A DNA stretch of 64,000 nucleotides from Muribaculum sp. An289. Its GTDB lineage: Bacteria; Bacteroidota; Bacteroidia; Bacteroidales; UBA932. How positions within the stretch are numbered: position 1 is the stretch's first letter; every line of letters starts with the position of its first letter. The notes beneath the pieces are model-generated. The model was not told where the DNA came from, did not search any database, and saw only the letters and a program-made list of their open reading frames with translations. A program made the translations under genes and the position numbers. Of the stretch, positions 1 through 64,000 are shown piece after piece. The DNA is taken from contig NZ_NFIV01000008.1 in the NCBI RefSeq assembly GCF_002159555.1, forward strand, positions 1 through 64,000, written 5' to 3'.

Positions 1-57
1 CGCGTCCTTCATCGCCTCCGGAAGCCCAGGCATCCACCGTGCGCCCTTTTCCGTTTC
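1..57 (-). rRNA. 23S ribosomal RNA, 5' end (partial)
   Basis: Read on the minus strand, this stretch matches the conserved 5' start of bacterial 23S rRNA: GGGCGCACGGTGGATGCC, then a G-rich turn, then GGAGGCGATGAAGGACG. The gene runs leftward out of the window, so only about the first 57 nt are seen, and the exact mature end is uncertain by a few bases. No 16S rRNA or spacer tRNA lies upstream, where a protein gene begins at 391, so this 23S copy is not preceded by a 16S gene. Confidence 0.9.
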
Positions 58-220
58 GCTCCGGTCTCCCGCGCGGGCGTCGCCGCCGGCGCGGGACCCC
101 GGCGGGGACGGACATCCGTCCCCGCGGTGATTCCTTCAACCTATTATCTTAATTACATAATCTGTTTTGCCTCTCGTGTTCTTTCCTGGTAAGTCAATGA
201 ACTGCCGTTTTTCTCAAACG
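58..220 (-). other. Leader of the 23S rRNA transcript with two strong hairpins
   Basis: This lies between the inferred transcription start (about 220) and the 23S 5' end. The half next to the rRNA is very GC-rich. It holds a perfect 11-bp inverted repeat (102-112 with 115-125) and a second one built on CCCGCGC/GCGCGGG (about 68-96). The promoter-proximal half is AT-rich. On the minus strand it begins with a small CCGTTT/AAACGG stem, followed by a GTTCATTGAC box that resembles rRNA leader motifs of Bacteroidetes. The hairpins may serve in precursor processing, which is inference. Confidence 0.55.
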
Positions 221-225
221 GGCTG

Positions 226-256
226 CAAAGATACGGCTAATTTTTAATTGTGCAAA
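226..256 (-). promoter_or_regulatory. Promoter of the 23S rRNA gene
   Basis: On the minus strand TTTG (253-256) and TATCTTTG (226-233) are separated by 19 nt. This is an exact match to the Bacteroidetes primary-sigma consensus TTTG-N19-21-TAnnTTTG. The predicted start is near 220, giving a leader of about 165 nt before the 23S 5' end. It indicates that the 23S gene is transcribed alone. Confidence 0.75.
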
Positions 257-351
257 TTTTTTTAAAGCATTTTTCTAAAAAAACATCCATTTTTTCGAGT
301 ATCCCGAAGAAAAGTCAAAACCCGCCTCATGTATTCCGATTTTTTCGTAGG

Positions 352-385
352 TTTGCACATTATTATTAATCCTGACATACAATTT
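352..385 (+). promoter_or_regulatory. Possible promoter of the OPT transporter gene
   Basis: TTTG at 352-355 is followed 22 nt later by TACAATTT (378-385), a poor match to TAnnTTTG. The start would fall almost on the ATG at 391. The rest of 257-351 is AT-rich and shows no gene. Confidence 0.3.
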
Positions 386-390
386 AATAT

Positions 391-2403
391 ATGGAAGAAC
401 AAGAAAAAATCCCTACGAAGCTCCCGGAAAACGCGGCGAGAGAGTTGAAAAAGGGGGAAACCTACAAACCCCTGCTTTCGCCAGACAGGACATATCCGGA
501 AGTGAACGCATGGTCAGTATCCTGGGGTCTGGTCATGACGATAATCTTCTCGGCCGCAGCGGCTTTCCTCGGACTGAAGGTCGGACAGGTGTTCGAAGCG
601 GCCATACCTATAGCAATCATTGCAGTAGGACTGTCAAGTTCATTCAAAAGGAAAAACGCCCTCGGTGAAAACGTCATAATACAGTCCATAGGCTCCTGTT
701 CGGGAGCAATTGTGGCAGGTGCTATTTTCACTCTTCCGGCACTTTATATCCTTCAGGACAAATATCCGGAGCTGACGGTGGATTTCACGAAAATATTTTT
801 CAGCTCCCTCCTCGGAGGAATCCTCGGAATACTTTTCCTCATTCCTTTCAGAAAATATTTCGTAAAGGAAATGCACGGGAAATACCCGTTCCCGGAAGCC
901 ACGGCGACTACACAGGTGCTTGTCAGCGGACAAGGCAACAGCAAAAACGCCAAACTGCTGCTTGTCAGCGGACTCATCGGAGGACTTTATGATTTTGCCG
1001 TATCGACTTTCGCGGCATGGAGCGACACCGTCACTACACGTATAATACCGTTCATGGAGACAGTGGCCGACAAAGCCAAGGTCGTATTCAAGATAAACAC
1101 CAGCGCGGCGGTTCTCGGACTGGGCTACATAATCGGATTCAAATATTCGCTCATAATCTGCTGCGGAAGTTTTCTAGTATGGCTGGTAATCATACCTCTT
1201 ATAAATATAATCTGGGGAGGGAACGTCATTGACCTGATGGGGTCCGGGATTACCCAGACCATCGGCCAGATGACACCGGAACAGATATTCGAAACGTATG
1301 CAAGGCACATCGGCATAGGAGGCATAGCTACGGCCGGAATCATAGGAATCATCAAATCGGCCGGAATCATCAAATCGGCGGTAGGCCTGGCCGCAAGCGA
1401 ATTCAAGGGCAAGAAAAATGCGGCGGACAAGGAAGTGATGCGCACCCAGAGGGACATTTCGATGAAATTCATCGTCATAGGAATCGCCTTAGCCCTCGCT
1501 GCAATATTCGTATTCTTCTGTTTCGGAGTCGTTGAAAACCCATGGCATGCGGTCGTGGGCCTGCTGATTGTGGGAATCATAGCATTCCTGTTCACGACAG
1601 TTGCCGCGAATGCCATAGCGATAGTGGGTTCGAATCCGGTGAGCGGAATGACATTGATGACCCTGATACTCGCTTCGATTATCCTCGTGGCCGCCGGCCT
1701 TAAAGGAGTAGCCGGAATGACCGCATCATTAATAATAGGAGGAGTGGTCTGCACGGCCCTTTCAGTTGCAGGGGCATTCGTCACGGACCTTAAAATAGGT
1801 TACTGGATAGGTACGACCCCTAAAAAACAGGAAAGCTGGAAATTCCTCGGTGTACTTGTCGCGGCAGCAACCGTAGGAGGTGTCATGCTCGTCCTCAACA
1901 AGGCATACGGCTTCACAGGAGAGGGAGCCCTGATCGCCCCTCAGGCAAACGCGATGGTTGCGGTGATAGAGCCGTTGATGAACGGAGGAAGCGCACCATG
2001 GCTTCTCTACGGGATAGGCGCCGCCATAGCGATACTGCTCACAGTCTTCAAGGTACCGGCACTGCCGTTCGCCCTCGGAATGTTCATTCCTTTACAACTC
2101 AACCTCCCGCTGCTCGTCGGAGGAGCCATCGCATGGTTCGTCTCTTCACGCAGCAAGAACAAGGAAATCAACGAGGCACGGAGCGAAAAAGGCACACTGA
2201 TTGCTTCGGGATTCATCGCCGGCGGAGCACTCATGGGCGTTGTCAGCGCAATCCTGAAATTCGCGAATGTGGATTTGGCGATAAAGAGCGAAGTTTGGAG
2301 CAGCACATTCGCCGAGCCCGTATCACTGGTCCCTTACATCGGACTGATGGCTTTCATGATTTGGATGATACTGAAAAAGAAAGGAAAACAAGTTTCGGAA
2401 TAA
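391..2403 (+). CDS. OPT-family oligopeptide transporter
   Basis: An integral membrane protein of 670 residues, predicted to import small peptides across the inner membrane by the OPT (oligopeptide transporter) mechanism. Hydrophobic segments run from about residue 45 to the C-terminus. The family's conserved loop appears as KYPFPEATATTQ at about 164-175, with further glycine-rich helices near 425-460. Length and start (ATG, short hydrophilic N-terminus) fit bacterial OPT proteins. Peptidase T follows 16 bp downstream in the same orientation, so imported peptides could be cleaved directly. The substrate is not shown by sequence; some family members move metal-chelate complexes instead. Confidence 0.88.
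   Translation: MEEQEKIPTKLPENAARELKKGETYKPLLSPDRTYPEVNAWSVSWGLVMTIIFSAAAAFLGLKVGQVFEAAIPIAIIAVGLSSSFKRKNALGENVIIQSIGSCSGAIVAGAIFTLPALYILQDKYPELTVDFTKIFFSSLLGGILGILFLIPFRKYFVKEMHGKYPFPEATATTQVLVSGQGNSKNAKLLLVSGLIGGLYDFAVSTFAAWSDTVTTRIIPFMETVADKAKVVFKINTSAAVLGLGYIIGFKYSLIICCGSFLVWLVIIPLINIIWGGNVIDLMGSGITQTIGQMTPEQIFETYARHIGIGGIATAGIIGIIKSAGIIKSAVGLAASEFKGKKNAADKEVMRTQRDISMKFIVIGIALALAAIFVFFCFGVVENPWHAVVGLLIVGIIAFLFTTVAANAIAIVGSNPVSGMTLMTLILASIILVAAGLKGVAGMTASLIIGGVVCTALSVAGAFVTDLKIGYWIGTTPKKQESWKFLGVLVAAATVGGVMLVLNKAYGFTGEGALIAPQANAMVAVIEPLMNGGSAPWLLYGIGAAIAILLTVFKVPALPFALGMFIPLQLNLPLLVGGAIAWFVSSRSKNKEINEARSEKGTLIASGFIAGGALMGVVSAILKFANVDLAIKSEVWSSTFAEPVSLVPYIGLMAFMIWMILKKKGKQVSE
1345..1380 (+). 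repeat. In-frame 18-bp tandem duplication
   Basis: Two adjacent 18-bp units (1345-1362 and 1363-1380) differ only at the last base and encode GIIKSA twice within the OPT transporter. It may be an old duplication or simple helix repetition. Confidence 0.5.
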
Positions 2404-2419
2404 CAATTACTCGATAAAA

Positions 2420-3640
2420 ATGGAAAAATTACTGGACAGATTCCTGCGCTATATAGCAGTGGACACGCAATCGGATCCCGGAAGTGAAACCCAGCCAAGC
2501 TCGAAGAAAGAGCTCGACCTGCTGAGGATTCTCAGGGACGAATTGGAAGCCATGGGCGTAAAGGCCGAACTGGACGAATACGGTTACGTCATGGGGACAA
2601 TACCTTCCAACATCGGGGAGGACATACCTGCAATAGGGTTCATCGCCCACGTGGACACGTCTCCCGATGCCTCGGGCACAAACATCAAACCGCAGATTAT
2701 CAGGAATTATGACGGGAAGGATATCCCATTGAAAGGAGTTGAAGGGCTCGCTTTAAAGACGGAGGAGTTCCCGGAATTGCTCAAATACAAGGGACAGACG
2801 ATAATAACCACCGACGGCACGACCCTTCTCGGAGCTGACGACAAGGCCGGAGTCGCCGAAATAATGGATGCCGTGCAATATATCATGGCACATCCCGAGT
2901 TCAGGCATGGTGAAATCAAAATCGGCTTCACCCCTGACGAGGAAATCGGTCGCGGAGTGGTAAAATTCGATGTAAAACGCTTCGGGGCCCGCTACGCATA
3001 TACGATGGACGGCGGAGAAATCGGCGAACTCGAATATGAAAATTTCAATGCCGCGGCAGCGGAAATCCACATACAGGGAAGAAACATCCATCCGGGATAC
3101 GCCAAAGGGAAAATGATTAATTCGATGCTCGTCGCCATGGAGCTTAACGCACTCCTTCCGGTCGAGCAAAGGCCTGAATATACGGAAGGATATGAAGGGT
3201 TTTTCCATCTTACCGGGATAAACGGTACCGTAGAGGAAACGACCCTCAGCTATATCATCCGCGACCATGATATGGAGTTATATGAAAGCAAAAAGAGGCT
3301 CATGCAGGATGCCGTGGACTTCATAAACAGGAAATTCGGGAATGTCGCGACATTGAAACTGAAGCACCAGTATTACAACATGCGCAAAGAGGTGGAGCCT
3401 CATTATTTCATAGTAGAGAAAGCCTTCAAGGCCATGCAGATGGAGGGCATAGAACCGAATGTCAAGCCTATCAGGGGAGGCACGGACGGGGCAAACCTGT
3501 CATTCATGGGCCTTCCTTGCCCGAACATTTTTGCCGGAGGCCACAATTTCCATGGAAAAATGGAATTCGTGCCACTCGAAAGCATGGAAAAGGCCAGCAG
3601 GGTAATACTGAACATCATTTCGCTGTTCACGGAAAAATAG
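2420..3640 (+). CDS. pepT: Peptidase T (tripeptide aminopeptidase)
   Basis: A cytoplasmic M20B metallopeptidase of 406 residues that removes the N-terminal residue from tripeptides. The zinc-site motifs are present: HVDTS (H77, D79), GADDKAG near 143, PDEEIGRG with the catalytic Glu pair near 175, TMDGGEIGELEYENFN near 200, and GGTDGANLSFMGLPCPN with a following GGHNFHGK near the C-terminus. Length matches the PepT family exactly. It lies 16 bp after the OPT transporter and 18 bp before an MFS gene, which suggests one operon for peptide uptake and use. Confidence 0.95.
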   Translation: MEKLLDRFLRYIAVDTQSDPGSETQPSSKKELDLLRILRDELEAMGVKAELDEYGYVMGTIPSNIGEDIPAIGFIAHVDTSPDASGTNIKPQIIRNYDGKDIPLKGVEGLALKTEEFPELLKYKGQTIITTDGTTLLGADDKAGVAEIMDAVQYIMAHPEFRHGEIKIGFTPDEEIGRGVVKFDVKRFGARYAYTMDGGEIGELEYENFNAAAAEIHIQGRNIHPGYAKGKMINSMLVAMELNALLPVEQRPEYTEGYEGFFHLTGINGTVEETTLSYIIRDHDMELYESKKRLMQDAVDFINRKFGNVATLKLKHQYYNMRKEVEPHYFIVEKAFKAMQMEGIEPNVKPIRGGTDGANLSFMGLPCPNIFAGGHNFHGKMEFVPLESMEKASRVILNIISLFTEK

Positions 3641-3658
3641 GATATCCCGTCCACCGCG

Positions 3659-5065
3659 ATGATTAAACGAATCAGGCATTTTTACAAAATCAGCGGAATG
3701 TCCCAGACAAGGGTTCCGCCTGAAAAGGAAAACAGGAAATACAGACATCTACGGCTACAGACACTGATTGCGGCAATTATAGGCTACAGCCTGTATTATA
3801 TCTGCCGCATCAGTCTGAGCGTAGTGAAACAGCCGCTGATAGACAGCGGCACATTGACGGCTGCCCAGCTCGGCGGAATAGGCGCCGCCCTGTTGTTCAC
3901 ATACGCGGTCGGAAAATTCGTCAACGGCTTCATGGCCGATTACTGCAACATCAAGAGGTTCATGGCTACGGGACTCGTCGTATCGGCGTTCATCAACCTC
4001 GTCATGGGCCTTACGGGACTGTGGGAATCGGCTGCCGGGATATCCAACATCGCGCTTTTCCTGTTTTTCGCAATAATCTGGGGCATGAACGGCTGGGCAC
4101 AGTCCATGGGCTCCGCTCCGGCCGTGATTACACTGTCGAGATGGTTTCCGCTCAACAAGAGAGGTACCTATTACGGCTTCATCTGCGCGACCCCGAGCCT
4201 GGGCGAATTTCTGTCCTTCCTTTACATAGGAGCGCTTGTCACGGCTTTCGGCTGGCAATGGGGCTTCATCGGAGCGGCCGCCGCGGGCATTGCCGGTGCC
4301 GTAATAATCGCCGTTTTCATGCACGACAACCCTGAAAGCAAGGGTCTTCCTCCTGTAGAGGTCATCAATAAGGAAAAATTCGACCCACTCAGAAGGAAAA
4401 GCATCAAGCAATCTCAGAAACAGGTCCTGCTCACGTCGGGAATCTGGATTATAGCCATCTCGTCGGCATTCCTTTATATATGCCGGTACGCCATAAACGG
4501 ATGGGGAGTGCTTTTTCTTCAGAAAGTAAAGGAATATCCGCTTGAGACGGCCACACAGCTGATAGCAGTGTATTCCCTCCTCGGAGTAGTCGGCACGGTG
4601 TTTTCGGGATGGATTTCCGATACGCTGTTCCGCGGGAAGAGGATGGTTCCGGCCATTCTTTTCGGAATCCTCGGGACCGGAGGGCTCCTGCTGTTCCTCT
4701 ACGGAGACAATACAATGTTCACTAATATCACGGCCTTGGTTGCCTGCGGCCTGTCCATAGGCATACTTATGAGCCTGATAGGAGGGATAATGGCCATAGA
4801 CATCGTTCCGCGCCGGGGCACAGGGGCCGCCTTGGGAATCGTCGGCATCGCAAACTACATATCGGCCGGCATACAGGACATTTCTACAGGCCTGCTCATC
4901 GATGCGAACATCACGGAAGTCACTACGGCAGCCGGGAAAATAGTCAAAGAATACGATTTCAGCCAGGTATCTGTCTTCTGGATAGCGGCATCGGCACTGT
5001 CTTTCCTGATTCCCGTGATATTCTGGAAGAAACTCAAGGCCAAGGGGGACGAAGATTTGTCATGA
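3659..5065 (+). CDS. MFS transporter, organophosphate:phosphate antiporter-like (UhpC/GlpT type)
   Basis: A 468-residue major facilitator protein of the inner membrane with about 12 hydrophobic segments in two halves. The first half contains NGWAQSMGSAPAVITLSRWF followed by RGTYYGF. This pattern resembles UhpC/UhpT/GlpT proteins, which exchange sugar or glycerol phosphates for phosphate. The N-terminal extension before the first helix is long (about 35 residues); an internal Met at residue 14 is another possible start. It follows pepT by 18 bp and ends 61 bp before the cvpA gene, which has its own promoter. The substrate cannot be read from the sequence. Confidence 0.8.
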   Translation: MIKRIRHFYKISGMSQTRVPPEKENRKYRHLRLQTLIAAIIGYSLYYICRISLSVVKQPLIDSGTLTAAQLGGIGAALLFTYAVGKFVNGFMADYCNIKRFMATGLVVSAFINLVMGLTGLWESAAGISNIALFLFFAIIWGMNGWAQSMGSAPAVITLSRWFPLNKRGTYYGFICATPSLGEFLSFLYIGALVTAFGWQWGFIGAAAAGIAGAVIIAVFMHDNPESKGLPPVEVINKEKFDPLRRKSIKQSQKQVLLTSGIWIIAISSAFLYICRYAINGWGVLFLQKVKEYPLETATQLIAVYSLLGVVGTVFSGWISDTLFRGKRMVPAILFGILGTGGLLLFLYGDNTMFTNITALVACGLSIGILMSLIGGIMAIDIVPRRGTGAALGIVGIANYISAGIQDISTGLLIDANITEVTTAAGKIVKEYDFSQVSVFWIAASALSFLIPVIFWKKLKAKGDEDLS

Positions 5066-5069
5066 CCGT

Positions 5070-5101
5070 TTTGTATACAAGAGTTTTTTTGATTAATTTT
5101 G
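5070..5101 (+). promoter_or_regulatory. Promoter of the cvpA-tsaB pair
   Basis: TTTG (5070-5073) and TAATTTTG (5094-5101) are separated by exactly 20 nt, a full match to the Bacteroidetes consensus. The predicted start is near 5107, about 20 nt before the cvpA ATG. Confidence 0.7.
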
Positions 5102-5126
5102 GACTTTAATTCTAATACATCCATAC

Positions 5127-5624
5127 ATGAATCCGGTAGACATAGTACTTATCCTGTGCTTCATCCCGGCCGTAATCAGCGGGTTGCGGAAGGGCTTCAT
5201 AACCCAGATAGCGGGGATAATCATCATCATAGCAGGCATCTGGCTGTCCTTTGAGTTTTCAGAAACAGTCTCCGCCTGGATTTCAGGCTGGTGGGAAGCC
5301 GCAAACCCTGAAGTGCTGAAGATAGTATCGTTCGCCGTCATCTTCATCGTCGTGGCCTTGCTGCTCACATTGGTGACACGGCTGATAGAAAAGCTGCTGA
5401 ATGCCATACTGCTCGGCTGGCTTAACAAATTGCTCGGCTTCCTGTTCGCCATACTCAAATATTCAATCATACTCGGGATTCTTGCATATTTTTTCAACAT
5501 CATAAACGGCTCCGGGAAAATCGTTCCGGTACATTTGCTGGACAATTCGGTAATATACGGGCTGTTGTGCAAGCTCAACGAGCTGATTTTCCCTTATCTT
5601 CAAGGATTCATAAACTCATTCTAA
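5127..5624 (+). CDS. CvpA family membrane protein
   Basis: A 165-residue protein with four hydrophobic segments and the CvpA start pattern: NPVDIVLILCFIPAVISGLRKGF, with the helix-loop containing GLRKGF at about 20-25. CvpA proteins are inner-membrane proteins linked in other bacteria to colicin V export, bile resistance or envelope homeostasis; a firm biochemical role is lacking. It has its own promoter and is followed 4 bp later by tsaB, so the two are co-transcribed. Confidence 0.85.
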   Translation: MNPVDIVLILCFIPAVISGLRKGFITQIAGIIIIIAGIWLSFEFSETVSAWISGWWEAANPEVLKIVSFAVIFIVVALLLTLVTRLIEKLLNAILLGWLNKLLGFLFAILKYSIILGILAYFFNIINGSGKIVPVHLLDNSVIYGLLCKLNELIFPYLQGFINSF

Positions 5625-5628
5625 CATA

Positions 5629-6345
5629 ATGGGGAAATATAAAAACGGAAAACCGGTGCTGATATTGATTGAAACAAGCACCGTGGCCTGCTCGGCCGCC
5701 ATAAGCTGCGGAAACAGAATCATAGGATACAAAGAATCCGACGAGCCGAAAGCCCACGCCTCGAAACTTGCCGTATTCATAGACGATTTGTTACGCGAAA
5801 ACGGGATTACTGCGAAGGACTGCGACGGGGTAGCCGTAAGTAAGGGGCCGGGGTCATACACAGGACTGAGGGTCGGGGTATCCACGGCAAAGGGCATAAG
5901 TTTCGGAGGCGGCATACCCCTCATTTCCGTAGGTACGCTCGACACGCTGGCATTTCAGGCTATTACCGAAAAACTCCTGCCGGAAGGCTGCCGCCGCATC
6001 GTTCCGATGATAGATGCGCGGAGGATGGAAGTGTATTGCTCCGAATTCGATGAAAAGGGAAACGAGACAGGGGAAACGGCAGCCGTGGTTCTTGATGAAA
6101 ATTCGTTCCGTGAGAACCTGGCGGCCGGAAAAACATTGTTCATCGGAGATGGCGTTGAAAAATTTTCAGAAATAATGGCCGGAAACGCCAACGCATATTT
6201 CGTGCAATGCTGCCCGAAAGCCTCGGCGATGCTGCTGCCGGCACTCAGAAATCTTGAAGAAGGCATCATCGAGGATACCGCCTATTTCGAGCCTTTCTAT
6301 CTGAAGGAATTCGTAGCGACGAAAAGCCGCAAGAAAATACTGTAA
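5629..6345 (+). CDS. tsaB: tRNA N6-threonylcarbamoyladenosine biosynthesis protein TsaB
   Basis: A 238-residue ASKHA-fold protein, the TsaD partner needed to make t6A at position 37 of ANN-decoding tRNAs. The N-terminal strand carries the phosphate-1-like loop IETSTVACSAAI (about 10-21), and GVAVSKGPGSYTGLRVG follows near 66-82, the hallmark of TsaB/TsaD relatives. Length fits TsaB rather than TsaD (about 340 residues). It sits 4 bp after cvpA. Its stop lies 1 bp from the stop of the convergent thioredoxin-like gene, so the two transcripts must overlap. Confidence 0.93.
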   Translation: MGKYKNGKPVLILIETSTVACSAAISCGNRIIGYKESDEPKAHASKLAVFIDDLLRENGITAKDCDGVAVSKGPGSYTGLRVGVSTAKGISFGGGIPLISVGTLDTLAFQAITEKLLPEGCRRIVPMIDARRMEVYCSEFDEKGNETGETAAVVLDENSFRENLAAGKTLFIGDGVEKFSEIMAGNANAYFVQCCPKASAMLLPALRNLEEGIIEDTAYFEPFYLKEFVATKSRKKIL

Positions 6346-6346
6346 C

Positions 6347-7498
6347 CTATATTTCGGCCCTTATTATCCTTTCGAGCTGCACCTTGTTGAAGGAGCCGCT
6401 GTCCACCACGGTAGAGCCTGCAATCACATAAGTACGCGGAAGTTCGGTCACATTATAAATCCCGGCGGAGGACGAGGTGAAATCGTTCACGTTAATCCAC
6501 CCGGTATTCTGTTCCTTTACTATTCCAGCCCACAAGGCCTTGTCCGTGTCGAATGACACTGCATAAATCTCAAGCCCTTGTCCTTTGTACTTGTCATACA
6601 AAGGTTTCAGCACCTGCGTATTGTAGATATTATGGGAAGCCTCGGAGGCTGTCCAGAAATGCAGGAGCACCAATGGTTTTCCAACGGATGAAAGCTGGAC
6701 ATAGTTTCCATTTATATCCGGAAGAATCAAATCCGGGAAGCCTGTTTCACCGGAATTCTCGAGTTTGATGCGAAGCGCAAGGGCGTCTTCGCGGGAAGAT
6801 ATTTCCTCATCGAGGGACGGGAGGTATTTCGAGTGGGGATAAACCGCCGCAATCGAATCGCGCACCCTCTTGAAATGGGCGACATCGGTATCGGTGGCAA
6901 AAACGCCGAGATTGTCGCCTACCCTCTGGAAGAGCACGCTCACCGAAGCCATGGACGAAGGATGTTCCATGACGAAGGCCACACATTCACGGTAGTGCGA
7001 CACGAAGAGTTTTCCCATTTCCCGCCTGAACCCGTCGGCCTTGTCCACATCCTTGTAATTGGCGACAAGCCTGTCCGACAGAATCTCGAACTGCTCGGTC
7101 ACCTCGCGGTACTTCGCTTCGGCTTCCTGCAACAGGGAACAGTCACTGGAACCCGTCACACTGAAATTGCCGGAACCGTCGGCCTTGACTTCCACCTTGT
7201 CACCGCCGGCAAGGACGAGCGATGCAATCTTGTTTCCGTCCTCATACAGATAGAAGAAATCAGGATTGTCCTCCGGCACTTTCACGGCATACCTCAAATG
7301 CCCCGACTCATCACAGACAAGTGTGTCCACGACACTGTTCTTGTTTACATCCAGCCTGGTAAGCACGACCTTCTTTCCTCCGCCATCTTCGATGTCGAGG
7401 TTTATGACCGCCTTGCCGCCCGGCTGGCAGGAAAACAGGAAAAGGGCCGCGGCTACAAGCGCAGCCGCCCTTCCGAGATTGCCGATGAGATTTCCCAT
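6347..7498 (-). CDS. Thioredoxin-fold lipoprotein (DUF4369-TlpA type) lacking the CxxC motif
   Basis: A 383-residue exported protein. The N-terminus is a lipoprotein signal with a Cys after ALFLFS (about residue 24). Residues 30-125 resemble the DUF4369 beta domain that precedes thioredoxin domains in Bacteroidetes, a helical linker follows, and a TlpA/AhpC-type thioredoxin fold fills about 255-383. The active-site helix reads HFWTASEASHNIY (280-292), so both redox cysteines are missing; the cis-proline loop TELPRTYV is kept. It is therefore probably not a disulfide oxidoreductase. It is last in the run greA-HIT-this gene, with a 16-bp gap. Confidence 0.8.
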   Translation of the reverse strand: MGNLIGNLGRAAALVAAALFLFSCQPGGKAVINLDIEDGGGKKVVLTRLDVNKNSVVDTLVCDESGHLRYAVKVPEDNPDFFYLYEDGNKIASLVLAGGDKVEVKADGSGNFSVTGSSDCSLLQEAEAKYREVTEQFEILSDRLVANYKDVDKADGFRREMGKLFVSHYRECVAFVMEHPSSMASVSVLFQRVGDNLGVFATDTDVAHFKRVRDSIAAVYPHSKYLPSLDEEISSREDALALRIKLENSGETGFPDLILPDINGNYVQLSSVGKPLVLLHFWTASEASHNIYNTQVLKPLYDKYKGQGLEIYAVSFDTDKALWAGIVKEQNTGWINVNDFTSSSAGIYNVTELPRTYVIAGSTVVDSGSFNKVQLERIIRAEI

Positions 7499-7514
7499 AA
7501 CTGTGTATCAGCGA

Positions 7515-7928
7515 TTATTGTTTGTGTTGCGATTCGTAGACTTCCGATATCCTGCGGGCGGTCTCCGCAAAAGTCTTTTCGTCAAGTTTCAGTTTTTCCT
7601 TCCGGAAATCCATATCCGCCTCGCTCTGCAACGGGACAAGATGGATATGGGTGTGGGGGACTTCCATGCCGAGTACGGCCACGCCTATCCTTTTGCAAGG
7701 CACGGCCTGCCTCAAGGCCCTTGCGACTTCTGCCGCAAACTTCATGAGGCCGGAATATGTCCTCTCGTCAAGATCGAAGATATAATCCTTTTCGGTATGC
7801 TTCGGTATTACGAGCGTATGCCCTACGGCCATGGGATTTATATCGAGGAATGCGTAGAAATCGTCATTCTCCGCAACCTTGTAGGAAGGAATCTCCCCTT
7901 TCGCTATCTTCGTGAAAACAGTTGCCAT
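7515..7928 (-). CDS. HIT family protein (histidine triad nucleotide hydrolase)
   Basis: A 137-residue cytoplasmic protein with the full histidine triad HTHIHLVP (H92, H94, H96) and the upstream FLDINPMAVGHTLVIPKH block (about 28-44) that forms the nucleotide pocket. HIT/HINT proteins hydrolyse nucleoside phosphoramidates, or sulfate adducts such as adenosine 5'-phosphosulfate or AMP-lysine; the exact substrate here is unknown. It lies 19 bp after greA in the same orientation and is likely co-transcribed. Confidence 0.92.
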   Translation of the reverse strand: MATVFTKIAKGEIPSYKVAENDDFYAFLDINPMAVGHTLVIPKHTEKDYIFDLDERTYSGLMKFAAEVARALRQAVPCKRIGVAVLGMEVPHTHIHLVPLQSEADMDFRKEKLKLDEKTFAETARRISEVYESQHKQ

Positions 7929-7947
7929 CTTTTACTATATCGAATTA

Positions 7948-8418
7948 TTATATCGAAATATCCAACACTTCAAGCCTCAGCATGCCGGCAGGCACCTGCA
8001 CGTCAACGATATCCCCTTTGCGGTGGCCTATCAAGGCCTTGCCTATCGGAGTGGTCACGGCAAGTTTTCCGGCCGCAAAATCGGCCTCGCTCTCCCCTAC
8101 GAGAGTATATTCCACAACCATCTTGTTGTTGAGATTGCGGAGTTTCACCTTGTTCAGCATCTGAATCTGGTCCGTAGTTATCTTCGACTCGTCGATTACC
8201 CTCGCATTGGCGATAAGGTCCTGAAGCTTGGATATCTTCAGTTCCAGAAGGCCCTGGGCCTCCCTTGCCGCATCGTATTCGGCATTTTCCGAGAGGTCGC
8301 CCTTATCCCTCGCCTCCGCTATCTGTCTCGAAATCACAGGCCTGTTGGCCAAAGCTTCCGCCAATTCCTTTTTCAGGCTGTCCAGACCTTCCGCTGTAAC
8401 ATAGTGTAAATTAGCCAT
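7948..8418 (-). CDS. greA: Transcription elongation factor GreA
   Basis: A 156-residue factor that enters the RNA polymerase secondary channel and stimulates cleavage of backtracked transcripts. The N-terminal coiled coil (about 10-75) carries GDLSENAEYDAAREAQ at its tip (about 43-58) with the acidic catalytic residues. The C-terminal FKBP-like domain contains the typical YTLVGESEAD and GKALIGHRKGDIV segments. The start ATG follows an AT-rich leader of about 85 nt that begins after an intrinsic terminator, so expression may be attenuated. The HIT and thioredoxin-fold genes follow. Confidence 0.96.
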   Translation of the reverse strand: MANLHYVTAEGLDSLKKELAEALANRPVISRQIAEARDKGDLSENAEYDAAREAQGLLELKISKLQDLIANARVIDESKITTDQIQMLNKVKLRNLNNKMVVEYTLVGESEADFAAGKLAVTTPIGKALIGHRKGDIVDVQVPAGMLRLEVLDISI

Positions 8419-8473
8419 AATCGTTATTAATCCTTCTTACTGTTTTTATTATAAAAACTGTTCAAACATCCTA

Positions 8474-8494
8474 GAAGCTGTTTTAAACAACTTC
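8474..8494 (-). repeat. Imperfect palindrome in the greA leader
   Basis: A 21-nt near-palindrome (GAAGCTGTTT on one arm, AAACAACTTC on the other) lies between the terminator and greA. A related AGAAGCTGTT block occurs at 42479-42488, so it may belong to a dispersed repeat. Confidence 0.4.
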
Positions 8495-8504
8495 AATAAA
8501 ATTA

Positions 8505-8552
8505 TTAAAAAAAGGAATTCCGTCTGCGGACGGAATCCACTCCTGTTTTCAT
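8505..8552 (-). other. Possible 15-codon leader ORF overlapping the terminator
   Basis: A minus-strand ATG at 8552 opens MKTGVDSVRRRNSFF and ends in TAA TAA within the terminator T-run. The ORF covers both terminator arms and begins about 4-6 nt after the predicted transcription start. This layout would couple translation to termination, but such short ORFs also arise by chance. Confidence 0.3.
8507..8538 (-). terminator. Intrinsic terminator between the 49-codon gene and greA
   Basis: On the minus strand the arms GGATTCCGTC and GACGGAATTCC form a stem of about 10 bp with a 4-nt loop (8514-8538), followed directly by seven T residues (8507-8513). It can end the long glycogen-ribF transcript coming from the right. 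It also lies just downstream of a promoter at 8562-8594, so it could attenuate greA. Confidence 0.8.
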
Positions 8553-8561
8553 AAACCTCTG

Positions 8562-8594
8562 CAAATATAATTATTTTTTCTTTTCTTTGTCAAA
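8562..8594 (-). promoter_or_regulatory. Likely greA promoter
   Basis: On the minus strand TTTG (8591-8594), a 21-nt spacer and TATATTTG (8562-8569) match the Bacteroidetes consensus. The predicted start at about 8556 lies just upstream of the terminator hairpin, so a full-length greA transcript must read through it. Confidence 0.6.
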
Positions 8595-8630
8595 GGATGT
8601 TAAAAATTTTCCTACCGGCCGGACACCACT

Positions 8631-8780
8631 TCACTCACGGAATTTCGGAGACATTATCTCTGAAAATATGATGAGTTTTTTGGGGTCATCGACAAGCCGT
8701 GTCTTTTCGGCTTCCTGCTCCGCTCCGGACGGCCTGTCCGCCGGTTCGTCCAATCCGTCAAAAAAAACGTCCGTTTCCAT
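8631..8780 (-). CDS. Small conserved-looking protein of 49 residues
   Basis: An ATG at 8780 opens 49 codons starting METDVFFDGLDEPADRPSG and ending at TGA 8631-8633. The N-terminal half is acidic and probably unstructured. The C-terminal segment DDPKKLIIFSEIMSPKF resembles the short KKAxIYSEIL-type tail found in many small Bacteroidetes proteins; that is recalled, not searched. It starts 31 bp after ribF on the same strand and is followed by the intrinsic terminator, so it appears to be the last gene of the glycogen-ribF operon. The function is unknown. Confidence 0.6.
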   Translation of the reverse strand: METDVFFDGLDEPADRPSGAEQEAEKTRLVDDPKKLIIFSEIMSPKFRE

Positions 8781-8811
8781 TATCGTATTTTTATATTTTC
8801 TTTACAATTTC

Positions 8812-9726
8812 CTAACATTCAATAAGTTCCTCCACAACCGCCCTGTCCACGGCAAGCTGCTTCCTCAGCTCCTCCATGGAACCGAAGCGTATCTCACCCC
8901 GTATCCTGGACAGGAATTCCAAAGTGATGTCGAGCCCGTAAATGTCGGAAGAAAAACCGAAAATGTTCGTTTCTATCGTCCATTTGAGGACCGGAGCCTG
9001 TAAAACGTCAGACGATACGGCGGAAACCGTAGGGCGGCAACCGATATTCGTCATGCCGGCATATTTCTTCCCGAGCACATCCGTATAAACGGCATAAACG
9101 CCGTCTCCCGGAATGAGTTTCAGAGGTTCGTAAAGTTCCATGTTGGCTGTCGGGAAACCGAGTTCGCGTCCGATTCTGTTTCCGGAAACCACTACTCCAT
9201 GAAGGCTGTAACGGTAACCGAGCATGGTATTGGCCCGTTCCACATCCCCAGCCGACAGGGATTTCCTTATTGCCGTGGAACTTACCGCCATACCGTCGAA
9301 ATCCTCCTCGGCAAGCCTGAAGGTTTCGAGCCCCAGACGGCGGGCAAGGCATTCGAGCTCCTCCCGGGACATGGGCGGACCGCCGCCGAGACGATGGTCG
9401 TAGCCGAGAACCAGCGTCGTCGCCCCGAATTTCCCGATAAGGTAATCGCGGATAAATTCTTCTGCGGTAAGACGGCTGAACCCGTGCGTAAATCCGATTA
9501 CTTCAATCCTGTCGACACCAAGGCCGTACAGCATCCGCTTCTTTTCCTCCAGGGAAGTCAGCAGCCTGAGTTCGGCGGCATCCTGTTGCAATACGGTCCG
9601 TGGATGAGGCCAGAATGTGACGACCATGCTCTGCTCGCCACGTTCCCGCGCAATACGGCACAAGGTGGAAATCACCGCCCTGTGCCCGATGTGTACGCCA
9701 TCGAAAAATCCCGTAGCTATAACCAT
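8812..9726 (-). CDS. ribF: Bifunctional riboflavin kinase / FAD synthetase
   Basis: A 304-residue cytoplasmic enzyme that phosphorylates riboflavin to FMN and adenylates FMN to FAD. The adenylyltransferase domain (1 to about 155) begins at once with the nucleotide-binding GFFDGVHIGHR (6-16) and carries GYDHRLGG and STAIRKSLSAG. The C-terminal kinase domain (about 170-304) shows GRELGFPTANM and DGVYAVYT. The N-terminus is about 10-15 residues shorter than usual because an in-frame TGA lies four codons upstream of the ATG. It overlaps the end of the glycogen fusion gene by 10 bp, so translation is probably coupled. Confidence 0.95.
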   Translation of the reverse strand: MVIATGFFDGVHIGHRAVISTLCRIARERGEQSMVVTFWPHPRTVLQQDAAELRLLTSLEEKKRMLYGLGVDRIEVIGFTHGFSRLTAEEFIRDYLIGKFGATTLVLGYDHRLGGGPPMSREELECLARRLGLETFRLAEEDFDGMAVSSTAIRKSLSAGDVERANTMLGYRYSLHGVVVSGNRIGRELGFPTANMELYEPLKLIPGDGVYAVYTDVLGKKYAGMTNIGCRPTVSAVSSDVLQAPVLKWTIETNIFGFSSDIYGLDITLEFLSRIRGEIRFGSMEELRKQLAVDRAVVEELIEC

Positions 9727-12700
9727 CTCACCAAATCAAAATCCTGTCTGTGCGGCAATTCCGGGCTCTTGGCATAAAACCTCCCGGCGACTGAGAACTG
9801 ACCTGAGCGGTCCGGAACGATTTCGACACTGTATTTCGCTATGCCGTCCTTGTACTCCACCGGAGTCATTTCATATTTATCCTCAATCCGGATATTCCCG
9901 TTTCTGTCGGTAGTGGCCACGATTATTTCAACGCCTATTTCTTCAGGGGAAATGTCACCTATGCTGAGTTCCACCTCCGAATGTATTTTCTCCCCGAGGA
10001 AGACCGAATGGTGCGAAGAATCGAAACGCACGAATGACAATGCCTCAACGTTCTTCCAGTCGCGCTTCATGCGGCGCTTCCACTCCGCAATGTCTTTGGC
10101 CGCCCTGAAATCATCCTTTATCAGGTGCGCCCCTCTCACGGACAACGGAATATAATATTTTTCGAGATAATCGTTCAACATCCTGTTGGTGGTAAAATTG
10201 CAAGCCACCATCGCCACAGTATTCTTGATATATCTTATCCAGCCTGAAGAAAGCCCGGACCTGTCTTTGGCATAATACAAAGGCACGATTTCCGACTCCA
10301 GCATATTGTATATGGTAGCGGCATCCAGTTCGTCCTGATAGCTCTGGTCTTCATAGGTCCGCTCCATCGGAAGGGCCCAGCCGGCACCCTCCTTGTAACC
10401 TTCTATCCACCAGCCGTCAAGCACGGAAAAATGCATGACCCCGTTCATGGCCGCCTTCTCGCCACTGGTGCCAGAAGCCTCCAAAGGACGGGTAGGATTG
10501 TTCATCCACACGTCCACTCCCTGGACCATGAGCTTGGCAAGGGAGATGTCATAATCCGGAACAAAGACAATCTTTCCTATGAACTGGGGCATCTTGGATA
10601 TGTTCGCTATCTTCTTTATCAGATCCTGGCCTGCCTTGTCGGCCGGATGCGCCTTTCCGGCAAAAATGAACTGAACCGGCCTTTCCGGGTTGTTCACTAT
10701 GGCACTCAGGCGGTCGAGGTTGCTGAACAGCAGGTGCGCCCTCTTGTAAGTGGCAAATCTGCGTGCGAAACCGATTGTAAGTATGTCCGGCCTCAACGTA
10801 TTCTGTATCGTGACAATCTGCCGCGGGGAATAATGGCTCGAAGCCTTCGGGTCGGACAACTTGTCCTTGATATAATCCATAAGCCTGCGGCGGAGGACGT
10901 TACGCACGTCCCAGACGGTCCTGTCGTCCACTTCGTATATGCCGTTGAAGCAGCTCTTGTCATAATGATGGCTCATAAACTGGCTGCCGAATACCTTGGC
11001 ATGGATGTTCTTCCATTCGGGTGCCGTCCAGGTGGCATAATGGACTCCGTTGGTCACATAACTGATATGCAGTTCTTCCGGAAGATATCCGGGCCACATG
11101 CCTGCAAAAATCTGCCGGCTCACCTTGCCGTGCATCCAGCTGACACCGTTTATCTCCTGCGAAAGATTGGCGGCAAGTACACTCATGGAAAATTTTTCAT
11201 TCCCGTCCGAAGGATTGAAACGCCCGAGCCCCATAAGGGTCGGCCAGTCGATTCTCAGACGAGAAGCATAATGGGCAAGATACGTCCGGAGCATATCCTC
11301 CGAGAAGGAATCATGGCCTGCCGGGACAGGGGTATGGGTCGTAAAAAGCGATGTGGCCCTGACTACCTCCAGGGCTTCCGTGAAAATCAGTTCCGACTGC
11401 TCCACATATTCCCTGAGCCTCTCTATGCCGGTAAAGGCCGCATGTCCTTCGTTGCAATGATATACATCGGCATTTATGCCGAGCCTGCGGAGGGCGGCGA
11501 TACCGCCTATTCCGAGAAGTATCTCCTGTTTCAGCCTGTTTTCCCAGTCCCCTCCGTAAAGCTGGTGGGTAATGGCCCTGTCGTCCTTGCGGTTATCCTC
11601 GAAATCGGTATCGAGAAGATAAAGGTCCGTCCTGCCCACTTCCACCTTCCAGAGACGGGCATAAAGGTTCCTTCCCGGGAAAGCCACGCTGATTATCACC
11701 CAATTGCCATCGGAATCCCTTACCGGGGATGCAGGAATACGCATGAAATCCTGGGCATCGTAGGTGGACACCTGGTCTCCCGAAGCCGAAAGTTTCTGGG
11801 TAAAATATCCGTAGCGGTACAGAAGGCCCACGGCAACCATGTCCACATTCATGTCGCTGCTTTCCTTGAGATAGTCGCCGGCAAGGATTCCGAGACCTCC
11901 CGAATATATCTTCAGGGAAGTATCGAGGCCGTATTCCATGCAGAAATAGGCAATCGAAGGGCCCTTCCTGTCCTTTTTTTCCTCCATATACGCGGAAAAG
12001 GCGGCATACACTTCGTCCATCCTTGCGAGGAACCCCTTGTCCTCCGACAATTCGACATAACGTCCCATCCTCACCATATCCAACATCGCGATAGGATTAT
12101 GGTCCGACAAATCCCACAGATCCGGGTCTATGCTCGCAAAAAGTTCCTTTGCAGGCTCGTTCCAGCACCACCACAGATTGCGCGAAAGCTTTTCCAGGGC
12201 GGAAAGCCTGTCCGGAAGGTGGCTGTTTATCATTATCGAGCTCCATACGGGCTTATTGACTTCGGCTTTCGCGAAAGTGTCAGGAACGTCCGGTACCATG
12301 TCTGGATACTCTCCCCTGGCCTTTACCAGATTGTCTATGGACGTGGAATAAGCTTTCCAATAGAACTCCATATTGTTCTTCCACAAAGCTATTTTCGAAA
12401 CCTCCACGGCATTCTCCCTCCATGAAGCCAGCTCCTCATCGGAAAGCCCCGCCGCTTCAAGCATGCGGGCCACCGTGCAGTCCACGACATGCTCATAACC
12501 GGCATCATCCCTGTCGACGACGGCAAGCCCGGGATGTTCCCCTTCGTAATGTTCGCTTACCCAAAGCCCGAAACCGGCAAGTGTGGTCGTAAGCGAAGGC
12601 ACATGGAAAGCCAGGCTTTCGAGCGGGGTATAGCCCCAAGGCTCATAATATGACGGGAAAACGGTCAGATCCATTCCGGCAAGGAGTTCGTAATAAGGCA

Positions 12701-13952
12701 TGTCGAAGACCCCGTCGTTCCCGTTCAGATATGACGGAACGAAAAACACCCTTACCTTGTTTGAGGACGAATTGACAAGGCCGCGCGCACACAACGTCTT
12801 GGTAATTATATCGTTTTCCTGATCTACGAGATAATGTGTCGTAAGTGTCGAATAGCCGCTCTGCTTGCCCGACAGCACGGAAAGAAGGTTTCTGTCCGCC
12901 CCCTTGTTTCCCGAAGGTATCATGAAAAAAGCGCAAATCCGTTTTCCGGAATATGCCGACGAATCTATCTTCGACAAAGCATCGATGAACACGTCTATGC
13001 CTTTGTTCTTGAATTCGTAACGTCCCCCTATGCCTACTATCAGGCTGTCATCCGGCATCACTTCGGAACACATAGCCGAAGCCACCTTCAGCAGCCGCGC
13101 CCGGGAGGCCGCCCTTATTCCGTCCAGACGCCCGTCGGAAGGGACCAGCTCTTCGGAAAATCCGTTAGGCGTAATGATGTCAGGTTCTTTTCCGAGAAAA
13201 CGGGCGCACTCCCTTGCGGTTATCCCGCTGACCGTGGTAAAGACATCGGCATTGGCGGCCGATTGTTTTTCAAGGGAATGACGTGCCTGCACACCGAGCT
13301 CCCTCGCCTTCTCGTCGGGGACATAATTGTCCAGACCGCTGTAAAGAGGCAGATTGTTCCCTGCGAGGCAGCGGCCGAGCACAGTGGCATGCGTGGTAAA
13401 GACGGTAGCCACCGGAAGGTTCCTTTCCTTTATATAAAGAAGCCCGGCTCCCGTCATCCATTCATGAAAATGGGCCACGACCTTATTGTGGGGGCTCAGA
13501 TTGAATTTTACGAAACTCTCGATTACCATCCCCGAAGCATAACCGAAGAGGGCCGCCTCAATGTAATCCCAGTTGCCGGTAAGCGAATCCACCCCGAATT
13601 TTTTCCACATCGACGTGAGTATCTCGTCCTTGCGTGAAATGTACGGGGTAAAATCCACAAGAAAGGCCACGGGATTCCCCGGGATGTTCCACCTTCCGAT
13701 ACGGACATTGAGCCCTTCCTGCGAAAGTTTCTGCTTCCACGGACGGAAAAGCGACTTGTCTTCCGTAAACTCGGGATTCTGCTCCGTATCCATCCACACG
13801 TCCGGCCCTACCGTAATATAATTTTTCTTCAGTTCTCCTTCGACAAGAGCGGATTTTGTCGACAATACAGTATGTATGCCTCCGATCTTGTTGCAAACTT
13901 CCCAGCTTACCTCGAAAAGGCAATCCGGAAAAGACTTTTTGATTTGCTCCAT
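9717..13952 (-). CDS. Glycogen synthase (GT3) fused to alpha-glucan phosphorylase (GT35)
   Basis: A 1411-residue fusion. Residues 1 to about 560 resemble eukaryote-type glycogen synthase: FEVSWEVCNKIGGIHTVLST near the N-terminus and SYYEPWGYTPLESLAF near 434. These enzymes add glucose from a nucleotide sugar to glycogen. From about 590 the protein is an alpha-glucan phosphorylase of the DUF3417-containing type, opening with LSRNLWWCWNEP. It has the PLP-lysine loop GTSGEKAAMNG with K at about 1166, followed by SVLDGWWIEGY, and would release glucose 1-phosphate. Key residues of both halves appear intact. It lies between a GH57 enzyme (35 bp) and ribF (10-bp overlap). One polypeptide thus carries opposite activities. 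Confidence 0.92.
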   Translation of the reverse strand: MEQIKKSFPDCLFEVSWEVCNKIGGIHTVLSTKSALVEGELKKNYITVGPDVWMDTEQNPEFTEDKSLFRPWKQKLSQEGLNVRIGRWNIPGNPVAFLVDFTPYISRKDEILTSMWKKFGVDSLTGNWDYIEAALFGYASGMVIESFVKFNLSPHNKVVAHFHEWMTGAGLLYIKERNLPVATVFTTHATVLGRCLAGNNLPLYSGLDNYVPDEKARELGVQARHSLEKQSAANADVFTTVSGITARECARFLGKEPDIITPNGFSEELVPSDGRLDGIRAASRARLLKVASAMCSEVMPDDSLIVGIGGRYEFKNKGIDVFIDALSKIDSSAYSGKRICAFFMIPSGNKGADRNLLSVLSGKQSGYSTLTTHYLVDQENDIITKTLCARGLVNSSSNKVRVFFVPSYLNGNDGVFDMPYYELLAGMDLTVFPSYYEPWGYTPLESLAFHVPSLTTTLAGFGLWVSEHYEGEHPGLAVVDRDDAGYEHVVDCTVARMLEAAGLSDEELASWRENAVEVSKIALWKNNMEFYWKAYSTSIDNLVKARGEYPDMVPDVPDTFAKAEVNKPVWSSIMINSHLPDRLSALEKLSRNLWWCWNEPAKELFASIDPDLWDLSDHNPIAMLDMVRMGRYVELSEDKGFLARMDEVYAAFSAYMEEKKDRKGPSIAYFCMEYGLDTSLKIYSGGLGILAGDYLKESSDMNVDMVAVGLLYRYGYFTQKLSASGDQVSTYDAQDFMRIPASPVRDSDGNWVIISVAFPGRNLYARLWKVEVGRTDLYLLDTDFEDNRKDDRAITHQLYGGDWENRLKQEILLGIGGIAALRRLGINADVYHCNEGHAAFTGIERLREYVEQSELIFTEALEVVRATSLFTTHTPVPAGHDSFSEDMLRTYLAHYASRLRIDWPTLMGLGRFNPSDGNEKFSMSVLAANLSQEINGVSWMHGKVSRQIFAGMWPGYLPEELHISYVTNGVHYATWTAPEWKNIHAKVFGSQFMSHHYDKSCFNGIYEVDDRTVWDVRNVLRRRLMDYIKDKLSDPKASSHYSPRQIVTIQNTLRPDILTIGFARRFATYKRAHLLFSNLDRLSAIVNNPERPVQFIFAGKAHPADKAGQDLIKKIANISKMPQFIGKIVFVPDYDISLAKLMVQGVDVWMNNPTRPLEASGTSGEKAAMNGVMHFSVLDGWWIEGYKEGAGWALPMERTYEDQSYQDELDAATIYNMLESEIVPLYYAKDRSGLSSGWIRYIKNTVAMVACNFTTNRMLNDYLEKYYIPLSVRGAHLIKDDFRAAKDIAEWKRRMKRDWKNVEALSFVRFDSSHHSVFLGEKIHSEVELSIGDISPEEIGVEIIVATTDRNGNIRIEDKYEMTPVEYKDGIAKYSVEIVPDRSGQFSVAGRFYAKSPELPHRQDFDLVRWL

Positions 13953-13987
13953 CTGACTCGATAATTGTATATATTAAAAACCAACCT

Positions 13988-15235
13988 TCAGGCCAGCCGC
14001 CTCTTTGTTTTCACGGGAGTTGGCCCGGCCTCGGACGATGCCGTGGAAACAGCCTCGTCCACACGTGCGATAAAATCGCTCAAAACATTCATGTAATTGA
14101 TAAAAGCCTCATACGGGGTATCGTAAGGGTTGAAGTACTTATGCACGGCCCCGTCCGAGAAAAATTTGGTACACATATAATAAAAATGGTCGCTCTCCTG
14201 GAGTTTTCCGAAATCGGAACGTATCGACATATCCTTTATATCGGCCATTTTTTCTTCCAGGGCGTACAATTTCGAAAACGCCTCGTTCTGGAGCTCGTTT
14301 CCGAGCCACGCCGAAGTATCCCTTTCCTCATCGGCCCAGGATATCGGATGCCTGACCTCAAGGCTCCCGACGGACTCATGCTTCGCGACAGCCTGGGAAG
14401 GAGTGAGGAATTCGAAATTCCCCGAAGAAACCACCGTCTGCGGAAGCCATGAAAGAAAATCGAAAATGCCCGTCTGGGCTTGCTGATGCTCGCCGAAGGT
14501 CTCATAGTCCATGAACAGATTGACTATCTCGCCGTTACCGGCATCATCTCCCAGCCATGACACGAATTTGTCCGCCGTGACCGGCCACCCCTGCCAGGAC
14601 GTGTCAGAAAACCTGAAAGCGATGTCATCGCTCAGGGCGAAATTGCGCAACAGGAGCTTCTGGTCGGGATGTTTCGGACTGTTATAAACGAAATCCGGGC
14701 TCTTCCAGCCGAGTATGTGCTTGGCGCCTTCAGTCAGAACGGTCTTGAATCCCAGGTCGTACAGCATCGAGGCTATGTCGTCCGAATAAATCAGCTCCGT
14801 GTTCCTGAATGCCGACGGTTCCTTGCCGAAATATTCCCTGACGGTCCGCCTGTGCTTCTCGACCTGCGAAGCGAATTCCTTTCCGGAAACGAGGCTCGCA
14901 AGGGAATGATAATAAGTCTCGCAAAGGAACTCCACGCATCCGGTATCGGCAAGAGCCTTGAAACTGTCTATCACCTCGGGAACATAACGCTCGAACTGTT
15001 CCAGTACGGAACCTGAAATGGAAAAGGACACACGGAAAGCCCCCTTGTGCCTTTCAATCAAATCGAGCAACAGCCTGTTTGCCGGGAGATAACATCTCTC
15101 CGCCACCCTTTTCAGGATAGTCCTGTTTGCGAAATCGTCATAATAATGGGAATCGCGGCATATATCGAAAAAGCGGTACAGCCTCAACCTGTCCGGCTGA
15201 TGTACCTGAAAATACAAACAGAGAGTCTTTTTCAT
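13988..15235 (-). CDS. Glycoside hydrolase family 57 alpha-amylase / glucanotransferase
   Basis: A 415-residue GH57 protein with no signal peptide, so it should act on cytoplasmic alpha-glucan. It opens with FQVHQPDRLR (about 9-18), the family's first conserved motif. The putative nucleophile is E147 in FRNTELIY, and the acid is D243 in FMDYETFGEHQ. The family holds alpha-amylases, 4-alpha-glucanotransferases and branching enzymes; the sequence does not tell which applies. Its place inside the glycogen operon, 13 bp after a glycosyltransferase and 35 bp before the synthase/phosphorylase fusion, supports a role in glycogen or maltodextrin turnover. Confidence 0.9.
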   Translation of the reverse strand: MKKTLCLYFQVHQPDRLRLYRFFDICRDSHYYDDFANRTILKRVAERCYLPANRLLLDLIERHKGAFRVSFSISGSVLEQFERYVPEVIDSFKALADTGCVEFLCETYYHSLASLVSGKEFASQVEKHRRTVREYFGKEPSAFRNTELIYSDDIASMLYDLGFKTVLTEGAKHILGWKSPDFVYNSPKHPDQKLLLRNFALSDDIAFRFSDTSWQGWPVTADKFVSWLGDDAGNGEIVNLFMDYETFGEHQQAQTGIFDFLSWLPQTVVSSGNFEFLTPSQAVAKHESVGSLEVRHPISWADEERDTSAWLGNELQNEAFSKLYALEEKMADIKDMSIRSDFGKLQESDHFYYMCTKFFSDGAVHKYFNPYDTPYEAFINYMNVLSDFIARVDEAVSTASSEAGPTPVKTKRRLA

Positions 15236-15248
15236 AATATTTTATCTT

Positions 15249-16535
15249 TTATTGTTTTCCAGTAACCGATTCATATACTTTTTTTATACGGGCGGCAGCG
15301 GCGGTCCACTTGAGGGCGTTGACCTCGTCCATCCCGCACCTTGCCGCCATTGCAGCCATGGCCGGATAATTTATCAGGGCATATATGGCATCGGCCATCG
15401 CGTTTATATCCCAGAAATCCACCTTGATGGCATATTTCAGCACCTCAGCCACTCCCGACTGTTTGGAGATTATCGAAGGGACATTGGTCCTCATGGCTTC
15501 GAGAGGCGATATGCCGAACGGCTCGGAAACCGAAGGCATCACGTATACGTCCGAAAGGGCGAACATCCTCTGCACATCGGCCCCGCGCAGGAATCCGGTA
15601 AAATGGAACCTGTCGGCAATCCCGAGCTTGGCTACATGCCTGACACATCTGGCGAGCATGTCGCCGCTGCCGGCCATCACGAAACGCACGTTGTCGCACC
15701 TTTTAAGTACTTTGGCCGCCGCTTCGATGAAATACTCGGGTCCTTTCTGGAAAGTTATCCTTCCCAGGAAGGTAACTACCTTTTCCTTCACGCTTCTGGA
15801 CACTTCCATGTCGTCGCGGCCCCCGAAATCCACGGCATTATGGACCGTAACCACCTTGGCCGGGTCTATGCCGTACTTGTTTATGACGATGTTCCGGGTG
15901 AGGTCGCTGACAGTTATGACCCGGTCCGCCTCCTCCATCCCCCGTTTTTCGATACCGTAGACTTCCGTATTTATGTTTTCCCCGCTCCTGTCAAATTCCG
16001 TTGCATGGACATGGATTACGAGCGGCTTTCCGGAAACCCTTTTTGCGGCAATCCCGGCAAAATACGTAAGCCAGTCGTGCGCATGAATCACATCGAAATC
16101 GTTTTCCATGGCAATTTCGGCACCCACGGCGGCATAACGGGCGACCTCTTCCATGAGATTCTTGCCGTATTTTCCCGAAAACCTGTATTTGGAACCGAAC
16201 TGTATGCGGAACTCGTTTTTCTGCCTGAGCCTCTCCTCCTCAACGACGTATGGGAATTCTTCCGGAGAGACGTACGGAACCATATTCGAGCCTATATGCA
16301 GGAAACTTACTTTTCCGAGGAACTCGTCTATGTCATCCGACACCATGCGGCAACTTACATCGCTGGCATTGATAATCCTTACGCTGCTCTGGTCTTCATC
16401 GCCGGAAGCCGACGGCATGACGAACAGGACCTCCACGCCGTTTTCCGCAAGGCCCTTTGTCATTCCGTAACATGCCGTACCGAGACCGCCGGCTATATGA
16501 GGCGGAAATTCCCAACCGAACATAAGCACTTTCAT
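15249..16535 (-). CDS. Glycosyltransferase family 4/5-like, glycogen operon
   Basis: A 428-residue GT-B glycosyltransferase. The N-terminal domain begins MFGWEFPPHIAGGLGTACYG, the acceptor-side glycine loop of GT4/GT5 enzymes. The C-terminal domain shows GRITFQKGPEYFIEA (about 265-280) and the donor-binding SVSEPFGISPLEAM with an E-x7-E pair near 350. No signal peptide or membrane segment is seen. It starts 2 bp after the debranching enzyme gene, so it is tightly co-translated with it. By context it should extend or prime alpha-glucan. The donor and exact linkage are unknown. Confidence 0.85.
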   Translation of the reverse strand: MKVLMFGWEFPPHIAGGLGTACYGMTKGLAENGVEVLFVMPSASGDEDQSSVRIINASDVSCRMVSDDIDEFLGKVSFLHIGSNMVPYVSPEEFPYVVEEERLRQKNEFRIQFGSKYRFSGKYGKNLMEEVARYAAVGAEIAMENDFDVIHAHDWLTYFAGIAAKRVSGKPLVIHVHATEFDRSGENINTEVYGIEKRGMEEADRVITVSDLTRNIVINKYGIDPAKVVTVHNAVDFGGRDDMEVSRSVKEKVVTFLGRITFQKGPEYFIEAAAKVLKRCDNVRFVMAGSGDMLARCVRHVAKLGIADRFHFTGFLRGADVQRMFALSDVYVMPSVSEPFGISPLEAMRTNVPSIISKQSGVAEVLKYAIKVDFWDINAMADAIYALINYPAMAAMAARCGMDEVNALKWTAAAARIKKVYESVTGKQ

Positions 16536-16537
16536 AA

Positions 16538-18472
16538 CTATTCCCCCCTGTTTTTATCGATTAAGGACTTTACTCTTATGATTTCGGCCACCGTCAGCGC
16601 CGAAGATATGGCTCCGTGAGGGGAATGAGGGGGATCGCCGTCGTATATTTCGGAAAACGTCCCTATGCCGTGGACATTCAGGTCTTCGCCGAAGCCCTCT
16701 ATAAGGCTTTCTGCCTGAGATTCAGTGGATTTTCCGAAAAGCCTGTATGCCGCCTTGACATAGATGCCGAGAAGGAAAGGCCGTGTACATCCGTTGTATG
16801 AAGCCTCGTCCCTCATGTTCTGATTGCCCTCGTAGACCCCTTTGTACCTCCTGTCCTTAGGGGAAAGTGTCCTTATGCCCCGGGAGGTTAACAGTTCCCG
16901 TCTGACCACACGCATGACCGCCGCCTGGACGAATTCATCGACAGGGGAATAATCCAAGGCCACGGCATAGAGCTGGTTCGGCCTTGTCTCCTGGCTCATG
17001 CCGTCCGGCCCGACATAATCAGCAAGATGCCCCAGGGAATCCGACCAGAAGGTTTTGGTGAAGTTGTCCTTTATGCTGTTCCTGACGGAAGTCCAGAAAG
17101 ACACGGCACCTTCGTCCGTACCGTACCTGGACTCCATGTCCACGACGAAGCATACCGCATTGTACCACATCGCATTGACCTCTACCTGATAACCTGGACG
17201 TTCATTGACGGGACGCCCGTCTATATACGTATTCATCCATGTCAGTGCGACATTGTCCTTCTGCGCCCATATCAGGCCGTTCGGATGCATTGCGGCCTCG
17301 GCGCGTTTTCCCGGAAGATAACTTTCCAGTATACCTTTCAGGGTGCTTCCGTATTTGGCCCACAGCTTGCGCGGGTCCGCCCCGTAATGCATGTACTGCT
17401 GGATGGTATCCGTAAGCAGAAGAGGCGCCTCTATCTGGGTAGTCCTGAAGAAAAGCCGCTCCTGATTGTCCGCTATCAGGCTGTCGAGTATCTCCTCGAA
17501 AAGTTTTCTGTCCTTCAGCCCGTACAGGGCTATGCCCGGAAGCGCAATGACCGTTTCCCTCAACAGCCCCGGCTTCAGCCACGAGTAGCCTGCATATATC
17601 TGCCTGCTTCCGCGAGGAGTCTTCCATACCATCATTCTTGCGGAGGCGAGGAGAAGGTTTTCGTATGAATCGGCAGGAATCATACCGGACAGGACCCGTG
17701 TAAAACGGCTTTTGATACCTTTCGGATTCACCATGTCGGTAGAAGCCGAGACCACCACCGTTGTGCCCCTTTTGACCTGGAACGTAAAACTGCCGGGAAC
17801 CAGCAGATCTTCCTTGCAATCGAAACCCCTGCGGTATTCGTCGCTATAGGTGATTCCCATATACCATAACGGATTATGGCTGTATTCGAATTTTTCGCTG
17901 AACTGTAGGTTCAAATCCGGAAAACCTCCGTACATGTTATAGGCGACCCCGTTGTCAATCTCCCTGTAGGAAGTGTTGGCCTCCCCGTTTTTATGCGTAA
18001 GGGCATGTGTCCTTCTGAAAGCGAGGAAAGGCGAAAGCGACATCGTCGTGTCGGCCGGAGCGTCCACAAAGGTATATTTGATCATTATCTGGTTGCTGTC
18101 AGGGGAAAACAGGAGTGATTTGCGCAGCACCATCCCGCCCACCTCGTAAGTGATTACCGGATTCGGATCCATCTCGAAGTCCCTGATGTACTTATGCCCG
18201 CGGGGTTCGTAAATGTCCCCGTAGGCATGTATGCCGAGATGGAACTCCTTGCCTCCGTGCCTCAGGGTCTCGTCCAGCGAGGACAGGAGCACGTAACGCC
18301 CGCCGTCGAAATTGTACACCGGGACGGCCAGCAGGGCATGGTACTTACGGGTATTGCACATGCAAATCGTGGTATTTCCGTAAGACCCGGTGCTGCTCCC
18401 GGCGATAAGTTCGCGCCTGAGAGCATACTCCAGATTGACCAGTTCGGATTTGTTAAACTTGATATATGCCAT
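16538..18472 (-). CDS. Glycogen debranching enzyme (amylo-alpha-1,6-glucosidase type)
   Basis: A 644-residue protein. The N-terminal part (about 1-230) resembles the beta domain of bacterial glycogen debranching enzymes, with SSTGSYGNTTICMCNTRKYHALL near 25-48. The C-terminal part (about 270-640) is an alpha/alpha-barrel amylo-1,6-glucosidase domain. It contains a long conserved block with ALTWMNTYIDGRPVNERPG and VEVNAMWYNA near 415-445, plus DEASYNGCTRP near 575. It should hydrolyse alpha-1,6 branch glucose left by phosphorylase. It lies 21 bp after the branching enzyme and 2 bp before a glycosyltransferase. Confidence 0.9.
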   Translation of the reverse strand: MAYIKFNKSELVNLEYALRRELIAGSSTGSYGNTTICMCNTRKYHALLAVPVYNFDGGRYVLLSSLDETLRHGGKEFHLGIHAYGDIYEPRGHKYIRDFEMDPNPVITYEVGGMVLRKSLLFSPDSNQIMIKYTFVDAPADTTMSLSPFLAFRRTHALTHKNGEANTSYREIDNGVAYNMYGGFPDLNLQFSEKFEYSHNPLWYMGITYSDEYRRGFDCKEDLLVPGSFTFQVKRGTTVVVSASTDMVNPKGIKSRFTRVLSGMIPADSYENLLLASARMMVWKTPRGSRQIYAGYSWLKPGLLRETVIALPGIALYGLKDRKLFEEILDSLIADNQERLFFRTTQIEAPLLLTDTIQQYMHYGADPRKLWAKYGSTLKGILESYLPGKRAEAAMHPNGLIWAQKDNVALTWMNTYIDGRPVNERPGYQVEVNAMWYNAVCFVVDMESRYGTDEGAVSFWTSVRNSIKDNFTKTFWSDSLGHLADYVGPDGMSQETRPNQLYAVALDYSPVDEFVQAAVMRVVRRELLTSRGIRTLSPKDRRYKGVYEGNQNMRDEASYNGCTRPFLLGIYVKAAYRLFGKSTESQAESLIEGFGEDLNVHGIGTFSEIYDGDPPHSPHGAISSALTVAEIIRVKSLIDKNRGE

Positions 18473-18493
18473 AAAACAAAATTTTGAAGCCGA

Positions 18494-20470
18494 TTACATT
18501 TTTTTCAAAACCAACGCGCTCCGGCAAGGGAGGTACAGCGAAACCCGGTCCTTTCCGTCCTTCGGGAACGTAAAATGCTCCACCTCCGGATTGTTTCTCC
18601 CGAAACCGCCGTACCGGGGCGAATCGCTGTCCAGCACTATCCTGTAACTGCCTGGAGCCGCATCCAGCCAATAATCGCCGAATGACTCTTTTACATTGAA
18701 GTTCAATGCAAATATACAATTTCCGCGCTGGAATGCCAATATCTTTTTCCCTTCATCGCAGCAAAGCATCACTACAGGTTCCGACAATATCCGCTCCGAC
18801 AAAAGCAGGTGAATCATGTCCCTGTCGAATTCCCACAGAAAACGGTATCTGAGATTGCCGTCATCCACAAGATGCCACTGGCGGCGCGCATATTTGTAGG
18901 ACCAGCCGTTCCCCTCCCTCGGAAAATCTATCCATTCGGGATGGCCGAACTCGTTACCCATGAAGTTGAGATAACCGCCCCCGGCAGTAGCCGCCGTTAC
19001 GAGGCGTATCATCTTGTGCAAAGCCATTCCCCTATCGATGACCGGACTTTGATAGGATTTCTCCATACCGGTATACATCTCCTTGTCCATAAGGCGGAAG
19101 GCTATAGTCTTGTCCCCCACCAGGGCCTGGTCGTGACACTCGGCATAACTGACGGTCCTTTCATCCGCGCGCCTGTCGGTAAGGGCCCAGTAAATGTCCC
19201 CCATGCTCCAGTCCTCATCCGGAACCTCTTTCAGGAGCTTTATCCAATAGTCGGCTATGCCCATGGCCATCCGGTAATCGAACCCCAGTCCGCCGCGTTC
19301 TACCGGAGAAGCGAGTCCGGGCATGCCGCTCACATCCTCCGCAACCGTTATGGAAGCGGGATTGATTTCCTTAACCAATATGTTTGCAAGGGCAAGATAT
19401 GTTTCAGCGTCCCTGTCGGTATTTTCACCGAAATAATCAGCATAACCGCCGAATACACGCCCGAGACCGTGGTCGCGGTAGAGCATACTCGTCACGCCGT
19501 CGAAACGGAAACCGTCCAGATGATATTCTTCCATCCAATATTTGCAATTGGACAAAAGAAAATGCCTCACCGGCCATTTGCCGTAATCGAAACAAAGCGA
19601 CCCCCATGCGGGATGCAGCCCCCTTTCACCGGAATGGAAATAAAGGGAGCGGGTACCGTCAAGCAGGCCTATGCCCTCCTCCGTATTGGCCACGGAATGC
19701 GAATGGACAATGTCCATTATCACGGCTATGCCCATCGAATGCGCCTCGTCGACAAGCCGCTTGAACTCTTCCGGAGTGCCGAAACGGGAACTCAGGGCGA
19801 AAAAACTCGAAACCTGATAACCGAAAGAGCCGTAATACGGATGCTCCTGCAAGGCCATGAGCTGCAATGTATTGTATCCGAGCTGCGAAATACGCGGGAG
19901 CACGTTGGTGCGGAATTCATCGAAACAGGCCACCTTCCCTTCCTCCGAGCTCATGCCCACATGGGCCTCGTATATCAGCGGCGAGGAGATTTCGACCCTC
20001 GGATTTTTCCATTCATAGGGCCTTTCCGGCTCCCACACCTGGGCACAGAACACCTTGGTCTGGGGGTCCTGCACGCATCTCGTGGCGTATGCGGGAATCC
20101 TCTCCCCTCCGCCCGAAGGCCATTCCACATAAAGTTTGTACAGCATCCCGTGCGAAAGGAAGAAAGGCCCGAGACGGATTTCCCAGTCTCCGTTCCCGAG
20201 AGGCGACAACTGATAGGCCGGGACCCTTTTCCAATTGTTGAACTCGCCTATCAGATATATTCTTACGGCATTCGGCGCCCATTCGCGGAACACCCAGCCA
20301 TCCTTGTCACGGTGCAGCCCGTAATAAAGATGGTTGTTCACCGCTCCGGATATTTTCCCGTCACGGGACAGTACGGAAACGGCGGCGGCAATGTCATCGC
20401 GGCGCCCGTCTATCGCCCCGCGATAAGGCATAAGCCATTCATCGCCTTCATATATCATTGTCCTATCCAT
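18494..20470 (-). CDS. glgB: 1,4-alpha-glucan branching enzyme (GH13)
   Basis: A 658-residue enzyme that cuts alpha-1,4 chains and re-attaches them as alpha-1,6 branches. An N-terminal CBM48-type domain (about 35-135) is followed by the GH13 barrel. Catalytic residues are present: D324 in DGFRFDGV, E378 in VAEDVSG and D447 in AECHDQ. YEAHVGMSSEEGKV near 168 and the overall layout resemble the eukaryote-type (GH13_8) branching enzymes rather than E. coli GlgB. The gene overlaps the xseB stop by 8 bp, tying the glycogen genes to xseAB translationally. Confidence 0.95.
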   Translation of the reverse strand: MDRTMIYEGDEWLMPYRGAIDGRRDDIAAAVSVLSRDGKISGAVNNHLYYGLHRDKDGWVFREWAPNAVRIYLIGEFNNWKRVPAYQLSPLGNGDWEIRLGPFFLSHGMLYKLYVEWPSGGGERIPAYATRCVQDPQTKVFCAQVWEPERPYEWKNPRVEISSPLIYEAHVGMSSEEGKVACFDEFRTNVLPRISQLGYNTLQLMALQEHPYYGSFGYQVSSFFALSSRFGTPEEFKRLVDEAHSMGIAVIMDIVHSHSVANTEEGIGLLDGTRSLYFHSGERGLHPAWGSLCFDYGKWPVRHFLLSNCKYWMEEYHLDGFRFDGVTSMLYRDHGLGRVFGGYADYFGENTDRDAETYLALANILVKEINPASITVAEDVSGMPGLASPVERGGLGFDYRMAMGIADYWIKLLKEVPDEDWSMGDIYWALTDRRADERTVSYAECHDQALVGDKTIAFRLMDKEMYTGMEKSYQSPVIDRGMALHKMIRLVTAATAGGGYLNFMGNEFGHPEWIDFPREGNGWSYKYARRQWHLVDDGNLRYRFLWEFDRDMIHLLLSERILSEPVVMLCCDEGKKILAFQRGNCIFALNFNVKESFGDYWLDAAPGSYRIVLDSDSPRYGGFGRNNPEVEHFTFPKDGKDRVSLYLPCRSALVLKKM

Positions 20471-20672
20471 CCAGACCGCAGGAGTCCTTTGCCTCCCTCA
20501 AATATGCACGACATCTGCCAATCAGCCCCGCGGCCTCTTTCAGCAGGGCCGCCGAAGACGAAATCCGGAAATCGGCAGACTCGATTATGGATATTATCTC
20601 CTCGACCCGTTTTACCGCCGCATCATAATCGAATCCGTTCCCTTCCTTTTCAAAATCCTTTATTTTTTCCAT
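20463..20672 (-). CDS. xseB: Exodeoxyribonuclease VII small subunit
   Basis: A 69-residue protein whose core FDYDAAVKRVEEIISIIES is the XseB family pattern: a helical hairpin that assembles many copies around one XseA. Together they degrade single-stranded DNA in both directions. I take ATG 20672 rather than an upstream TTG at 20699. The start lies within the last 23 bp of xseA, and the stop overlaps glgB by 8 bp, so the three genes are translationally coupled. Confidence 0.9.
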   Translation of the reverse strand: MEKIKDFEKEGNGFDYDAAVKRVEEIISIIESADFRISSSAALLKEAAGLIGRCRAYLREAKDSCGLDG

Positions 20673-21798
20673 TTTCCTGATTTTTTCCGTTCTTTTCAAC
20701 CGACTCGACCTTGCATCCGAGCACTCCGTCCGACATCATCACCGAAATCCTCTCTCCCTCGCTGCGCCCTTCCACCGAACTGAACCTCCGGCCGGAATCG
20801 TCGAGAAGAAGCACATACCCCTTTTTCAGGATATTTTCAGGAGCCGAAGACTGCAAACGCTGTTCCAGCATATCGAGTTTCGCTTCCATCGACATGAATT
20901 TCATTCCTACGACCTGCCTCAGGGACACGGCCAACGATTCCAGCCTCGCGTCCTCGGAAATGAAACAGTCCAGAATCAGGTCGGCTATCGCCGTAGGTGT
21001 CTTGACACTGTAGGCAGCCACCATGTCGCATATATGGTTGTCATGGTCATGGCCGATTCCCGTAATGACAGGCAAAGGGAACTGGGCGACGTTCACGGAC
21101 AGCCAGTAATCGTCGAAGCAGGACAGGTCGGCTCCCGAACCTCCGCCACGAAGAAGGACGAGGGCATCGAATTCGTTTTCGCGCAAAGCCGCCCTTTCCA
21201 TTGCGGAAACGATGGAAACCGGAGCCTCACGGCCCTGCATCACGGCAGGGAAAAGCTCGGTGTAAAACCTGAACCCATATTGGTTTTCATGCAGATGTTT
21301 CATGAAATCCCTGTATCCTGCCGCTGTTTCCGAAGAAACGACGGCGAAACGGCGGGGCAGACGTGGCAGCCGCAAGGTGCCGTTCATTCCGAACATGCCT
21401 TCCTCTTCGAGCCTCCTGACGGTCCTGCGCCTTTCAAGCTCGGCCTCGCCCACGGAAAACGAGGGTTCTATGTCGGTCACCGACAGCGTAAGGGAATAAA
21501 GCTCGCTGTACGAAACCTGGATTTTTACCAGTATTTTCATTCCCGGTCCGAGGGAACGCCCCGTCTCGTTTTCGAAATACGGAGCGATGACACGGTAATT
21601 GGAGTTCCATATCACGGCCTGGGCGCGCGCCCCTGCACCCGAATCATCTATCAATTCCATGTAACAATGCCCGGAAGAACGTTGTTTGATTTCGGCGATC
21701 TCCGCTGATACCCAGACGGGAAAGGGCATCGCACCCTCCACCCCCTTCTTGACTGTCAGGAGAAGTTCCTTTAGCGTAAGAGCATTTTTTATATCCAT
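20650..21798 (-). CDS. xseA: Exodeoxyribonuclease VII large subunit
   Basis: A 382-residue catalytic subunit of exonuclease VII. An N-terminal OB-fold (about 5-100) contains FPVWVSAEIAEIKQRSSGHCYMEL. The nuclease domain carries RRFAVVSSETAAGYRDF, LLRGGGSGADLSCFDD and PVITGIGHDHDNHICD, then VKTPTAIADLI, all hallmarks of XseA. I choose ATG 21798, not 21822, because a TAAATTTG element at 21830-21837 places the start of transcription at about 21824. The gene is slightly shorter than the usual 400-450 residues. It is first in the long glycogen operon and divergent from ysxC. Confidence 0.93.
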   Translation of the reverse strand: MDIKNALTLKELLLTVKKGVEGAMPFPVWVSAEIAEIKQRSSGHCYMELIDDSGAGARAQAVIWNSNYRVIAPYFENETGRSLGPGMKILVKIQVSYSELYSLTLSVTDIEPSFSVGEAELERRRTVRRLEEEGMFGMNGTLRLPRLPRRFAVVSSETAAGYRDFMKHLHENQYGFRFYTELFPAVMQGREAPVSIVSAMERAALRENEFDALVLLRGGGSGADLSCFDDYWLSVNVAQFPLPVITGIGHDHDNHICDMVAAYSVKTPTAIADLILDCFISEDARLESLAVSLRQVVGMKFMSMEAKLDMLEQRLQSSAPENILKKGYVLLLDDSGRRFSSVEGRSEGERISVMMSDGVLGCKVESVEKNGKNQENGKNKGF

Positions 21799-21829
21799 AT
21801 TCTTTCCCGTATACGGATGCATATCGGTG

Positions 21830-21837
21830 CAAATTTA
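21830..21837 (-). promoter_or_regulatory. -7 element for xseA and the glycogen operon
   Basis: TAAATTTG on the minus strand matches TAnnTTTG. No good -33 TTTG is seen at 19-21 nt, so the promoter is half supported. It would give about 26 nt of leader to ATG 21798. Confidence 0.5.
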
Positions 21838-21859
21838 CAAAAAATTACAAACATTTGAT

Positions 21860-21867
21860 TACCTTTG
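21860..21867 (+). promoter_or_regulatory. -7 element of the ysxC promoter
   Basis: TACCTTTG fits TAnnTTTG, with a weak TTTA about 22 nt upstream (21834-21837). The predicted start near 21873 rules out a start codon at TTG 21865 and supports ATG 21892. Confidence 0.55.
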
Positions 21868-21891
21868 CGGATAATTAGAATTGAGACCGAA

Positions 21892-22518
21892 ATGCCACAA
21901 TTGAAAATCAAGACCGCCGTCTACACGGACAGCAGCACGGGTGTTCCGGCACGGCAGGAGCGCAATTTGCCCGAATTCGCCTTCATCGGACGGTCGAATG
22001 TCGGAAAGTCGTCGCTTATAAACATGCTGAGCGGCAACAGGAAACTCGCCCACATATCGTCCACGCCGGGAAAGACCCAGACCGTGAACCGGTTCCTGAT
22101 AAACGAATCGTGGTACCTGGTGGACCTTCCGGGTTACGGTTTCGCCAAAGTGTCCAAGAGCCAGCTTGCCAAACTTGACAAGATGATATGGGACTATATA
22201 GACAGGTCAGAAAACATGATACTGCTTTTCGTCCTCATCGACAGCCGCCACGAACTGATGAAGACGGATCTGGAGTTCCTCATAAGACTGGGTGAAAAAG
22301 GAATCCCGTTCTCGATAATCTTCACAAAAGCCGACAAAAGCGGGCCTGTGGCGCTCGCCGCGAAAATAGACTCGATAAAACGGAAAATATCGGAATACTG
22401 GGAAGAACTCCCGCCGTGTTTCGTGACCTCGGCGGAAACGAGGGCCGGAAGGGAGGAAGTCCTGGAATACATAGCGCAGACAATAAAATCAACGGCAAAC
22501 ACAAGTAAAACTGAATAA
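21892..22518 (+). CDS. engB: Ribosome biogenesis GTP-binding protein YsxC/EngB
   Basis: A 208-residue TRAFAC-class GTPase needed for late 50S assembly. The G motifs are complete: GRSNVGKSS (G1), STPGKTQT (G2), DLPGYG (G3), TKADK (G4) and TSAETRAG (G5). ATG 21892 is chosen because the -7 element at 21860-21867 overlaps the upstream in-frame TTG. It is followed 14 bp later by prs on the same strand and faces xseA divergently across about 90 bp. Confidence 0.95.
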   Translation: MPQLKIKTAVYTDSSTGVPARQERNLPEFAFIGRSNVGKSSLINMLSGNRKLAHISSTPGKTQTVNRFLINESWYLVDLPGYGFAKVSKSQLAKLDKMIWDYIDRSENMILLFVLIDSRHELMKTDLEFLIRLGEKGIPFSIIFTKADKSGPVALAAKIDSIKRKISEYWEELPPCFVTSAETRAGREEVLEYIAQTIKSTANTSKTE

Positions 22519-22532
22519 TCACATTACAAACC

Positions 22533-23483
22533 ATGGAGCACGAACACACATTGAAAATCTTTGCTTGCAGCGGTTCCGAAGAACTCGGGGCCAAGATTGC
22601 GGCAAAACTCGGACTGTCCCTCGGAAACTCGCAGCTGATGAAATTCAGCGACGGCGAATTCGAACCTTGCTACCTTGAAAGTGTCAGGGGAGCCACTGTC
22701 TGCATAATACAGTCCACCTACCCGCCTGCCGACAATCTGATGGAGCTGCTTCTGATGATTGACGCGGCGAAAAGGGCATCGGCGCACAGGGTAATCGCCG
22801 TCATGCCTTACTTCGGCTGGGCACGCCAGGACAGGAAAGACCGTCCGAGGGTTTCCATCGGAGCGAAACTCGTAGCCAATCTCCTTGAGGCGGCAGGCTG
22901 CGACAGGGTCATGACTATGGACCTGCACGCTGAACAGATACAGGGATTCTTCGACCTTCCTGTGGACCATATATACGGAAGCATGATACTTCTGCCTTAC
23001 ATCAGGGAGATGAAACTTCCGAATCTTGCCATAGCCGCGCCTGACATGGGAGGAGCAAAACGCGCCAACGCATATTCGAGAACCCTCGCCTGCCCTATGA
23101 TAATATGCCACAAGTCAAGGGAAAAGGCCAATGTGGTAGGTTCCATAACCGCCATCGGCGACGTTGAAGGGAAAGACATCGTGATAGTGGACGACATGAT
23201 AGACACCGCCGGCACCATCTGCAAGGCAGCCAACGTACTCATGGACATGGGCGCATCGAGTGTCAGGGCCATAGCCACGCATCCGGTATTCTCCGGGCCA
23301 GCATACGAAAGGCTCGCCGAAAGCAAGCTGGAGGAAATCATCGTGACCGACACCATCCCTCTCCTGCGCAGCCAGGACAAGGACATTTCGAAGATAACAG
23401 TGCTCTCTGTCGCCGATATTTTCGCGACAGCAATAAATAAAGTATACAATTACGAATCCATAAGCGAAGACTTCGTATATTAA
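22533..23483 (+). CDS. prs: Ribose-phosphate pyrophosphokinase (PRPP synthetase)
   Basis: A 316-residue cytoplasmic enzyme making PRPP from ribose 5-phosphate and ATP. It shows the family blocks FACSGSEELGAKIAAKLG, KFSDGEF near 36, PYFGWARQDRK near 93-103, the metal-binding MTMDLHAEQIQGFF near 128, and the PRPP loop DIVIVDDMIDTAGT near 215-228. Length is typical. It starts 14 bp after engB. Its TAA overlaps the ATG of the next gene by 1 bp (TAATG). Confidence 0.96.
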   Translation: MEHEHTLKIFACSGSEELGAKIAAKLGLSLGNSQLMKFSDGEFEPCYLESVRGATVCIIQSTYPPADNLMELLLMIDAAKRASAHRVIAVMPYFGWARQDRKDRPRVSIGAKLVANLLEAAGCDRVMTMDLHAEQIQGFFDLPVDHIYGSMILLPYIREMKLPNLAIAAPDMGGAKRANAYSRTLACPMIICHKSREKANVVGSITAIGDVEGKDIVIVDDMIDTAGTICKAANVLMDMGASSVRAIATHPVFSGPAYERLAESKLEEIIVTDTIPLLRSQDKDISKITVLSVADIFATAINKVYNYESISEDFVY

Positions 23484-23755
23484 TGACGGCGACAATACTC
23501 ATAGCTGCTGTAATATTGACGGGATTCGCTGTTTTCGCCCTGTGTTTCAACATCATTTTCCGCAAGAACGGACAATTCCCCGACACGGAAATCAGCCATA
23601 ACAAGGAGCTGAGGAAAATGGGGATAATCTGCGCCAAGGAAGAGGAACTGAGACTTTGGGGAAAGAAAAACGGAAAGAAGGCCGACGGTTCCTGCACCCC
23701 CGACGGGTGCGGGGACTGCCATGCCTGCTCAATCGGTAACATAGAAAAAAATTAA
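23483..23755 (+). CDS. Small membrane protein with a Cys-rich tail
   Basis: A 90-residue protein with one N-terminal transmembrane helix (about 3-26) and a basic linker with FPDTEISHNKELRKMGIICAKEEE. The C-terminus carries four closely spaced cysteines in SCTPDGCGDCHACS (about 71-84). The linker pattern recalls a small conserved membrane protein common in Bacteroidetes. The cysteine tail could bind metal, somewhat like the Na+-NQR maturation factor NqrM, but this is inference. It overlaps the prs stop by 1 bp and precedes der by 6 bp. Confidence 0.75.
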   Translation: MTATILIAAVILTGFAVFALCFNIIFRKNGQFPDTEISHNKELRKMGIICAKEEELRLWGKKNGKKADGSCTPDGCGDCHACSIGNIEKN

Positions 23756-23761
23756 ATCTTC

Positions 23762-25069
23762 ATGAGTTTAGTAGCCATAGTCGGACGCCCGAACGTAGGG
23801 AAATCCACACTTTTCAACCGCCTCGTAGGAATGAGGCAAGCCATCGTAGACGAGACTGCCGGAGTGACACGGGACAGGCATTACGGAAAATGCGAATGGT
23901 GCGGCCATGAATTTTCAGTGGTCGACACGGGAGGATATACTTCCAATACGGACGATATTTTCGAAGACGAAATCCGCAAGCAGGTTGAAATCGCCGTGGA
24001 AGAGGCCGACCTGGTACTGTTCATGACGGATGCCGATACGGGTATAACGGACTATGACGATGAAATCGCCGCCATGCTCAGGAAAAGCCGGAAACCGGTA
24101 GTCGTGGCGGCAAACAAGGTAGATACGGGGCGGGACCTGTCCGACTCGTATCAGTTCTATTCATTGGGACTCGGCGAAGTATGGCCGATAGCGGCAGCCA
24201 CCGGAAGCGGAACGGGAGACCTGCTCGACGACATAGTTTCGAAACTTCCCGAAGAAAAACCGGCCGAAGACGGACATGAAAACCTTCCGCGGATAGCCAT
24301 AGTAGGACGCCCGAACGTAGGAAAATCCTCCCTGACGAACGCCCTCCTCGGCAACGACAGGAATATCGTCACGCCGATAGCCGGGACTACGAGGGACTCG
24401 ATAGAAACATATTACAACAAATTCGGGCACCAGTTCATGCTCATCGACACCGCCGGGATGAGGAAGAAAGGGAAAGTAAAGGAAGATCTGGAATTCTACT
24501 CCACACTCCGCTCCATCAGGGCCATAGAAAACTCCGACATCTGCGTGCTGATGATTGACGCACAATGCGGAATGGAAGCCCAGGACATGAACATCTTCAA
24601 CCTCATCCAACGGAACAAGAAGGGCTGCATCCTCGTAGTGAACAAATGGGATCTCGTGGAAAAGGAATCCAACACGATGAAGGTCTATACCGAAGGGATA
24701 CGCAAGCGCATGGCGCCGTTCAACGACGTGCCGATAATATTCACCTCGGTCATAACCAAACAGAGGGTGTTCAACATACTTGACGAAATAGACAAGGTAT
24801 ACGGCAATTATTCCCAGAAAATACCTACGGCCAGGCTGAACGAAGCCATCCTGCCGGAGATTGAAAACTTCCCTCCGCCGGCATGGAAGGGAAAATACAT
24901 CAGAATCAAATACCTGACCCAGCTTCCGACCAAGAGCCCGTCATTCGCATTTTTCTGCAATCTCCCGCAATACATCAAAGAGCCGTACAAACGGTTCCTC
25001 GAAAACAAAATCAGGGAAAAATTCGATTTCTGCGGCTGCCCTATCCAAATATATATCAGGCAGAAATAG
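23762..25069 (+). CDS. der: Ribosome-associated GTPase Der (EngA)
   Basis: A 435-residue protein with two tandem GTPase domains and a C-terminal KH-like domain, essential for 50S assembly in studied bacteria. The first domain has [16 protein letters not shown] and NKVD. The second has [12 protein letters not shown] (near 182), [11 protein letters not shown] and NKWD. The KH-like part spans about 350-435. It is the last gene of the engB-prs-der run. The final 14 bp overlap the convergent sensor kinase gene. Confidence 0.97.
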
Positions 25070-28000
25070 ATTCAGGGACAATGACACGGAAATCAGCGCC
25101 TCCGAGTTCTTCAGAGGTGCTGTATATTATCGTACCCCCTATCTGCTCCACTACGCTCTTGCAGATGGCGAGTCCGAGTCCCGAACCGCTGTTCTTCGTC
25201 GTGAACTTAGGGGTGAACAGCTTGCTCCTGTTCTCCAGGGACACGCCAGGGCCGTTGTCCTCGACATCCACCCTCACGTACCTTACTCCCGGGATGCCCC
25301 ATGCGGAGTCCTGGTCGGCCGTATATTTCGTCAGAGTCACATAAATCCGTCCCCGCGCGGAAGAAGTGAGCACTGACGGCTCCAAAGCCTGCACCGCATT
25401 GGTGAGTAGATTCACGAACACCCTGATCATCTGGGATTTCGGCGCAAAAATATGATAGGTCTCCCCTACCATCTCCCCGGCACGGCGGTATTCTATATCG
25501 ATACCCTCATAGCTTCCGAACAGCACTATCTGCTCACGCAGGGTAACATCGAGGTCCACATCCACGCTCTCCTCGACATTGAACTTGGCGAATGAAGAAA
25601 ACTCGGTGGCGGTATCGGCCAGGACGTCAATCTGTTCAAGCAGGGAATTGCATATCTTTTCGAGCTTGTCCCCCAAATCCGGGACTCCGTTCTGCTTCAT
25701 CCTGAGCAAATGCTGTATATTCAGGCGCATAGGCGTAAGCGGATTCTTTATTTCGTGGGCAATCTGGCGGGCCATATCCCTCCACGCCTGCTCCCTCTCG
25801 GTAATCGCGAACCTCCGGGTACTGTCGGTCATATTGTCAATCATCCTGTTGTACGCCTTGACAATATAGGAGACTTCGTCATTGTTGTCATAATCGATTT
25901 TTTCCGGAGACGAGAACAAATCCGTCTTCTCCATACGCTCGTACAGCTTCAGCAAAGGCCGGAAAAGCGAAGTCGTCAATGCTGCCCCTATTATCACCAC
26001 CACTATGATCATGATGACGAATATGTTTATTATCGCCGCCGTCGTCGAAATCAGCTCTTTCCGGAAACTTTCGGTCTGCTCGAAATACGGGATATTGATT
26101 ATCGCTATCAGGTTTCCGGCATCGTTTATCACCGGGGCATACAGCGAATAAAAACTTTTTCCAGCTATCTCTTCCTTGTTGAAGAAACTCTTCCTGTGTT
26201 CATGGACGATGTTGTAAAACGCATCCGGATCTATCTTCGAGCCGGCCAAAGAAAGGTAATAGAGTTCATTCCTCGTAGAACGCATCAGATGCCCGTGTAT
26301 GTCGTAAAGATTTATATCCGTATGGGTATAGGCCGCTATCCTGTCCATGGCAGTTTTCACGTCGCCGTTCATCAAAGCCTCGATGGAAGAAGCGTTCCTG
26401 CTCACATCCATGAACATGGACTGGACGGTATGCAGCTTCTCCCCCATCTGTTCCGAGCGCACCCTCGCGTTCCTGCCGGCATAGAAAAGCACCATTGAAA
26501 CGGTAAGCAGAAGCACCGTACCGGATATGGTTCCAAGCAGCAGAACCATTATCTTTGTCCTGAACGAATTGAATTTCAATGGTATATTGGCCCTTTTGGG
26601 TTTCCACAGCAAAAGCAGCATCATCAGCGGAATCGTAAACAGGGATATGTATGAAAACGACACGAAATACGGGAATACCGACCTGCGCTCCCGCGTTATG
26701 ATGATAATGTCGCCTGACGAAAGCTTGTTCACGAATACGACATCCCGTCCTTTGACCCTGTGCGAGAACCCCTCAGGAAAACTGCCGGAAAATTCGCTGT
26801 CGGCAGATACCGGAAAATTGTAAACTCCCCTGTAGAATACCAGCGAGCCGGAAATATATTTCGCATAGGAATAATCCGACGGAATATTGAAGCCCATCCC
26901 TCCCGTTTCCGGAAAAATGTCAGAATAACCCCTCTGCTCCTTCATCAGCCTCGAATCTATTTCGATATACAGGCGCATCAGCCCGACATCGCGCACCCGG
27001 TACATGAACAGCCCGAGATACCTGATACGGCCCGACTGGTCATTGATATAGAAAAAATGCGAATCGTTATTCAAAGGTATGCCCTGCGAAAGTATGTTGT
27101 TGAAATACGCAAAGCAATCCCTGTCGTGACTCCCGTCCCCGAGAAGCAGGCGGTCCTTTTCGCCGCATACCGTAACTGTAATGTCGTATCCTGTGGAAAG
27201 GCTTGAAAAATAGCTCTCTCCGAGATGTTCGGCTATAATCATGCTGCCGTTCGGAATGGCCATGTACAGATGGATGAACCTGTCCTGTTCGATTCTCTCC
27301 TCCACCATGCGGAGCAGGAGCTCTGTGCTCAGATCCCTTTCCACCGACAGCCTGTTAGTCCAGGCCCTGACCATCTTTATTTCCTTGTTATGGCTGAAAA
27401 AACTGACGGTCGCGACAAGGTAGAGGGCCACGCACAACGAATACCTCAGCAGGAAACGCCCCGAAAACACGGTAAATTTCTTCCCGGCGACAAGCGGCAA
27501 GGCGAGCTGGATGATGAACAGCAGGCCCATGAAAAGTATCATGTAAGAGCCGTAAACGAGGAACGAATATATCGAAAGTTCATCCAGACGGAAGACCTCA
27601 AGCACTATGTTCGAGTTGAAAATCAGAGATTTCAGAGAAAAATGGATATACACCATCAAGGCCGCCGCGAAAAACGATACGGCAACGGCGTAAACCGTCT
27701 TCAACGGTCTCGAATGCTTCGAATACCACAGCATCAGGCGCTTCCTCGAAATGAAGACGGCCAAAAGGACAATGAAAATATAGAGATTGCTCAGAAGAAA
27801 GGCTCCCAAAGAGGCATGCAGCGACGAATCGGCATAAACCACAGGGGAAAACAGTCCCGAATAATCCCTCATGCGGGCGGCCCAGCCGAAAGTGAAAAAT
27901 GTGCTTGCCCCGGCCGCCACGACAAACGCCAGGAAGGAAAGAGGATTGCGTTTTTTTACATAATAGGAGAAAAACGCGCCTAAAACGAGGAAAAGCGCCG

Positions 28001-28700
28001 TCCATTTGAACCATGAATAGGCCGGGCTCCAGTCAGGAAGCCCTCCTTTTTTGAAAACAAGGTTGAATACGGGGACATCCCCGTCCTTTATCGTGCATCC
28101 GTCGGAATAGGCCACCGGACAGACGGTCATGTTTTCCGGAACCTTCAATTTATTGTTTATCCCGCCGAAAGAAGCAATCATCGGCTCGGCATCTTCCTTT
28201 ATGAGGATTCCGCAAATCAGTTTCACCCTGCCCTTCTGATATGAGCGCATTACAAACCACTGCGACCCTATGTTCATATAGGACGGTGTCTCCGTAACCC
28301 CGGAAAGAAGAGGCATGAAAAGCGTCTGCACACGGCTCAGACGGTTGTATCTCACCCCGAAATGCTCCCCGTCTATGATTTCATCGTTCCTCAACGGGAA
28401 ATGGTTTATCCAGGAATGCAGGGTGTCGTTCACATATTTGTATATGACGATATAGTCCGGCACCTTTCCGGCATCGGCCCATTGGGAAGCCGGCAACTCC
28501 AGCACTCTGGAAGCATATTTTTCCATCTTGCCGTCAAGACGTCCGAGCCTCCGCTCCACAGACCGCGCCGCTTTGCCAATATCGGCGGTCTCGCCTTTTT
28601 CCAGAATGGAAAGGCAGAAGAATACGGCCGCCGCAAGCAGGAATACGACATGGATGTTCCTGCCTGTCCAATGGAAAAATTTGTTCAGTTTCTCTTTCAT
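25056..28700 (-). CDS. Large membrane sensor histidine kinase (NtrY-like)
   Basis: A 1214-residue protein. A TM helix near 17-35 is followed by a long extracytoplasmic region. Several more TM helices fill about 230-430, a second sensor region follows, and paired TM helices with a dCache-like loop span about 690-900. A HAMP-like linker comes next, then the kinase: [13 protein letters not shown] with the phospho-accepting His near 981, [10 protein letters not shown] (N box), DNGPGV (G1) and [14 protein letters not shown] (F/G2). The H-box is NtrY-like. ATG 28700 is preferred over GTG 28727. The partner may be the receiver-AAA+ regulator at 32089, unlinked by 3.4 kb. The signal is unknown. Confidence 0.88.
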
Positions 28701-28734
28701 AACCGTCCTAATGCCTGTCCGCACCATTCTTCAT

Positions 28735-29208
28735 TCATTCGTGATGGTACGGTTCGCCCTTCATGATTGTGAAGGCCCTGTAAAGCTGTTCAAGGAACAC
28801 CAACCGCACCAACTGGTGCGAAAAAGTCATCCTCGACAAGGAAATCATGGAACCCGCCCTGTCATACAGCCGGGAGGAAAAGCCATACGGCCCGCCTATC
28901 ACGAAAACCATGTCCCGGGTATCATGCAAAAACCTTTCCTCCAGCTTCGAGGCCCATCCCAAAGAATCGTATTCCTTTCCATGCTCGTCCAAAAGCACTA
29001 CCTCGTCGGCCGGTTTTATGTATTTGAAGACATTGTCGGCCTCCTTTTCCTTAATCTGTGCCCTGGACAGCGACGAAGCCCCCTTCACATCCGGTATCTC
29101 TATCATGCGGAAAGCGGCATAGTGCCCTATGCGCCCGCAATACATATCGATACCTTCCTTCAGATATCCCCTGTCCGTCTTTCCTACCGTCAATAACGTA
29201 ATCTTCAT
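28735..29208 (-). CDS. rlmH: 23S rRNA (pseudouridine1915-N3)-methyltransferase RlmH
   Basis: A 157-residue SPOUT methyltransferase that modifies pseudouridine 1915 of 23S rRNA in the assembled ribosome. The family signatures are LLDEHGKEYDSLGWA (about 73-87), the SAM-knot FVIGGPYGF near 101 and the C-terminal SLSRMTFSHQLVRLVFLEQLYRA with the conserved HQ/LVR pattern. Length is standard. It has its own promoter, and the sensor kinase start is 34 bp downstream. Confidence 0.96.
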   Translation of the reverse strand: MKITLLTVGKTDRGYLKEGIDMYCGRIGHYAAFRMIEIPDVKGASSLSRAQIKEKEADNVFKYIKPADEVVLLDEHGKEYDSLGWASKLEERFLHDTRDMVFVIGGPYGFSSRLYDRAGSMISLSRMTFSHQLVRLVFLEQLYRAFTIMKGEPYHHE

Positions 29209-29224
29209 GTAATCCAGTTTAATG

Positions 29225-29256
29225 CAAAATTAATCATCTGGCTTGGTATTTGCAAG
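29225..29256 (-). promoter_or_regulatory. Promoter of rlmH
   Basis: On the minus strand CTTG (29253-29256), a 20-nt spacer and TAATTTTG (29225-29232) match the consensus but for one base. The predicted start near 29220 lies about 12 nt before the rlmH ATG. Confidence 0.6.
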
Positions 29257-29283
29257 ATTGGATTGTCGAAAAATTGCCACGGG

Positions 29284-29709
29284 ATGAAGATTGCAAACAT
29301 CATACTTGCGATGACCGCCCTTTTTGCGGGCGTGTCTTTTTCCGCAAAAGCGCAAAGCCTCGCCACCATACAGGGTAACGAGGCCGATGTTTTCGTCCCT
29401 ATCGGCAAATACATCCAGCAGGGAAACGCCGACAGGCTTTCCGCATGGTTCGCCGACAACCTCGAAGTCACCATCCTCGGCAATTCCAACGACTGTTGCA
29501 GCAAGAACCAGGCAAAGGAAATCATGCAGGCGTTCTTCGATGCCAACAGGCCGTACCGCTTCAACATCATCCACAAAAGCGGGGAAAGCATAATGAAGCA
29601 CGCCATCGGCAGGCTGTACTGCAGTCAGAGCAATTATTCCGTCACAATTTCCGTAATGATCGGCGAAAACGGAAACCATATCCAGATTCTGAGAATAGAC
29701 AACGAATAA
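29284..29709 (+). CDS. Exported DUF4783-type protein
   Basis: A 141-residue protein with a signal peptide (MKIANIILAMTALFAGVSFSAKAQ, cleavage about residue 24). The mature domain of about 115 residues fits the DUF4783 family of Bacteroidetes: an NTF2-like alpha+beta fold, with a helix, then SAWFADNLEVTI, then strands ending HIQILRIDNE. The function is unknown. ATG 29284 is chosen over a TTG at 29263 because the signal peptide begins there. It is a single-gene unit, closed by a strong terminator. Confidence 0.78.
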   Translation: MKIANIILAMTALFAGVSFSAKAQSLATIQGNEADVFVPIGKYIQQGNADRLSAWFADNLEVTILGNSNDCCSKNQAKEIMQAFFDANRPYRFNIIHKSGESIMKHAIGRLYCSQSNYSVTISVMIGENGNHIQILRIDNE

Positions 29710-29713
29710 TAGG

Positions 29714-29754
29714 ACAGGGGCCGCCTCCATCGGGCAGCCCCTGTGATTTTTTTT
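29714..29754 (+). terminator. Intrinsic terminator after the DUF4783 gene
   Basis: The arms ACAGGGGC (29714-29721) and GCCCCTGT (29737-29744) form a stem, followed by a run of eight T residues (29747-29754). The stop codon lies just upstream. Confidence 0.8.
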
Positions 29755-29797
29755 GCAAAACGGCTCAGGAAAACGGCATCCGTTTTCCTTTTACGCC

Positions 29798-30364
29798 TTA
29801 TTTTACCCTTTCACCGTAAGACCTGTCGGTCGTATTGATACGGATTTTGTCGCCTATGTTCACAAACAGCGGAACCATGATTTCCGCACCGGTCTCCACG
29901 GTCGCAGCCTTCATCGCGTTGGTGGAAGCGGTATCGCCCTTTACGGCCGGCTCGGTGTAGGTCACTTCGAGTTCCACGTATGTTGGAAGCTCGCAGGTAA
30001 GGCAACGCTCCTCATCGGCAACGAACATCATTTCCACCTTCTGGCCCTCTTTCATAAGGTCCGCATTCTCAATCATTTCAGGCTCAAGGCAAATCTGCTC
30101 GAATGTCTCGCAATGCATGAAGTTGTAACCGTTCTCATCCTTGTAAAGATACTGGTAAGGCCTCCTCTCGACATTTATCACATCGATTTTCGCACCGGCC
30201 GTGAAAGTGTTCTCGAGTATGCGGCCGTTTTCAAGATTGCGGAGCTTGGTTTTCACGAATGCAGGGCCCTTGCCCGGTTTTACATGCTGGAACCATACGA
30301 TAGAACATGGTTTTCCGTTGTAATTAAGATAAAGTCCGTTTTTAAAATCAGCTGTAGTTGCCAT
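29798..30364 (-). CDS. efp: Translation elongation factor P
   Basis: A 188-residue factor that rescues ribosomes stalled at polyproline stretches. Three beta-barrel domains are evident: the KOW-like N-terminal domain with the tip loop HVKPGKGPAFVK (K32, equivalent to the modified Lys), a middle OB domain, and a C-terminal OB domain ending GDKIRINTTDRSYGERV. It follows ispH by 32 bp. A TAATTTTG element overlaps the end of ispH, so it may also have its own promoter. Confidence 0.96.
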   Translation of the reverse strand: MATTADFKNGLYLNYNGKPCSIVWFQHVKPGKGPAFVKTKLRNLENGRILENTFTAGAKIDVINVERRPYQYLYKDENGYNFMHCETFEQICLEPEMIENADLMKEGQKVEMMFVADEERCLTCELPTYVELEVTYTEPAVKGDTASTNAMKAATVETGAEIMVPLFVNIGDKIRINTTDRSYGERVK

Positions 30365-30391
30365 AAAATATTTCTGTTTTTATTGAAGTTG

Positions 30392-30399
30392 CAAAATTA
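30392..30399 (-). promoter_or_regulatory. Possible -7 element for efp
   Basis: TAATTTTG on the minus strand overlaps the ispH stop codon. No convincing -33 TTTG is present. It would give efp a leader of about 20 nt. Confidence 0.4.
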
Positions 30400-31287
30400 C
30401 AAATATTTTCGCATATAATCAGCAATTTTTTCGAGCAGCCATTTCGGAGTCGAGGTCGCTCCGCAGATACCCACATTGTCCCCATCCGAAAACCATTCTT
30501 CCCTTATGTCGCCTTCGTCCCCGATGAAATGGGTACGAGGATTGACATCGAGGCAAAGGCGGTAAAGCACTTTCCCGTTGGAACTTTCCTTTCCCGAGAC
30601 GAAAAGCACGACATCGTGGTTTCCGGCAAATTCGGCGAGCTTCCTGTGCCTCGAAGCCACCTGCCCGCAGATGGTATCGTTGGCCTTGGCGGACGGGACG
30701 GCAGCAATGAGCTCCCTGCATATTTCCCGGTACTCCGCAGGGTCCTTTGTCGTCTGGGAAAATATTTCAATGCCGCTGAACCGGGCAAGTTCCCCGCCGG
30801 CAATCAGGGAACGGAGCATGCCGGAATTTTCCACCACATATACCGGGCAACCCTCCGCTTCGGCCTGGCCCACGAGGCCGTTCACTTCCGCATGGCCGGT
30901 TTTCCCGAATATCATTATGCAGCCGCCGCTTCCCATGCGTTTTGCGGCCGCTCGTATTTTTTCCTGGAGCCTGAGCACCACGGGACAGGTGCAGTCGATG
31001 ATACGGTACCCTTTTTCCGCGGCTATGGCGTATGTCTCAGGAGGCTCGCCATGGGCACGTATCAGTATGTCGGTACCCTGTCCTGCCTCCCCCGACAGAA
31101 AATCCGCGTAAGATATCGTTTCGAGCCCTTTCCGGGCAAGCCTCTCCATCTCGGTCTCGTTATGGACGATTGCCCCGAGCGAATACAGCCTTCCGTGCGC
31201 GGAAAGGAACTCCTCCGCCTTGCCTATGGCCCTTACCACACCGTAGCAAAAGCCCGAATCCCCGTCTATGTCGATTTTCAGATGCAT
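30397..31287 (-). CDS. ispH: 4-hydroxy-3-methylbut-2-enyl diphosphate reductase (IspH/LytB)
   Basis: A 296-residue iron-sulfur enzyme for the last step of the MEP isoprenoid pathway, giving IPP and DMAPP. Cluster-binding cysteines are seen at C14 (SGFCYGV), in DCTCPVV (about 94-100) and in NDTICG (about 191). Also present are the catalytic-region GKTGHAEVNGLVGQ, TTKDPAEY and ATSTPKWLLE near the C-terminus. The gene overlaps the end of cmk by 10 bp, so the two are translationally coupled. Confidence 0.96.
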   Translation of the reverse strand: MHLKIDIDGDSGFCYGVVRAIGKAEEFLSAHGRLYSLGAIVHNETEMERLARKGLETISYADFLSGEAGQGTDILIRAHGEPPETYAIAAEKGYRIIDCTCPVVLRLQEKIRAAAKRMGSGGCIMIFGKTGHAEVNGLVGQAEAEGCPVYVVENSGMLRSLIAGGELARFSGIEIFSQTTKDPAEYREICRELIAAVPSAKANDTICGQVASRHRKLAEFAGNHDVVLFVSGKESSNGKVLYRLCLDVNPRTHFIGDEGDIREEWFSDGDNVGICGATSTPKWLLEKIADYMRKYL

Positions 31288-31976
31288 ATTCCGAATTTTG
31301 AAAACAGAATCCCGCGCAGCCAGTCCATCTCCCCTTCCAATGTCATATCGCTGTTATCCAGTTCAATGGCATCCGCGGCCTTGGTCAGCGGGGATGTTTT
31401 CCTGTGCGTATCTATATAGTCCCTTTCGTCTATGTTGGCAAGGACTTCCTCAAAACCGATTTTCTTTCCGGCCTCTTCCATTTCATTCATCCTCCTTTCC
31501 GCCCTCACTTTCCTGTCCGCGGTCATGAATATCTTCAGCTCAGCATCCGGAAAGACAGTCGTTCCGATATCCCGGCCGTCCATGACAATGCCCTTTTCCC
31601 TGCCGTACTGCTGCAAAATGCCGTCCACGAAGTCCCTTACGAACGGAAGTTCCGCAACCGGGCTCACCAGCGACGACACCTCTATCGAACGTATCCTGTC
31701 TTCGACATCCGTCCCGTCCATAAAGGTGCGCAACCTCCCCTGCCCGTCTCTTCCGAAGGATATGTCCAACCCGTGCAGACATTCTTCGAGCCGTGCGGCA
31801 TCGATTCCGTCCCTGCCTACGCAACCCGTTTCTATGCCTTTAAGGGTCACGCCCCTGTAAAGCGCCCCCGAGTCGAGATAAACATAGCCGAGCCTTTCCG
31901 CGGCGGTCCTCGCGAAAGTGCTTTTCCCTGTAGAAGAATATCCGTCTACGGCAATGATGATTTTCCTTGCATCCAT
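31278..31976 (-). CDS. cmk: Cytidylate kinase
   Basis: A 232-residue NMP kinase converting CMP/dCMP to the diphosphates. The P-loop is AVDGYSSTGKST (about 8-19), followed by the CMP-binding YLDSGALYRGVTL. Later motifs include VMDGRDIGTTVFPDA (about 130) and ERRMNE, then the lid and NIDERDYIDTHRKTSPLTKA. Length fits the family. It is the first gene of the cmk-ispH-efp set and is divergent from the response regulator. Confidence 0.95.
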   Translation of the reverse strand: MDARKIIIAVDGYSSTGKSTFARTAAERLGYVYLDSGALYRGVTLKGIETGCVGRDGIDAARLEECLHGLDISFGRDGQGRLRTFMDGTDVEDRIRSIEVSSLVSPVAELPFVRDFVDGILQQYGREKGIVMDGRDIGTTVFPDAELKIFMTADRKVRAERRMNEMEEAGKKIGFEEVLANIDERDYIDTHRKTSPLTKAADAIELDNSDMTLEGEMDWLRGILFSKFGICI

Positions 31977-32002
31977 GTCGCATTCATTATGAAACCGAAA
32001 TA

Positions 32003-32010
32003 CAAAAATA
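32003..32010 (-). promoter_or_regulatory. -7 element for cmk
   Basis: TATTTTTG on the minus strand lies 27 bp before the cmk ATG. The -33 region is poor. It is in the shared divergent region with the regulator promoter. Confidence 0.45.
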
Positions 32011-32014
32011 ACAA

Positions 32015-32047
32015 TTTTCCCATAGTGATAAAAATTCCGTATATTTG
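32015..32047 (+). promoter_or_regulatory. Promoter of the receiver-AAA+ regulator
   Basis: TATATTTG (32040-32047) with TTTT (32015-32018) 21 nt upstream fits the consensus with one mismatch. It predicts a leader of about 35 nt before ATG 32089. Confidence 0.55.
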
Positions 32048-32088
32048 CCTTTCCTGTTCCGGAAGGTTCAGATTAAAAACCATATAAA

Positions 32089-33237
32089 ATGAAATTGCTC
32101 GTAATAGATGACGAGAGGAGCATCAGGAACACTCTCAAGGAAATACTGGAATTCGAAGGCCATACGGTCGATGTGGCCGAAGACGGCCGTGCTGGCCTGG
32201 AAATGGCCATGCAGAAAAAATACGACGCCGTATTCTGCGACATAAAGATGCCCAACATGGACGGCATCGAATTTCTTGAAAAATTTTCAGACGCCTCCCT
32301 CGAAGAACCCGTTATAATGATTTCGGGACATGGCACGATAGACGCCGCCGTGGAGTGCATAAAGAAAGGCGCTTACGACTTCATACAGAAACCCCTGGAT
32401 CTCAACAGGATACTCATCACGCTCAAGAACGCCACCGAAAAATCGGATCTGGTAAAAGAAAAAAACCTGCTGAAAAAGAAAGTCAAAGGCGTGCCGGAGA
32501 TGGTCGGAGAGTCGCCTGCAATGATGAAAGTCAAGGAGATGATAGACCGTGTCGCCCCGACAGACGCCCGGGTGCTCATAACCGGCGCCAACGGAACGGG
32601 AAAGGAACTGGTGGCCAAATGGCTCCACGAGAAAAGCGAAAGGTCGGGAATGCCTTACGTGGAGGTCAATTGCGCCGCCATACCATCGGAACTTATCGAA
32701 AGCGAGCTCTTCGGGCACGAGAAAGGGGCGTTCACTTCAGCAATCAAGCAGCATAAGGGCAAATTCGAGCAGGCCGACGGAGGCACCCTCTTCCTGGATG
32801 AAATCGGGGACATGTCCCTTGCGGCCCAGGCCAAGGTGCTGAGGGTGCTTCAGGAGCACAAACTGTCGAGGGTAGGCAGCGACAAGGACATAGAAGTCAA
32901 CGTACGTGTCATTGCCGCCACCAACAAGGACCTGAAGAAGGAGATAGAGAAAGGGAACTTCAGGGAAGACCTTTATCACCGCCTCAGCGTGATAGTAATC
33001 CAGGTACCTTCCCTGTCCGAGCGCAGGGAAGACATACCTCTGCTCGTGGAATACTTCATAGCCGACATCTCGGCCGAAGCCGGCAAGCCTGTCAAGAAAA
33101 TAGACGAGGATGCCGTAAAAGCCCTGATGTCCAAGCCTTGGACCGGAAACATAAGGGAACTCCGCAATGTCGTGGAGCGCCTCCTCATACTGTCGGGGAA
33201 CGTCATCACGCTGAAAGATGTCGAAATGTACGTTTAA
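32089..33237 (+). CDS. Receiver-AAA+ response regulator with GAFTSA, no HTH domain
   Basis: A 382-residue protein. The receiver domain (1-120) has the acidic pocket at D7-D8 and the phospho-acceptor D51 in FCDIKMPNMDG. The sigma-54 activator-type AAA+ domain (about 145-380) has Walker A GANGTGKE, FLDEIGDMS (Walker B) and an arginine-finger region. The sigma-54 contact loop reads GAFTSA rather than GAFTGA, and the protein ends shortly after the AAA+ lid with no Fis-type DNA-binding domain. I recall similar short GAFTSA regulators across Bacteroidetes. The NtrY-like kinase at 25056-28700 is a plausible partner. Whether it activates sigma-54 is open. Confidence 0.9.
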   Translation: MKLLVIDDERSIRNTLKEILEFEGHTVDVAEDGRAGLEMAMQKKYDAVFCDIKMPNMDGIEFLEKFSDASLEEPVIMISGHGTIDAAVECIKKGAYDFIQKPLDLNRILITLKNATEKSDLVKEKNLLKKKVKGVPEMVGESPAMMKVKEMIDRVAPTDARVLITGANGTGKELVAKWLHEKSERSGMPYVEVNCAAIPSELIESELFGHEKGAFTSAIKQHKGKFEQADGGTLFLDEIGDMSLAAQAKVLRVLQEHKLSRVGSDKDIEVNVRVIAATNKDLKKEIEKGNFREDLYHRLSVIVIQVPSLSERREDIPLLVEYFIADISAEAGKPVKKIDEDAVKALMSKPWTGNIRELRNVVERLLILSGNVITLKDVEMYV

Positions 33238-33326
33238 GGTTTGCACTGCGGACGGCGCCGCGAATCGCATAATATCCGCTGCAAATCACATAGGGAAACG
33301 GAAAAAATTTTGATAAAAATATTGTT

Positions 33327-33695
33327 ATGAGAAAATTGTTCATTCTGGCATTATTGGCTCTTGCCCTTGCCTCCTGTGAAAAATTCGGGGATGTGAATAC
33401 AGCTTTAAAGGGAAGGACTTTCGAATATTGGAACGGAGAAACAGGTTCCATGGAGATAAGCAAGACCTACACATTCGGGAATGACGGGAACGTATTCTAT
33501 GAAAGCAGAGTAGGATTGATGTCCCCGTTCAATACCTCAGGGTGCGATTTGTATTACAAGATGGACGGTAATTCGTTTACGATATACCATGGTGTCAAAG
33601 GATGGAAAAAAGAGGTAAGGCACACCGTATTTTCTTCCGGAGAATATTTTGGCGACTACATAACCGTGGACGGCGACCGCTATGACGAAATTTAA
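33327..33695 (+). CDS. Small putative lipoprotein
   Basis: A 122-residue exported protein. The N-terminus MRKLFILALLALALASCEKF is a lipoprotein signal with the lipidated Cys at about residue 17. The mature part is predicted to be mostly beta strand, with aromatic-rich segments such as FEYWNGETGSMEI and DLYYKMDGNSFTIYH. I do not recognise a family. It starts 89 bp after the regulator, and the TapB-family gene follows after a short repeat. The function is unknown. Confidence 0.65.
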   Translation: MRKLFILALLALALASCEKFGDVNTALKGRTFEYWNGETGSMEISKTYTFGNDGNVFYESRVGLMSPFNTSGCDLYYKMDGNSFTIYHGVKGWKKEVRHTVFSSGEYFGDYITVDGDRYDEI

Positions 33696-33699
33696 TTTC

Positions 33700-33729
33700 A
33701 AATAATCCCAAATAATCCCAAATAATCCA
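33700..33729 (+). repeat. Three tandem 10-bp repeats
   Basis: AAATAATCCC is repeated three times (the last copy ends in A) between the lipoprotein stop and the start of the TapB-family gene. Confidence 0.85.
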
Positions 33730-33735
33730 GATACG

Positions 33736-34506
33736 ATGAAACGACTGATAACGGCACTTGCACTCCTCGTACCGGCAATATTGTCTTACGGGCAGAATGT
33801 CCCGGCTCCCGTGGCTGCGGAAAAGGGCCTGGTACTCGAATACAAGACTACGACCGCGGAGGGCGCGGAAATGCTTTCCAAGCGGGAAGTGGTCTACGTA
33901 AAAGACGAAGGAAACCGGAAAATAGTAGGCATCAAAGACATAGGGACTCCTTTAGAAGGAATGTCGCAGGAACAGTTCGACAGGCTGTCCACCACTGAAT
34001 ACGTAATTACTGACGACAGCTGGTACATAGATGTCATCGGCAAGACGGGAAATATGATGAAAGAGATGATGGAGGCCGCCGGAGAAATGGAAGAGGCGGA
34101 ACTGTTTAAAAACATCGATATAAGAGTCGATGCCGGTGAATCACGGAATCCCGTTTTCCCGAATGTCATGTCTCCTGGCGAGAGCTGCGAATTCGACCCC
34201 GTGAAAATCAAAGTCAAAATCGCCTTCTTCTCCGTCACTTGCGAGATCAGATACGAAATGTACGAATGCATAGGGACCGAATCCCTGACAGTCCCGGCCG
34301 GCACATTCGAAACCTATATAGTGGAACAGCAGGTATTCGTCAAACAAAAGTCTTTGCTCGGCGGCGACAAGCAGAGGGAATACGAAAGGACATGGTACGC
34401 TCCGGGAATAGGGGAAGTAAAGACCCAGTCCCTCGACAAAAACGGAATCATGGTGGAGGAAACGGTCCTGAATGCCATTACCCGAGGAGTAGAACGTCGG
34501 CAATAA
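33736..34506 (+). CDS. TapB-family exported protein (DUF3108-like)
   Basis: A 256-residue protein with a signal peptide (MKRLITALALLVPAILSYGQ, cleavage near 20). The mature beta-rich domain has the pattern LVLEYKTTTAEG near its start, and near the C-terminus TVPAGTFETYIVEQQVFVK followed by RTWYAPGIGEVKTQSLDKNG. This matches the TapB/DUF3108-like layout, in which a periplasmic protein shares a lipocalin-like beta sheet. The role is not established. It sits between the small lipoprotein and the aldehyde dehydrogenase (9-bp gap). Confidence 0.72.
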   Translation: MKRLITALALLVPAILSYGQNVPAPVAAEKGLVLEYKTTTAEGAEMLSKREVVYVKDEGNRKIVGIKDIGTPLEGMSQEQFDRLSTTEYVITDDSWYIDVIGKTGNMMKEMMEAAGEMEEAELFKNIDIRVDAGESRNPVFPNVMSPGESCEFDPVKIKVKIAFFSVTCEIRYEMYECIGTESLTVPAGTFETYIVEQQVFVKQKSLLGGDKQREYERTWYAPGIGEVKTQSLDKNGIMVEETVLNAITRGVERRQ

Positions 34507-34515
34507 TACTGCGGC

Positions 34516-35925
34516 ATGGACATTATCGGCAGTTCCATAGAAAGGGCAAGGGGATTTTTCGCCTCGGGAACGACACGCGACCCGAGCTTCCGGAAAGAGG
34601 CCCTGAAAAGACTTCGTGACAATATCCGCTCGATGGAAGACGAAATCTTCGCCGCACTTGACGAGGATCTCGGGAAATCCGCCACCGAATCATACATGAC
34701 AGAGACCGGGATGGTGCTCGAAAGCATCGGTTACATGCTCCGCCACCTCGGAAACCTGAGCCGCCCGCGCCGCACGGCCCCATCCATAGGACAGGCCCCC
34801 GGAAAAGCGACAATATATCCTGAACCATACGGAACGGCACTTATAATCAGCCCCTGGAATTATCCGCTGCTTCTTGCGCTCGACCCTCTTGTCGCGGCGA
34901 TAGCGGCCGGCAATTGCTGCATATTAAAGCCGAGCGAATATGCCCCTGCCACAAGCCTCCTTTTGCACAGACTCATTTCCCGCACCTTCGACCCGGGACA
35001 CGTATGCATCATCGAAGGAGGCAGCGATGTCGGGGAAGCGCTCCTCGAGTGCAGATTCGATTACATTTTCTATACCGGAGGAAAAACAGTAGGGCGCATC
35101 GTAATGGAAAAGGCCTCCCGCCATCTTACCCCGGTAACCCTCGAACTGGGAGGGAAAAGCCCCGTAGTAGTTCTGGACGATGCCGACGTAGATGTCGCCG
35201 CAAGGCGCATAGCCTTCGGCAAACTGCTCAACTGCGGGCAGACCTGCGTGGCTCCGGACTACCTGCTTGTCGGGAAAGGAATCAAGGAAAGGTTCATCCG
35301 GGCATTCATACGTGAAACCGAAAAAATGTACGGAAGCCAGCCGATGGAAAGCCCGGACTACGGCAAGATAATCAACCGGCGGCATTTCGACAGACTGTCG
35401 CGCTTCATAAGCATGGCCGACAGGAACGGAAGTACGGGCAGTACTGGCGAAGGGCATGTAGTATACGGAGGCATGTGCGACCCTGAAAGGTCAAAGATAG
35501 CGCCCACCCTGCTTACAGAGGTGACATGGAACTCGGCAATCATGCAGGAAGAGATTTTCGGACCGATCCTGCCGATACTGGAAACAGAATCACTCGAAGA
35601 TGCCATTGCACATATCTCATCAGGGGAAAGGCCGCTTGCCGCATACATCTTTACCGGAAACAGAAAACTCGCAGAGAAATTCATACGCACCGTCCCGTTC
35701 GGAGGAGGATGCATCAACGACACCATAATGCAACTCGCTTCCCCCAGGCTGCCTTTCGGCGGCACTGGAGAAAGCGGAATCGGGACTTACCATGGGAAAT
35801 GGGGCTTCCGTACCTTCACACACTATAAAAGCATATTGTCGAAAGGGACCTCGATAGACCCTCCGTTCAGGTACGCCCCATATAACCGGGTCATTTCACG
35901 CCTGATACACAGGCTTATAGGATAA
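34516..35925 (+). CDS. Aldehyde dehydrogenase (class 3-like)
   Basis: A 469-residue NAD(P)-dependent aldehyde dehydrogenase. The NAD-binding motif ISPWNYPLLLALDPLVAAIA lies near 112-131. The general base is E210 in LELGGKSP, and the catalytic cysteine is C244 in NCGQTCVAP. EEIFGPILP and PFGGTGESGIGTYHGKWGF near the C-terminus are typical of the short ALDH3/YwdH group. It probably oxidises medium-chain or reactive aldehydes to acids; the substrate is not shown. It starts 9 bp after the TapB-family gene, and its stop is 1 bp from the convergent barrel gene. Confidence 0.93.
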   Translation: MDIIGSSIERARGFFASGTTRDPSFRKEALKRLRDNIRSMEDEIFAALDEDLGKSATESYMTETGMVLESIGYMLRHLGNLSRPRRTAPSIGQAPGKATIYPEPYGTALIISPWNYPLLLALDPLVAAIAAGNCCILKPSEYAPATSLLLHRLISRTFDPGHVCIIEGGSDVGEALLECRFDYIFYTGGKTVGRIVMEKASRHLTPVTLELGGKSPVVVLDDADVDVAARRIAFGKLLNCGQTCVAPDYLLVGKGIKERFIRAFIRETEKMYGSQPMESPDYGKIINRRHFDRLSRFISMADRNGSTGSTGEGHVVYGGMCDPERSKIAPTLLTEVTWNSAIMQEEIFGPILPILETESLEDAIAHISSGERPLAAYIFTGNRKLAEKFIRTVPFGGGCINDTIMQLASPRLPFGGTGESGIGTYHGKWGFRTFTHYKSILSKGTSIDPPFRYAPYNRVISRLIHRLIG

Positions 35926-35926
35926 A

Positions 35927-36442
35927 CTACAAATAGAATACGCAAGTAAGGGCGAAGTTGGCAAGCGCAAGGCCGTTGTAACCGGCTTCCGTATGCCCTC
36001 CTCCATACACCATAGATACGCTGATGGCAGGCGACCAATCGAATGAAAGGGCAATAGGCGCGCCGTTGAACCTGATTCCGAAACGTGCCATACCCTGAGG
36101 GCCTACATAAGCATAATTCTCACCTCCGCCGACATTGAGCCCGACACCGGCATCCAAGAACCACTCACCTGCCGAAGGAGTCCAGTTCCAGTTTGCAAGC
36201 TTGAAGTTGTACAGTACGGAGAAGTCCGCACTGGCACCGTAAGGGAAACGGCCGTCAAATCCGTCTCTCATGAAATTGTTGGCAAAGCCGGCACCGAAAC
36301 GGGCTTCGATATAATTCGCGCCCATATCGTACTGGCCTACAACCTGGGCAGTCGCACCCAAACGGGCTCCCACCGCCCAATCCTGAGCACTCAGACCCAA
36401 TGATATGAGGCTGAATGCGATCGCTACAAACAATTTTTTCAT
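35927..36442 (-). CDS. Small outer-membrane beta-barrel protein
   Basis: A 171-residue protein with a signal peptide (MKKLFVAIAFSLISLGLSAQ, cleavage near 20). The mature part alternates polar and hydrophobic residues in about eight strands and ends in FALTCVFYL, an aromatic C-terminus typical of outer-membrane barrels. Glycine-rich turns such as GLNVGGGENY are frequent. It resembles OmpX/OmpA-type 8-stranded barrels by architecture only. A single-gene unit with its own promoter, convergent with the aldehyde dehydrogenase. The function is unknown. Confidence 0.78.
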   Translation of the reverse strand: MKKLFVAIAFSLISLGLSAQDWAVGARLGATAQVVGQYDMGANYIEARFGAGFANNFMRDGFDGRFPYGASADFSVLYNFKLANWNWTPSAGEWFLDAGVGLNVGGGENYAYVGPQGMARFGIRFNGAPIALSFDWSPAISVSMVYGGGHTEAGYNGLALANFALTCVFYL

Positions 36443-36466
36443 ATCGCAAAAAATTTAAACAATTCA

Positions 36467-36498
36467 CAAATATAGCAAGAAGACGGGAGCAAAACAAG
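36467..36498 (-). promoter_or_regulatory. Promoter of the beta-barrel gene
   Basis: On the minus strand CTTG (36495-36498), a 20-nt spacer and TATATTTG (36467-36474) match the Bacteroidetes consensus but for one base, 25 bp before the ATG. Confidence 0.65.
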
Positions 36499-36518
36499 CA
36501 AATCCGTCCAATTTGCAC

Positions 36519-38219
36519 CTAAACAAGAGCGAACAGAACCAGCAATTGCGCCACGAGAACCCTCATGAACATGGATATCGGATAGACAGTGGCGTATGCC
36601 GTCGACGGGTATGCCGAGCCGTAAGCCTCATTCGTGAATGCCAGTCCAGGAGGGCTGGTGTAACTTCCGGCCATGAGTCCCATTATCTGGTAAAAATTGA
36701 GCTTCATCACTCCCCTGCCGATAAAACCGACTATCAGCAAAGGGATTACGGTAATGATGAAGCCGTAGATGACCCACATGTAACCGCCGTTCACTATCGT
36801 ATCCACGAAACTCTCGCCGGCGGACAGCCCTACGGAAGCGAGGAAGAGCGCTATGCCTATCTCGCGAAGCATCTTGTTGGCACTCACGGTAGTATAGGTA
36901 GGAAGCTTGAAATGGGGACCGAAACGGCTGAAAAGTATGGCCACAATCAGAGGACCGCCTGCAAGGCCGAGTTTGACTGGCTGGGGGATTCCCGGAAAGA
37001 TGAAAGGAAGCGAGCCGACTATGACACCGACTGCGATTCCGAAAAATATAGGGACGATATTCGGCTCACGGAGTTCGTCCATCGAATTGCCGAAAAGTTC
37101 TTCCGCCTTGTTTATCGCCTCTTCGGTACCGACAACCGTAAGCCTGTCGCCGAGCTGAAGTTCAAGGCTCGGGGAAGGGACTATGTCCACATCGGCCCTG
37201 TTCACGCGGGTGATGCTTATACCGTATGAAGACCGCACCTTGAGCGAGCCGAGGGTACGTCCCGTAAGCTCGCGGCGCGTAATTATCAGGTGTTTGTATA
37301 TGTGCGAAGAATCTATTTTCTCCCACTCCGCGAAAGGCATGTCTATCTGCGCCCCGAAAAACGCCGCCACCGCATCGGCCGAAGATTTGGAGGTGATTAC
37401 CAGTGCCTTGTCGCCTTCATCCACGACCGAATCGGAAGAAGGCATTATGGCCGTCCCCGTAGAGGCCTTGAAAAGACGGGACACCACATATTTTTTCCCG
37501 ATATAACCGTCTATTTCCGAAAGGGTCTTCCCGAAAATGGCAGGGTTCTTTATTTCAACGGCCAGCCTCCTCGCCGTATCGAGATTGACACTGACGGCAT
37601 CCATTTTTTCCTTCTCGTCCTTGACCTTGATATGGAAAACGCCCTTAATCAGCAGAATGGAGGCTATCACACCGAGCACGCCGAGCGGATAGGCCACGGC
37701 ATAACCGGTAGCAATGTTGTCGGCCATCGCCGCCGCCACATTCGAATCCACCCCCAAGGCCGCCTGGGTATCGATATAGGTCTGCTGCGCAGCACCGAGG
37801 CCCGGGGTATTCGTAACCGCACCGGACATGATGCCCACCATGGTAACGAGGTCCGTTCCCGTCACAAGATGGATGATGTAGGCGGTAAGGGCCGCAAGCA
37901 ATACTATCACAATCGCAAGCAGGTTCAGTTTTATGCCGCCCTTCTTCAATGACGAGAAAAATCCGGGGCCTACCTGCAAGCCTATGGAATAGATGAAAAG
38001 AATAAGGCCGAATTCCTTCACGAAATGGGATGTCGTGGAATCTATGCGCATGCCGAAATGGCTTGCAAGGATGCCCACGAAAAGCACCCAGGTTATGCCC
38101 AAGGACACTCCCTTGACCTTAAAGCGCCCGAGAACGATTCCTATGGCAATCACCAATGATATGAGAAAAAGCGAATGGGCCACGCCGTTTCCGATGAAAA
38201 GCTCCTCTAACCAATTCAT
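36519..38219 (-). CDS. YidE/AspT-family transporter with two TrkA-C domains
   Basis: A 566-residue inner-membrane protein of the aspartate:alanine exchanger family. Two membrane blocks (about 10-190 and 385-566) flank a cytoplasmic region of two TrkA-C domains (about 205-375). The duplicated motif is seen as SGAVTNTPGLGAAQQ near 135 and, in the second half, as AGSYTSPPGLAFTNEA near 515. AspT itself exchanges aspartate for alanine, but for YidE/YbjL-type members the substrate is unknown. It lies 6 bp after the acyl-ACP thioesterase gene and is probably co-transcribed. Confidence 0.9.
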   Translation of the reverse strand: MNWLEELFIGNGVAHSLFLISLVIAIGIVLGRFKVKGVSLGITWVLFVGILASHFGMRIDSTTSHFVKEFGLILFIYSIGLQVGPGFFSSLKKGGIKLNLLAIVIVLLAALTAYIIHLVTGTDLVTMVGIMSGAVTNTPGLGAAQQTYIDTQAALGVDSNVAAAMADNIATGYAVAYPLGVLGVIASILLIKGVFHIKVKDEKEKMDAVSVNLDTARRLAVEIKNPAIFGKTLSEIDGYIGKKYVVSRLFKASTGTAIMPSSDSVVDEGDKALVITSKSSADAVAAFFGAQIDMPFAEWEKIDSSHIYKHLIITRRELTGRTLGSLKVRSSYGISITRVNRADVDIVPSPSLELQLGDRLTVVGTEEAINKAEELFGNSMDELREPNIVPIFFGIAVGVIVGSLPFIFPGIPQPVKLGLAGGPLIVAILFSRFGPHFKLPTYTTVSANKMLREIGIALFLASVGLSAGESFVDTIVNGGYMWVIYGFIITVIPLLIVGFIGRGVMKLNFYQIMGLMAGSYTSPPGLAFTNEAYGSAYPSTAYATVYPISMFMRVLVAQLLVLFALV

Positions 38220-38225
38220 ATCGTA

Positions 38226-38966
38226 TTACTTAAACCTGATCAAAGTTGTAAAGACCGCCTTGTCGGCAATCCTGCCTTCTATATAATGATCGTTTCCGCA
38301 GCAGGCGCGGTAAATCGAAACGCGCTCCCCGGCCTTGGACTCATGATTGAAGTTTATGGTAAAATCCAGGACCTCCCTTTCCAGAGAGACATCCAGCCCC
38401 ACGGCATCCATTGCCCAGCCCATGTAGGAGGCGTTGTTCGTATGCCCGTTCATGTCGATATCGGAATAGGCCACGACATGTTCCGCGACAAGCTCTACCC
38501 CTTCGCGCGGCATGACCACCTTCTCGGCGGAATGCTCCACGGCATTTTCCTTACATACCGACCCGTCCCTGTCCACGGCAAAATGCTCCCTTGTGAACTG
38601 GCGGGTCTCGATATTGACGATTACCCATGAGCTCGTGGCCGCAACGGCGACATTCCCGTCCTTGTCCAGAATCTGGAAATCCCTGATGGACATTATCCTT
38701 TCCAGCCCTTTGTGCCAGGTCCGCAGGGTAACTGCATCCTTCCATTTGGGAGGATTGATGAAACGGGCGTAAAAACGGGTCACGACCCAGGCGAGCTTGC
38801 GGGATATGAAGTCGTCATAACCGAAATGCAGGCGCTCGGCATGAAGCTGGGCCATTTCCTGGGCCCAGTCCATAAAGGCCTCCGGCCGCAGAATCTTGTT
38901 CGCATCCGTCTCGAAACAGGCCACCGTATGGGCCCTTTCCAAAATCTTGTTTTCCATTTCTTCCAT
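38226..38966 (-). CDS. Acyl-ACP thioesterase
   Basis: A 246-residue double hot-dog protein of the acyl-ACP thioesterase family, which releases fatty acids from acyl carrier protein. The N-terminal hot-dog carries LRPEAFMDWAQEMAQLHAE. The C-terminal one carries DIDMNGHTNNASYMGWAMD near 168-186, containing the Asn/His catalytic-type residues. Length matches bacterial members. It is upstream of the YidE-type transporter by 6 bp, with a TACCTTTG element 21 bp before its start. Confidence 0.9.
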   Translation of the reverse strand: MEEMENKILERAHTVACFETDANKILRPEAFMDWAQEMAQLHAERLHFGYDDFISRKLAWVVTRFYARFINPPKWKDAVTLRTWHKGLERIMSIRDFQILDKDGNVAVAATSSWVIVNIETRQFTREHFAVDRDGSVCKENAVEHSAEKVVMPREGVELVAEHVVAYSDIDMNGHTNNASYMGWAMDAVGLDVSLEREVLDFTINFNHESKAGERVSIYRACCGNDHYIEGRIADKAVFTTLIRFK

Positions 38967-38986
38967 AAGGCAAATGAATGCGGCCG

Positions 38987-38994
38987 CAAAGGTA
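38987..38994 (-). promoter_or_regulatory. -7 element for the thioesterase-transporter pair
   Basis: TACCTTTG on the minus strand fits TAnnTTTG, 20 bp before the ATG. No TTTG lies at the usual distance upstream. Confidence 0.5.
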
Positions 38995-39011
38995 CAAAAA
39001 GAAATTATGAC

Positions 39012-39019
39012 TATTTTTG
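39012..39019 (+). promoter_or_regulatory. -7 element for the GT2 gene
   Basis: TATTTTTG on the plus strand lies 48 bp before the GT2 ATG. The -33 region is not clear. Confidence 0.4.
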
Positions 39020-39067
39020 TTTTTCAAAAAACAGTTTTGAAATTTTAGGATTTAAAATATCGGTAAA

Positions 39068-40153
39068 ATGTCGAATGTCGCTGTCGTGATTTTGAATTGG
39101 AACGGGGTGGATTTTATGAAAAAATTCATTCCCGGAGTTGTCGCCTCCTGCAACCGGCTGAGTGAAAGGCTTCCCGGATGGACCGCCCGCACGGTCGTGG
39201 CGGACAATGGCTCTACGGACGGTTCCGTGGAATGGATGAAAGGACTCGGAGAGTGTGCGGACACCTTATTTTTCGACAGGAACTACGGGTTCACCGGAGG
39301 TTACAACAAAGCGTTCCGGGAGCTCGGAGGGAAAGGCTTCGACTATTTCCTGCTGCTCAATTCCGACATAGAAGTCACGGAAGACTGGCTGGTCCCGCTT
39401 GCGCAGTGGATGGACTCGCATCCGTCATGCGGAGTGGCCGCTCCGAAACTTCACGGCTACACGGCACGGGACAGCTTCGAATATGCCGGAGCCGCAGGCG
39501 GCTTCATAGACAGATGGGGCTTCCCGTTCTGCCGCGGAAGGGTAAGGTCGGCGATAGAGACAGACAAGGGGCAGTACGACAAGGCATGCCGGACATTCTG
39601 GGCCACAGGGGCGGCAATGATGGTACGCCGGAGCGTTTTCGAACAGTGCGGAGGGCTCGACGAGGCATTTTTCGCCCACATGGAGGAGATAGATTTCTGC
39701 TGGAGGGCGCAACTGCTCGGATGGCAGGTCTGGAATGTGCCGCAATCCGTCATTTACCATGTAGGCGGAGGGGCCCTGCCGAATGAATCGCCGAGGAAAC
39801 TGTACCTCAACTTCAGGAACAACCTGCTGATGCTCCACAAGAATCTTCCACGGCGCGGCCACGGCCCGTTCATCTTCTTCAGAATGGTTCTCGACGGGGC
39901 GGCGGGCGCCGTGTATCTGCTTACGGGAAAACCTGCCTACTGCAAATCCGTAATGGAGGCGCACCGCGATTTCAGAAAGATGAAACGCGAAATGAAGATT
40001 TCCCCGCGGCTGTCGCCTGAAATGCTGCATGAAGCCGGAATCACGGACAGCAAAGGCCGCATCATGACGATATGGCGGAGAAGCATACTCCTTCCTTTCA
40101 GCCGCAAGGCTTCCGGCAACATGGCTTCGTTTTTCCGGAAACTGGAAGAATGA
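39068..40153 (+). CDS. GT2-family glycosyltransferase (rhamnosyltransferase-like)
   Basis: A 361-residue GT-A glycosyltransferase. The N-terminus VAVVILNWNGVDFMKKF and VVADNGSTDGS (about 39-49) form the nucleotide-sugar site. LLLNSDIEV (about 97-105) is the DxD-like metal motif, and EEIDFCWRAQLLGW near 205 is the conserved ED-type acceptor motif. This pattern is typical of WbbL-like transferases acting in surface polysaccharide synthesis. A basic C-terminal tail may associate with the membrane. It is a lone gene with no polysaccharide genes nearby, so the target is unknown. Confidence 0.88.
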   Translation: MSNVAVVILNWNGVDFMKKFIPGVVASCNRLSERLPGWTARTVVADNGSTDGSVEWMKGLGECADTLFFDRNYGFTGGYNKAFRELGGKGFDYFLLLNSDIEVTEDWLVPLAQWMDSHPSCGVAAPKLHGYTARDSFEYAGAAGGFIDRWGFPFCRGRVRSAIETDKGQYDKACRTFWATGAAMMVRRSVFEQCGGLDEAFFAHMEEIDFCWRAQLLGWQVWNVPQSVIYHVGGGALPNESPRKLYLNFRNNLLMLHKNLPRRGHGPFIFFRMVLDGAAGAVYLLTGKPAYCKSVMEAHRDFRKMKREMKISPRLSPEMLHEAGITDSKGRIMTIWRRSILLPFSRKASGNMASFFRKLEE

Positions 40154-40164
40154 CAAAACCGCTT

Positions 40165-40917
40165 TCAGCGGATATCAAACATAACCGGCATTATAAAGGA
40201 CATGCTTACAGGTTCGCCGTCCTTCATTGCCGGAGTCCATTTCGGTGAGGATTTCACCACCTTCAAAGTCTCGTTGTCCAATTCCGCCGAGAGCCCTCTT
40301 ATCAGGGATATGTCGGTCAGATATCCGTCCTTGCCTACGAGGAAACCCACCATGATGACACCCTTGTGTTTCTGTTTCAGGGCTTCCTCTGGATAATCCA
40401 TATTCTCGCTTACCCATACGGCGAAAGAGTTCTTGTCGCCGCCCATGAACTTCGGCATCTCATCGACATAATCTACCTCGTATGCTGCCAGGGGATTTCT
40501 CTTTGTACAGGAAACCTCAATCGATTTCGGCGCGTAACCGTCTTTTGAAATAACTATGTCGCATCGCACATTACGGCGCCTGCCGGCATCCATGGATAGT
40601 ACGTATTTTTCTCCGTCATAAGGCTGGACCTCCTTAATCCGGGTCCTCTGATTTTCGTCCGCCATTTCGAATTCAAGCCCTTCCAGATCCGAGTACACAA
40701 CCAGCGTAGGGGTTTCCGGGGCAAGCAGGTTTTCAGGAAGATTTTCCTCAGCCAGCTCCTTGTCGCCCAAAGGACGGCTTGCAATATGCCTTTCCTGATT
40801 GTCCATTGCACTGTCCATTGCGCTGTTCATTGCGCCCGAAACGGCCGGTGCGCATAACGACATGGCTGTCAGAACGTATACGGCAGCCATAAAACGATTG
40901 TGAGAAAACGGTTTCAT
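40165..40917 (-). CDS. TonB C-terminal domain protein
   Basis: A 250-residue protein with one N-terminal hydrophobic segment (about 8-29), which may be a signal or an anchor. A short AMxS repeat follows, then a central region with a possible carboxypeptidase-like beta fold. The TonB C-terminal domain (about 160-250) contains YPEEALKQKHKGVIMVGFLVGKDG and SPKWTPAMKDGEPVSMSF. Such domains contact TonB boxes of outer-membrane receptors. Unlike classical TonB there is no proline-rich spacer, and no ExbBD genes are nearby. It may be a periplasmic relative rather than an energy transducer. Confidence 0.82.
   Translation of the reverse strand: MKPFSHNRFMAAVYVLTAMSLCAPAVSGAMNSAMDSAMDNQERHIASRPLGDKELAEENLPENLLAPETPTLVVYSDLEGLEFEMADENQRTRIKEVQPYDGEKYVLSMDAGRRRNVRCDIVISKDGYAPKSIEVSCTKRNPLAAYEVDYVDEMPKFMGGDKNSFAVWVSENMDYPEEALKQKHKGVIMVGFLVGKDGYLTDISLIRGLSAELDNETLKVVKSSPKWTPAMKDGEPVSMSFIMPVMFDIR
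40800..40835 (-). repeat. In-frame 12-bp tandem repeats in the TonB-domain gene
   Basis: Three 12-bp units (40800-40811, 40812-40823, 40824-40835) with two or three differences encode the AMNS/AMDS repeats just after the signal/anchor segment. Copy changes would keep the frame. Confidence 0.75.
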
Positions 40918-41058
40918 AATTTTATCGCTATATTTGGTTTAAATGTTTCCGCCATAAAATTATAAAAATTTCCGTCATGATGTTCCGAGAATCCGGGAAA
41001 TTTTCAAATTTTCTTGATGGCGAGTACTGTTGACTCGAGCAGGTGGCGGGAGCGGGAC

Positions 41059-42213
41059 CTACCTTTTGACCGACTGGACATCCATCCCGGAAGGTTTCTG
41101 GAAGACTCTCAGACCGAACCGCGGCAATGAAGCGATTACATGCTCGATTACATCGGAGGCCATGCGCTCGTAAGGCACCCAGTCTTTTTCTTCCGTGAAG
41201 AAATAAAGCTGGAGAGGCAGGCCCTCGGAGGTAGGCTCCAGTTGCCGCACCATCAGCATCAGGCCACTGTTGATTCCGGAAAGCGTGCGAAGGTAGTATT
41301 CCACCGCCGTCCTGAAAAGTTTGAGATTGACGATGTCTCCGGCCAGAACCATTCCCTCCGCCCATTTTTCCGAAGAAAAACCTTTCAGTTCTTCTTCCGT
41401 ACAGAACCTTATGGAATTCATATCGATACGCAGGGAACGGGCTACACGGCGGCCGCCGCTCTCGCGCATGCCGCGCCAGTTTTTAAAAGAATCGCTCACG
41501 AGCACGTACGGGGGCACGGTGGTTATGGTTTTGTCCCAATTCCTCACCTTGACGGTATTCAAAGTGACTTCTTCTACTATGCCGTCCACGTCGTATTTTT
41601 CAAGCATTATCCAGTCGCCGGGCCGCAGCATGTCATGGGCGGACAGCTGGACTCCGGCCACGAGACCGAGTATGGTGTCCTTGAAAACCAGCATGAGTAC
41701 GGCAGCGGAAGCGCCGAGCCCGGCTATCAGGGTGGTAAAGTCTTTCTCTATCAGAACCCCTACCGTAAGGATGACACAGATGCCTATTACGATGACTTTC
41801 AGCATCTGGTAAACACCTTTCATCGGCTTGTTTTTCAAAACCTTGGATTCGTTGGAAATCCCGTACAGGGAGGTTATGAATTCGCAGACCAGCCGGCACG
41901 AAACGACTATGATATAAACCGTAAAGGCCTTCGAAAGCAAATCCGTCCACTGGGACTGCCCGGGGAAGAGCAGAGGAAGCGCGACCTGGAATGTCACCGG
42001 AGGGATAAGGTGGAAAACATTGTGGAGGACATTGCCGTTGGTGAGGTAATTGTCCCAATTGTAACTCGTCCTGAGGGCAATCCTGCGCATGAGGGGAACG
42101 AGCAACCGACAGCAAAGAAAATCAATCAGATAAGCCGCAATGATTATTGCGCATGCCACAATAATGCGGACGTGCCCGCTCATTCCCGAAATTACTGAAG
42201 TATCCTCAAACAT
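41059..42213 (-). CDS. MscS-family mechanosensitive channel
   Basis: A 384-residue inner-membrane channel with four or five TM segments (from about 14 to 190). The pore helix/beta domain follows as LIAGLGASAAVLMLVFKDTILGLVAGVQL (about 163-191), then RPGDWI, VEEVTLNTVKVRNWD and TTVPPYVLV. The extra N-terminal helices and length resemble the YbdG/YnaI group, which release solutes at low osmolarity. The leader of about 180 nt upstream contains two tandem-repeat arrays. It is a single-gene unit; 40918-41058 downstream holds no gene that I can see. Confidence 0.92.
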   Translation of the reverse strand: MFEDTSVISGMSGHVRIIVACAIIIAAYLIDFLCCRLLVPLMRRIALRTSYNWDNYLTNGNVLHNVFHLIPPVTFQVALPLLFPGQSQWTDLLSKAFTVYIIVVSCRLVCEFITSLYGISNESKVLKNKPMKGVYQMLKVIVIGICVILTVGVLIEKDFTTLIAGLGASAAVLMLVFKDTILGLVAGVQLSAHDMLRPGDWIMLEKYDVDGIVEEVTLNTVKVRNWDKTITTVPPYVLVSDSFKNWRGMRESGGRRVARSLRIDMNSIRFCTEEELKGFSSEKWAEGMVLAGDIVNLKLFRTAVEYYLRTLSGINSGLMLMVRQLEPTSEGLPLQLYFFTEEKDWVPYERMASDVIEHVIASLPRFGLRVFQKPSGMDVQSVKR

Positions 42214-42234
42214 TTTGTTTCCGTTTATGCAATG

Positions 42235-42286
42235 TTCGTTATGCCAATTCGCTATGCTTATTCGTTATGCTAATTCGTTATGCCAG
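42235..42286. repeat. Four tandem 13-bp repeats upstream of the MscS gene
   Basis: Four 13-bp units of the form TTCGTTATGCTAA (42235-42247, 42248-42260, 42261-42273, 42274-42286) differ by one or two bases each. They begin 22 bp upstream of the mscS ATG, inside the predicted leader. Confidence 0.85.
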
Positions 42287-42325
42287 CTGATGTGCAACTA
42301 TTGGAGCGCGACGATTTTAGGGCGA

Positions 42326-42367
42326 CCATTTGAGTACTGCCATTTGAGTACTGCCATTTGAAGTACG
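42326..42367. repeat. Three tandem 14-bp repeats upstream of the MscS gene
   Basis: CCATTTGAGTACTG occurs twice without change (42326-42339, 42340-42353), followed by a variant CCATTTGAAGTACG (42354-42367). Confidence 0.85.
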
Positions 42368-42400
42368 ACTATTTAAGCGCGGCAACAATAAATGCAACTG

Positions 42401-42408
42401 CAAAATTA
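42401..42408 (-). promoter_or_regulatory. -7 element for the MscS gene
   Basis: TAATTTTG on the minus strand lies upstream of both repeat arrays, giving a leader of about 180 nt. The -33 region is weak. Confidence 0.45.
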
Positions 42409-42409
42409 C

Positions 42410-42888
42410 GAAAAATCCGTGTTCCTAGCGAGGTCGAGGTGGATTCCGCTCGGAACATCAACATTTCTCAAAGGATTAAGAAGCTGTTGAAAATTTTTAC
42501 TCAGAAAATTTGAGACATGCTTCTAAAATTTCCTGCCCGAATCTACATTTGCGAAGGAATACAATCCAGGCGCACGGTCCGATTTAGTCATTTTTCGCAT
42601 AACTTATTGTAAATCAAGAAATAATAAGACACACACCTCAAAACAGCTGTGGATTCTGAAGGGTTTGGAACACCCCGAAATCCACAGTCATAAATTTTTA
42701 CAACAGTATCAACCAACTGATTATCAGTACATATCAATACATTTAGGTTAAGTCGGGGTGTGCTCTGAACTTTTCCGTTTTGCGGCTTCGCCAACTTATC
42801 TTAGAAGTCCTCGTGTTCCCGGCTTTGCAATCCTGACCAAGGACGGTCGCGGAAACATTTTCAGAAATCACAGTTCATGGGTATCTTG
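42410..42888. other. Non-coding region rich in inverted repeats
   Basis: No gene is convincing in these 480 bp. Inverted repeats present are AGAAGC/GCTTCT (42479-42484 with 42519-42524) enclosing CTCA/TGAG (42500-42503 with 42511-42514), CTGTGGATT/AATCCACAG (42647-42655 with 42679-42687) enclosing a GGGT/ACCC pair, and the 13-bp palindrome ACTGATTATCAGT (42716-42728). A 68-codon minus ORF at 42588-42794 has no recognisable family. It may be a decayed mobile element or an unrecognised RNA; neither is shown. Confidence 0.45.
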
Positions 42889-44217
42889 CTATTCGGAAAA
42901 ACTGTCATTCATGACACTTTTTTCGAGTAGCCACTTCCACGCCGGTACTACTATGATCCGCTTGCCGTCACGAAGAATGGTTTTTTCTTCATCGTCCGTT
43001 ATTATCAGCATATTATCGCATCCCGTGGCCGATGAAGCCTCCAACAGACCTCTGATCTCACGCTCAACGGTTTGTTCATCAGCAATGTTCCATGCAACCT
43101 GAATAAGTCGGATTACCTTATCCTCCCTCTGAAGGACAAAATCGCATTCCGAGTTATCTTGATAATACGAAATCTTGTCCGACGGAAGCCTGTTACGGTT
43201 CAATTGCATGAAAACCGTATTTTCAAGATACTTCCCGTTATCATTGCTTTGAGACATCAGTACGGCGGCGCGCAGTCCGTTGTCTATGCAATAATACTTA
43301 TCAAACGACCTCCGTTCTTTCCGCAATGAACGACTGTATTTGGGAATACGTATAAACATGAAAACATAACATACATAATCGGCCCACAGGTACAAGTCGT
43401 CCTTACTTACTTTCAGGCCCTGTGACCTGATGTCATTGTAAATAGCATTGACCGACGTAGGTTTTGTAAGGTTCGACATGATGCGTTTTACAAAATAACG
43501 CAGCACCCCGATATTCGCAATGCGATAATGTTCTGCAAGATCGCGTAAAATCATTGTGTCGAAGTATCCGTGAAGCAACTTCAGCTGTTCCGATTGTGAT
43601 CGTGCAAGCACGATTTCGGGGAAAGCACTGGATTGGTTGTATAGCTCGAATGCGTTTTTCAAGCGTGCCCTGTCCTGTTCTAAAAAAGCATCCGTTTTAA
43701 TACCTTTAAAGCGACAGAATTCTTTAAAAGAAAGGGGATATGTTTCATATTCCAAAGGATAACCGCGTAAAGCGGAGCCGAGTTCCTTGGAAAGCATAGT
43801 CGCACTGCTTCCGCATATATAAATGTTCTTGCAGTATGACTTATATACGCGCAAAACAAAATATTCCCACCCCTTTATCAACTGAATCTCATCAAAAAAC
43901 ATGTGTGCTTCCTTTATCGGGACATCAGGGAACATTTCCATATAAGATACTATTATCGTATCCAATTCATCGGAAGACATTCCCACAAGACGTTCATCAT
44001 CAAAGCCTATCCACAAGATGTTCCGTTTTGGCACCCCGCCTTGGACAAGGTCATTGACCGCTATTTCCATCATTGTGGATTTTCCGCACCTCCTCACTCC
44101 CGGAACCGTTATTATTTTTTTCCGATTTACAGGCAATTTCATATCCCTTTCTATAACGCTAAAGGGAATTTCATTCTGCCTTATGGCTATCAAAGACTTA
44201 ATAACATCTTTATTCAT
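42889..44217 (-). CDS. AAA-14/DUF4143 ATPase
   Basis: A 442-residue P-loop ATPase of the AAA_14/DUF4143 group. Walker A is PGVRRCGKSTMM (about 39-50), and Walker B is HMFFDEIQLIKGWE near 105-118. The nearby CGSSATMLSKELGSALRGYPLEYETYPLSFKEF is the family's sensor block. The C-terminal DUF4143 part (about 195-405) includes a nuclease-like ECDFVLQ motif near 365. I start at ATG 44217, with AGGAAA 5-10 nt upstream, because ATG 44241 lies in the -7 element. These genes are often accessory and mobile; the function is unknown. The AT-rich flanks suggest acquisition. Confidence 0.85.
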   Translation of the reverse strand: MNKDVIKSLIAIRQNEIPFSVIERDMKLPVNRKKIITVPGVRRCGKSTMMEIAVNDLVQGGVPKRNILWIGFDDERLVGMSSDELDTIIVSYMEMFPDVPIKEAHMFFDEIQLIKGWEYFVLRVYKSYCKNIYICGSSATMLSKELGSALRGYPLEYETYPLSFKEFCRFKGIKTDAFLEQDRARLKNAFELYNQSSAFPEIVLARSQSEQLKLLHGYFDTMILRDLAEHYRIANIGVLRYFVKRIMSNLTKPTSVNAIYNDIRSQGLKVSKDDLYLWADYVCYVFMFIRIPKYSRSLRKERRSFDKYYCIDNGLRAAVLMSQSNDNGKYLENTVFMQLNRNRLPSDKISYYQDNSECDFVLQREDKVIRLIQVAWNIADEQTVEREIRGLLEASSATGCDNMLIITDDEEKTILRDGKRIIVVPAWKWLLEKSVMNDSFSE

Positions 44218-44238
44218 AATATTTCCTAAATTACATGA

Positions 44239-44246
44239 CAAAAATA
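44239..44246 (-). promoter_or_regulatory. -7 element of the DUF4143 ATPase gene
   Basis: TATTTTTG on the minus strand lies 22 bp before ATG 44217. Its expected -33 region falls on the first inverted repeat of the operator-like pair. Confidence 0.5.
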
Positions 44247-44253
44247 AGGATTT

Positions 44254-44305
44254 TTTCCTAAAATAAAGGAAAGATTTTAAAAATTTTTCCTCTTTCTAAG
44301 GAAAA
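44254..44305. promoter_or_regulatory. Two inverted repeats, a possible operator of the ATPase gene
   Basis: TTTCCT-N7-AGGAAA at 44254-44272 and TTTTCCT-N7-AGGAAAA at 44285-44305 have the same arms and spacing. Their centres lie 32 bp apart, about three helical turns. The first overlaps the -33 region of the ATPase promoter. Binding by a dimeric repressor is inferred. Confidence 0.45.
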
Positions 44306-44339
44306 ATACATCCGGAGGCCGCCTCTAAAGAACTGTTCC

Positions 44340-45749
44340 TTATCCCAGCCATTTTTTACGGTAGAGGCGGAACAGGAATATAGCGCCACGGAAACAGAGT
44401 TCTATGCACATGGCAATCCATACGCCTTCAAGCCCGTATCGCGGAGCAAGGACGGCGGCAAGCGAAAGCCTTACGCCCCAGATGCTTGCGAGATTCATGA
44501 TGCTTGAGGCCAATGTGCTTCCCGCACCGACAAAGACACCGTAAACTACTATCGCGGCCGCATACATCGGCTCGGCAAAGGCCTCGATGCGCAGTATCCT
44601 TGCGCCGAGGTCCACAACCTCGTCCACGGGAGTCATTATCCCCATGATGAACGGGGCGGTGACATACATGACCACGCCCATTATGGCCATGACCGCAATG
44701 CCCATCCACACTGATATGTTGGCAAACCTCCACGTAAGTTCTTTCCTGCCGGCACCGATGCTCTGCCCGACAAGCGTAGTGGCGGCATTGGATATACCGT
44801 AACCCGGCATGTAACAGATGCTTTCAGCTGTTATCGCGAAAGAGTTGGCGGCAATCGCTATCGTTCCTAACGGGGCTACAATGACTGTGGACATTATCTG
44901 GGCACCGCACATGACTACCCTTTCGCATCCCATGGGCAGGGCTATCTTCATGGCATTCACAAAACATTTCTTAGTGGGGCGGAAACTGCCTTTCTCCTGT
45001 GTCAGCCGGAGCTCAGGAGACTTGATGCAAAGCGAACGCATCAGCAAGGCCGCGACCACCATATACGCAAGAGCGGTTCCGATTGCAGCTCCGGGGACTC
45101 CGAGACCGGCACCGGGGACAGTCAGGGACACGCCGGCGATGTCTATCATCCTCGTAGGGAAAATCAGGAAAAAATTGAAGACTACATCCAGCAGGCACAT
45201 CAGTATGTTGAGCGCCGTAGGGGTATACATGTTGCCGCAACTTCTGAGCATCCCGCTCGCAAGCATGTTCAGCTGAAGGAATGGCAACGAAAGTATGAAA
45301 ATCATGAAATACACCGACGCATCGCCGCAGATGGCCTCCTCCCCTCCAAGCCACCGCGGGAGCGGACCGCAGACCGCAAGCCCGGCCGCCATCAGTATAA
45401 AACTGAAGATCAACGTCATTGTTATGGACTGCCTCAGAACGCTTCTCGCATTTGCCGTATCTTTAGCCCCGAGAAAATGCGAGACCATCACATAAAATCC
45501 AGTAGCACAGGCGGTCGCAAGACCTCCGAAAAGCCATGTCGTAGTGGAAACAAGGCCTATGGATGCAGAGGCTTCCGCGCCAAGACTTCCGACCATGGAA
45601 GCATCGATGAACTGCATCAGTATTGAAGAAAGCTGGGAGATGATGGCGGGAATGCTCAACTGGACAGTCAGCATCAGCTGCTGCCCGAACGTCATCCGAT
45701 GACCGTCCTGCACCATTTTCAGAAACCTGTATGACTGTTTGCCGTTCAT
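44340..45749 (-). CDS. MATE-family efflux transporter
   Basis: A 469-residue inner-membrane transporter with 12 hydrophobic segments in two homologous halves (about 25-240 and 255-460), typical of MATE drug/cation antiporters. The first half contains LSSILMQFIDASMVGSLGAEA and the second has the parallel GCERVVMCGAQIMSTVIVAPLG. ATG 45749 lies only 6 nt from the -7 element TATCTTTG, so the mRNA would be nearly leaderless; later Met codons (45716, 45695) are alternatives. It is divergent from a second, unrelated-subgroup MATE gene. The substrate is unknown. Confidence 0.9.
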   Translation of the reverse strand: MNGKQSYRFLKMVQDGHRMTFGQQLMLTVQLSIPAIISQLSSILMQFIDASMVGSLGAEASASIGLVSTTTWLFGGLATACATGFYVMVSHFLGAKDTANARSVLRQSITMTLIFSFILMAAGLAVCGPLPRWLGGEEAICGDASVYFMIFILSLPFLQLNMLASGMLRSCGNMYTPTALNILMCLLDVVFNFFLIFPTRMIDIAGVSLTVPGAGLGVPGAAIGTALAYMVVAALLMRSLCIKSPELRLTQEKGSFRPTKKCFVNAMKIALPMGCERVVMCGAQIMSTVIVAPLGTIAIAANSFAITAESICYMPGYGISNAATTLVGQSIGAGRKELTWRFANISVWMGIAVMAIMGVVMYVTAPFIMGIMTPVDEVVDLGARILRIEAFAEPMYAAAIVVYGVFVGAGSTLASSIMNLASIWGVRLSLAAVLAPRYGLEGVWIAMCIELCFRGAIFLFRLYRKKWLG

Positions 45750-45755
45750 AGGGCG

Positions 45756-45796
45756 CAAAGATACTCAAAAGCCATTTAAAAATTTTCGTAATTTTG
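45756..45796. promoter_or_regulatory. Divergent promoter pair between the two MATE genes
   Basis: TATCTTTG on the minus strand (45756-45763) and TAATTTTG on the plus strand (45789-45796) both fit TAnnTTTG and are only 25 bp apart, so the -33 region of each overlaps the other promoter. Both predicted starts fall within a few nt of the start codons. Confidence 0.55.
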
Positions 45797-45803
45797 CACT
45801 CCG

Positions 45804-47177
45804 ATGAAAAACAGGGACAATTTCGGGCGCATGACTTCCACGCCGGTACCGCGGCTGATACTCGGGCTGGCGGTGCCGACAATCATCAGCATGCTGGTGA
45901 CCGCCCTTTACAATGTGGCAGACACTTATTTCGTGGGAAGGATAGACACGCAAAGCACCGCGGCGGTGGGCATATCGTTCTCGGCAATGTCCGTCATACA
46001 GGCGATAGGGTTTTTCTTCGGGCACGGGTCGGGGAACTACATCTCAAGGATGCTCGGGGCGAAAGAAACCGGAAATGCCGAAACGATGGCATCGACAGGC
46101 CTGTTTTCGTCATTCGCAATAGGACTCCTGATAGCAATCGCCGGCATCACATTCATCACCCCGCTCTGCTACGCGCTCGGTTCCACGCACACCATACTTC
46201 CATACGCAAAAGACTACCTCGGAATAGTGCTGATAGGCACGCCTTTCATGACGGCCTCGCTCACGCTGAACAACCAGATACGTTTCAAGGGGAATGCCCG
46301 GTATGCGATGTTAGGCATCATTTCGGGAGCGGTATTGAACGTGATACTCGACCCGATTCTGATTTTCGGTTTCGGAATGGGAGTGAAAGGGGCGGCGATA
46401 GCGACCGTGATAAGCCAGATTACCGGATTCTTCATACTGCTTGCCATCGACCGCCGCACCGGGACTTTCTCGGTGTCGTTCAAGGCTTTCAGGCCTACGG
46501 CAAGGCTGTATGCCGAGATTGTGAAAGGAGGGCTGCCTTCGCTGCTCAGGCAGGGGCTCATGTCGATATCGACGATATTGCTGAACCTGGCAGCGAAAAA
46601 TTACGGGGACAGCGCGATTGCGGGCATGGCCATCGCCACAAGGGTGATGTACATACTGAACGCCATAGTGATAGGCCTCGGACAGGGCTACCAGCCGGTC
46701 TGCGGTTTCAACTACGGTGCGAAACTGTACGGCCGTGTACGGCAGGGATTCTGGTTCTGCGTGAAAACCGGCACCCTGTTTTTCCTGATAAGTTCGATTG
46801 TCGGCTATATCTTCGCGCCCGAAGTCGTCGCGCTTTTCCGTAAAGGGGATGCCGCGGTGGCGCAAGTCGGAGCGGCGGCTTTGAGATGGCAGTTACTGGC
46901 CCTGCCTTTCGGGGCCTTCACACTGATAAGCAACATGATGCTCCAGACCATAAGGAAAGCCGGGAAAGCCGCTTTCCTCGCTTCGGCACGCCAGGGACTG
47001 TTCTTCATTCCCTGCATACTGACTCTGCCCCATCTGCTCGGCATGACCGGAGTCGAGATAAGCCAGGCAATAGCGGATACGCTTTCATTCATAGTGGCAT
47101 TGCCGCTCACTCTCGGAACCTTGAAAGAAATGCGCTTCCTTGAACGGAAAGCCCCGGCAGGCACTCATGCAGAATGA
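45804..47177 (+). CDS. MATE-family efflux transporter (MepA-like)
   Basis: A 457-residue MATE transporter with 12 hydrophobic segments. The N-terminus TSTPVPRLILGLAVPTIISMLVTALYNVADTYFVGRI and the later GLGQGYQPVCGFNYGAKLYGRVRQGFWF are close to the MepA subgroup, known for multidrug efflux in other bacteria. ATG 45804 lies about 8 nt after a -7 element, so the mRNA is nearly leaderless. Its stop is 4 bp from the stop of the convergent DUF4249 gene. Confidence 0.92.
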   Translation: MKNRDNFGRMTSTPVPRLILGLAVPTIISMLVTALYNVADTYFVGRIDTQSTAAVGISFSAMSVIQAIGFFFGHGSGNYISRMLGAKETGNAETMASTGLFSSFAIGLLIAIAGITFITPLCYALGSTHTILPYAKDYLGIVLIGTPFMTASLTLNNQIRFKGNARYAMLGIISGAVLNVILDPILIFGFGMGVKGAAIATVISQITGFFILLAIDRRTGTFSVSFKAFRPTARLYAEIVKGGLPSLLRQGLMSISTILLNLAAKNYGDSAIAGMAIATRVMYILNAIVIGLGQGYQPVCGFNYGAKLYGRVRQGFWFCVKTGTLFFLISSIVGYIFAPEVVALFRKGDAAVAQVGAAALRWQLLALPFGAFTLISNMMLQTIRKAGKAAFLASARQGLFFIPCILTLPHLLGMTGVEISQAIADTLSFIVALPLTLGTLKEMRFLERKAPAGTHAE

Positions 47178-47181
47178 TATC

Positions 47182-48108
47182 TCACTCGCACTGAATGATA
47201 TAGTTCCCGTTTCGGATACATTCGGCCAGGTCTATTCTGTATTCCATGGCCCCATAGCCGGCCCAATATCCCTGTCCACCGTCGATATTGCTCCTGATTT
47301 TCGAATCCACAAAGAAAAACGGATTGCGGGAAAACGAAGCGAGCTCCTCGAAATCATTCCAGTAATTGTATGAAACCTCATCGATATGGGCGAATTTTAT
47401 ATTCACCACCTCGTCGGGATAGTAAAACGACTCGAACTCGTCCCATGGTATTTTCACGCCCTTGTACACAGGCACTTCCGTATCGTCGCCCAAAACACTT
47501 CCGTTAATCAGGCCGAGAAATGAAGACAGATAGAATTTGTCCTTTCCTTCGATTTTAACGAAAAATTTATAATAATTCCCTTCCGCCTTGTCGTCTTCGA
47601 AGAACGCGTTTATGCCATAGAGGCTGTCGGCCCCGTCCTTGGGTTTTATCTTGAAAAACGATATCCCGACCGGAGCGGGTACCGTAGTCACGGCTACGGC
47701 ATGATGGCCGTCGTAGTCCACCGTAAGGGTATATTCCTTCCCGGCCTCGCCCGTCAGTTCCTCGCTGGTATAGACAAAATCCGGAAGATAATTGTCGTCC
47801 TGCCGGCCTGTCAGCACATAATCCCTCTGCCCGTCATTCACGACGACCCTCGCATCCCTTACGGCGTAATCGTTAAGCACCGACATGTCCTGATATTCCA
47901 TCGAAGGCTGTATCGTCTTGGACAACAACACTATGGGGTGGCCGCCGGCATCTATCCAGCCTTCCACTACGAGCTGGGGCTCGGCATAAATCACGTTGTC
48001 CCCGTCGCAACTTCCGCAAAACACGGCTGCAACAGCGAGCAAAGGCGATATCAGCAGGGCTGACTTTATGCGGCAAATGGTATTTTTATCCGTTTTCATA
48101 ACATCCAT
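47182..48108 (-). CDS. DUF4249 lipoprotein, partner of a TonB-dependent receptor
   Basis: A 308-residue lipoprotein with the signal LLAVAAVFCGSC (lipidated Cys at about residue 34). The mature protein begins with PQLVVEGWIDAGGHPIVLLSKTI, the usual start of DUF4249 domains. It continues as a beta-rich region with a conserved WNDFEELASFSRNPFFFVDS segment near 255. Such lipoproteins are regularly found next to TonB-dependent receptors and are presumed surface or periplasmic partners in uptake; the ligand is unknown. It lies 33 bp after the receptor. An in-frame Met at residue 4 is another possible start. Confidence 0.87.
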   Translation of the reverse strand: MDVMKTDKNTICRIKSALLISPLLAVAAVFCGSCDGDNVIYAEPQLVVEGWIDAGGHPIVLLSKTIQPSMEYQDMSVLNDYAVRDARVVVNDGQRDYVLTGRQDDNYLPDFVYTSEELTGEAGKEYTLTVDYDGHHAVAVTTVPAPVGISFFKIKPKDGADSLYGINAFFEDDKAEGNYYKFFVKIEGKDKFYLSSFLGLINGSVLGDDTEVPVYKGVKIPWDEFESFYYPDEVVNIKFAHIDEVSYNYWNDFEELASFSRNPFFFVDSKIRSNIDGGQGYWAGYGAMEYRIDLAECIRNGNYIIQCE

Positions 48109-48141
48109 TCTTTTTTTACCTGTTTTCCTGTCAAATGAAAA

Positions 48142-50256
48142 TCAGAATTTATGATAATAACTGATGGACGGCACGAGGTTCAGGAAAAACGACATCGGTG
48201 CGTATGCGAACCTGTCGCCCTCTATTTTAAGACGGTACATTACATCATTTTTCCTGGCAAGCACGTTGTACAGCGAGAAATTGACACCGCACTCCTGGCG
48301 CTCGTCCTTGATTATGTTATAATTGACCGACAAATCCAATCTGATATACGGCCTCATCCTGTTGGCATTGTGCTCCCCGTATTCCGGGACAAGGAACCCT
48401 GATGTGATGTAAAACGATTTGGGAGCGGTGAACGGATTTCCGGAAGCGTATACGAAATTGGCCCCGAAGTCCCATTTTTTCAAATGATAAGTGGCGGTTA
48501 CCGTAAGCTTGTGCGGACGGTCGTGATTGGCTGGGTACACGGACGGATATTCTGGATAGTCGAAACGGCGCAAAGCCCTGGAATAAGAATAGCTGATCCA
48601 TCCGGTCAGTTTTCCCGACTGCTTGTGGAGCATGATGCTTGCCCCGTAATTGGTACCGCGGCCTTTGAGCAAAGCGTCTTCGAGGCTGTAGGACGAATTG
48701 AGGAAATCGAAAAGGTCTCCTTTGTACTCTACCTGATTGTACAATTTTTTATAATAGAGTTCCGCCGAAAGGGCAAGCCCTCCGTTCAGGAACACCGCCT
48801 CATAGCCGAGTGAGACGTATTGCGAAATCTGAGGACGGCTCAGTTCCCCACTCAGGAACCAGAATTCGGTCGGCAGGCCTATCCCTGTCAGCCCTGTCTG
48901 GAAAAGGTACTGGTGCTGCCAGCCGTAACCGAGGGTAATGGCTCCGTAAGGCGGCATCAGATACGAAAGCGAGACGGACGGGGAAAGGCCCCAGAAAAAT
49001 TTCCGTTCCGGTGTCATGAATGCCGAGCCTGTCAGCCCGGCCTCCACCTTCCATTTGTAATTGAAGGTCCGGCTATAATTCGTATAGAGTGAAAGTTCGA
49101 GACCCGTCTGGCTCTCCTGGCTATAGTCCGACTCATTGTACGTACCTGTCAGCTGCGGATTCTGAGGCAGGACATGGTACCATGTCGCATTCAGTCCGGA
49201 ATGGAAATCCCCGTGCGCCACTTCGGCCTTATATCCGATGCTTTCGATATGCGACGGCATTTTGAGGTCGAGCTCGTCCTGAATGAGCGACATGTTGAAA
49301 CGGAAACCGGAATTGAACCATGTCTGGACAAGTTTCACCTTATCGCTGAAAACATGTTCCCAATGCACCGCCTCAAGATGGTTTCCCCACCGCATACCGG
49401 CCTTTGCATCGTAGTGTATCTCGGTCAGCGAAGCATAATCACGCCCGAAATAGAAGTCGGCCCATACCTTGTCGTTGTCTCCCGGGGCAAAGAACCATGT
49501 CATATTGTAGTCCCCGAAATCATACCTTATCGGAGAGCCGTCGAGTTTGAGCCAGCGTTTGTAAAGAAGGTTCAGATAAGACTGCCTCGCCGATATGAAC
49601 AGCCCTCCCTTCTTGCCGAGAGGAATCTTCAGGGTACCCTGCGCGGACATGATTCCCACATTCACTTCCCCGCCGACCTTGGCAGGCACCTCGGACGGCA
49701 ATTCCATACGTATCATGCCGCCTATCATATTGGCATTCTTCGGGCCGGTCGCCCCGGTAAAGGTCATTTTGGGAAAATGCGAGGGGTTGAACACGGAGAA
49801 GAAGCCGAAAAGGTGGCTTACCCCGTAAAGGGGCACACCGGCTATGGACACGTCGTTGTGGGCGTTGTCGCAACCCTGGATATAGATGCCCGTATCGAAT
49901 TCCGAATTGGTCTGCACTCCGGGAAGCGACTGGAGATACCTCAACGGGTCCGAGTTCCCGAGAACCTTCGGAAAAGCGTTTATCATGTCGAGGTCGACAT
50001 CTATTTTCGACAACATCGTCCCCCTCATCGAGGAGGTAGGCCTTTCGTAAACGACTGTGGCCCTATCGATTTTGAACACTACGGTATCACCGTCCAAAAT
50101 ATAGCTCTCCGTACCGTAGCTTTCGGTACTGTCGGCAACAACCTGAACGCCATGCGGCACCTGAGCCGCCGAACAATAAAACATTCCCCATAGCGATACT
50201 ATGGGGAAGATTACGGCAAATGCCATTACTGAACGATGGCTTCTTTTGCTCATCAT
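48142..50256 (-). CDS. TonB-dependent outer-membrane receptor
   Basis: A 704-residue outer-membrane receptor with a signal peptide (about 1-31). The plug domain (about 75-190) includes LPGVQTNSEFDTGIYIQGCDNAHNDVSIAGVPLYG. A 22-strand-type barrel ends FLNLVPSISYYHKF, with the terminal Phe needed for outer-membrane insertion. It lacks the usual N-terminal carboxypeptidase-like domain: only about 45 residues separate the signal from the plug. It pairs with a DUF4249 lipoprotein downstream, a known Bacteroidetes uptake pair. The substrate is unknown. Upstream, 50257-50358 holds only a weak -7-like TATCTTAG. Confidence 0.9.
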   Translation of the reverse strand: MMSKRSHRSVMAFAVIFPIVSLWGMFYCSAAQVPHGVQVVADSTESYGTESYILDGDTVVFKIDRATVVYERPTSSMRGTMLSKIDVDLDMINAFPKVLGNSDPLRYLQSLPGVQTNSEFDTGIYIQGCDNAHNDVSIAGVPLYGVSHLFGFFSVFNPSHFPKMTFTGATGPKNANMIGGMIRMELPSEVPAKVGGEVNVGIMSAQGTLKIPLGKKGGLFISARQSYLNLLYKRWLKLDGSPIRYDFGDYNMTWFFAPGDNDKVWADFYFGRDYASLTEIHYDAKAGMRWGNHLEAVHWEHVFSDKVKLVQTWFNSGFRFNMSLIQDELDLKMPSHIESIGYKAEVAHGDFHSGLNATWYHVLPQNPQLTGTYNESDYSQESQTGLELSLYTNYSRTFNYKWKVEAGLTGSAFMTPERKFFWGLSPSVSLSYLMPPYGAITLGYGWQHQYLFQTGLTGIGLPTEFWFLSGELSRPQISQYVSLGYEAVFLNGGLALSAELYYKKLYNQVEYKGDLFDFLNSSYSLEDALLKGRGTNYGASIMLHKQSGKLTGWISYSYSRALRRFDYPEYPSVYPANHDRPHKLTVTATYHLKKWDFGANFVYASGNPFTAPKSFYITSGFLVPEYGEHNANRMRPYIRLDLSVNYNIIKDERQECGVNFSLYNVLARKNDVMYRLKIEGDRFAYAPMSFFLNLVPSISYYHKF

Positions 50257-50333
50257 AGGTATCGCTGATTGTTTTCAAGGCGCTAAGATAGTAAATATTT
50301 CCCATATTCACCCGCCACCCGAATTTTTCGTAA

Positions 50334-50353
50334 CTTCCGTAATTTTCCGGAAG
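50334..50353 (-). other. Hairpin after the ABC ATPase gene
   Basis: The arms CTTCCG (50334-50339) and CGGAAG (50348-50353) form a 6-bp stem just after the ATPase stop. No T-run follows, so it is a poor terminator. It may protect the 3' end of the mRNA. Confidence 0.3.
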
Positions 50354-50358
50354 AAACT

Positions 50359-51033
50359 CTACAGCTCGGCCTTGTCAACAATCTTACCGTCGAAGAGGTT
50401 GATTACCCTGTGGGCATAGCCTGCATCACGCTGGGAGTGTGTAACCATGACGATGGTAGTGCCCTCGGCGTTGAGTTCGCTCAACAGTTTCATTACTTCA
50501 ATACCGTTCTTGGAGTCGAGGTTACCTGTAGGCTCGTCGGCAAGAATCAGCTTAGGGTTGCTTACTACCGCACGGGCGATGGCGACACGCTGCTGCTGAC
50601 CTCCGGACAGCTGCTGGGGGAAGTGCTTTGCACGGTGCTGGATGTCCATGCGCACAAGCATGTCGTTGACAAGGCGTTTGCGCTCGGATGCCTTCACTTT
50701 CATGTAAATCAGAGGAAGTTCTACGTTTTCATAGACTGTCAGTTCGTCAATCAGGTTAAAACTCTGGAAAACGAAGCCTATGTTGCCTTTGCGGTACATC
50801 GTACGCTCGCGCTCGCGGAGTTTTCCCACTTCCTTGCCGAGCAACTCGTATGAGCCGGATGTCGGGTTGTCAAGGAGGCCGAGAATGTTGAGGAGGGTCG
50901 ATTTGCCGCAACCCGAAGGTCCCATGACGGCCACGAATTCGCCCTGTTTGATTTCGAATGAAACATTGTCCAATGCGACTGTCTCGATTTCTTCCGTACG
51001 GAAGACTTTGCACAAATCAGTAACTTTAATCAT
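50359..51033 (-). CDS. ABC transporter ATP-binding protein (MacB/LolD type)
   Basis: A 224-residue cytoplasmic ATPase. Walker A is [11 protein letters not shown] (about 39-49), the signature is LSGGQQQR (about 142-149), Walker B is [12 protein letters not shown], and the H-loop is MVTHSQRDA. It belongs to the LolD/MacB/FtsE subgroup that partners with FtsX-type permeases and drives mechanotransmission across the periplasm. It is the last gene of the tolC operon, 25 bp after the last permease. It is the only ATPase gene for four permease genes, so it may be shared. Confidence 0.95.
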
Positions 51034-51058
51034 AATCCAAATATTTTAAATGTGTTTG

Positions 51059-53395
51059 TTATTCTGTTTTAAGGGCTTCTGTAGCGTTTTCCGAAACCGC
51101 CTTCATTGTCTGCCACAATACCGTGAGGACGGCCATCACCGCCGTAAAGATTCCCGCCGCGGCGAATATCCACCAGTGCAGACCTATCCTGTAACTGAAC
51201 TGTTCCAGCCAGCGCGACAGGAGCCAGTACGACACAGGCACGGCCGCTACAAATGCCACGCCGACTATGGCAAGGAACGACGACAGGATTCGCCAGAGCA
51301 TCTGCCTGCGGCTGCTGCCCATTATCTTGCGCAATGCTATACTCTTGCGTTCCTGCCGCACATAATAGGTCGATATGGCCAGAAGTCCGAGCGAGGAAAC
51401 TATTATCGCCAGGACGGTAAAGACCGAAACTACAATCAGCACCCTTTGCTGGTCCTTCATGAACATCCTGATTTCATCCTCGATATACGAGGCTTCAAGC
51501 TCCCTTTCAGGCAACACCCTGTTGTAAGCCTCGGAAATCTGTCTGTACGCATCATCCGGGTCTCCGGTAATCTTCACAAGGACATTCCAAGGAAAATTTC
51601 CTTCCGGAAGGTCGCCGTAATTCATTATCATCGCGGCAGACTGGTCGTAAAGCACCGGCCTGATTTTAAAATCATAATATATTCCGCCTATGTCATACCT
51701 GCGCGACCAGGTATCATCACCCACTGTAAAGTAGACAGTGTCTTCCCCTATGCCGAGTTCCTTGAAAGCATATTCGTTCAGCCACCATGCTTCAGTAGCA
51801 AGATGATTGTCCTGCTTGATTTGCAGGCCGAGGATATTGAAATAAGCGCTGTCGCCCTGGATCATCTGGAATGACACCATGCCTCCGTTATAGGACATGG
51901 TATTGTTATTTGAGCCGTAAAGCGGCGTACCGTAACCGAAGCCGACAGACTCGACACAGGAAAGTTTCAACAACTCGTCCCTGAAATTGTATATGGAACG
52001 GCTGTCGGAAAAATTGATTTCAGACCGCACATTGAGTATGTTTTCGGTATTGTATCCCAACGGAGCGTTAACCACGGCGCTGTACTGCAACTGCATTGTC
52101 AGCGCGACGGCCACCATCGCGATTGTAACGAAATTCTGCACGCCTATCATTATTTTTCCATAGACGGATTTCGTCTTTTTGCGGAAAGTGCCGCGCACTA
52201 TGTCGATTGCCCTGACATTCGAAATTGTCATCGCCGGAATGAAACCGGCAAGGAAACCGAGAACGAGTGTCATGGCCACGACAAGGGCTACCGATGAAAA
52301 CGAAACCGAGTCCCACACGGAAAAATCATATTCAATCAGCCTCGATGCGGCCGGCGAAAGCCATTGCGCGATGAACACCGCCAGCAGCATGGAAACGGCG
52401 CACAAGAACGTCGATTCCCGTATCATCGACAGGAACAGCACCCCGCGCCTGTCCCCGAGCAGGCTCCGCATCGCCATCTCCTTGGCCCTGAAACCGCTCT
52501 GGGCCGTAGTAAGATTGACATAGTTCAGCACCGCAAACAGCAGCAGGCAGGCGCACACGGCTATAAGCAGCATCACAAGAGAGCGGTTGCCGTTCTCAAG
52601 ACCGCTCCATTCCGTCTGGTTTTCATAGAAATACAACTCATCAAGCGGTATCAGTTCCACCTTCGTCGCCAGTCCGTTTTCGTATGTCCAGTATATCTCC
52701 TTGAAATATTCAAGCATGTCGTCTTTCTTGGAAAGTATGTCCATGCCCGGATAAACCATGATGAACGAAACGCATGAGCCCGCATTCTGCATGTCGGGAT
52801 TGTTGGCACCGTTGAAACGCTCCATCCATTCTCCCCTCATGAAGACATCCTTGTAAGGTATGACGGAACCGGAAATATCCTCCACGACCGCCACCACCGT
52901 AAATGCAAAATCCTCCCCGTATTTACGCAATGTGACAGTCCTTCCGACAGGATCGAGGCCCGGGAAGACCTTGCGGGCGAAACTCTCGCTGACGACGATG
53001 TTGTCTATTGAAAATTTGAAAGCCTCCTTGTCGCCTTGGGTAAATCCGAAAGAAAACATGTCGAAAAACGACGAATCCGCACAAGCCACGGAAGCCACGA
53101 ATTTGTTCCCGCCAACCATAAACTCCTCGTTCTCGCCGGAAGCGAACGCCGCAGAAGCCTCTATCTCGGGATAACGCTCCGCGACATACCTGTTCAGATA
53201 GTATGCGCTTATGATATCCTCCCCATCCCCTATGGCATAAATCCGCGAGGCGTTTTCCTGAAAGGAATCCACCGAAAACTGGTGTGCGGCATACGAAGCG
53301 AGCAGCAGCACGAAAGCCATCGAGACCGCCAGCCCGACTATGTTTATCGTGCTGTACAGTTTGTTTCGCCACAAAAATCTGAAAAAAGTCTTCAT
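51059..53395 (-). CDS. MacB/FtsX-type ABC permease, fourth of four
   Basis: A 778-residue permease. Two repeats of (TM, periplasmic MacB-like domain, three-TM FtsX domain) give eight TM helices: TM near 15-35, periplasmic about 40-255, FtsX helices about 275-400, TM near 415-440, periplasmic about 450-640, and FtsX helices to 770. The second FtsX domain carries the typical RKSIALRKIMGSS. I prefer ATG 53395 (MKTFFRFLWRNK), which aligns with the neighbouring paralog; ATG 53413 overlaps the upstream stop as TAATG. The first 66 bp region of homology with the upstream paralog is identical. The substrate is unknown. Confidence 0.87.
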   Translation of the reverse strand: MKTFFRFLWRNKLYSTINIVGLAVSMAFVLLLASYAAHQFSVDSFQENASRIYAIGDGEDIISAYYLNRYVAERYPEIEASAAFASGENEEFMVGGNKFVASVACADSSFFDMFSFGFTQGDKEAFKFSIDNIVVSESFARKVFPGLDPVGRTVTLRKYGEDFAFTVVAVVEDISGSVIPYKDVFMRGEWMERFNGANNPDMQNAGSCVSFIMVYPGMDILSKKDDMLEYFKEIYWTYENGLATKVELIPLDELYFYENQTEWSGLENGNRSLVMLLIAVCACLLLFAVLNYVNLTTAQSGFRAKEMAMRSLLGDRRGVLFLSMIRESTFLCAVSMLLAVFIAQWLSPAASRLIEYDFSVWDSVSFSSVALVVAMTLVLGFLAGFIPAMTISNVRAIDIVRGTFRKKTKSVYGKIMIGVQNFVTIAMVAVALTMQLQYSAVVNAPLGYNTENILNVRSEINFSDSRSIYNFRDELLKLSCVESVGFGYGTPLYGSNNNTMSYNGGMVSFQMIQGDSAYFNILGLQIKQDNHLATEAWWLNEYAFKELGIGEDTVYFTVGDDTWSRRYDIGGIYYDFKIRPVLYDQSAAMIMNYGDLPEGNFPWNVLVKITGDPDDAYRQISEAYNRVLPERELEASYIEDEIRMFMKDQQRVLIVVSVFTVLAIIVSSLGLLAISTYYVRQERKSIALRKIMGSSRRQMLWRILSSFLAIVGVAFVAAVPVSYWLLSRWLEQFSYRIGLHWWIFAAAGIFTAVMAVLTVLWQTMKAVSENATEALKTE

Positions 53396-53412
53396 ATTAT
53401 CAATATTTAACA

Positions 53413-55737
53413 TTATTCAGCCTTCAACACATCCGCCGGATTGGCCCGGGCCGCCCTCGTCACTTGCCACAGCACGGACAGCACCGTGATTGCGAGCGAC
53501 AGAAGCACCGCGACAACGAATATCCACGCTATGGAATCTATCCTGTACGCAAACTCTTGCAGGTATCTTCCTGCAAGAAAGACCGCCACGGGCACGGCTA
53601 CGATGTCCGCAATCAGTGTCATGACTATGTACAGCCGGATGTTCCTCATGATTTCGCCGCCGACCGTACTGCCGAACACCTTGTGCAGGGCGATGCCCTT
53701 CATGTTGCTGTCCGCATAGAAGATGCTTATCGCCACAAGGCCGGAGAGGGACAGGAGGATTGCTACCACCATGAACATCTCGACGAGCCTCATGTTGCGT
53801 TTCGTCCCTTCAAGGCTGTCCTCTAAATAATCAGTCATATAATCATTGCAATACGGCTCCAATACAAGTCCGCGGCACTCCCCGCAGAAATCGTTGTATG
53901 CCTCGGTTATCATGGCCCTGGCATCTTCATGATCGCCTACCGTCTTTATCGCGAAATCGAAATAATACATGCCCTCCGGTCCTGTTATGTGGATCCTGGC
54001 ATACTCGAATTTTTCCGAACGGCTGGCATCCGATATTATGAAATCCTCCACCACTCCGCCAAGATTCTCTACATCGTCGGCCATCACCTTGGCCGCGCTG
54101 CTGTTAAGCCAGACTGTTCCGGGAAGGGCATTCACATACTGTTCGACAATATTGAAGTCCAGCATGTTGAAAGTCGTGCTGTCGCATTGCATAAAACTCA
54201 CCATCACCACATTGCCGTCTTTGTCCTCGGCACCTATCATAGAGCCTATCATCCCCGGGAGCCCTGTGGTACGCCCTACGCTTTCCACACAAGGCAAAGC
54301 CTTCAGTCTTTCCTCGAAAACCCGGCCTTCATCTATCGAGAAATCAGTGGAAAGCCAGTAAACGTCCTCAAGATTGCAGCCGGCAGGACGGCCGAGCAGG
54401 TGGTTCATCTGCACTTCCATAGTCAGCGCCACGGCTATAAGGATTACCGAAAGTGCATTCTGCACCACGATGAACACTTTCGAAAACACCATCTTGCTCT
54501 TCATCCTCAACGCCCCGCGCACTATGTCTATCGGAGCGAAACGCGAGGCTATCACCGCCGGGATGATACCTGCCAGCACTGAAACAAAAGCGATTGCAAA
54601 AACATACGAAACTATGGCGGCCGGAGCGAACAGGTCTCCGACACCCAGCCCTGAAGTAACCGAATCAAGCGCCGGGTCGGATATCAGCCAACCCACGACA
54701 GGCACAAGGGCATAGGCCAGCACTAAGGCAAGCACGAAACACAAGGAAGTGAAAACGAATGACTCGGATATGTACTTGAACATTATATCCCGCGAAGTGG
54801 AGCCGAGAAGCCGGCGCGTAGCCATTTCCTTGGCGCGTTTTCCCGTCAGGGCGGTATTCAGGTTGATATAATTGAAAAGCGCGGACAATATCAGGGCAAG
54901 TCCCGCCAAAGCAAGAATCCGGATGATTTTCAGTTTTCCCGTATTCAGGAACTGGGCGCCCGGCCAGAAATAGAGTTTGTCTAAACGGACAAGGCACGGA
55001 CGGTAACTTTCCCACACATCCTCGGAAGGCAGCCGCTCTTTGAAGGTATCCTTGAAAATCTCTTCCACCTTGCTTTCCAAGGACTGATAATCGGTATCGG
55101 GATAAACCTCTATGAAAGTCACGATATCTCCGAAAGACAGGAAAGGATTGGAGATGTATTGCCCGTTGAAATCCGTATTGGCGACATTGGCGATAACATC
55201 CGCATACGGGACAATGTCCTTGCCGAAATCCTCGGTCACGCCGGCTATCACATACTGATTGCCATCAATGACGATCTGCCGGCCTATAAGGTCGCCGTAC
55301 CCTCCTCCCAGTTTTCCGGCAAAACTTTCGGAGACAATCACCGACGAAAGGTCTTTGAAATCATCCTTGCCGCCTGCAAGGAACCTGACATGGAACATGT
55401 CGAAGAAGCCGCTGTCGGTTTCCATGACTGCCGTGTTGTATTTCATCCCGTCCCACTCTGTGATGAAGCCGTCCACGGAAGTGGACAATTGCACGACAGA
55501 GACGGCATCGGGCAGAGAACTTCTGAGCACATCCGCCATCCCGTAACACATGAGAGTGCTGCCATGGACTCCCACGGCATAAATCCGCTCATGGTCGGGA
55601 TTGGAACGGGCTATCCTGAACTGCCCCGCCGCGTATGTGAAGATGATTATCGAAAAGGCAAGCGAGACCGCCAGCCCGACTATGTTTATCGTGCTGTACA
55701 GTTTGTTTCGCCACAAAAATCTGAAAAACGTCCTCAT
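53413..55737 (-). CDS. MacB/FtsX-type ABC permease, third of four
   Basis: A 774-residue permease with the same eight-TM duplicated layout. It opens MRTFFRFLWRNKLYSTINIV, nearly identical to the next gene downstream, then diverges strongly in the periplasmic domains. The FtsX motifs are TGKRAKEMATRRLLGST near 305 and NMKGIALHKVFGST near 690. The C-terminus ANPADVLKAE is the usual permease end. The stop codon overlaps a possible start of the next gene by 1 bp. It is part of the single-ATPase operon. The substrate is unknown. Confidence 0.87.
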   Translation of the reverse strand: MRTFFRFLWRNKLYSTINIVGLAVSLAFSIIIFTYAAGQFRIARSNPDHERIYAVGVHGSTLMCYGMADVLRSSLPDAVSVVQLSTSVDGFITEWDGMKYNTAVMETDSGFFDMFHVRFLAGGKDDFKDLSSVIVSESFAGKLGGGYGDLIGRQIVIDGNQYVIAGVTEDFGKDIVPYADVIANVANTDFNGQYISNPFLSFGDIVTFIEVYPDTDYQSLESKVEEIFKDTFKERLPSEDVWESYRPCLVRLDKLYFWPGAQFLNTGKLKIIRILALAGLALILSALFNYINLNTALTGKRAKEMATRRLLGSTSRDIMFKYISESFVFTSLCFVLALVLAYALVPVVGWLISDPALDSVTSGLGVGDLFAPAAIVSYVFAIAFVSVLAGIIPAVIASRFAPIDIVRGALRMKSKMVFSKVFIVVQNALSVILIAVALTMEVQMNHLLGRPAGCNLEDVYWLSTDFSIDEGRVFEERLKALPCVESVGRTTGLPGMIGSMIGAEDKDGNVVMVSFMQCDSTTFNMLDFNIVEQYVNALPGTVWLNSSAAKVMADDVENLGGVVEDFIISDASRSEKFEYARIHITGPEGMYYFDFAIKTVGDHEDARAMITEAYNDFCGECRGLVLEPYCNDYMTDYLEDSLEGTKRNMRLVEMFMVVAILLSLSGLVAISIFYADSNMKGIALHKVFGSTVGGEIMRNIRLYIVMTLIADIVAVPVAVFLAGRYLQEFAYRIDSIAWIFVVAVLLSLAITVLSVLWQVTRAARANPADVLKAE

Positions 55738-55760
55738 GACCTATTCGTTTTTAACATAAC

Positions 55761-58127
55761 CTACTCGTTTTTGATGGAGTCCACTGGATTTTTCGACACC
55801 GCCCTGTAACTCTGCAAAGTAACTACTCCTGCCGTGATTGCAAGCAGTGCAGCATACGCGACTATGAATATCCATACATGCACAGTGCTCTGGTATGTGA
55901 AACCTTCGACCCATTTGCGTGCTATGAACCAAGCCGAAGGGGCTGCCACGATGAAACATACCGTACAGATTATCAGATAATACCTGTTTATCATCCTCAG
56001 CACTTCGCCGACCGTCGCCCCGTGTACGCGCCTGAGTGCAATCTCCTTGCGGCGGAACTGGGTCTCGAAATATACAAGGCCGAGGATGCCTATGACACAG
56101 ATAAGCAACGAAAGCACCGATGCTATGGTAATCAGTTTGTTCAGATTGGTTTCCTTCTGATACAGATTGCCAATCGCCTCATCGAGAAAACGCACGTTCA
56201 CATTATCCGCCGTCATCTGAGGATTGAACTCGCTGACGGACTGCCGGATATAATCCATAGTCCCGGCCACGTCTTCGGGAGAGATTCTCGCATACGCCCA
56301 TGTCAGAGGCCACCACGGCTCGCTTCCGAAAACATAGAGGGCTATAGGCGACACCCCGTACTGCAAAGGCTTGAAATTGAAATCCTTGACCACGCCCACT
56401 ATGTCAGCCGGCTCTGCCGCGTGTCCCGACAGTTTTGTGTCTAATTTCAAGAAAGGATAAACCTCCATTGTAGCCTCGTTCATTATGAAAGTCCCGTTGG
56501 ATTTCATCTCGTCCGACGGCATGAAATCCCTGCCCTGCACCACTTCCATGCCGAAGAAGTCTATGAAGTCGGCATCCACCGGAAGGCAGTCTATATTCAC
56601 GCTTTCGCCGTCATACATCCTGCCCCAGCCCATTTTTCCATTGGAAACCAGTTCATTTCCTGCAAAAGTAACATCGAGGACATGAGGGTTTTCCTTCAGA
56701 TGCGCCTCGAAAGCCTGCCTGCGCTCCCCGACAGAGTTCCCGACATAGAAAGTCACTATCTGCTCACGGTCGAAGCCCATGTCGAAACTGTTCATGTAAC
56801 GCCTCTGGCAGTAAATGAACAGAGTCATGATTATCAGGATGAAAGAGACTACATACTGGAAACCGACTATGATGCTCCTGAGCGAACGCCCCTTGGCCGA
56901 AAGTGAAAACGAACCTTTAAGCACCATTGCAGGAGGGAACGATGTACTGTAACTTGCGGAAAATATGCCGGCAAGCGCGACCATGACCAATGAGACAGCC
57001 GCGCCCGCACCTGTCAGGGCGAGGTTGTCGGCAGGATCGAGAGAGCCGCTTATCATCGAAGCCACCAAAGTTCCCGACAAAGCCCTCATCACTATCACAC
57101 TGAGAATGAAGGCCGCAACCGCTATCAGCAGGGACTCGCCCACCTGACGGCCTATCAGACGGCCGCGGGTAGCACCCAACACCCTGCGCGTATTGATGCC
57201 CTTTATCATGAACGGCACCGAAGCCATCGAGAAATTGATGAAATTGATGATGGCCACTATGATGATGAGCAGCGAAACGGTAAAACAGGTTATCGTGGTA
57301 AAACGGTTGCCCTTTCCCATGTTGTCGTACTCGACATCGGTCGAATAATAGGCATCGTGCAGATTGACAAGCCTCAAGGACGACATGTATTCAGACATCT
57401 CTTCCTCCGTCCAGCTTTCAGCATCATAGTAGGACATCAAAGTCTGAAGCATGGCGGCGGCAACATCGTCAGCCGCCTGCGGAGTGCGCAACTTTACATA
57501 AAATGACTGGTTCCATTCACTCCAGTCGTCAAGCTGACTGCCGCCTATATTTCCGAAAATCCCGCAATCTACGCTCGAATTTTCAGGAAAATCCTTATAA
57601 ACCGCCGCCACCGTATATGGCTCGGGCCCATTATCAAGATATAAGGTCTTGCCGATGGCGTTCTCATCGCCGAACAACAATTTTGCCGTGGACTCGGATA
57701 TTATGACCGTAAACGGCTCGAATTTCGAGGTATCTCCAACGACGAAATCGAAAGGGAAAACATTCAACAGGGATTTTTCAATTATCCCGTATCCGACCTT
57801 GTATTCGCTTTGCCTCCCGTCATCCTCAAGGGCCACCGCCACATTCCATCCTTTTGTGTAATTGTAACAGCCCCCGGCCTCTATCTCCGGCGAAGCCGAC
57901 TTCATTGCTTCTATCATCGGGCGGGACAACACAGTAGAGTAACCGACTCTGCTCATGAACTTGTTTTCCACCCTGAAAATCCGCTCCGCATCCTCATAAT
58001 TCCTGTCGTAGCCATAATCATACACGACCTGCACCATGATTACAAGGAAGGCCGAAAAAGCCAGCGCAAGGCCGACAAAATTCAGTATCGCCGAAAACAG
58101 CCTGTGATTGAAAAACCTGAAATTCAT
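55761..58127 (-). CDS. MacB/FtsX-type ABC permease, second of four
   Basis: A 788-residue permease with TM near 10-35, a periplasmic MacB-like domain, FtsX helices about 280-410, a second periplasmic domain and a final FtsX block carrying RRKEIALRRVHGAT near 690. It ends SKNPVDSIKNE. The N-terminus MNFRFFNHRLFSAILNFVG is distinct from the third and fourth permeases. It lies 30 bp after the first permease and 23 bp before the third. Confidence 0.87.
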   Translation of the reverse strand: MNFRFFNHRLFSAILNFVGLALAFSAFLVIMVQVVYDYGYDRNYEDAERIFRVENKFMSRVGYSTVLSRPMIEAMKSASPEIEAGGCYNYTKGWNVAVALEDDGRQSEYKVGYGIIEKSLLNVFPFDFVVGDTSKFEPFTVIISESTAKLLFGDENAIGKTLYLDNGPEPYTVAAVYKDFPENSSVDCGIFGNIGGSQLDDWSEWNQSFYVKLRTPQAADDVAAAMLQTLMSYYDAESWTEEEMSEYMSSLRLVNLHDAYYSTDVEYDNMGKGNRFTTITCFTVSLLIIIVAIINFINFSMASVPFMIKGINTRRVLGATRGRLIGRQVGESLLIAVAAFILSVIVMRALSGTLVASMISGSLDPADNLALTGAGAAVSLVMVALAGIFSASYSTSFPPAMVLKGSFSLSAKGRSLRSIIVGFQYVVSFILIIMTLFIYCQRRYMNSFDMGFDREQIVTFYVGNSVGERRQAFEAHLKENPHVLDVTFAGNELVSNGKMGWGRMYDGESVNIDCLPVDADFIDFFGMEVVQGRDFMPSDEMKSNGTFIMNEATMEVYPFLKLDTKLSGHAAEPADIVGVVKDFNFKPLQYGVSPIALYVFGSEPWWPLTWAYARISPEDVAGTMDYIRQSVSEFNPQMTADNVNVRFLDEAIGNLYQKETNLNKLITIASVLSLLICVIGILGLVYFETQFRRKEIALRRVHGATVGEVLRMINRYYLIICTVCFIVAAPSAWFIARKWVEGFTYQSTVHVWIFIVAYAALLAITAGVVTLQSYRAVSKNPVDSIKNE

Positions 58128-58157
58128 ATCCTTATTATATTTTTATTTTCCTTAAAA

Positions 58158-60509
58158 CTATTCTTTCCTCAGGGCATCCACCGGATTGGCGGTCACCGCC
58201 CTGTAAGTCTGCAACCAGCAGACGGCAGCGACAATCAGCAAGACGGCAATCATCGGATATATCACGTGCTGCACACCGAGCCTTATAGGGTTCATCACCA
58301 TGGTTAGCAACATCTTTTCCAACGGGAACACCACACAGGCCCCCACAAGCACCGCCGGCCCTGCGAGTTTCATGATTTTCACGATGAACAGCGATTGCAG
58401 GCTGCCTTCCGAAGCCCCATAAACCTTGCGTATTGCCAGTTCCCCACGGCGGCGGTTGCTCTCATCGCTCACATAGCCTATAAGCCCGGCAAGGGTTATC
58501 AGAAGCAGTATCAGCACACCGGCCAAAGCGGTATTGCGATACCTCAACACCGGCATATAAGAGTCCCGGACCGCCATCGGAAGCACATGGACGGCATTGT
58601 CCTTGTCCGGATATACCCCGTCGACAACATCCTTGATTGCGGCAAGGTTTTCAGGCGTGATTTCCGTAACCTTGATATTGATGATTTCCGTAGGGTTGGG
58701 ATAATAAGTCACAATCTGCCCGCGTCTGTCCTGCCAGAGTCCGTTGCCCACGGTGATGTGCCTGAAGACCCCGGTTATCCTGCAAGTCCCGTGTTCCGAA
58801 ATATTTACGGTACGGCCGAGTATGTCCTCCCATCCGGTAATCCGCCTTATCTGTTCCGCAAGGTTTTCATCCACCATCACATCTTCCGGGACGGATGCCG
58901 ATGCGGAAAAATCCTCACCCTCCAATATGTCCACGCCCATTATCCCGAACCAGCCGGAAGTGGCATAATACAAATCCGAAATGTTGATTATAGCATCCTC
59001 ATGTCCCGGTATGGTTATATTGTTCCCGTAGCCCATGTTCAAAGGTACAGGCCCTCCGGCTACAGCCTCCACACAGGTAAGACTGCCGAGTTCCGACATC
59101 AGGACGGCCGAACGCCCCTGTCCGTAACTGTCCCCGAAAGGCATCTGCACATATACTATGTCCTCGGTATCGTAACCTAAATCCTCTTTGTTGAGATGCC
59201 TGTATTGCAAGGTTATAACTATCAGCAGCGACATCACGGCAGCCATCAGCACGAACTCGAAGAAAAGTATCGCCTGCTTCCACACCGCCTTCTGCTCCTT
59301 CACCATGCGGAAAGCCATGTTGAGCGGCACATTGGCATACATCATCCCCGGTATCACGCTGCAAAGCAGTATCACCCCCAACACTACCGCCACCAGGACC
59401 GCGATGGTCGAAGGCTCCGCCATGGAGCTTACCGGCAGCGACATCAGTGCCTCTATCTGCGGCATGAAGGAAAACACGAGCAGGGCGCCGAGCAGCAGGG
59501 ACACGATTATGTCCGCCGACACCTCTTTCATCATCAGCGATACTATGTTGCCTTTCCCGGCACCGAAACATTTGCGCATCGCCATGCCCTTGGAACGGTC
59601 TATATAGGAGGAAATCATCACGAGGATGTAGTTCAGAGTACCGACAAGCACCAAAACTATCCCCAAAAGCAATATCACGAGCCTTGTGGAACGAAGCGAA
59701 CTGTCTGAAAGGTGCAGGTCCTTCAAAGGGGTCACGGCGTATGTAAAGTCGATGCCTGCATCAAGCAGTTCCTGATATTCCGGAATCCTTTTCTCCAAAG
59801 ACAATATCAACTCGTTCAGCTCATCGGGAGAAGCCCCGTCACGGAGCTTCACGACACCCATGTAACGGTCATTGCCAAGAAGGTTCATGGAGCCGTCCCA
59901 CATTATCAATGAAATTGACGGCAGGGAAATCATGATATCGAAACGCGCCGAAGTGGTAAGAGGAAAATCCTCATATATTCCCTTGACAGTAAATTTCAAG
60001 TCGGGCATTTCGTCCCACCAGATCTGTTTTCCCACCAAATCTCCTCCCGCCCTTTCGTTGAAGGAGCGACTGACCATCGCGCTGCCGATCTCGGTCAGAA
60101 TCTGCTTCGGGTCGCCGGCCAATATGTCCGTATCGAAAACATCGAACCAGTATTCATCCGACAAGGCCGCCTCGGAAACCTCTATCGGCTCTTCCCGCCC
60201 TTCCGCAAAGACCTTGATGCCGCTTCCCCAGCCTGTCAGGGTCAGGCGCGAAGCCACCTCCACATCGGGAGAATAGGACTTGAGCATCGGGGCGACACCT
60301 CCGGACACATTTGAGACAAGGCTCGGTTCCTCGCCCTCGCCTTCCGTGTATTTGGATACGATGGCATATACCCTGTCCGAATCGGTCATCCATCTGTCGT
60401 ACCGACCGTCCAGCCAGAACTTTGCAAGCAGTACCAGCCCGGCAGTGAGCCCGATTGTCAGGGATACGATTTTGACGGTCTTTTTGAATATTTTATTGCC
60501 TGTAATCAT
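58158..60509 (-). CDS. MacB/FtsX-type ABC permease, first of four
   Basis: A 783-residue permease with the duplicated MacB/FtsX layout. It has an N-terminal TM at about 12-30 and FtsX helices about 275-400, including RSKGMAMRKCFGAG. A second periplasmic domain follows, then a final FtsX block carrying RRRGELAIRKVYGAS near 685. It ends TANPVDALRKE. It is the most divergent of the four at the N-terminus. It follows the adaptor gene by 40 bp. Confidence 0.87.
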   Translation of the reverse strand: MITGNKIFKKTVKIVSLTIGLTAGLVLLAKFWLDGRYDRWMTDSDRVYAIVSKYTEGEGEEPSLVSNVSGGVAPMLKSYSPDVEVASRLTLTGWGSGIKVFAEGREEPIEVSEAALSDEYWFDVFDTDILAGDPKQILTEIGSAMVSRSFNERAGGDLVGKQIWWDEMPDLKFTVKGIYEDFPLTTSARFDIMISLPSISLIMWDGSMNLLGNDRYMGVVKLRDGASPDELNELILSLEKRIPEYQELLDAGIDFTYAVTPLKDLHLSDSSLRSTRLVILLLGIVLVLVGTLNYILVMISSYIDRSKGMAMRKCFGAGKGNIVSLMMKEVSADIIVSLLLGALLVFSFMPQIEALMSLPVSSMAEPSTIAVLVAVVLGVILLCSVIPGMMYANVPLNMAFRMVKEQKAVWKQAILFFEFVLMAAVMSLLIVITLQYRHLNKEDLGYDTEDIVYVQMPFGDSYGQGRSAVLMSELGSLTCVEAVAGGPVPLNMGYGNNITIPGHEDAIINISDLYYATSGWFGIMGVDILEGEDFSASASVPEDVMVDENLAEQIRRITGWEDILGRTVNISEHGTCRITGVFRHITVGNGLWQDRRGQIVTYYPNPTEIINIKVTEITPENLAAIKDVVDGVYPDKDNAVHVLPMAVRDSYMPVLRYRNTALAGVLILLLITLAGLIGYVSDESNRRRGELAIRKVYGASEGSLQSLFIVKIMKLAGPAVLVGACVVFPLEKMLLTMVMNPIRLGVQHVIYPMIAVLLIVAAVCWLQTYRAVTANPVDALRKE

Positions 60510-60549
60510 AGGTTTTCAGTCAATTTTTCAATTTGGAAAATTTTCATTC

Positions 60550-61806
60550 TTAAAAAATCAGCCTCTCGGCATCGCCGAAGGAGTCATAACCCGAAACCAC
60601 CACCTTTTCACCAGGTTCAAGCCCTTCGAGCACCTCATAATACTGAGGGTTCTGACGGCCTATCCTGATTTCGCGGCGTACCGCCTGGGTGCCGTCCTCG
60701 GTCAGGACATAAATCCACGCACCGCCGGTTTTCTGGAAAAACGTGCCTTTGGAAATGATTATGGCCTCCTCGGGCTGGCCGAGTTCGAGATTGAGATAAT
60801 AGGTCTGGCCTGTACGGATGTTGTCGGGCCGCTCGCCAACCAATTTGAAGTCCGCCTGGAATTTTCCTTCACGTACCTCGGGATATACCTTGCGCACCTG
60901 CGCGTTATAAGTCACTCCCTGACGCTCGAATGTAGCGCTCAGGCCGTTTATCACGCGGTCGATATAGTGTTCGTCTATCTGGGCGACTATCTTGTAATTC
61001 GAAAGGTCGTTTATCTGGCCTATCTTCTCGCCCGTGCCCACTGACTGGCCGAGCACAAGGTCGAGAAGCCCGAGTTCGCCGTCGATGTTGGCCTTGATGT
61101 TGAGGTTGTCTATCCTCTGGCGGATGAGTTCCATGTTACGCCGCATGCTTTCAAGGGAGTTTTCCAACTGTTCTATTTCGACAGAACGGTAAAGCGAATC
61201 CTGCACCTGCCTTTCCTCTATAAGGGTCTTCTGTGAAAGCGAGAGTTCGTAGTCCTCTTTGGATTTAAGCCATTCTTCATGGGATATCAGACCTTCCTTG
61301 TAAAGTTTGTCGTTCTGCTCGAAAAGCCTCCTGTTGCGGTTCACCTGCATAGAGAACTCGTTGCGCTCGCGCTGGAGTTCGAGTTTCTGCTGTTCCATGG
61401 AAATCATGGTGTTGCGGAGTATGTTTTCTTTCTCGGCCAACTGTGCTTCGCTGTCAAGTATCGAAAGCGTGAGGTTGTTGTTGCTCAGGACTGCTATCAC
61501 ATCCCCGCGTTTCACTTGACTGCCTTCCTCAAGCCTTATTTCCTCCACTATGCCACCTTCGAGCGGTGTAACCTGGATAGTAGTAATAGGCTGGACCTGC
61601 CCGTTCAGGCGGATATAGTCGTGGAACTGGTCCTGCCTGACCTCGACTATGTTAAGCATGTCCTTGTCCGCCCTGTACGCTGAACTGTTGTCCCTGAATA
61701 TCAGCCACAGTACGAATACAAGGAACAGTGCCCCTGCGAAGTAAGGTATGTTTTTCTTCCTGAAAACGGCCTTCAGGCCTTTCTTTTTCTCTAACTCGCG
61801 ATCCAT
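60550..61806 (-). CDS. HlyD/MacA-type periplasmic adaptor
   Basis: A 418-residue membrane fusion protein. A short cytoplasmic tail (1-18) is followed by one TM helix (about 21-40). The lipoyl/barrel-sandwich halves are near 75-115 and 240-265 and flank a long coiled-coil hairpin (about 118-235). Beta-barrel and membrane-proximal domains follow to about 415. It should bridge the FtsX permeases and the TolC-like channel, forming a tripartite efflux or secretion system. It starts 19 bp after tolC and precedes the first permease by 40 bp. Confidence 0.92.
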   Translation of the reverse strand: MDRELEKKKGLKAVFRKKNIPYFAGALFLVFVLWLIFRDNSSAYRADKDMLNIVEVRQDQFHDYIRLNGQVQPITTIQVTPLEGGIVEEIRLEEGSQVKRGDVIAVLSNNNLTLSILDSEAQLAEKENILRNTMISMEQQKLELQRERNEFSMQVNRNRRLFEQNDKLYKEGLISHEEWLKSKEDYELSLSQKTLIEERQVQDSLYRSVEIEQLENSLESMRRNMELIRQRIDNLNIKANIDGELGLLDLVLGQSVGTGEKIGQINDLSNYKIVAQIDEHYIDRVINGLSATFERQGVTYNAQVRKVYPEVREGKFQADFKLVGERPDNIRTGQTYYLNLELGQPEEAIIISKGTFFQKTGGAWIYVLTEDGTQAVRREIRIGRQNPQYYEVLEGLEPGEKVVVSGYDSFGDAERLIF

Positions 61807-61825
61807 ATTATTTTTTACTTTAATA

Positions 61826-63223
61826 TTATTCCTGATTCAACTGGTCGGCATAAGGGATGCCGCTGTAATATTTCACCACCATGCTTTTTATGTTGTATTG
61901 GTAAAGCGCATTCAGAAGCGTGGCCTGAGCTTCAAGAAGCAGATTGGTGTTTGTTTGCAGCTCTATGGCGGAAATCATCCCGTTGGCAAAACGTTTTTCG
62001 CTCTGACGGTGTGAAATCTCCCGCGCGTCCAGACGTTTCTGCGCCGACAGCCATTCTTCCGCGGCACCTTCCATGTCCGCAATCGCCCTCGTCACCTCGG
62101 ATTCGATTTCGAGCATCTTTGACTCGTACTCCCACTTGGCCTTGCGGTAGGCATTGCGCTTGCGCCCTATCTCGGACTGCTGGTAAAGTCCGTTGAACAC
62201 CGGAATCGAGATGGAAAGCCCTACATACTGTCCCTGAAGGTTTTTCATCTGTGTCCAGAACGGGGAGTTGGCCGAGCCGGCCCCTGCCAAGGCGTTATAA
62301 CCGGTAGAATACCCGCCGCTAAGGCTTATGGACGGAAGCAACGACCATTTTGCCGAATTGAACGATGCCTTGGCCGTCCTGATATTGTACTCGGCTATCC
62401 TCGCCGCCGGAAGCCTGTCCTTTGCCGTCGAAACTATGCTTTCCTTGTCGGCGATGAGTTTCAGAGAGGCATCGTCTTCCGTTTCCGTATCGATTGCCAA
62501 AGGCTCGGAATACGGGTACTGCATCGATTCGCGGAGGGTTATATAACTGCTTTCAAGGGCATTGCGCTGTCTGATAAGATTGAAGGAATATTCGGCCACC
62601 TCGGCTTCAATGTCCGACTTGTCAGCAAGGCTTTTGCGGCCGAGTTCGTATTCCCTCGTCACGAGTTCCAGATTGGCCTGCGAGGCTTCGAGCTGCGACC
62701 GGGTAAGGGCAAGCATCTTCTCGTTGTAAAGCACATTGTAGTATGCCTGGATTACCGCCAGGGCTATCTCGTCCTTGAGTTGCTGCGTTTCCTCGTAACC
62801 GAGGGCCCGCGCGGTCTTGGCTATCTTGTAGTTGTTCACTGTCTTGAATCCGTTGAAGACATACATGCCGCCGCTTACGCCATACGAATTGCTGAAACTC
62901 GTGGTAGTAGTATAGATGTTTGTTTCAGGGTCGATGTTTCGTCCGAAACTTGCCTGCCCTCCTATGGAAGCGGAAATCGACGGCAGAAAACTAAGGTATG
63001 CATCCCTTTCGTCGAGCCGCCTGTCATCGTTGGCAAGCTGCTGTATCATCATCTTATAGGAATGCTCCATCGCATAATCCACGCATTCCTTCAAATCCAT
63101 CTTCACCGTCATTTCCGGCTGGCCGGCACAAGATACGGAATCGGCGCCCTTCCCTGCTACGGAAAAGGCACCGCCCAATATCATTATCAACAGTATGAAA
63201 AAAGTTTTCTTAACAGTATCCAT
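61826..63223 (-). CDS. TolC-family outer-membrane efflux protein
   Basis: A 465-residue protein with a signal peptide (MDTVKKTFFILLIMILGGAFSVAG, cleavage near 24). Two repeated outer-membrane-efflux domains (about 45-240 and 265-455) each comprise long helices with short strand pairs such as FLPSISASIGGQ and LLPSISLSGGY. It should form a trimeric channel-tunnel for the operon's ABC system. ATG 63223 is preferred over a TTG at 63244, because a GGAG lies about 12 nt upstream. It is the first gene of the seven-gene operon. Confidence 0.92.
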   Translation of the reverse strand: MDTVKKTFFILLIMILGGAFSVAGKGADSVSCAGQPEMTVKMDLKECVDYAMEHSYKMMIQQLANDDRRLDERDAYLSFLPSISASIGGQASFGRNIDPETNIYTTTTSFSNSYGVSGGMYVFNGFKTVNNYKIAKTARALGYEETQQLKDEIALAVIQAYYNVLYNEKMLALTRSQLEASQANLELVTREYELGRKSLADKSDIEAEVAEYSFNLIRQRNALESSYITLRESMQYPYSEPLAIDTETEDDASLKLIADKESIVSTAKDRLPAARIAEYNIRTAKASFNSAKWSLLPSISLSGGYSTGYNALAGAGSANSPFWTQMKNLQGQYVGLSISIPVFNGLYQQSEIGRKRNAYRKAKWEYESKMLEIESEVTRAIADMEGAAEEWLSAQKRLDAREISHRQSEKRFANGMISAIELQTNTNLLLEAQATLLNALYQYNIKSMVVKYYSGIPYADQLNQE

Positions 63224-63251
63224 AATATTCAAATCTCCGGCCAAAAAAGAA

Positions 63252-63267
63252 ACACAGTACGTGCCAA
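63252..63267 (-). promoter_or_regulatory. Sigma-54-like site upstream of the tolC operon
   Basis: On the minus strand TTGGCACG (63260-63267) matches the -24 element exactly. At the right distance the -12 region reads GTGT where TTGC is expected. A start near 63243 would suit the tolC ATG. No strong TAnnTTTG is present; TATAGTTTG just upstream has one extra base. The call is tentative. Confidence 0.35.
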
Positions 63268-63301
63268 ACTATATAATGCTCTGATTCTGTGAGAAATGAA
63301 T

Positions 63302-63309
63302 GGGGGGGG
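63302..63309. repeat. G8 homopolymer tract
   Basis: Eight consecutive G on the plus strand lie about 79-86 bp upstream of the tolC ATG, between the promoter-like site and two TTGAC-like direct repeats (63330-63336 and 63351-63357). Such tracts are prone to slippage. Confidence 0.8.
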
Positions 63310-63411
63310 CAGATTTTATGTAAAAAAATTTGACAGTAGTGTAAAGAAAATTGACGGTTCGGGAGGCCGTTATTCCAAAATTTATTGCGAATATTGCAAT
63401 CCGATTCAAAA

Positions 63412-63663
63412 ATGACGAAAATGCACGCAACAATAATAAAGGCACAGGATTTATTCGATGCCGGCACAGCAAAGCGCGCCGGGCAGATGTGGGGGGAAGC
63501 CATCAACCTGTACATGGACTGCATCCACACCCTTGACGGCTTCATCTCCGAGATTGAAGAAGAACAGGACGAAGCATTCAGGCTTAGGGAGAAAGCCTCT
63601 GCGGCCATCGAGTTCATCGATGACATCAGGAGCTTCGTAAACACCGACCTGATGAATCCGTAA
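63412..63663 (+). CDS. Small hypothetical protein, helical
   Basis: An 83-residue acidic protein, predicted almost wholly alpha-helical: residues 5-35 (ATIIKAQDLFDAGTAKRAGQ) and 38-70 form amphipathic helices, somewhat like a single TPR-type hairpin. No signal peptide or membrane helix is seen. I prefer ATG 63412 to TTG 63385; ATG 63421 is also possible. No clear promoter is seen. It is divergent from the tolC operon and convergent with the partial gene at the right edge. The family is not recognised. Confidence 0.5.
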   Translation: MTKMHATIIKAQDLFDAGTAKRAGQMWGEAINLYMDCIHTLDGFISEIEEEQDEAFRLREKASAAIEFIDDIRSFVNTDLMNP

Positions 63664-63688
63664 CAACCACCGCGCACATGAACCCTTG

Positions 63689-64000
63689 TCAGAGGCACTT
63701 CTGAGGGCGATGTGTGTGCTCGGTGGTACCGACAACACGTAACAACTGCTTCACGTTAGAAATATTATAACGATATTTCAACTCATTTATCACATTTTCC
63801 CTCCGACCGGCAGGCAACTCCATGAAATCCTTGACACCTTCTTTGGCCAAAATAGCCGACAGACCTTCTGCTATGATATGGTCAGGCAATACTGGCTTGG
63901 GAACAAGTGTTTCACCACCTTCCACCACATTTTCAACCCTACGCATAAGATAATGGTAATAACTGCCCTCATTGCAGTAAAGCCGTTCCACATCGATTTT
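63689..64000 (-). CDS. C-terminal part of an unidentified protein (partial)
   Basis: The reading frame stays open to the window edge and ends at TGA 63689, showing the last 103 or so residues (KIDVERLYCNEGSYYHYLMR at the visible start). The segment is helical. Near its end ELKYRYNISNVKQLLRVVG could form a helix-turn-helix. The layout recalls the C-terminal region of Bacteroidetes REP-associated (Y1-type) transposases, but this is from memory and weak. The final residues TEHTHRPQKCL look unlike a normal domain end, so a frameshift or truncation is possible. Confidence 0.4.
   Translation of the reverse strand, partial: KIDVERLYCNEGSYYHYLMRRVENVVEGGETLVPKPVLPDHIIAEGLSAILAKEGVKDFMELPAGRRENVINELKYRYNISNVKQLLRVVGTTEHTHRPQKCL

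Follow-up and report, generated by a model that had tools for sequence, protein, structure and literature searches.

Start of a standalone 23S-5S rRNA unit, very probably half of a split rrn operon, at a site shared within one Bacteroidales family

How does a 23S rRNA gene come to stand directly behind a promoter of its own, with no 16S gene in front of it? The question is raised by the first bases of the 64,000-nucleotide stretch of DNA analysed here (the window), base 1 of which is the first base of contig C35 (113,176 bp). At base 1 the window very probably cuts through a standalone 23S-5S unit, of which it holds the beginning and which constitutes one half of an rrn operon split in an ancestor of the family, the other half, 16S-tRNA-Ile-tRNA-Ala, being located 112 kb away. 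The comparison included 297 Bacteroidales genomes, of which 179 (25 genera) belong to the GTDB family of the window and 118 represent other Bacteroidales families with one genome per family. The window's own genome is called G000 and the compared genomes carry other G-numbers, followed by C-numbers for contigs and L-numbers for loci.

The 5′ end of the 23S rRNA gene was found on the minus strand at 1..60, where it is cut by the contig edge, and most of the gene lies outside the window. It was matched in a 600-base search to positions 1-60 of the RF02541 model (32.5 bits, E 3.6e-8); with 60 of the 2925 model positions present, the match does not reach the gathering score (50 bits), and the default scan listed nothing for this end. 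The leader was found at 61..193 of the minus strand and contained two strong hairpins (about 102-125 and 63-100, by fold and sequence), the fold of 188 nt of leader amounting to -77.2 kcal/mol. It is preceded on the same strand by the element GTTCATTGA at 194..202, which we take to be similar to the boxA of rrn operons, and by a promoter-proximal hairpin, CCCGTTTGAGAAAAACGG, at 205..222, similar stretches of which were present in many other leaders. The promoter, at 226..256, was found to contain a -33 TTTG (253-256) and a -7 TATCTTTG (226-233) separated by a 19-nt spacer. TTTG near -33 followed by TAnnTTTG at -7 is the consensus of the Bacteroidetes housekeeping promoter as given in a passage of PMC7366714.

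No tRNA was found within the window by a tRNA search and no 16S gene was present in it. The first neighbour, at 391..2403 on the plus strand and divergent from the 23S unit, was found to encode an OPT family oligopeptide transporter of 670 aa (Pfam PF03169, E 1.6e-111), followed by an M20 peptidase (PepT-like, named by eye; Pfam PF07687/PF01546) at 2420..3640 on the plus strand as the second conserved neighbour. The sequence-only reading had placed the 23S end at 1-57, three bases short of the match, and its further statements, namely a hairpin leader, a promoter of the form TTTG-N19-TATCTTTG, a protein gene at 391 and the absence of 16S and tRNA genes beside the 23S start, were all borne out. 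Weak matches of the leader to the sRNA families Atu_L1 and ncr952 were below threshold and were taken as chance.

The right end of C35 (112,044-113,176) was found to contain the 3′ part of a 16S gene followed by tRNA-Ile and tRNA-Ala, transcribed leftward. This 16S-Ile-Ala unit lies 112 kb from the 23S start in the same orientation, the order being that of the relative G020. The tRNA-Ala gene is followed by a strong hairpin whose T run is short, and then by sequence other than 23S. The separation of 16S and 23S exceeds the 1,500 bp that defines unlinked rRNA genes in both G000 (112 kb) and G020 (108.7 kb). The assembled parts of the G000 23S gene were the first 60 nt on C35 and the last ~680 nt at the left end of C23 (model 2243-2925), the latter followed by 5S. 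The two parts would be the ends of one gene, and the unit would then be complete in G000. The whole-genome 23S family search of G000 gave 0 matches, and this zero is no proof of absence because that fast first look missed the match at C23 1-670 (714.9 bits).

The full arrangement was found in G020, in the examined part (370-629 kb) of a contig of 2,657,245 bp (C1), elsewhere in which other rRNA genes may lie. The 16S gene (428,995-430,518) was followed by tRNA-Ile, tRNA-Ala (to 431,015) and a terminator-like hairpin. At a distance of 108.7 kb past tRNA-Ala, in which no 16S was present, a promoter, the 23S gene (539,750-542,624), 5S and a terminator were found, followed downstream of the standalone unit by genes identified by eye as acyl-CoA dehydrogenase and Etf-like. 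A linked 16S-23S-5S operon starts from 546,479, and every rRNA gene is on the plus strand. A full standalone 23S-5S unit was present in both G020 and G022 (23S 2736 and 2749 bits, respectively), and in G022 no 16S was found upstream in the 16 kb examined. A leftward extension to a full 23S and 5S, as proposed by the sequence-only reading, ends at base 1 on the window's contig and was obtained in these two relatives. The 16S copies of G020 were 99.48% identical and the 23S-5S copies 99.87% identical over 3,123 nt, the latter value suggesting that the standalone copy has been kept like a working gene.

Units of 16S-Ile-Ala beyond which no 23S was found were present in G000, G002, G004, G007, G011, G020 and G136 (six genera), the 16S being represented by only its last 23-160 nt in G002, G004, G007, G011 and G136. 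A hairpin after tRNA-Ala was found in all seven units (by eye in G020 and G136, by folding in the others), but the T run in G000 and G002 is only short. A second tRNA-Ala(TGC) was observed after the 16S-Ile-Ala of G007 (L217 76-421) and G011 (L219 5127-5379). Contig C8 of G136 (105,236 bp) was found to contain the 23S start at one end and 16S-Ile-Ala at the other, oriented as in C35. In the four genomes with both parts on one contig (G000, G020, G136 and, by its tRNA pair, G005), tRNA-Ala and 23S were 19-112 kb apart in the same order and orientation (4/4). As a separate observation, the distances between the halves were alike in G000 C35 (112 kb), G020 C1 (108.7 kb) and G136 C8 (about 104 kb), which may be due to chance. 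A comparison of the ~110-kb interval between G000 and G020 gave 4 reciprocal best hits; the only strong ones were OPT and the PepT-like peptidase, beside 23S, and the other 2 were weak, most genes of the interval thus differing between the two genomes.

The chances are slightly better than even that the standalone 23S-5S unit is an extra copy and that at least one linked operon makes most of the ribosomes, a reading compatible with the split. A linked operon is present besides the split halves in G020. In G000, two 16S 5′ ends were found, at the left end of C1 and at the right end of C15 (the latter beside a chromate-transporter homologue). At the C15 end the two are identical over exactly 109 nt, an overlap of the same length being found at six other contig-end pairs, and the 16S is therefore at least two-copy. 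That C35 stops 60 nt into 23S would also be expected where two 23S copies become identical. However, G000 yielded only a single 23S 3′ end and a single 5S, no linked 23S was seen in it, and G001 and G002 likewise gave a single 5S apiece; a further 23S copy may be hidden in contigs C17-C22 and C24-C30, which in G000 consist of N throughout. With its two 16S 5′ ends, and given the linked operon of G020, G000 may be mixed rather than wholly unlinked.

The family member G005 was found to contain, on one contig, two linked 16S-23S-5S operons, whose spacer measures 302 bp and is devoid of tRNA genes, and no standalone 23S unit was found in it. One of these operons occupies the OPT/PepT site. The genes for tRNA-Ile and tRNA-Ala were present about 17 kb upstream of the 16S of that operon (L280 1827-2043), beside chromate-transporter genes (Pfam); no 16S was found at this site, although relatives contain 16S-Ile-Ala there, and chromate-transporter homologues flank 16S in G000, G002, G006 and G020. 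Between the tRNA pair and the operon of G005, genes for a glycosyltransferase, DUF4922, SpoIID, MFS and NamZ were found. The same five genes follow tRNA-Ala in G020 and three of them adjoin the PepT-like gene in G007, and the gene order in the three genomes therefore suggests an ancestral operon with a gene block between tRNA-Ala and 23S. The simplest ancestral order would be chromate transporter, 16S-Ile-Ala, glycosyltransferase/DUF4922/SpoIID/MFS/NamZ, PepT-like, OPT and 23S-5S. With this polarity, G005 would have re-linked its rRNA genes; three genomes of its genus (G093, G173 and G179) contain a standalone 23S.

The split of a single operon would have been brought about by insertion of the gene block after its tRNA-Ala, whereas complementary deletions would have acted on two operon copies, one of which, through recombination of the boxA-like element in its leader with that in its spacer, would have been deprived of 16S, and the other of 23S-5S. 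The likeness of the standalone and linked 23S regions of G020 was found to start exactly at the boxA-like GTTCTTTGAA (98.7% over 863 nt), and an element similar to GTTCTTTGAA was present in the 16S leader, as deletions of this type would leave them. Likeness from boxA onward could also have been given by later gene conversion, however, and the common order and orientation of the halves across 19-112 kb in all four one-contig genomes fit a split operon better. The chance of complementary deletions is put a little short of even. Even chances are given to the more detailed account of the split operon, by which the operon of the family was split once before the genera diverged and its halves, each of which acquired or kept a full rrn-type promoter, remained in the same order and orientation up to 112 kb apart. 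In that account gene conversion would have maintained the likeness of the G020 copies, the 16S of G005 would have left its site, where the tRNA pair remained, and the 23S site would have been re-linked, which would make the split old, stable and reversible.

The spread of the trait was followed by a pattern search of the 297 genomes, in which TTTGCANNCC was to be followed by the 23S motif GGNGGATGCCT 153-213 nt downstream. The pattern matched 33 genomes, all of them among the 179 of the window's family, and the reversed pattern matched none of the 297. BLAST of the 30 loci returned gave 23S in 28 and none in 2 (G160 and G180), which were dropped. The junction of promoter and 23S was thus found in 31 of the 179 family genomes (11 of the 25 genera) and in none of the 118 outside, a count made up of 29 genomes by BLAST (the 28 loci and G052) and of G000 and G001 by 23S matches. 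The remaining 148 family genomes gave no verified junction match, which may be due to the frequent absence of rRNA genes from drafts. As every other family was represented by one genome and the pattern covers one leader-length range, the trait may also exist elsewhere. In the sister species G001, 23S was traced over 1,956 positions of the model, behind the same leader type and beside the same OPT gene.

A motif scan of further genome contigs gave at least 117 stretches, tested by BLAST with the rRNA genes of G005. Among the 117 listed, 23S without 16S was present in two (L032 and L060), 23S behind 16S in three (L069, L101 and L138) and no rRNA in the other 112. L032 (CALVBH010000012.1, uncultured Bacteroidales bacterium E19__bin29) was found to contain an OPT gene with 78% identity, the promoter and the 23S start. 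The three linked cases indicate that the promoter motif can by chance precede a linked 23S, and 16S was therefore sought upstream of the family loci; none was present in the 1.5 kb upstream of the 28 BLAST-confirmed loci. L060 (4368-8000; JAERMQ010000060.1, Ignavibacteria bacterium CoA_1_bin.73) was observed to contain positions 1-2854 of the 23S model, cut by the end of the stretch, with a promoter-like site TTTG...TAAGTTTG 169 nt upstream of 23S and no 16S in its 8 kb. Its 23S contained an insert resembling a group I intron, which at 41.3 bits stays below the gathering score of 50. Apparent insertions were also seen in the standalone 23S of G048 (L254 9517-11077), at about 827 and 1033 in the numbering of the G005 23S.

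Among the 32 leaders (31 genomes and L032), TAnnTTTG at -7 was conserved in 32, as was TTTG at -33 at a spacing of 18-20 (19 in 25 leaders, 18 in 4 and 20 in 3). Of these letters the pattern search specified only TTTG at -7, leaving the -33 box and the TA free, whereas the scan that found L032 required both boxes and G000 was the starting case; without these two, both boxes were present in 30/30 leaders independently of the search design. The boxA-like G[TA]TC[AT]TTGA was conserved in 30 of the 32, with the exception of G027 and L032.

In 23 of the 31 genomes, representing all 11 genera, the OPT gene was found on the same contig no more than 15 kb from the standalone 23S, divergent in 19 and in the same direction in 4 (G043, G060, G074 and G173). 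For seven of the other eight genomes (G056, G082, G129, G148, G159, G177 and G179) only 1.5 kb upstream was visible, and in G048 no OPT was present in 9.5 kb. Homologues of the M20 peptidase adjoin 23S in G001, G004, G007, G020 and G022 and are also present at the G005 site. A short element whose ends are inverted repeats (GGCCACGCCCCGACTTAA / TTAAGTCGGGGCGTGGCC) was observed between OPT and the 23S promoter of G001 (L018 about 9800-10010), and a similar end sequence was present downstream of tRNA-Ala in G000 (L017).

A single origin of the split is suggested. One compact block in many genera might also have been spread between species by horizontal transfer; however, in the tree of OPT proteins (24 rows, namely 22 of the 23 genomes with OPT near 23S, without G039, together with G005 and L032) the rows were found to group mostly by genus with the exception of G172, which makes such transfer very improbable. 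An assembly artefact, in which a repeat edge was joined to an unrelated promoter region, is rejected as very improbable: the 23S start does lie at the very contig edge, a usual place for misjoins, but the same junction type and neighbour recur in 11 genera and L032, with two full-length cases.

The proposal of a putative 23S unit that lacks a 16S and is served by a separate promoter agrees with the sequence of the window and with the same junction type in 11 genera and L032. Truncation at a contig break, which had been named as a possible refutation, is literally true for 1-60 and is outweighed by the comparison across genera. The trait is not peculiar to one genome, since 11 of the family's 25 genera in the sample show it.

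For the preferred reading of a split operon, each half would have its own rrn-type promoter, linked copies having persisted or re-formed in some members. Transcription of 23S would be started by the housekeeping sigma factor at the TTTG-N19-TATCTTTG promoter. In ordinary rrn leaders a hairpin and boxA set up antitermination, and the hairpin and boxA-like element of the standalone unit would likewise load an antitermination complex, followed by the reading of 23S and 5S by RNA polymerase up to the terminator after 5S. The 16S-Ile-Ala half would be transcribed separately, and the 23S would be matured without a 16S-23S precursor. A processing stalk of the RNase III type joining leader and trailer was unsupported, since 50-nt leaders paired with 60-nt trailers gave duplex energies no better than those of shuffles in G000, G020, G022 and G005.

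The arrangement matters in several respects. Equal amounts of 16S and 23S are needed and are guaranteed by one operon, so that distant promoters offer a natural test of how the balance is kept, and with the shared site and the re-linked case one can trace how operon structure is gained and lost. According to passages of PMC8178347, amplicons spanning 16S-ITS-23S under-count unlinked organisms, and earlier work detected no unlinked rRNA genes in the human gut; operon-spanning surveys would under-count the window's family if its members live in guts.

Unlinked rRNA genes, in which over 1,500 bp separate 16S from 23S, are described for bacteria and archaea (Brewer et al. 2020, as cited in parts of PMC8178347, PMC7761764 and PMC11261877). 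The literature searched contained no report of a family-wide rRNA split in Bacteroidales, although published supplementary tables may already list such genomes. Unlinked rRNA combined with Bacteroidales, Bacteroidetes or Rikenellaceae gave nothing on point, the combination with gut and Bacteroidota gave none among the matches listed, and no 'Bacteroid-' word occurs in the main texts of PMC7761764, PMC8178347, PMC11261877, PMC13399229 and PMC2688493.

Split rRNA operons are reported in host-dependent bacteria, above all Rickettsiales (in part of PMC2688493), and passages of PMC7761764 give a 23S-5S unit for Wolbachia and an average of 64.9% A+T for unlinked symbionts. The 23S-5S unit of the Rickettsiales type is likewise apart from 16S, but those splits are tied to genome reduction, whereas the genomes of the window's family are 1.1-3.6 Mb (some incomplete) and the window has 51% G+C. 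'Mixed' rRNA genomes account for 270 of 15,521 complete genomes in a passage of PMC7761764; G020 likewise contains split halves and a linked operon, but the halves here recur at homologous sites in several genera. With unlinked rRNA genes in general the family shares the separation of more than 1,500 bp, and differs in that 11 genera of one Bacteroidales family share one site.
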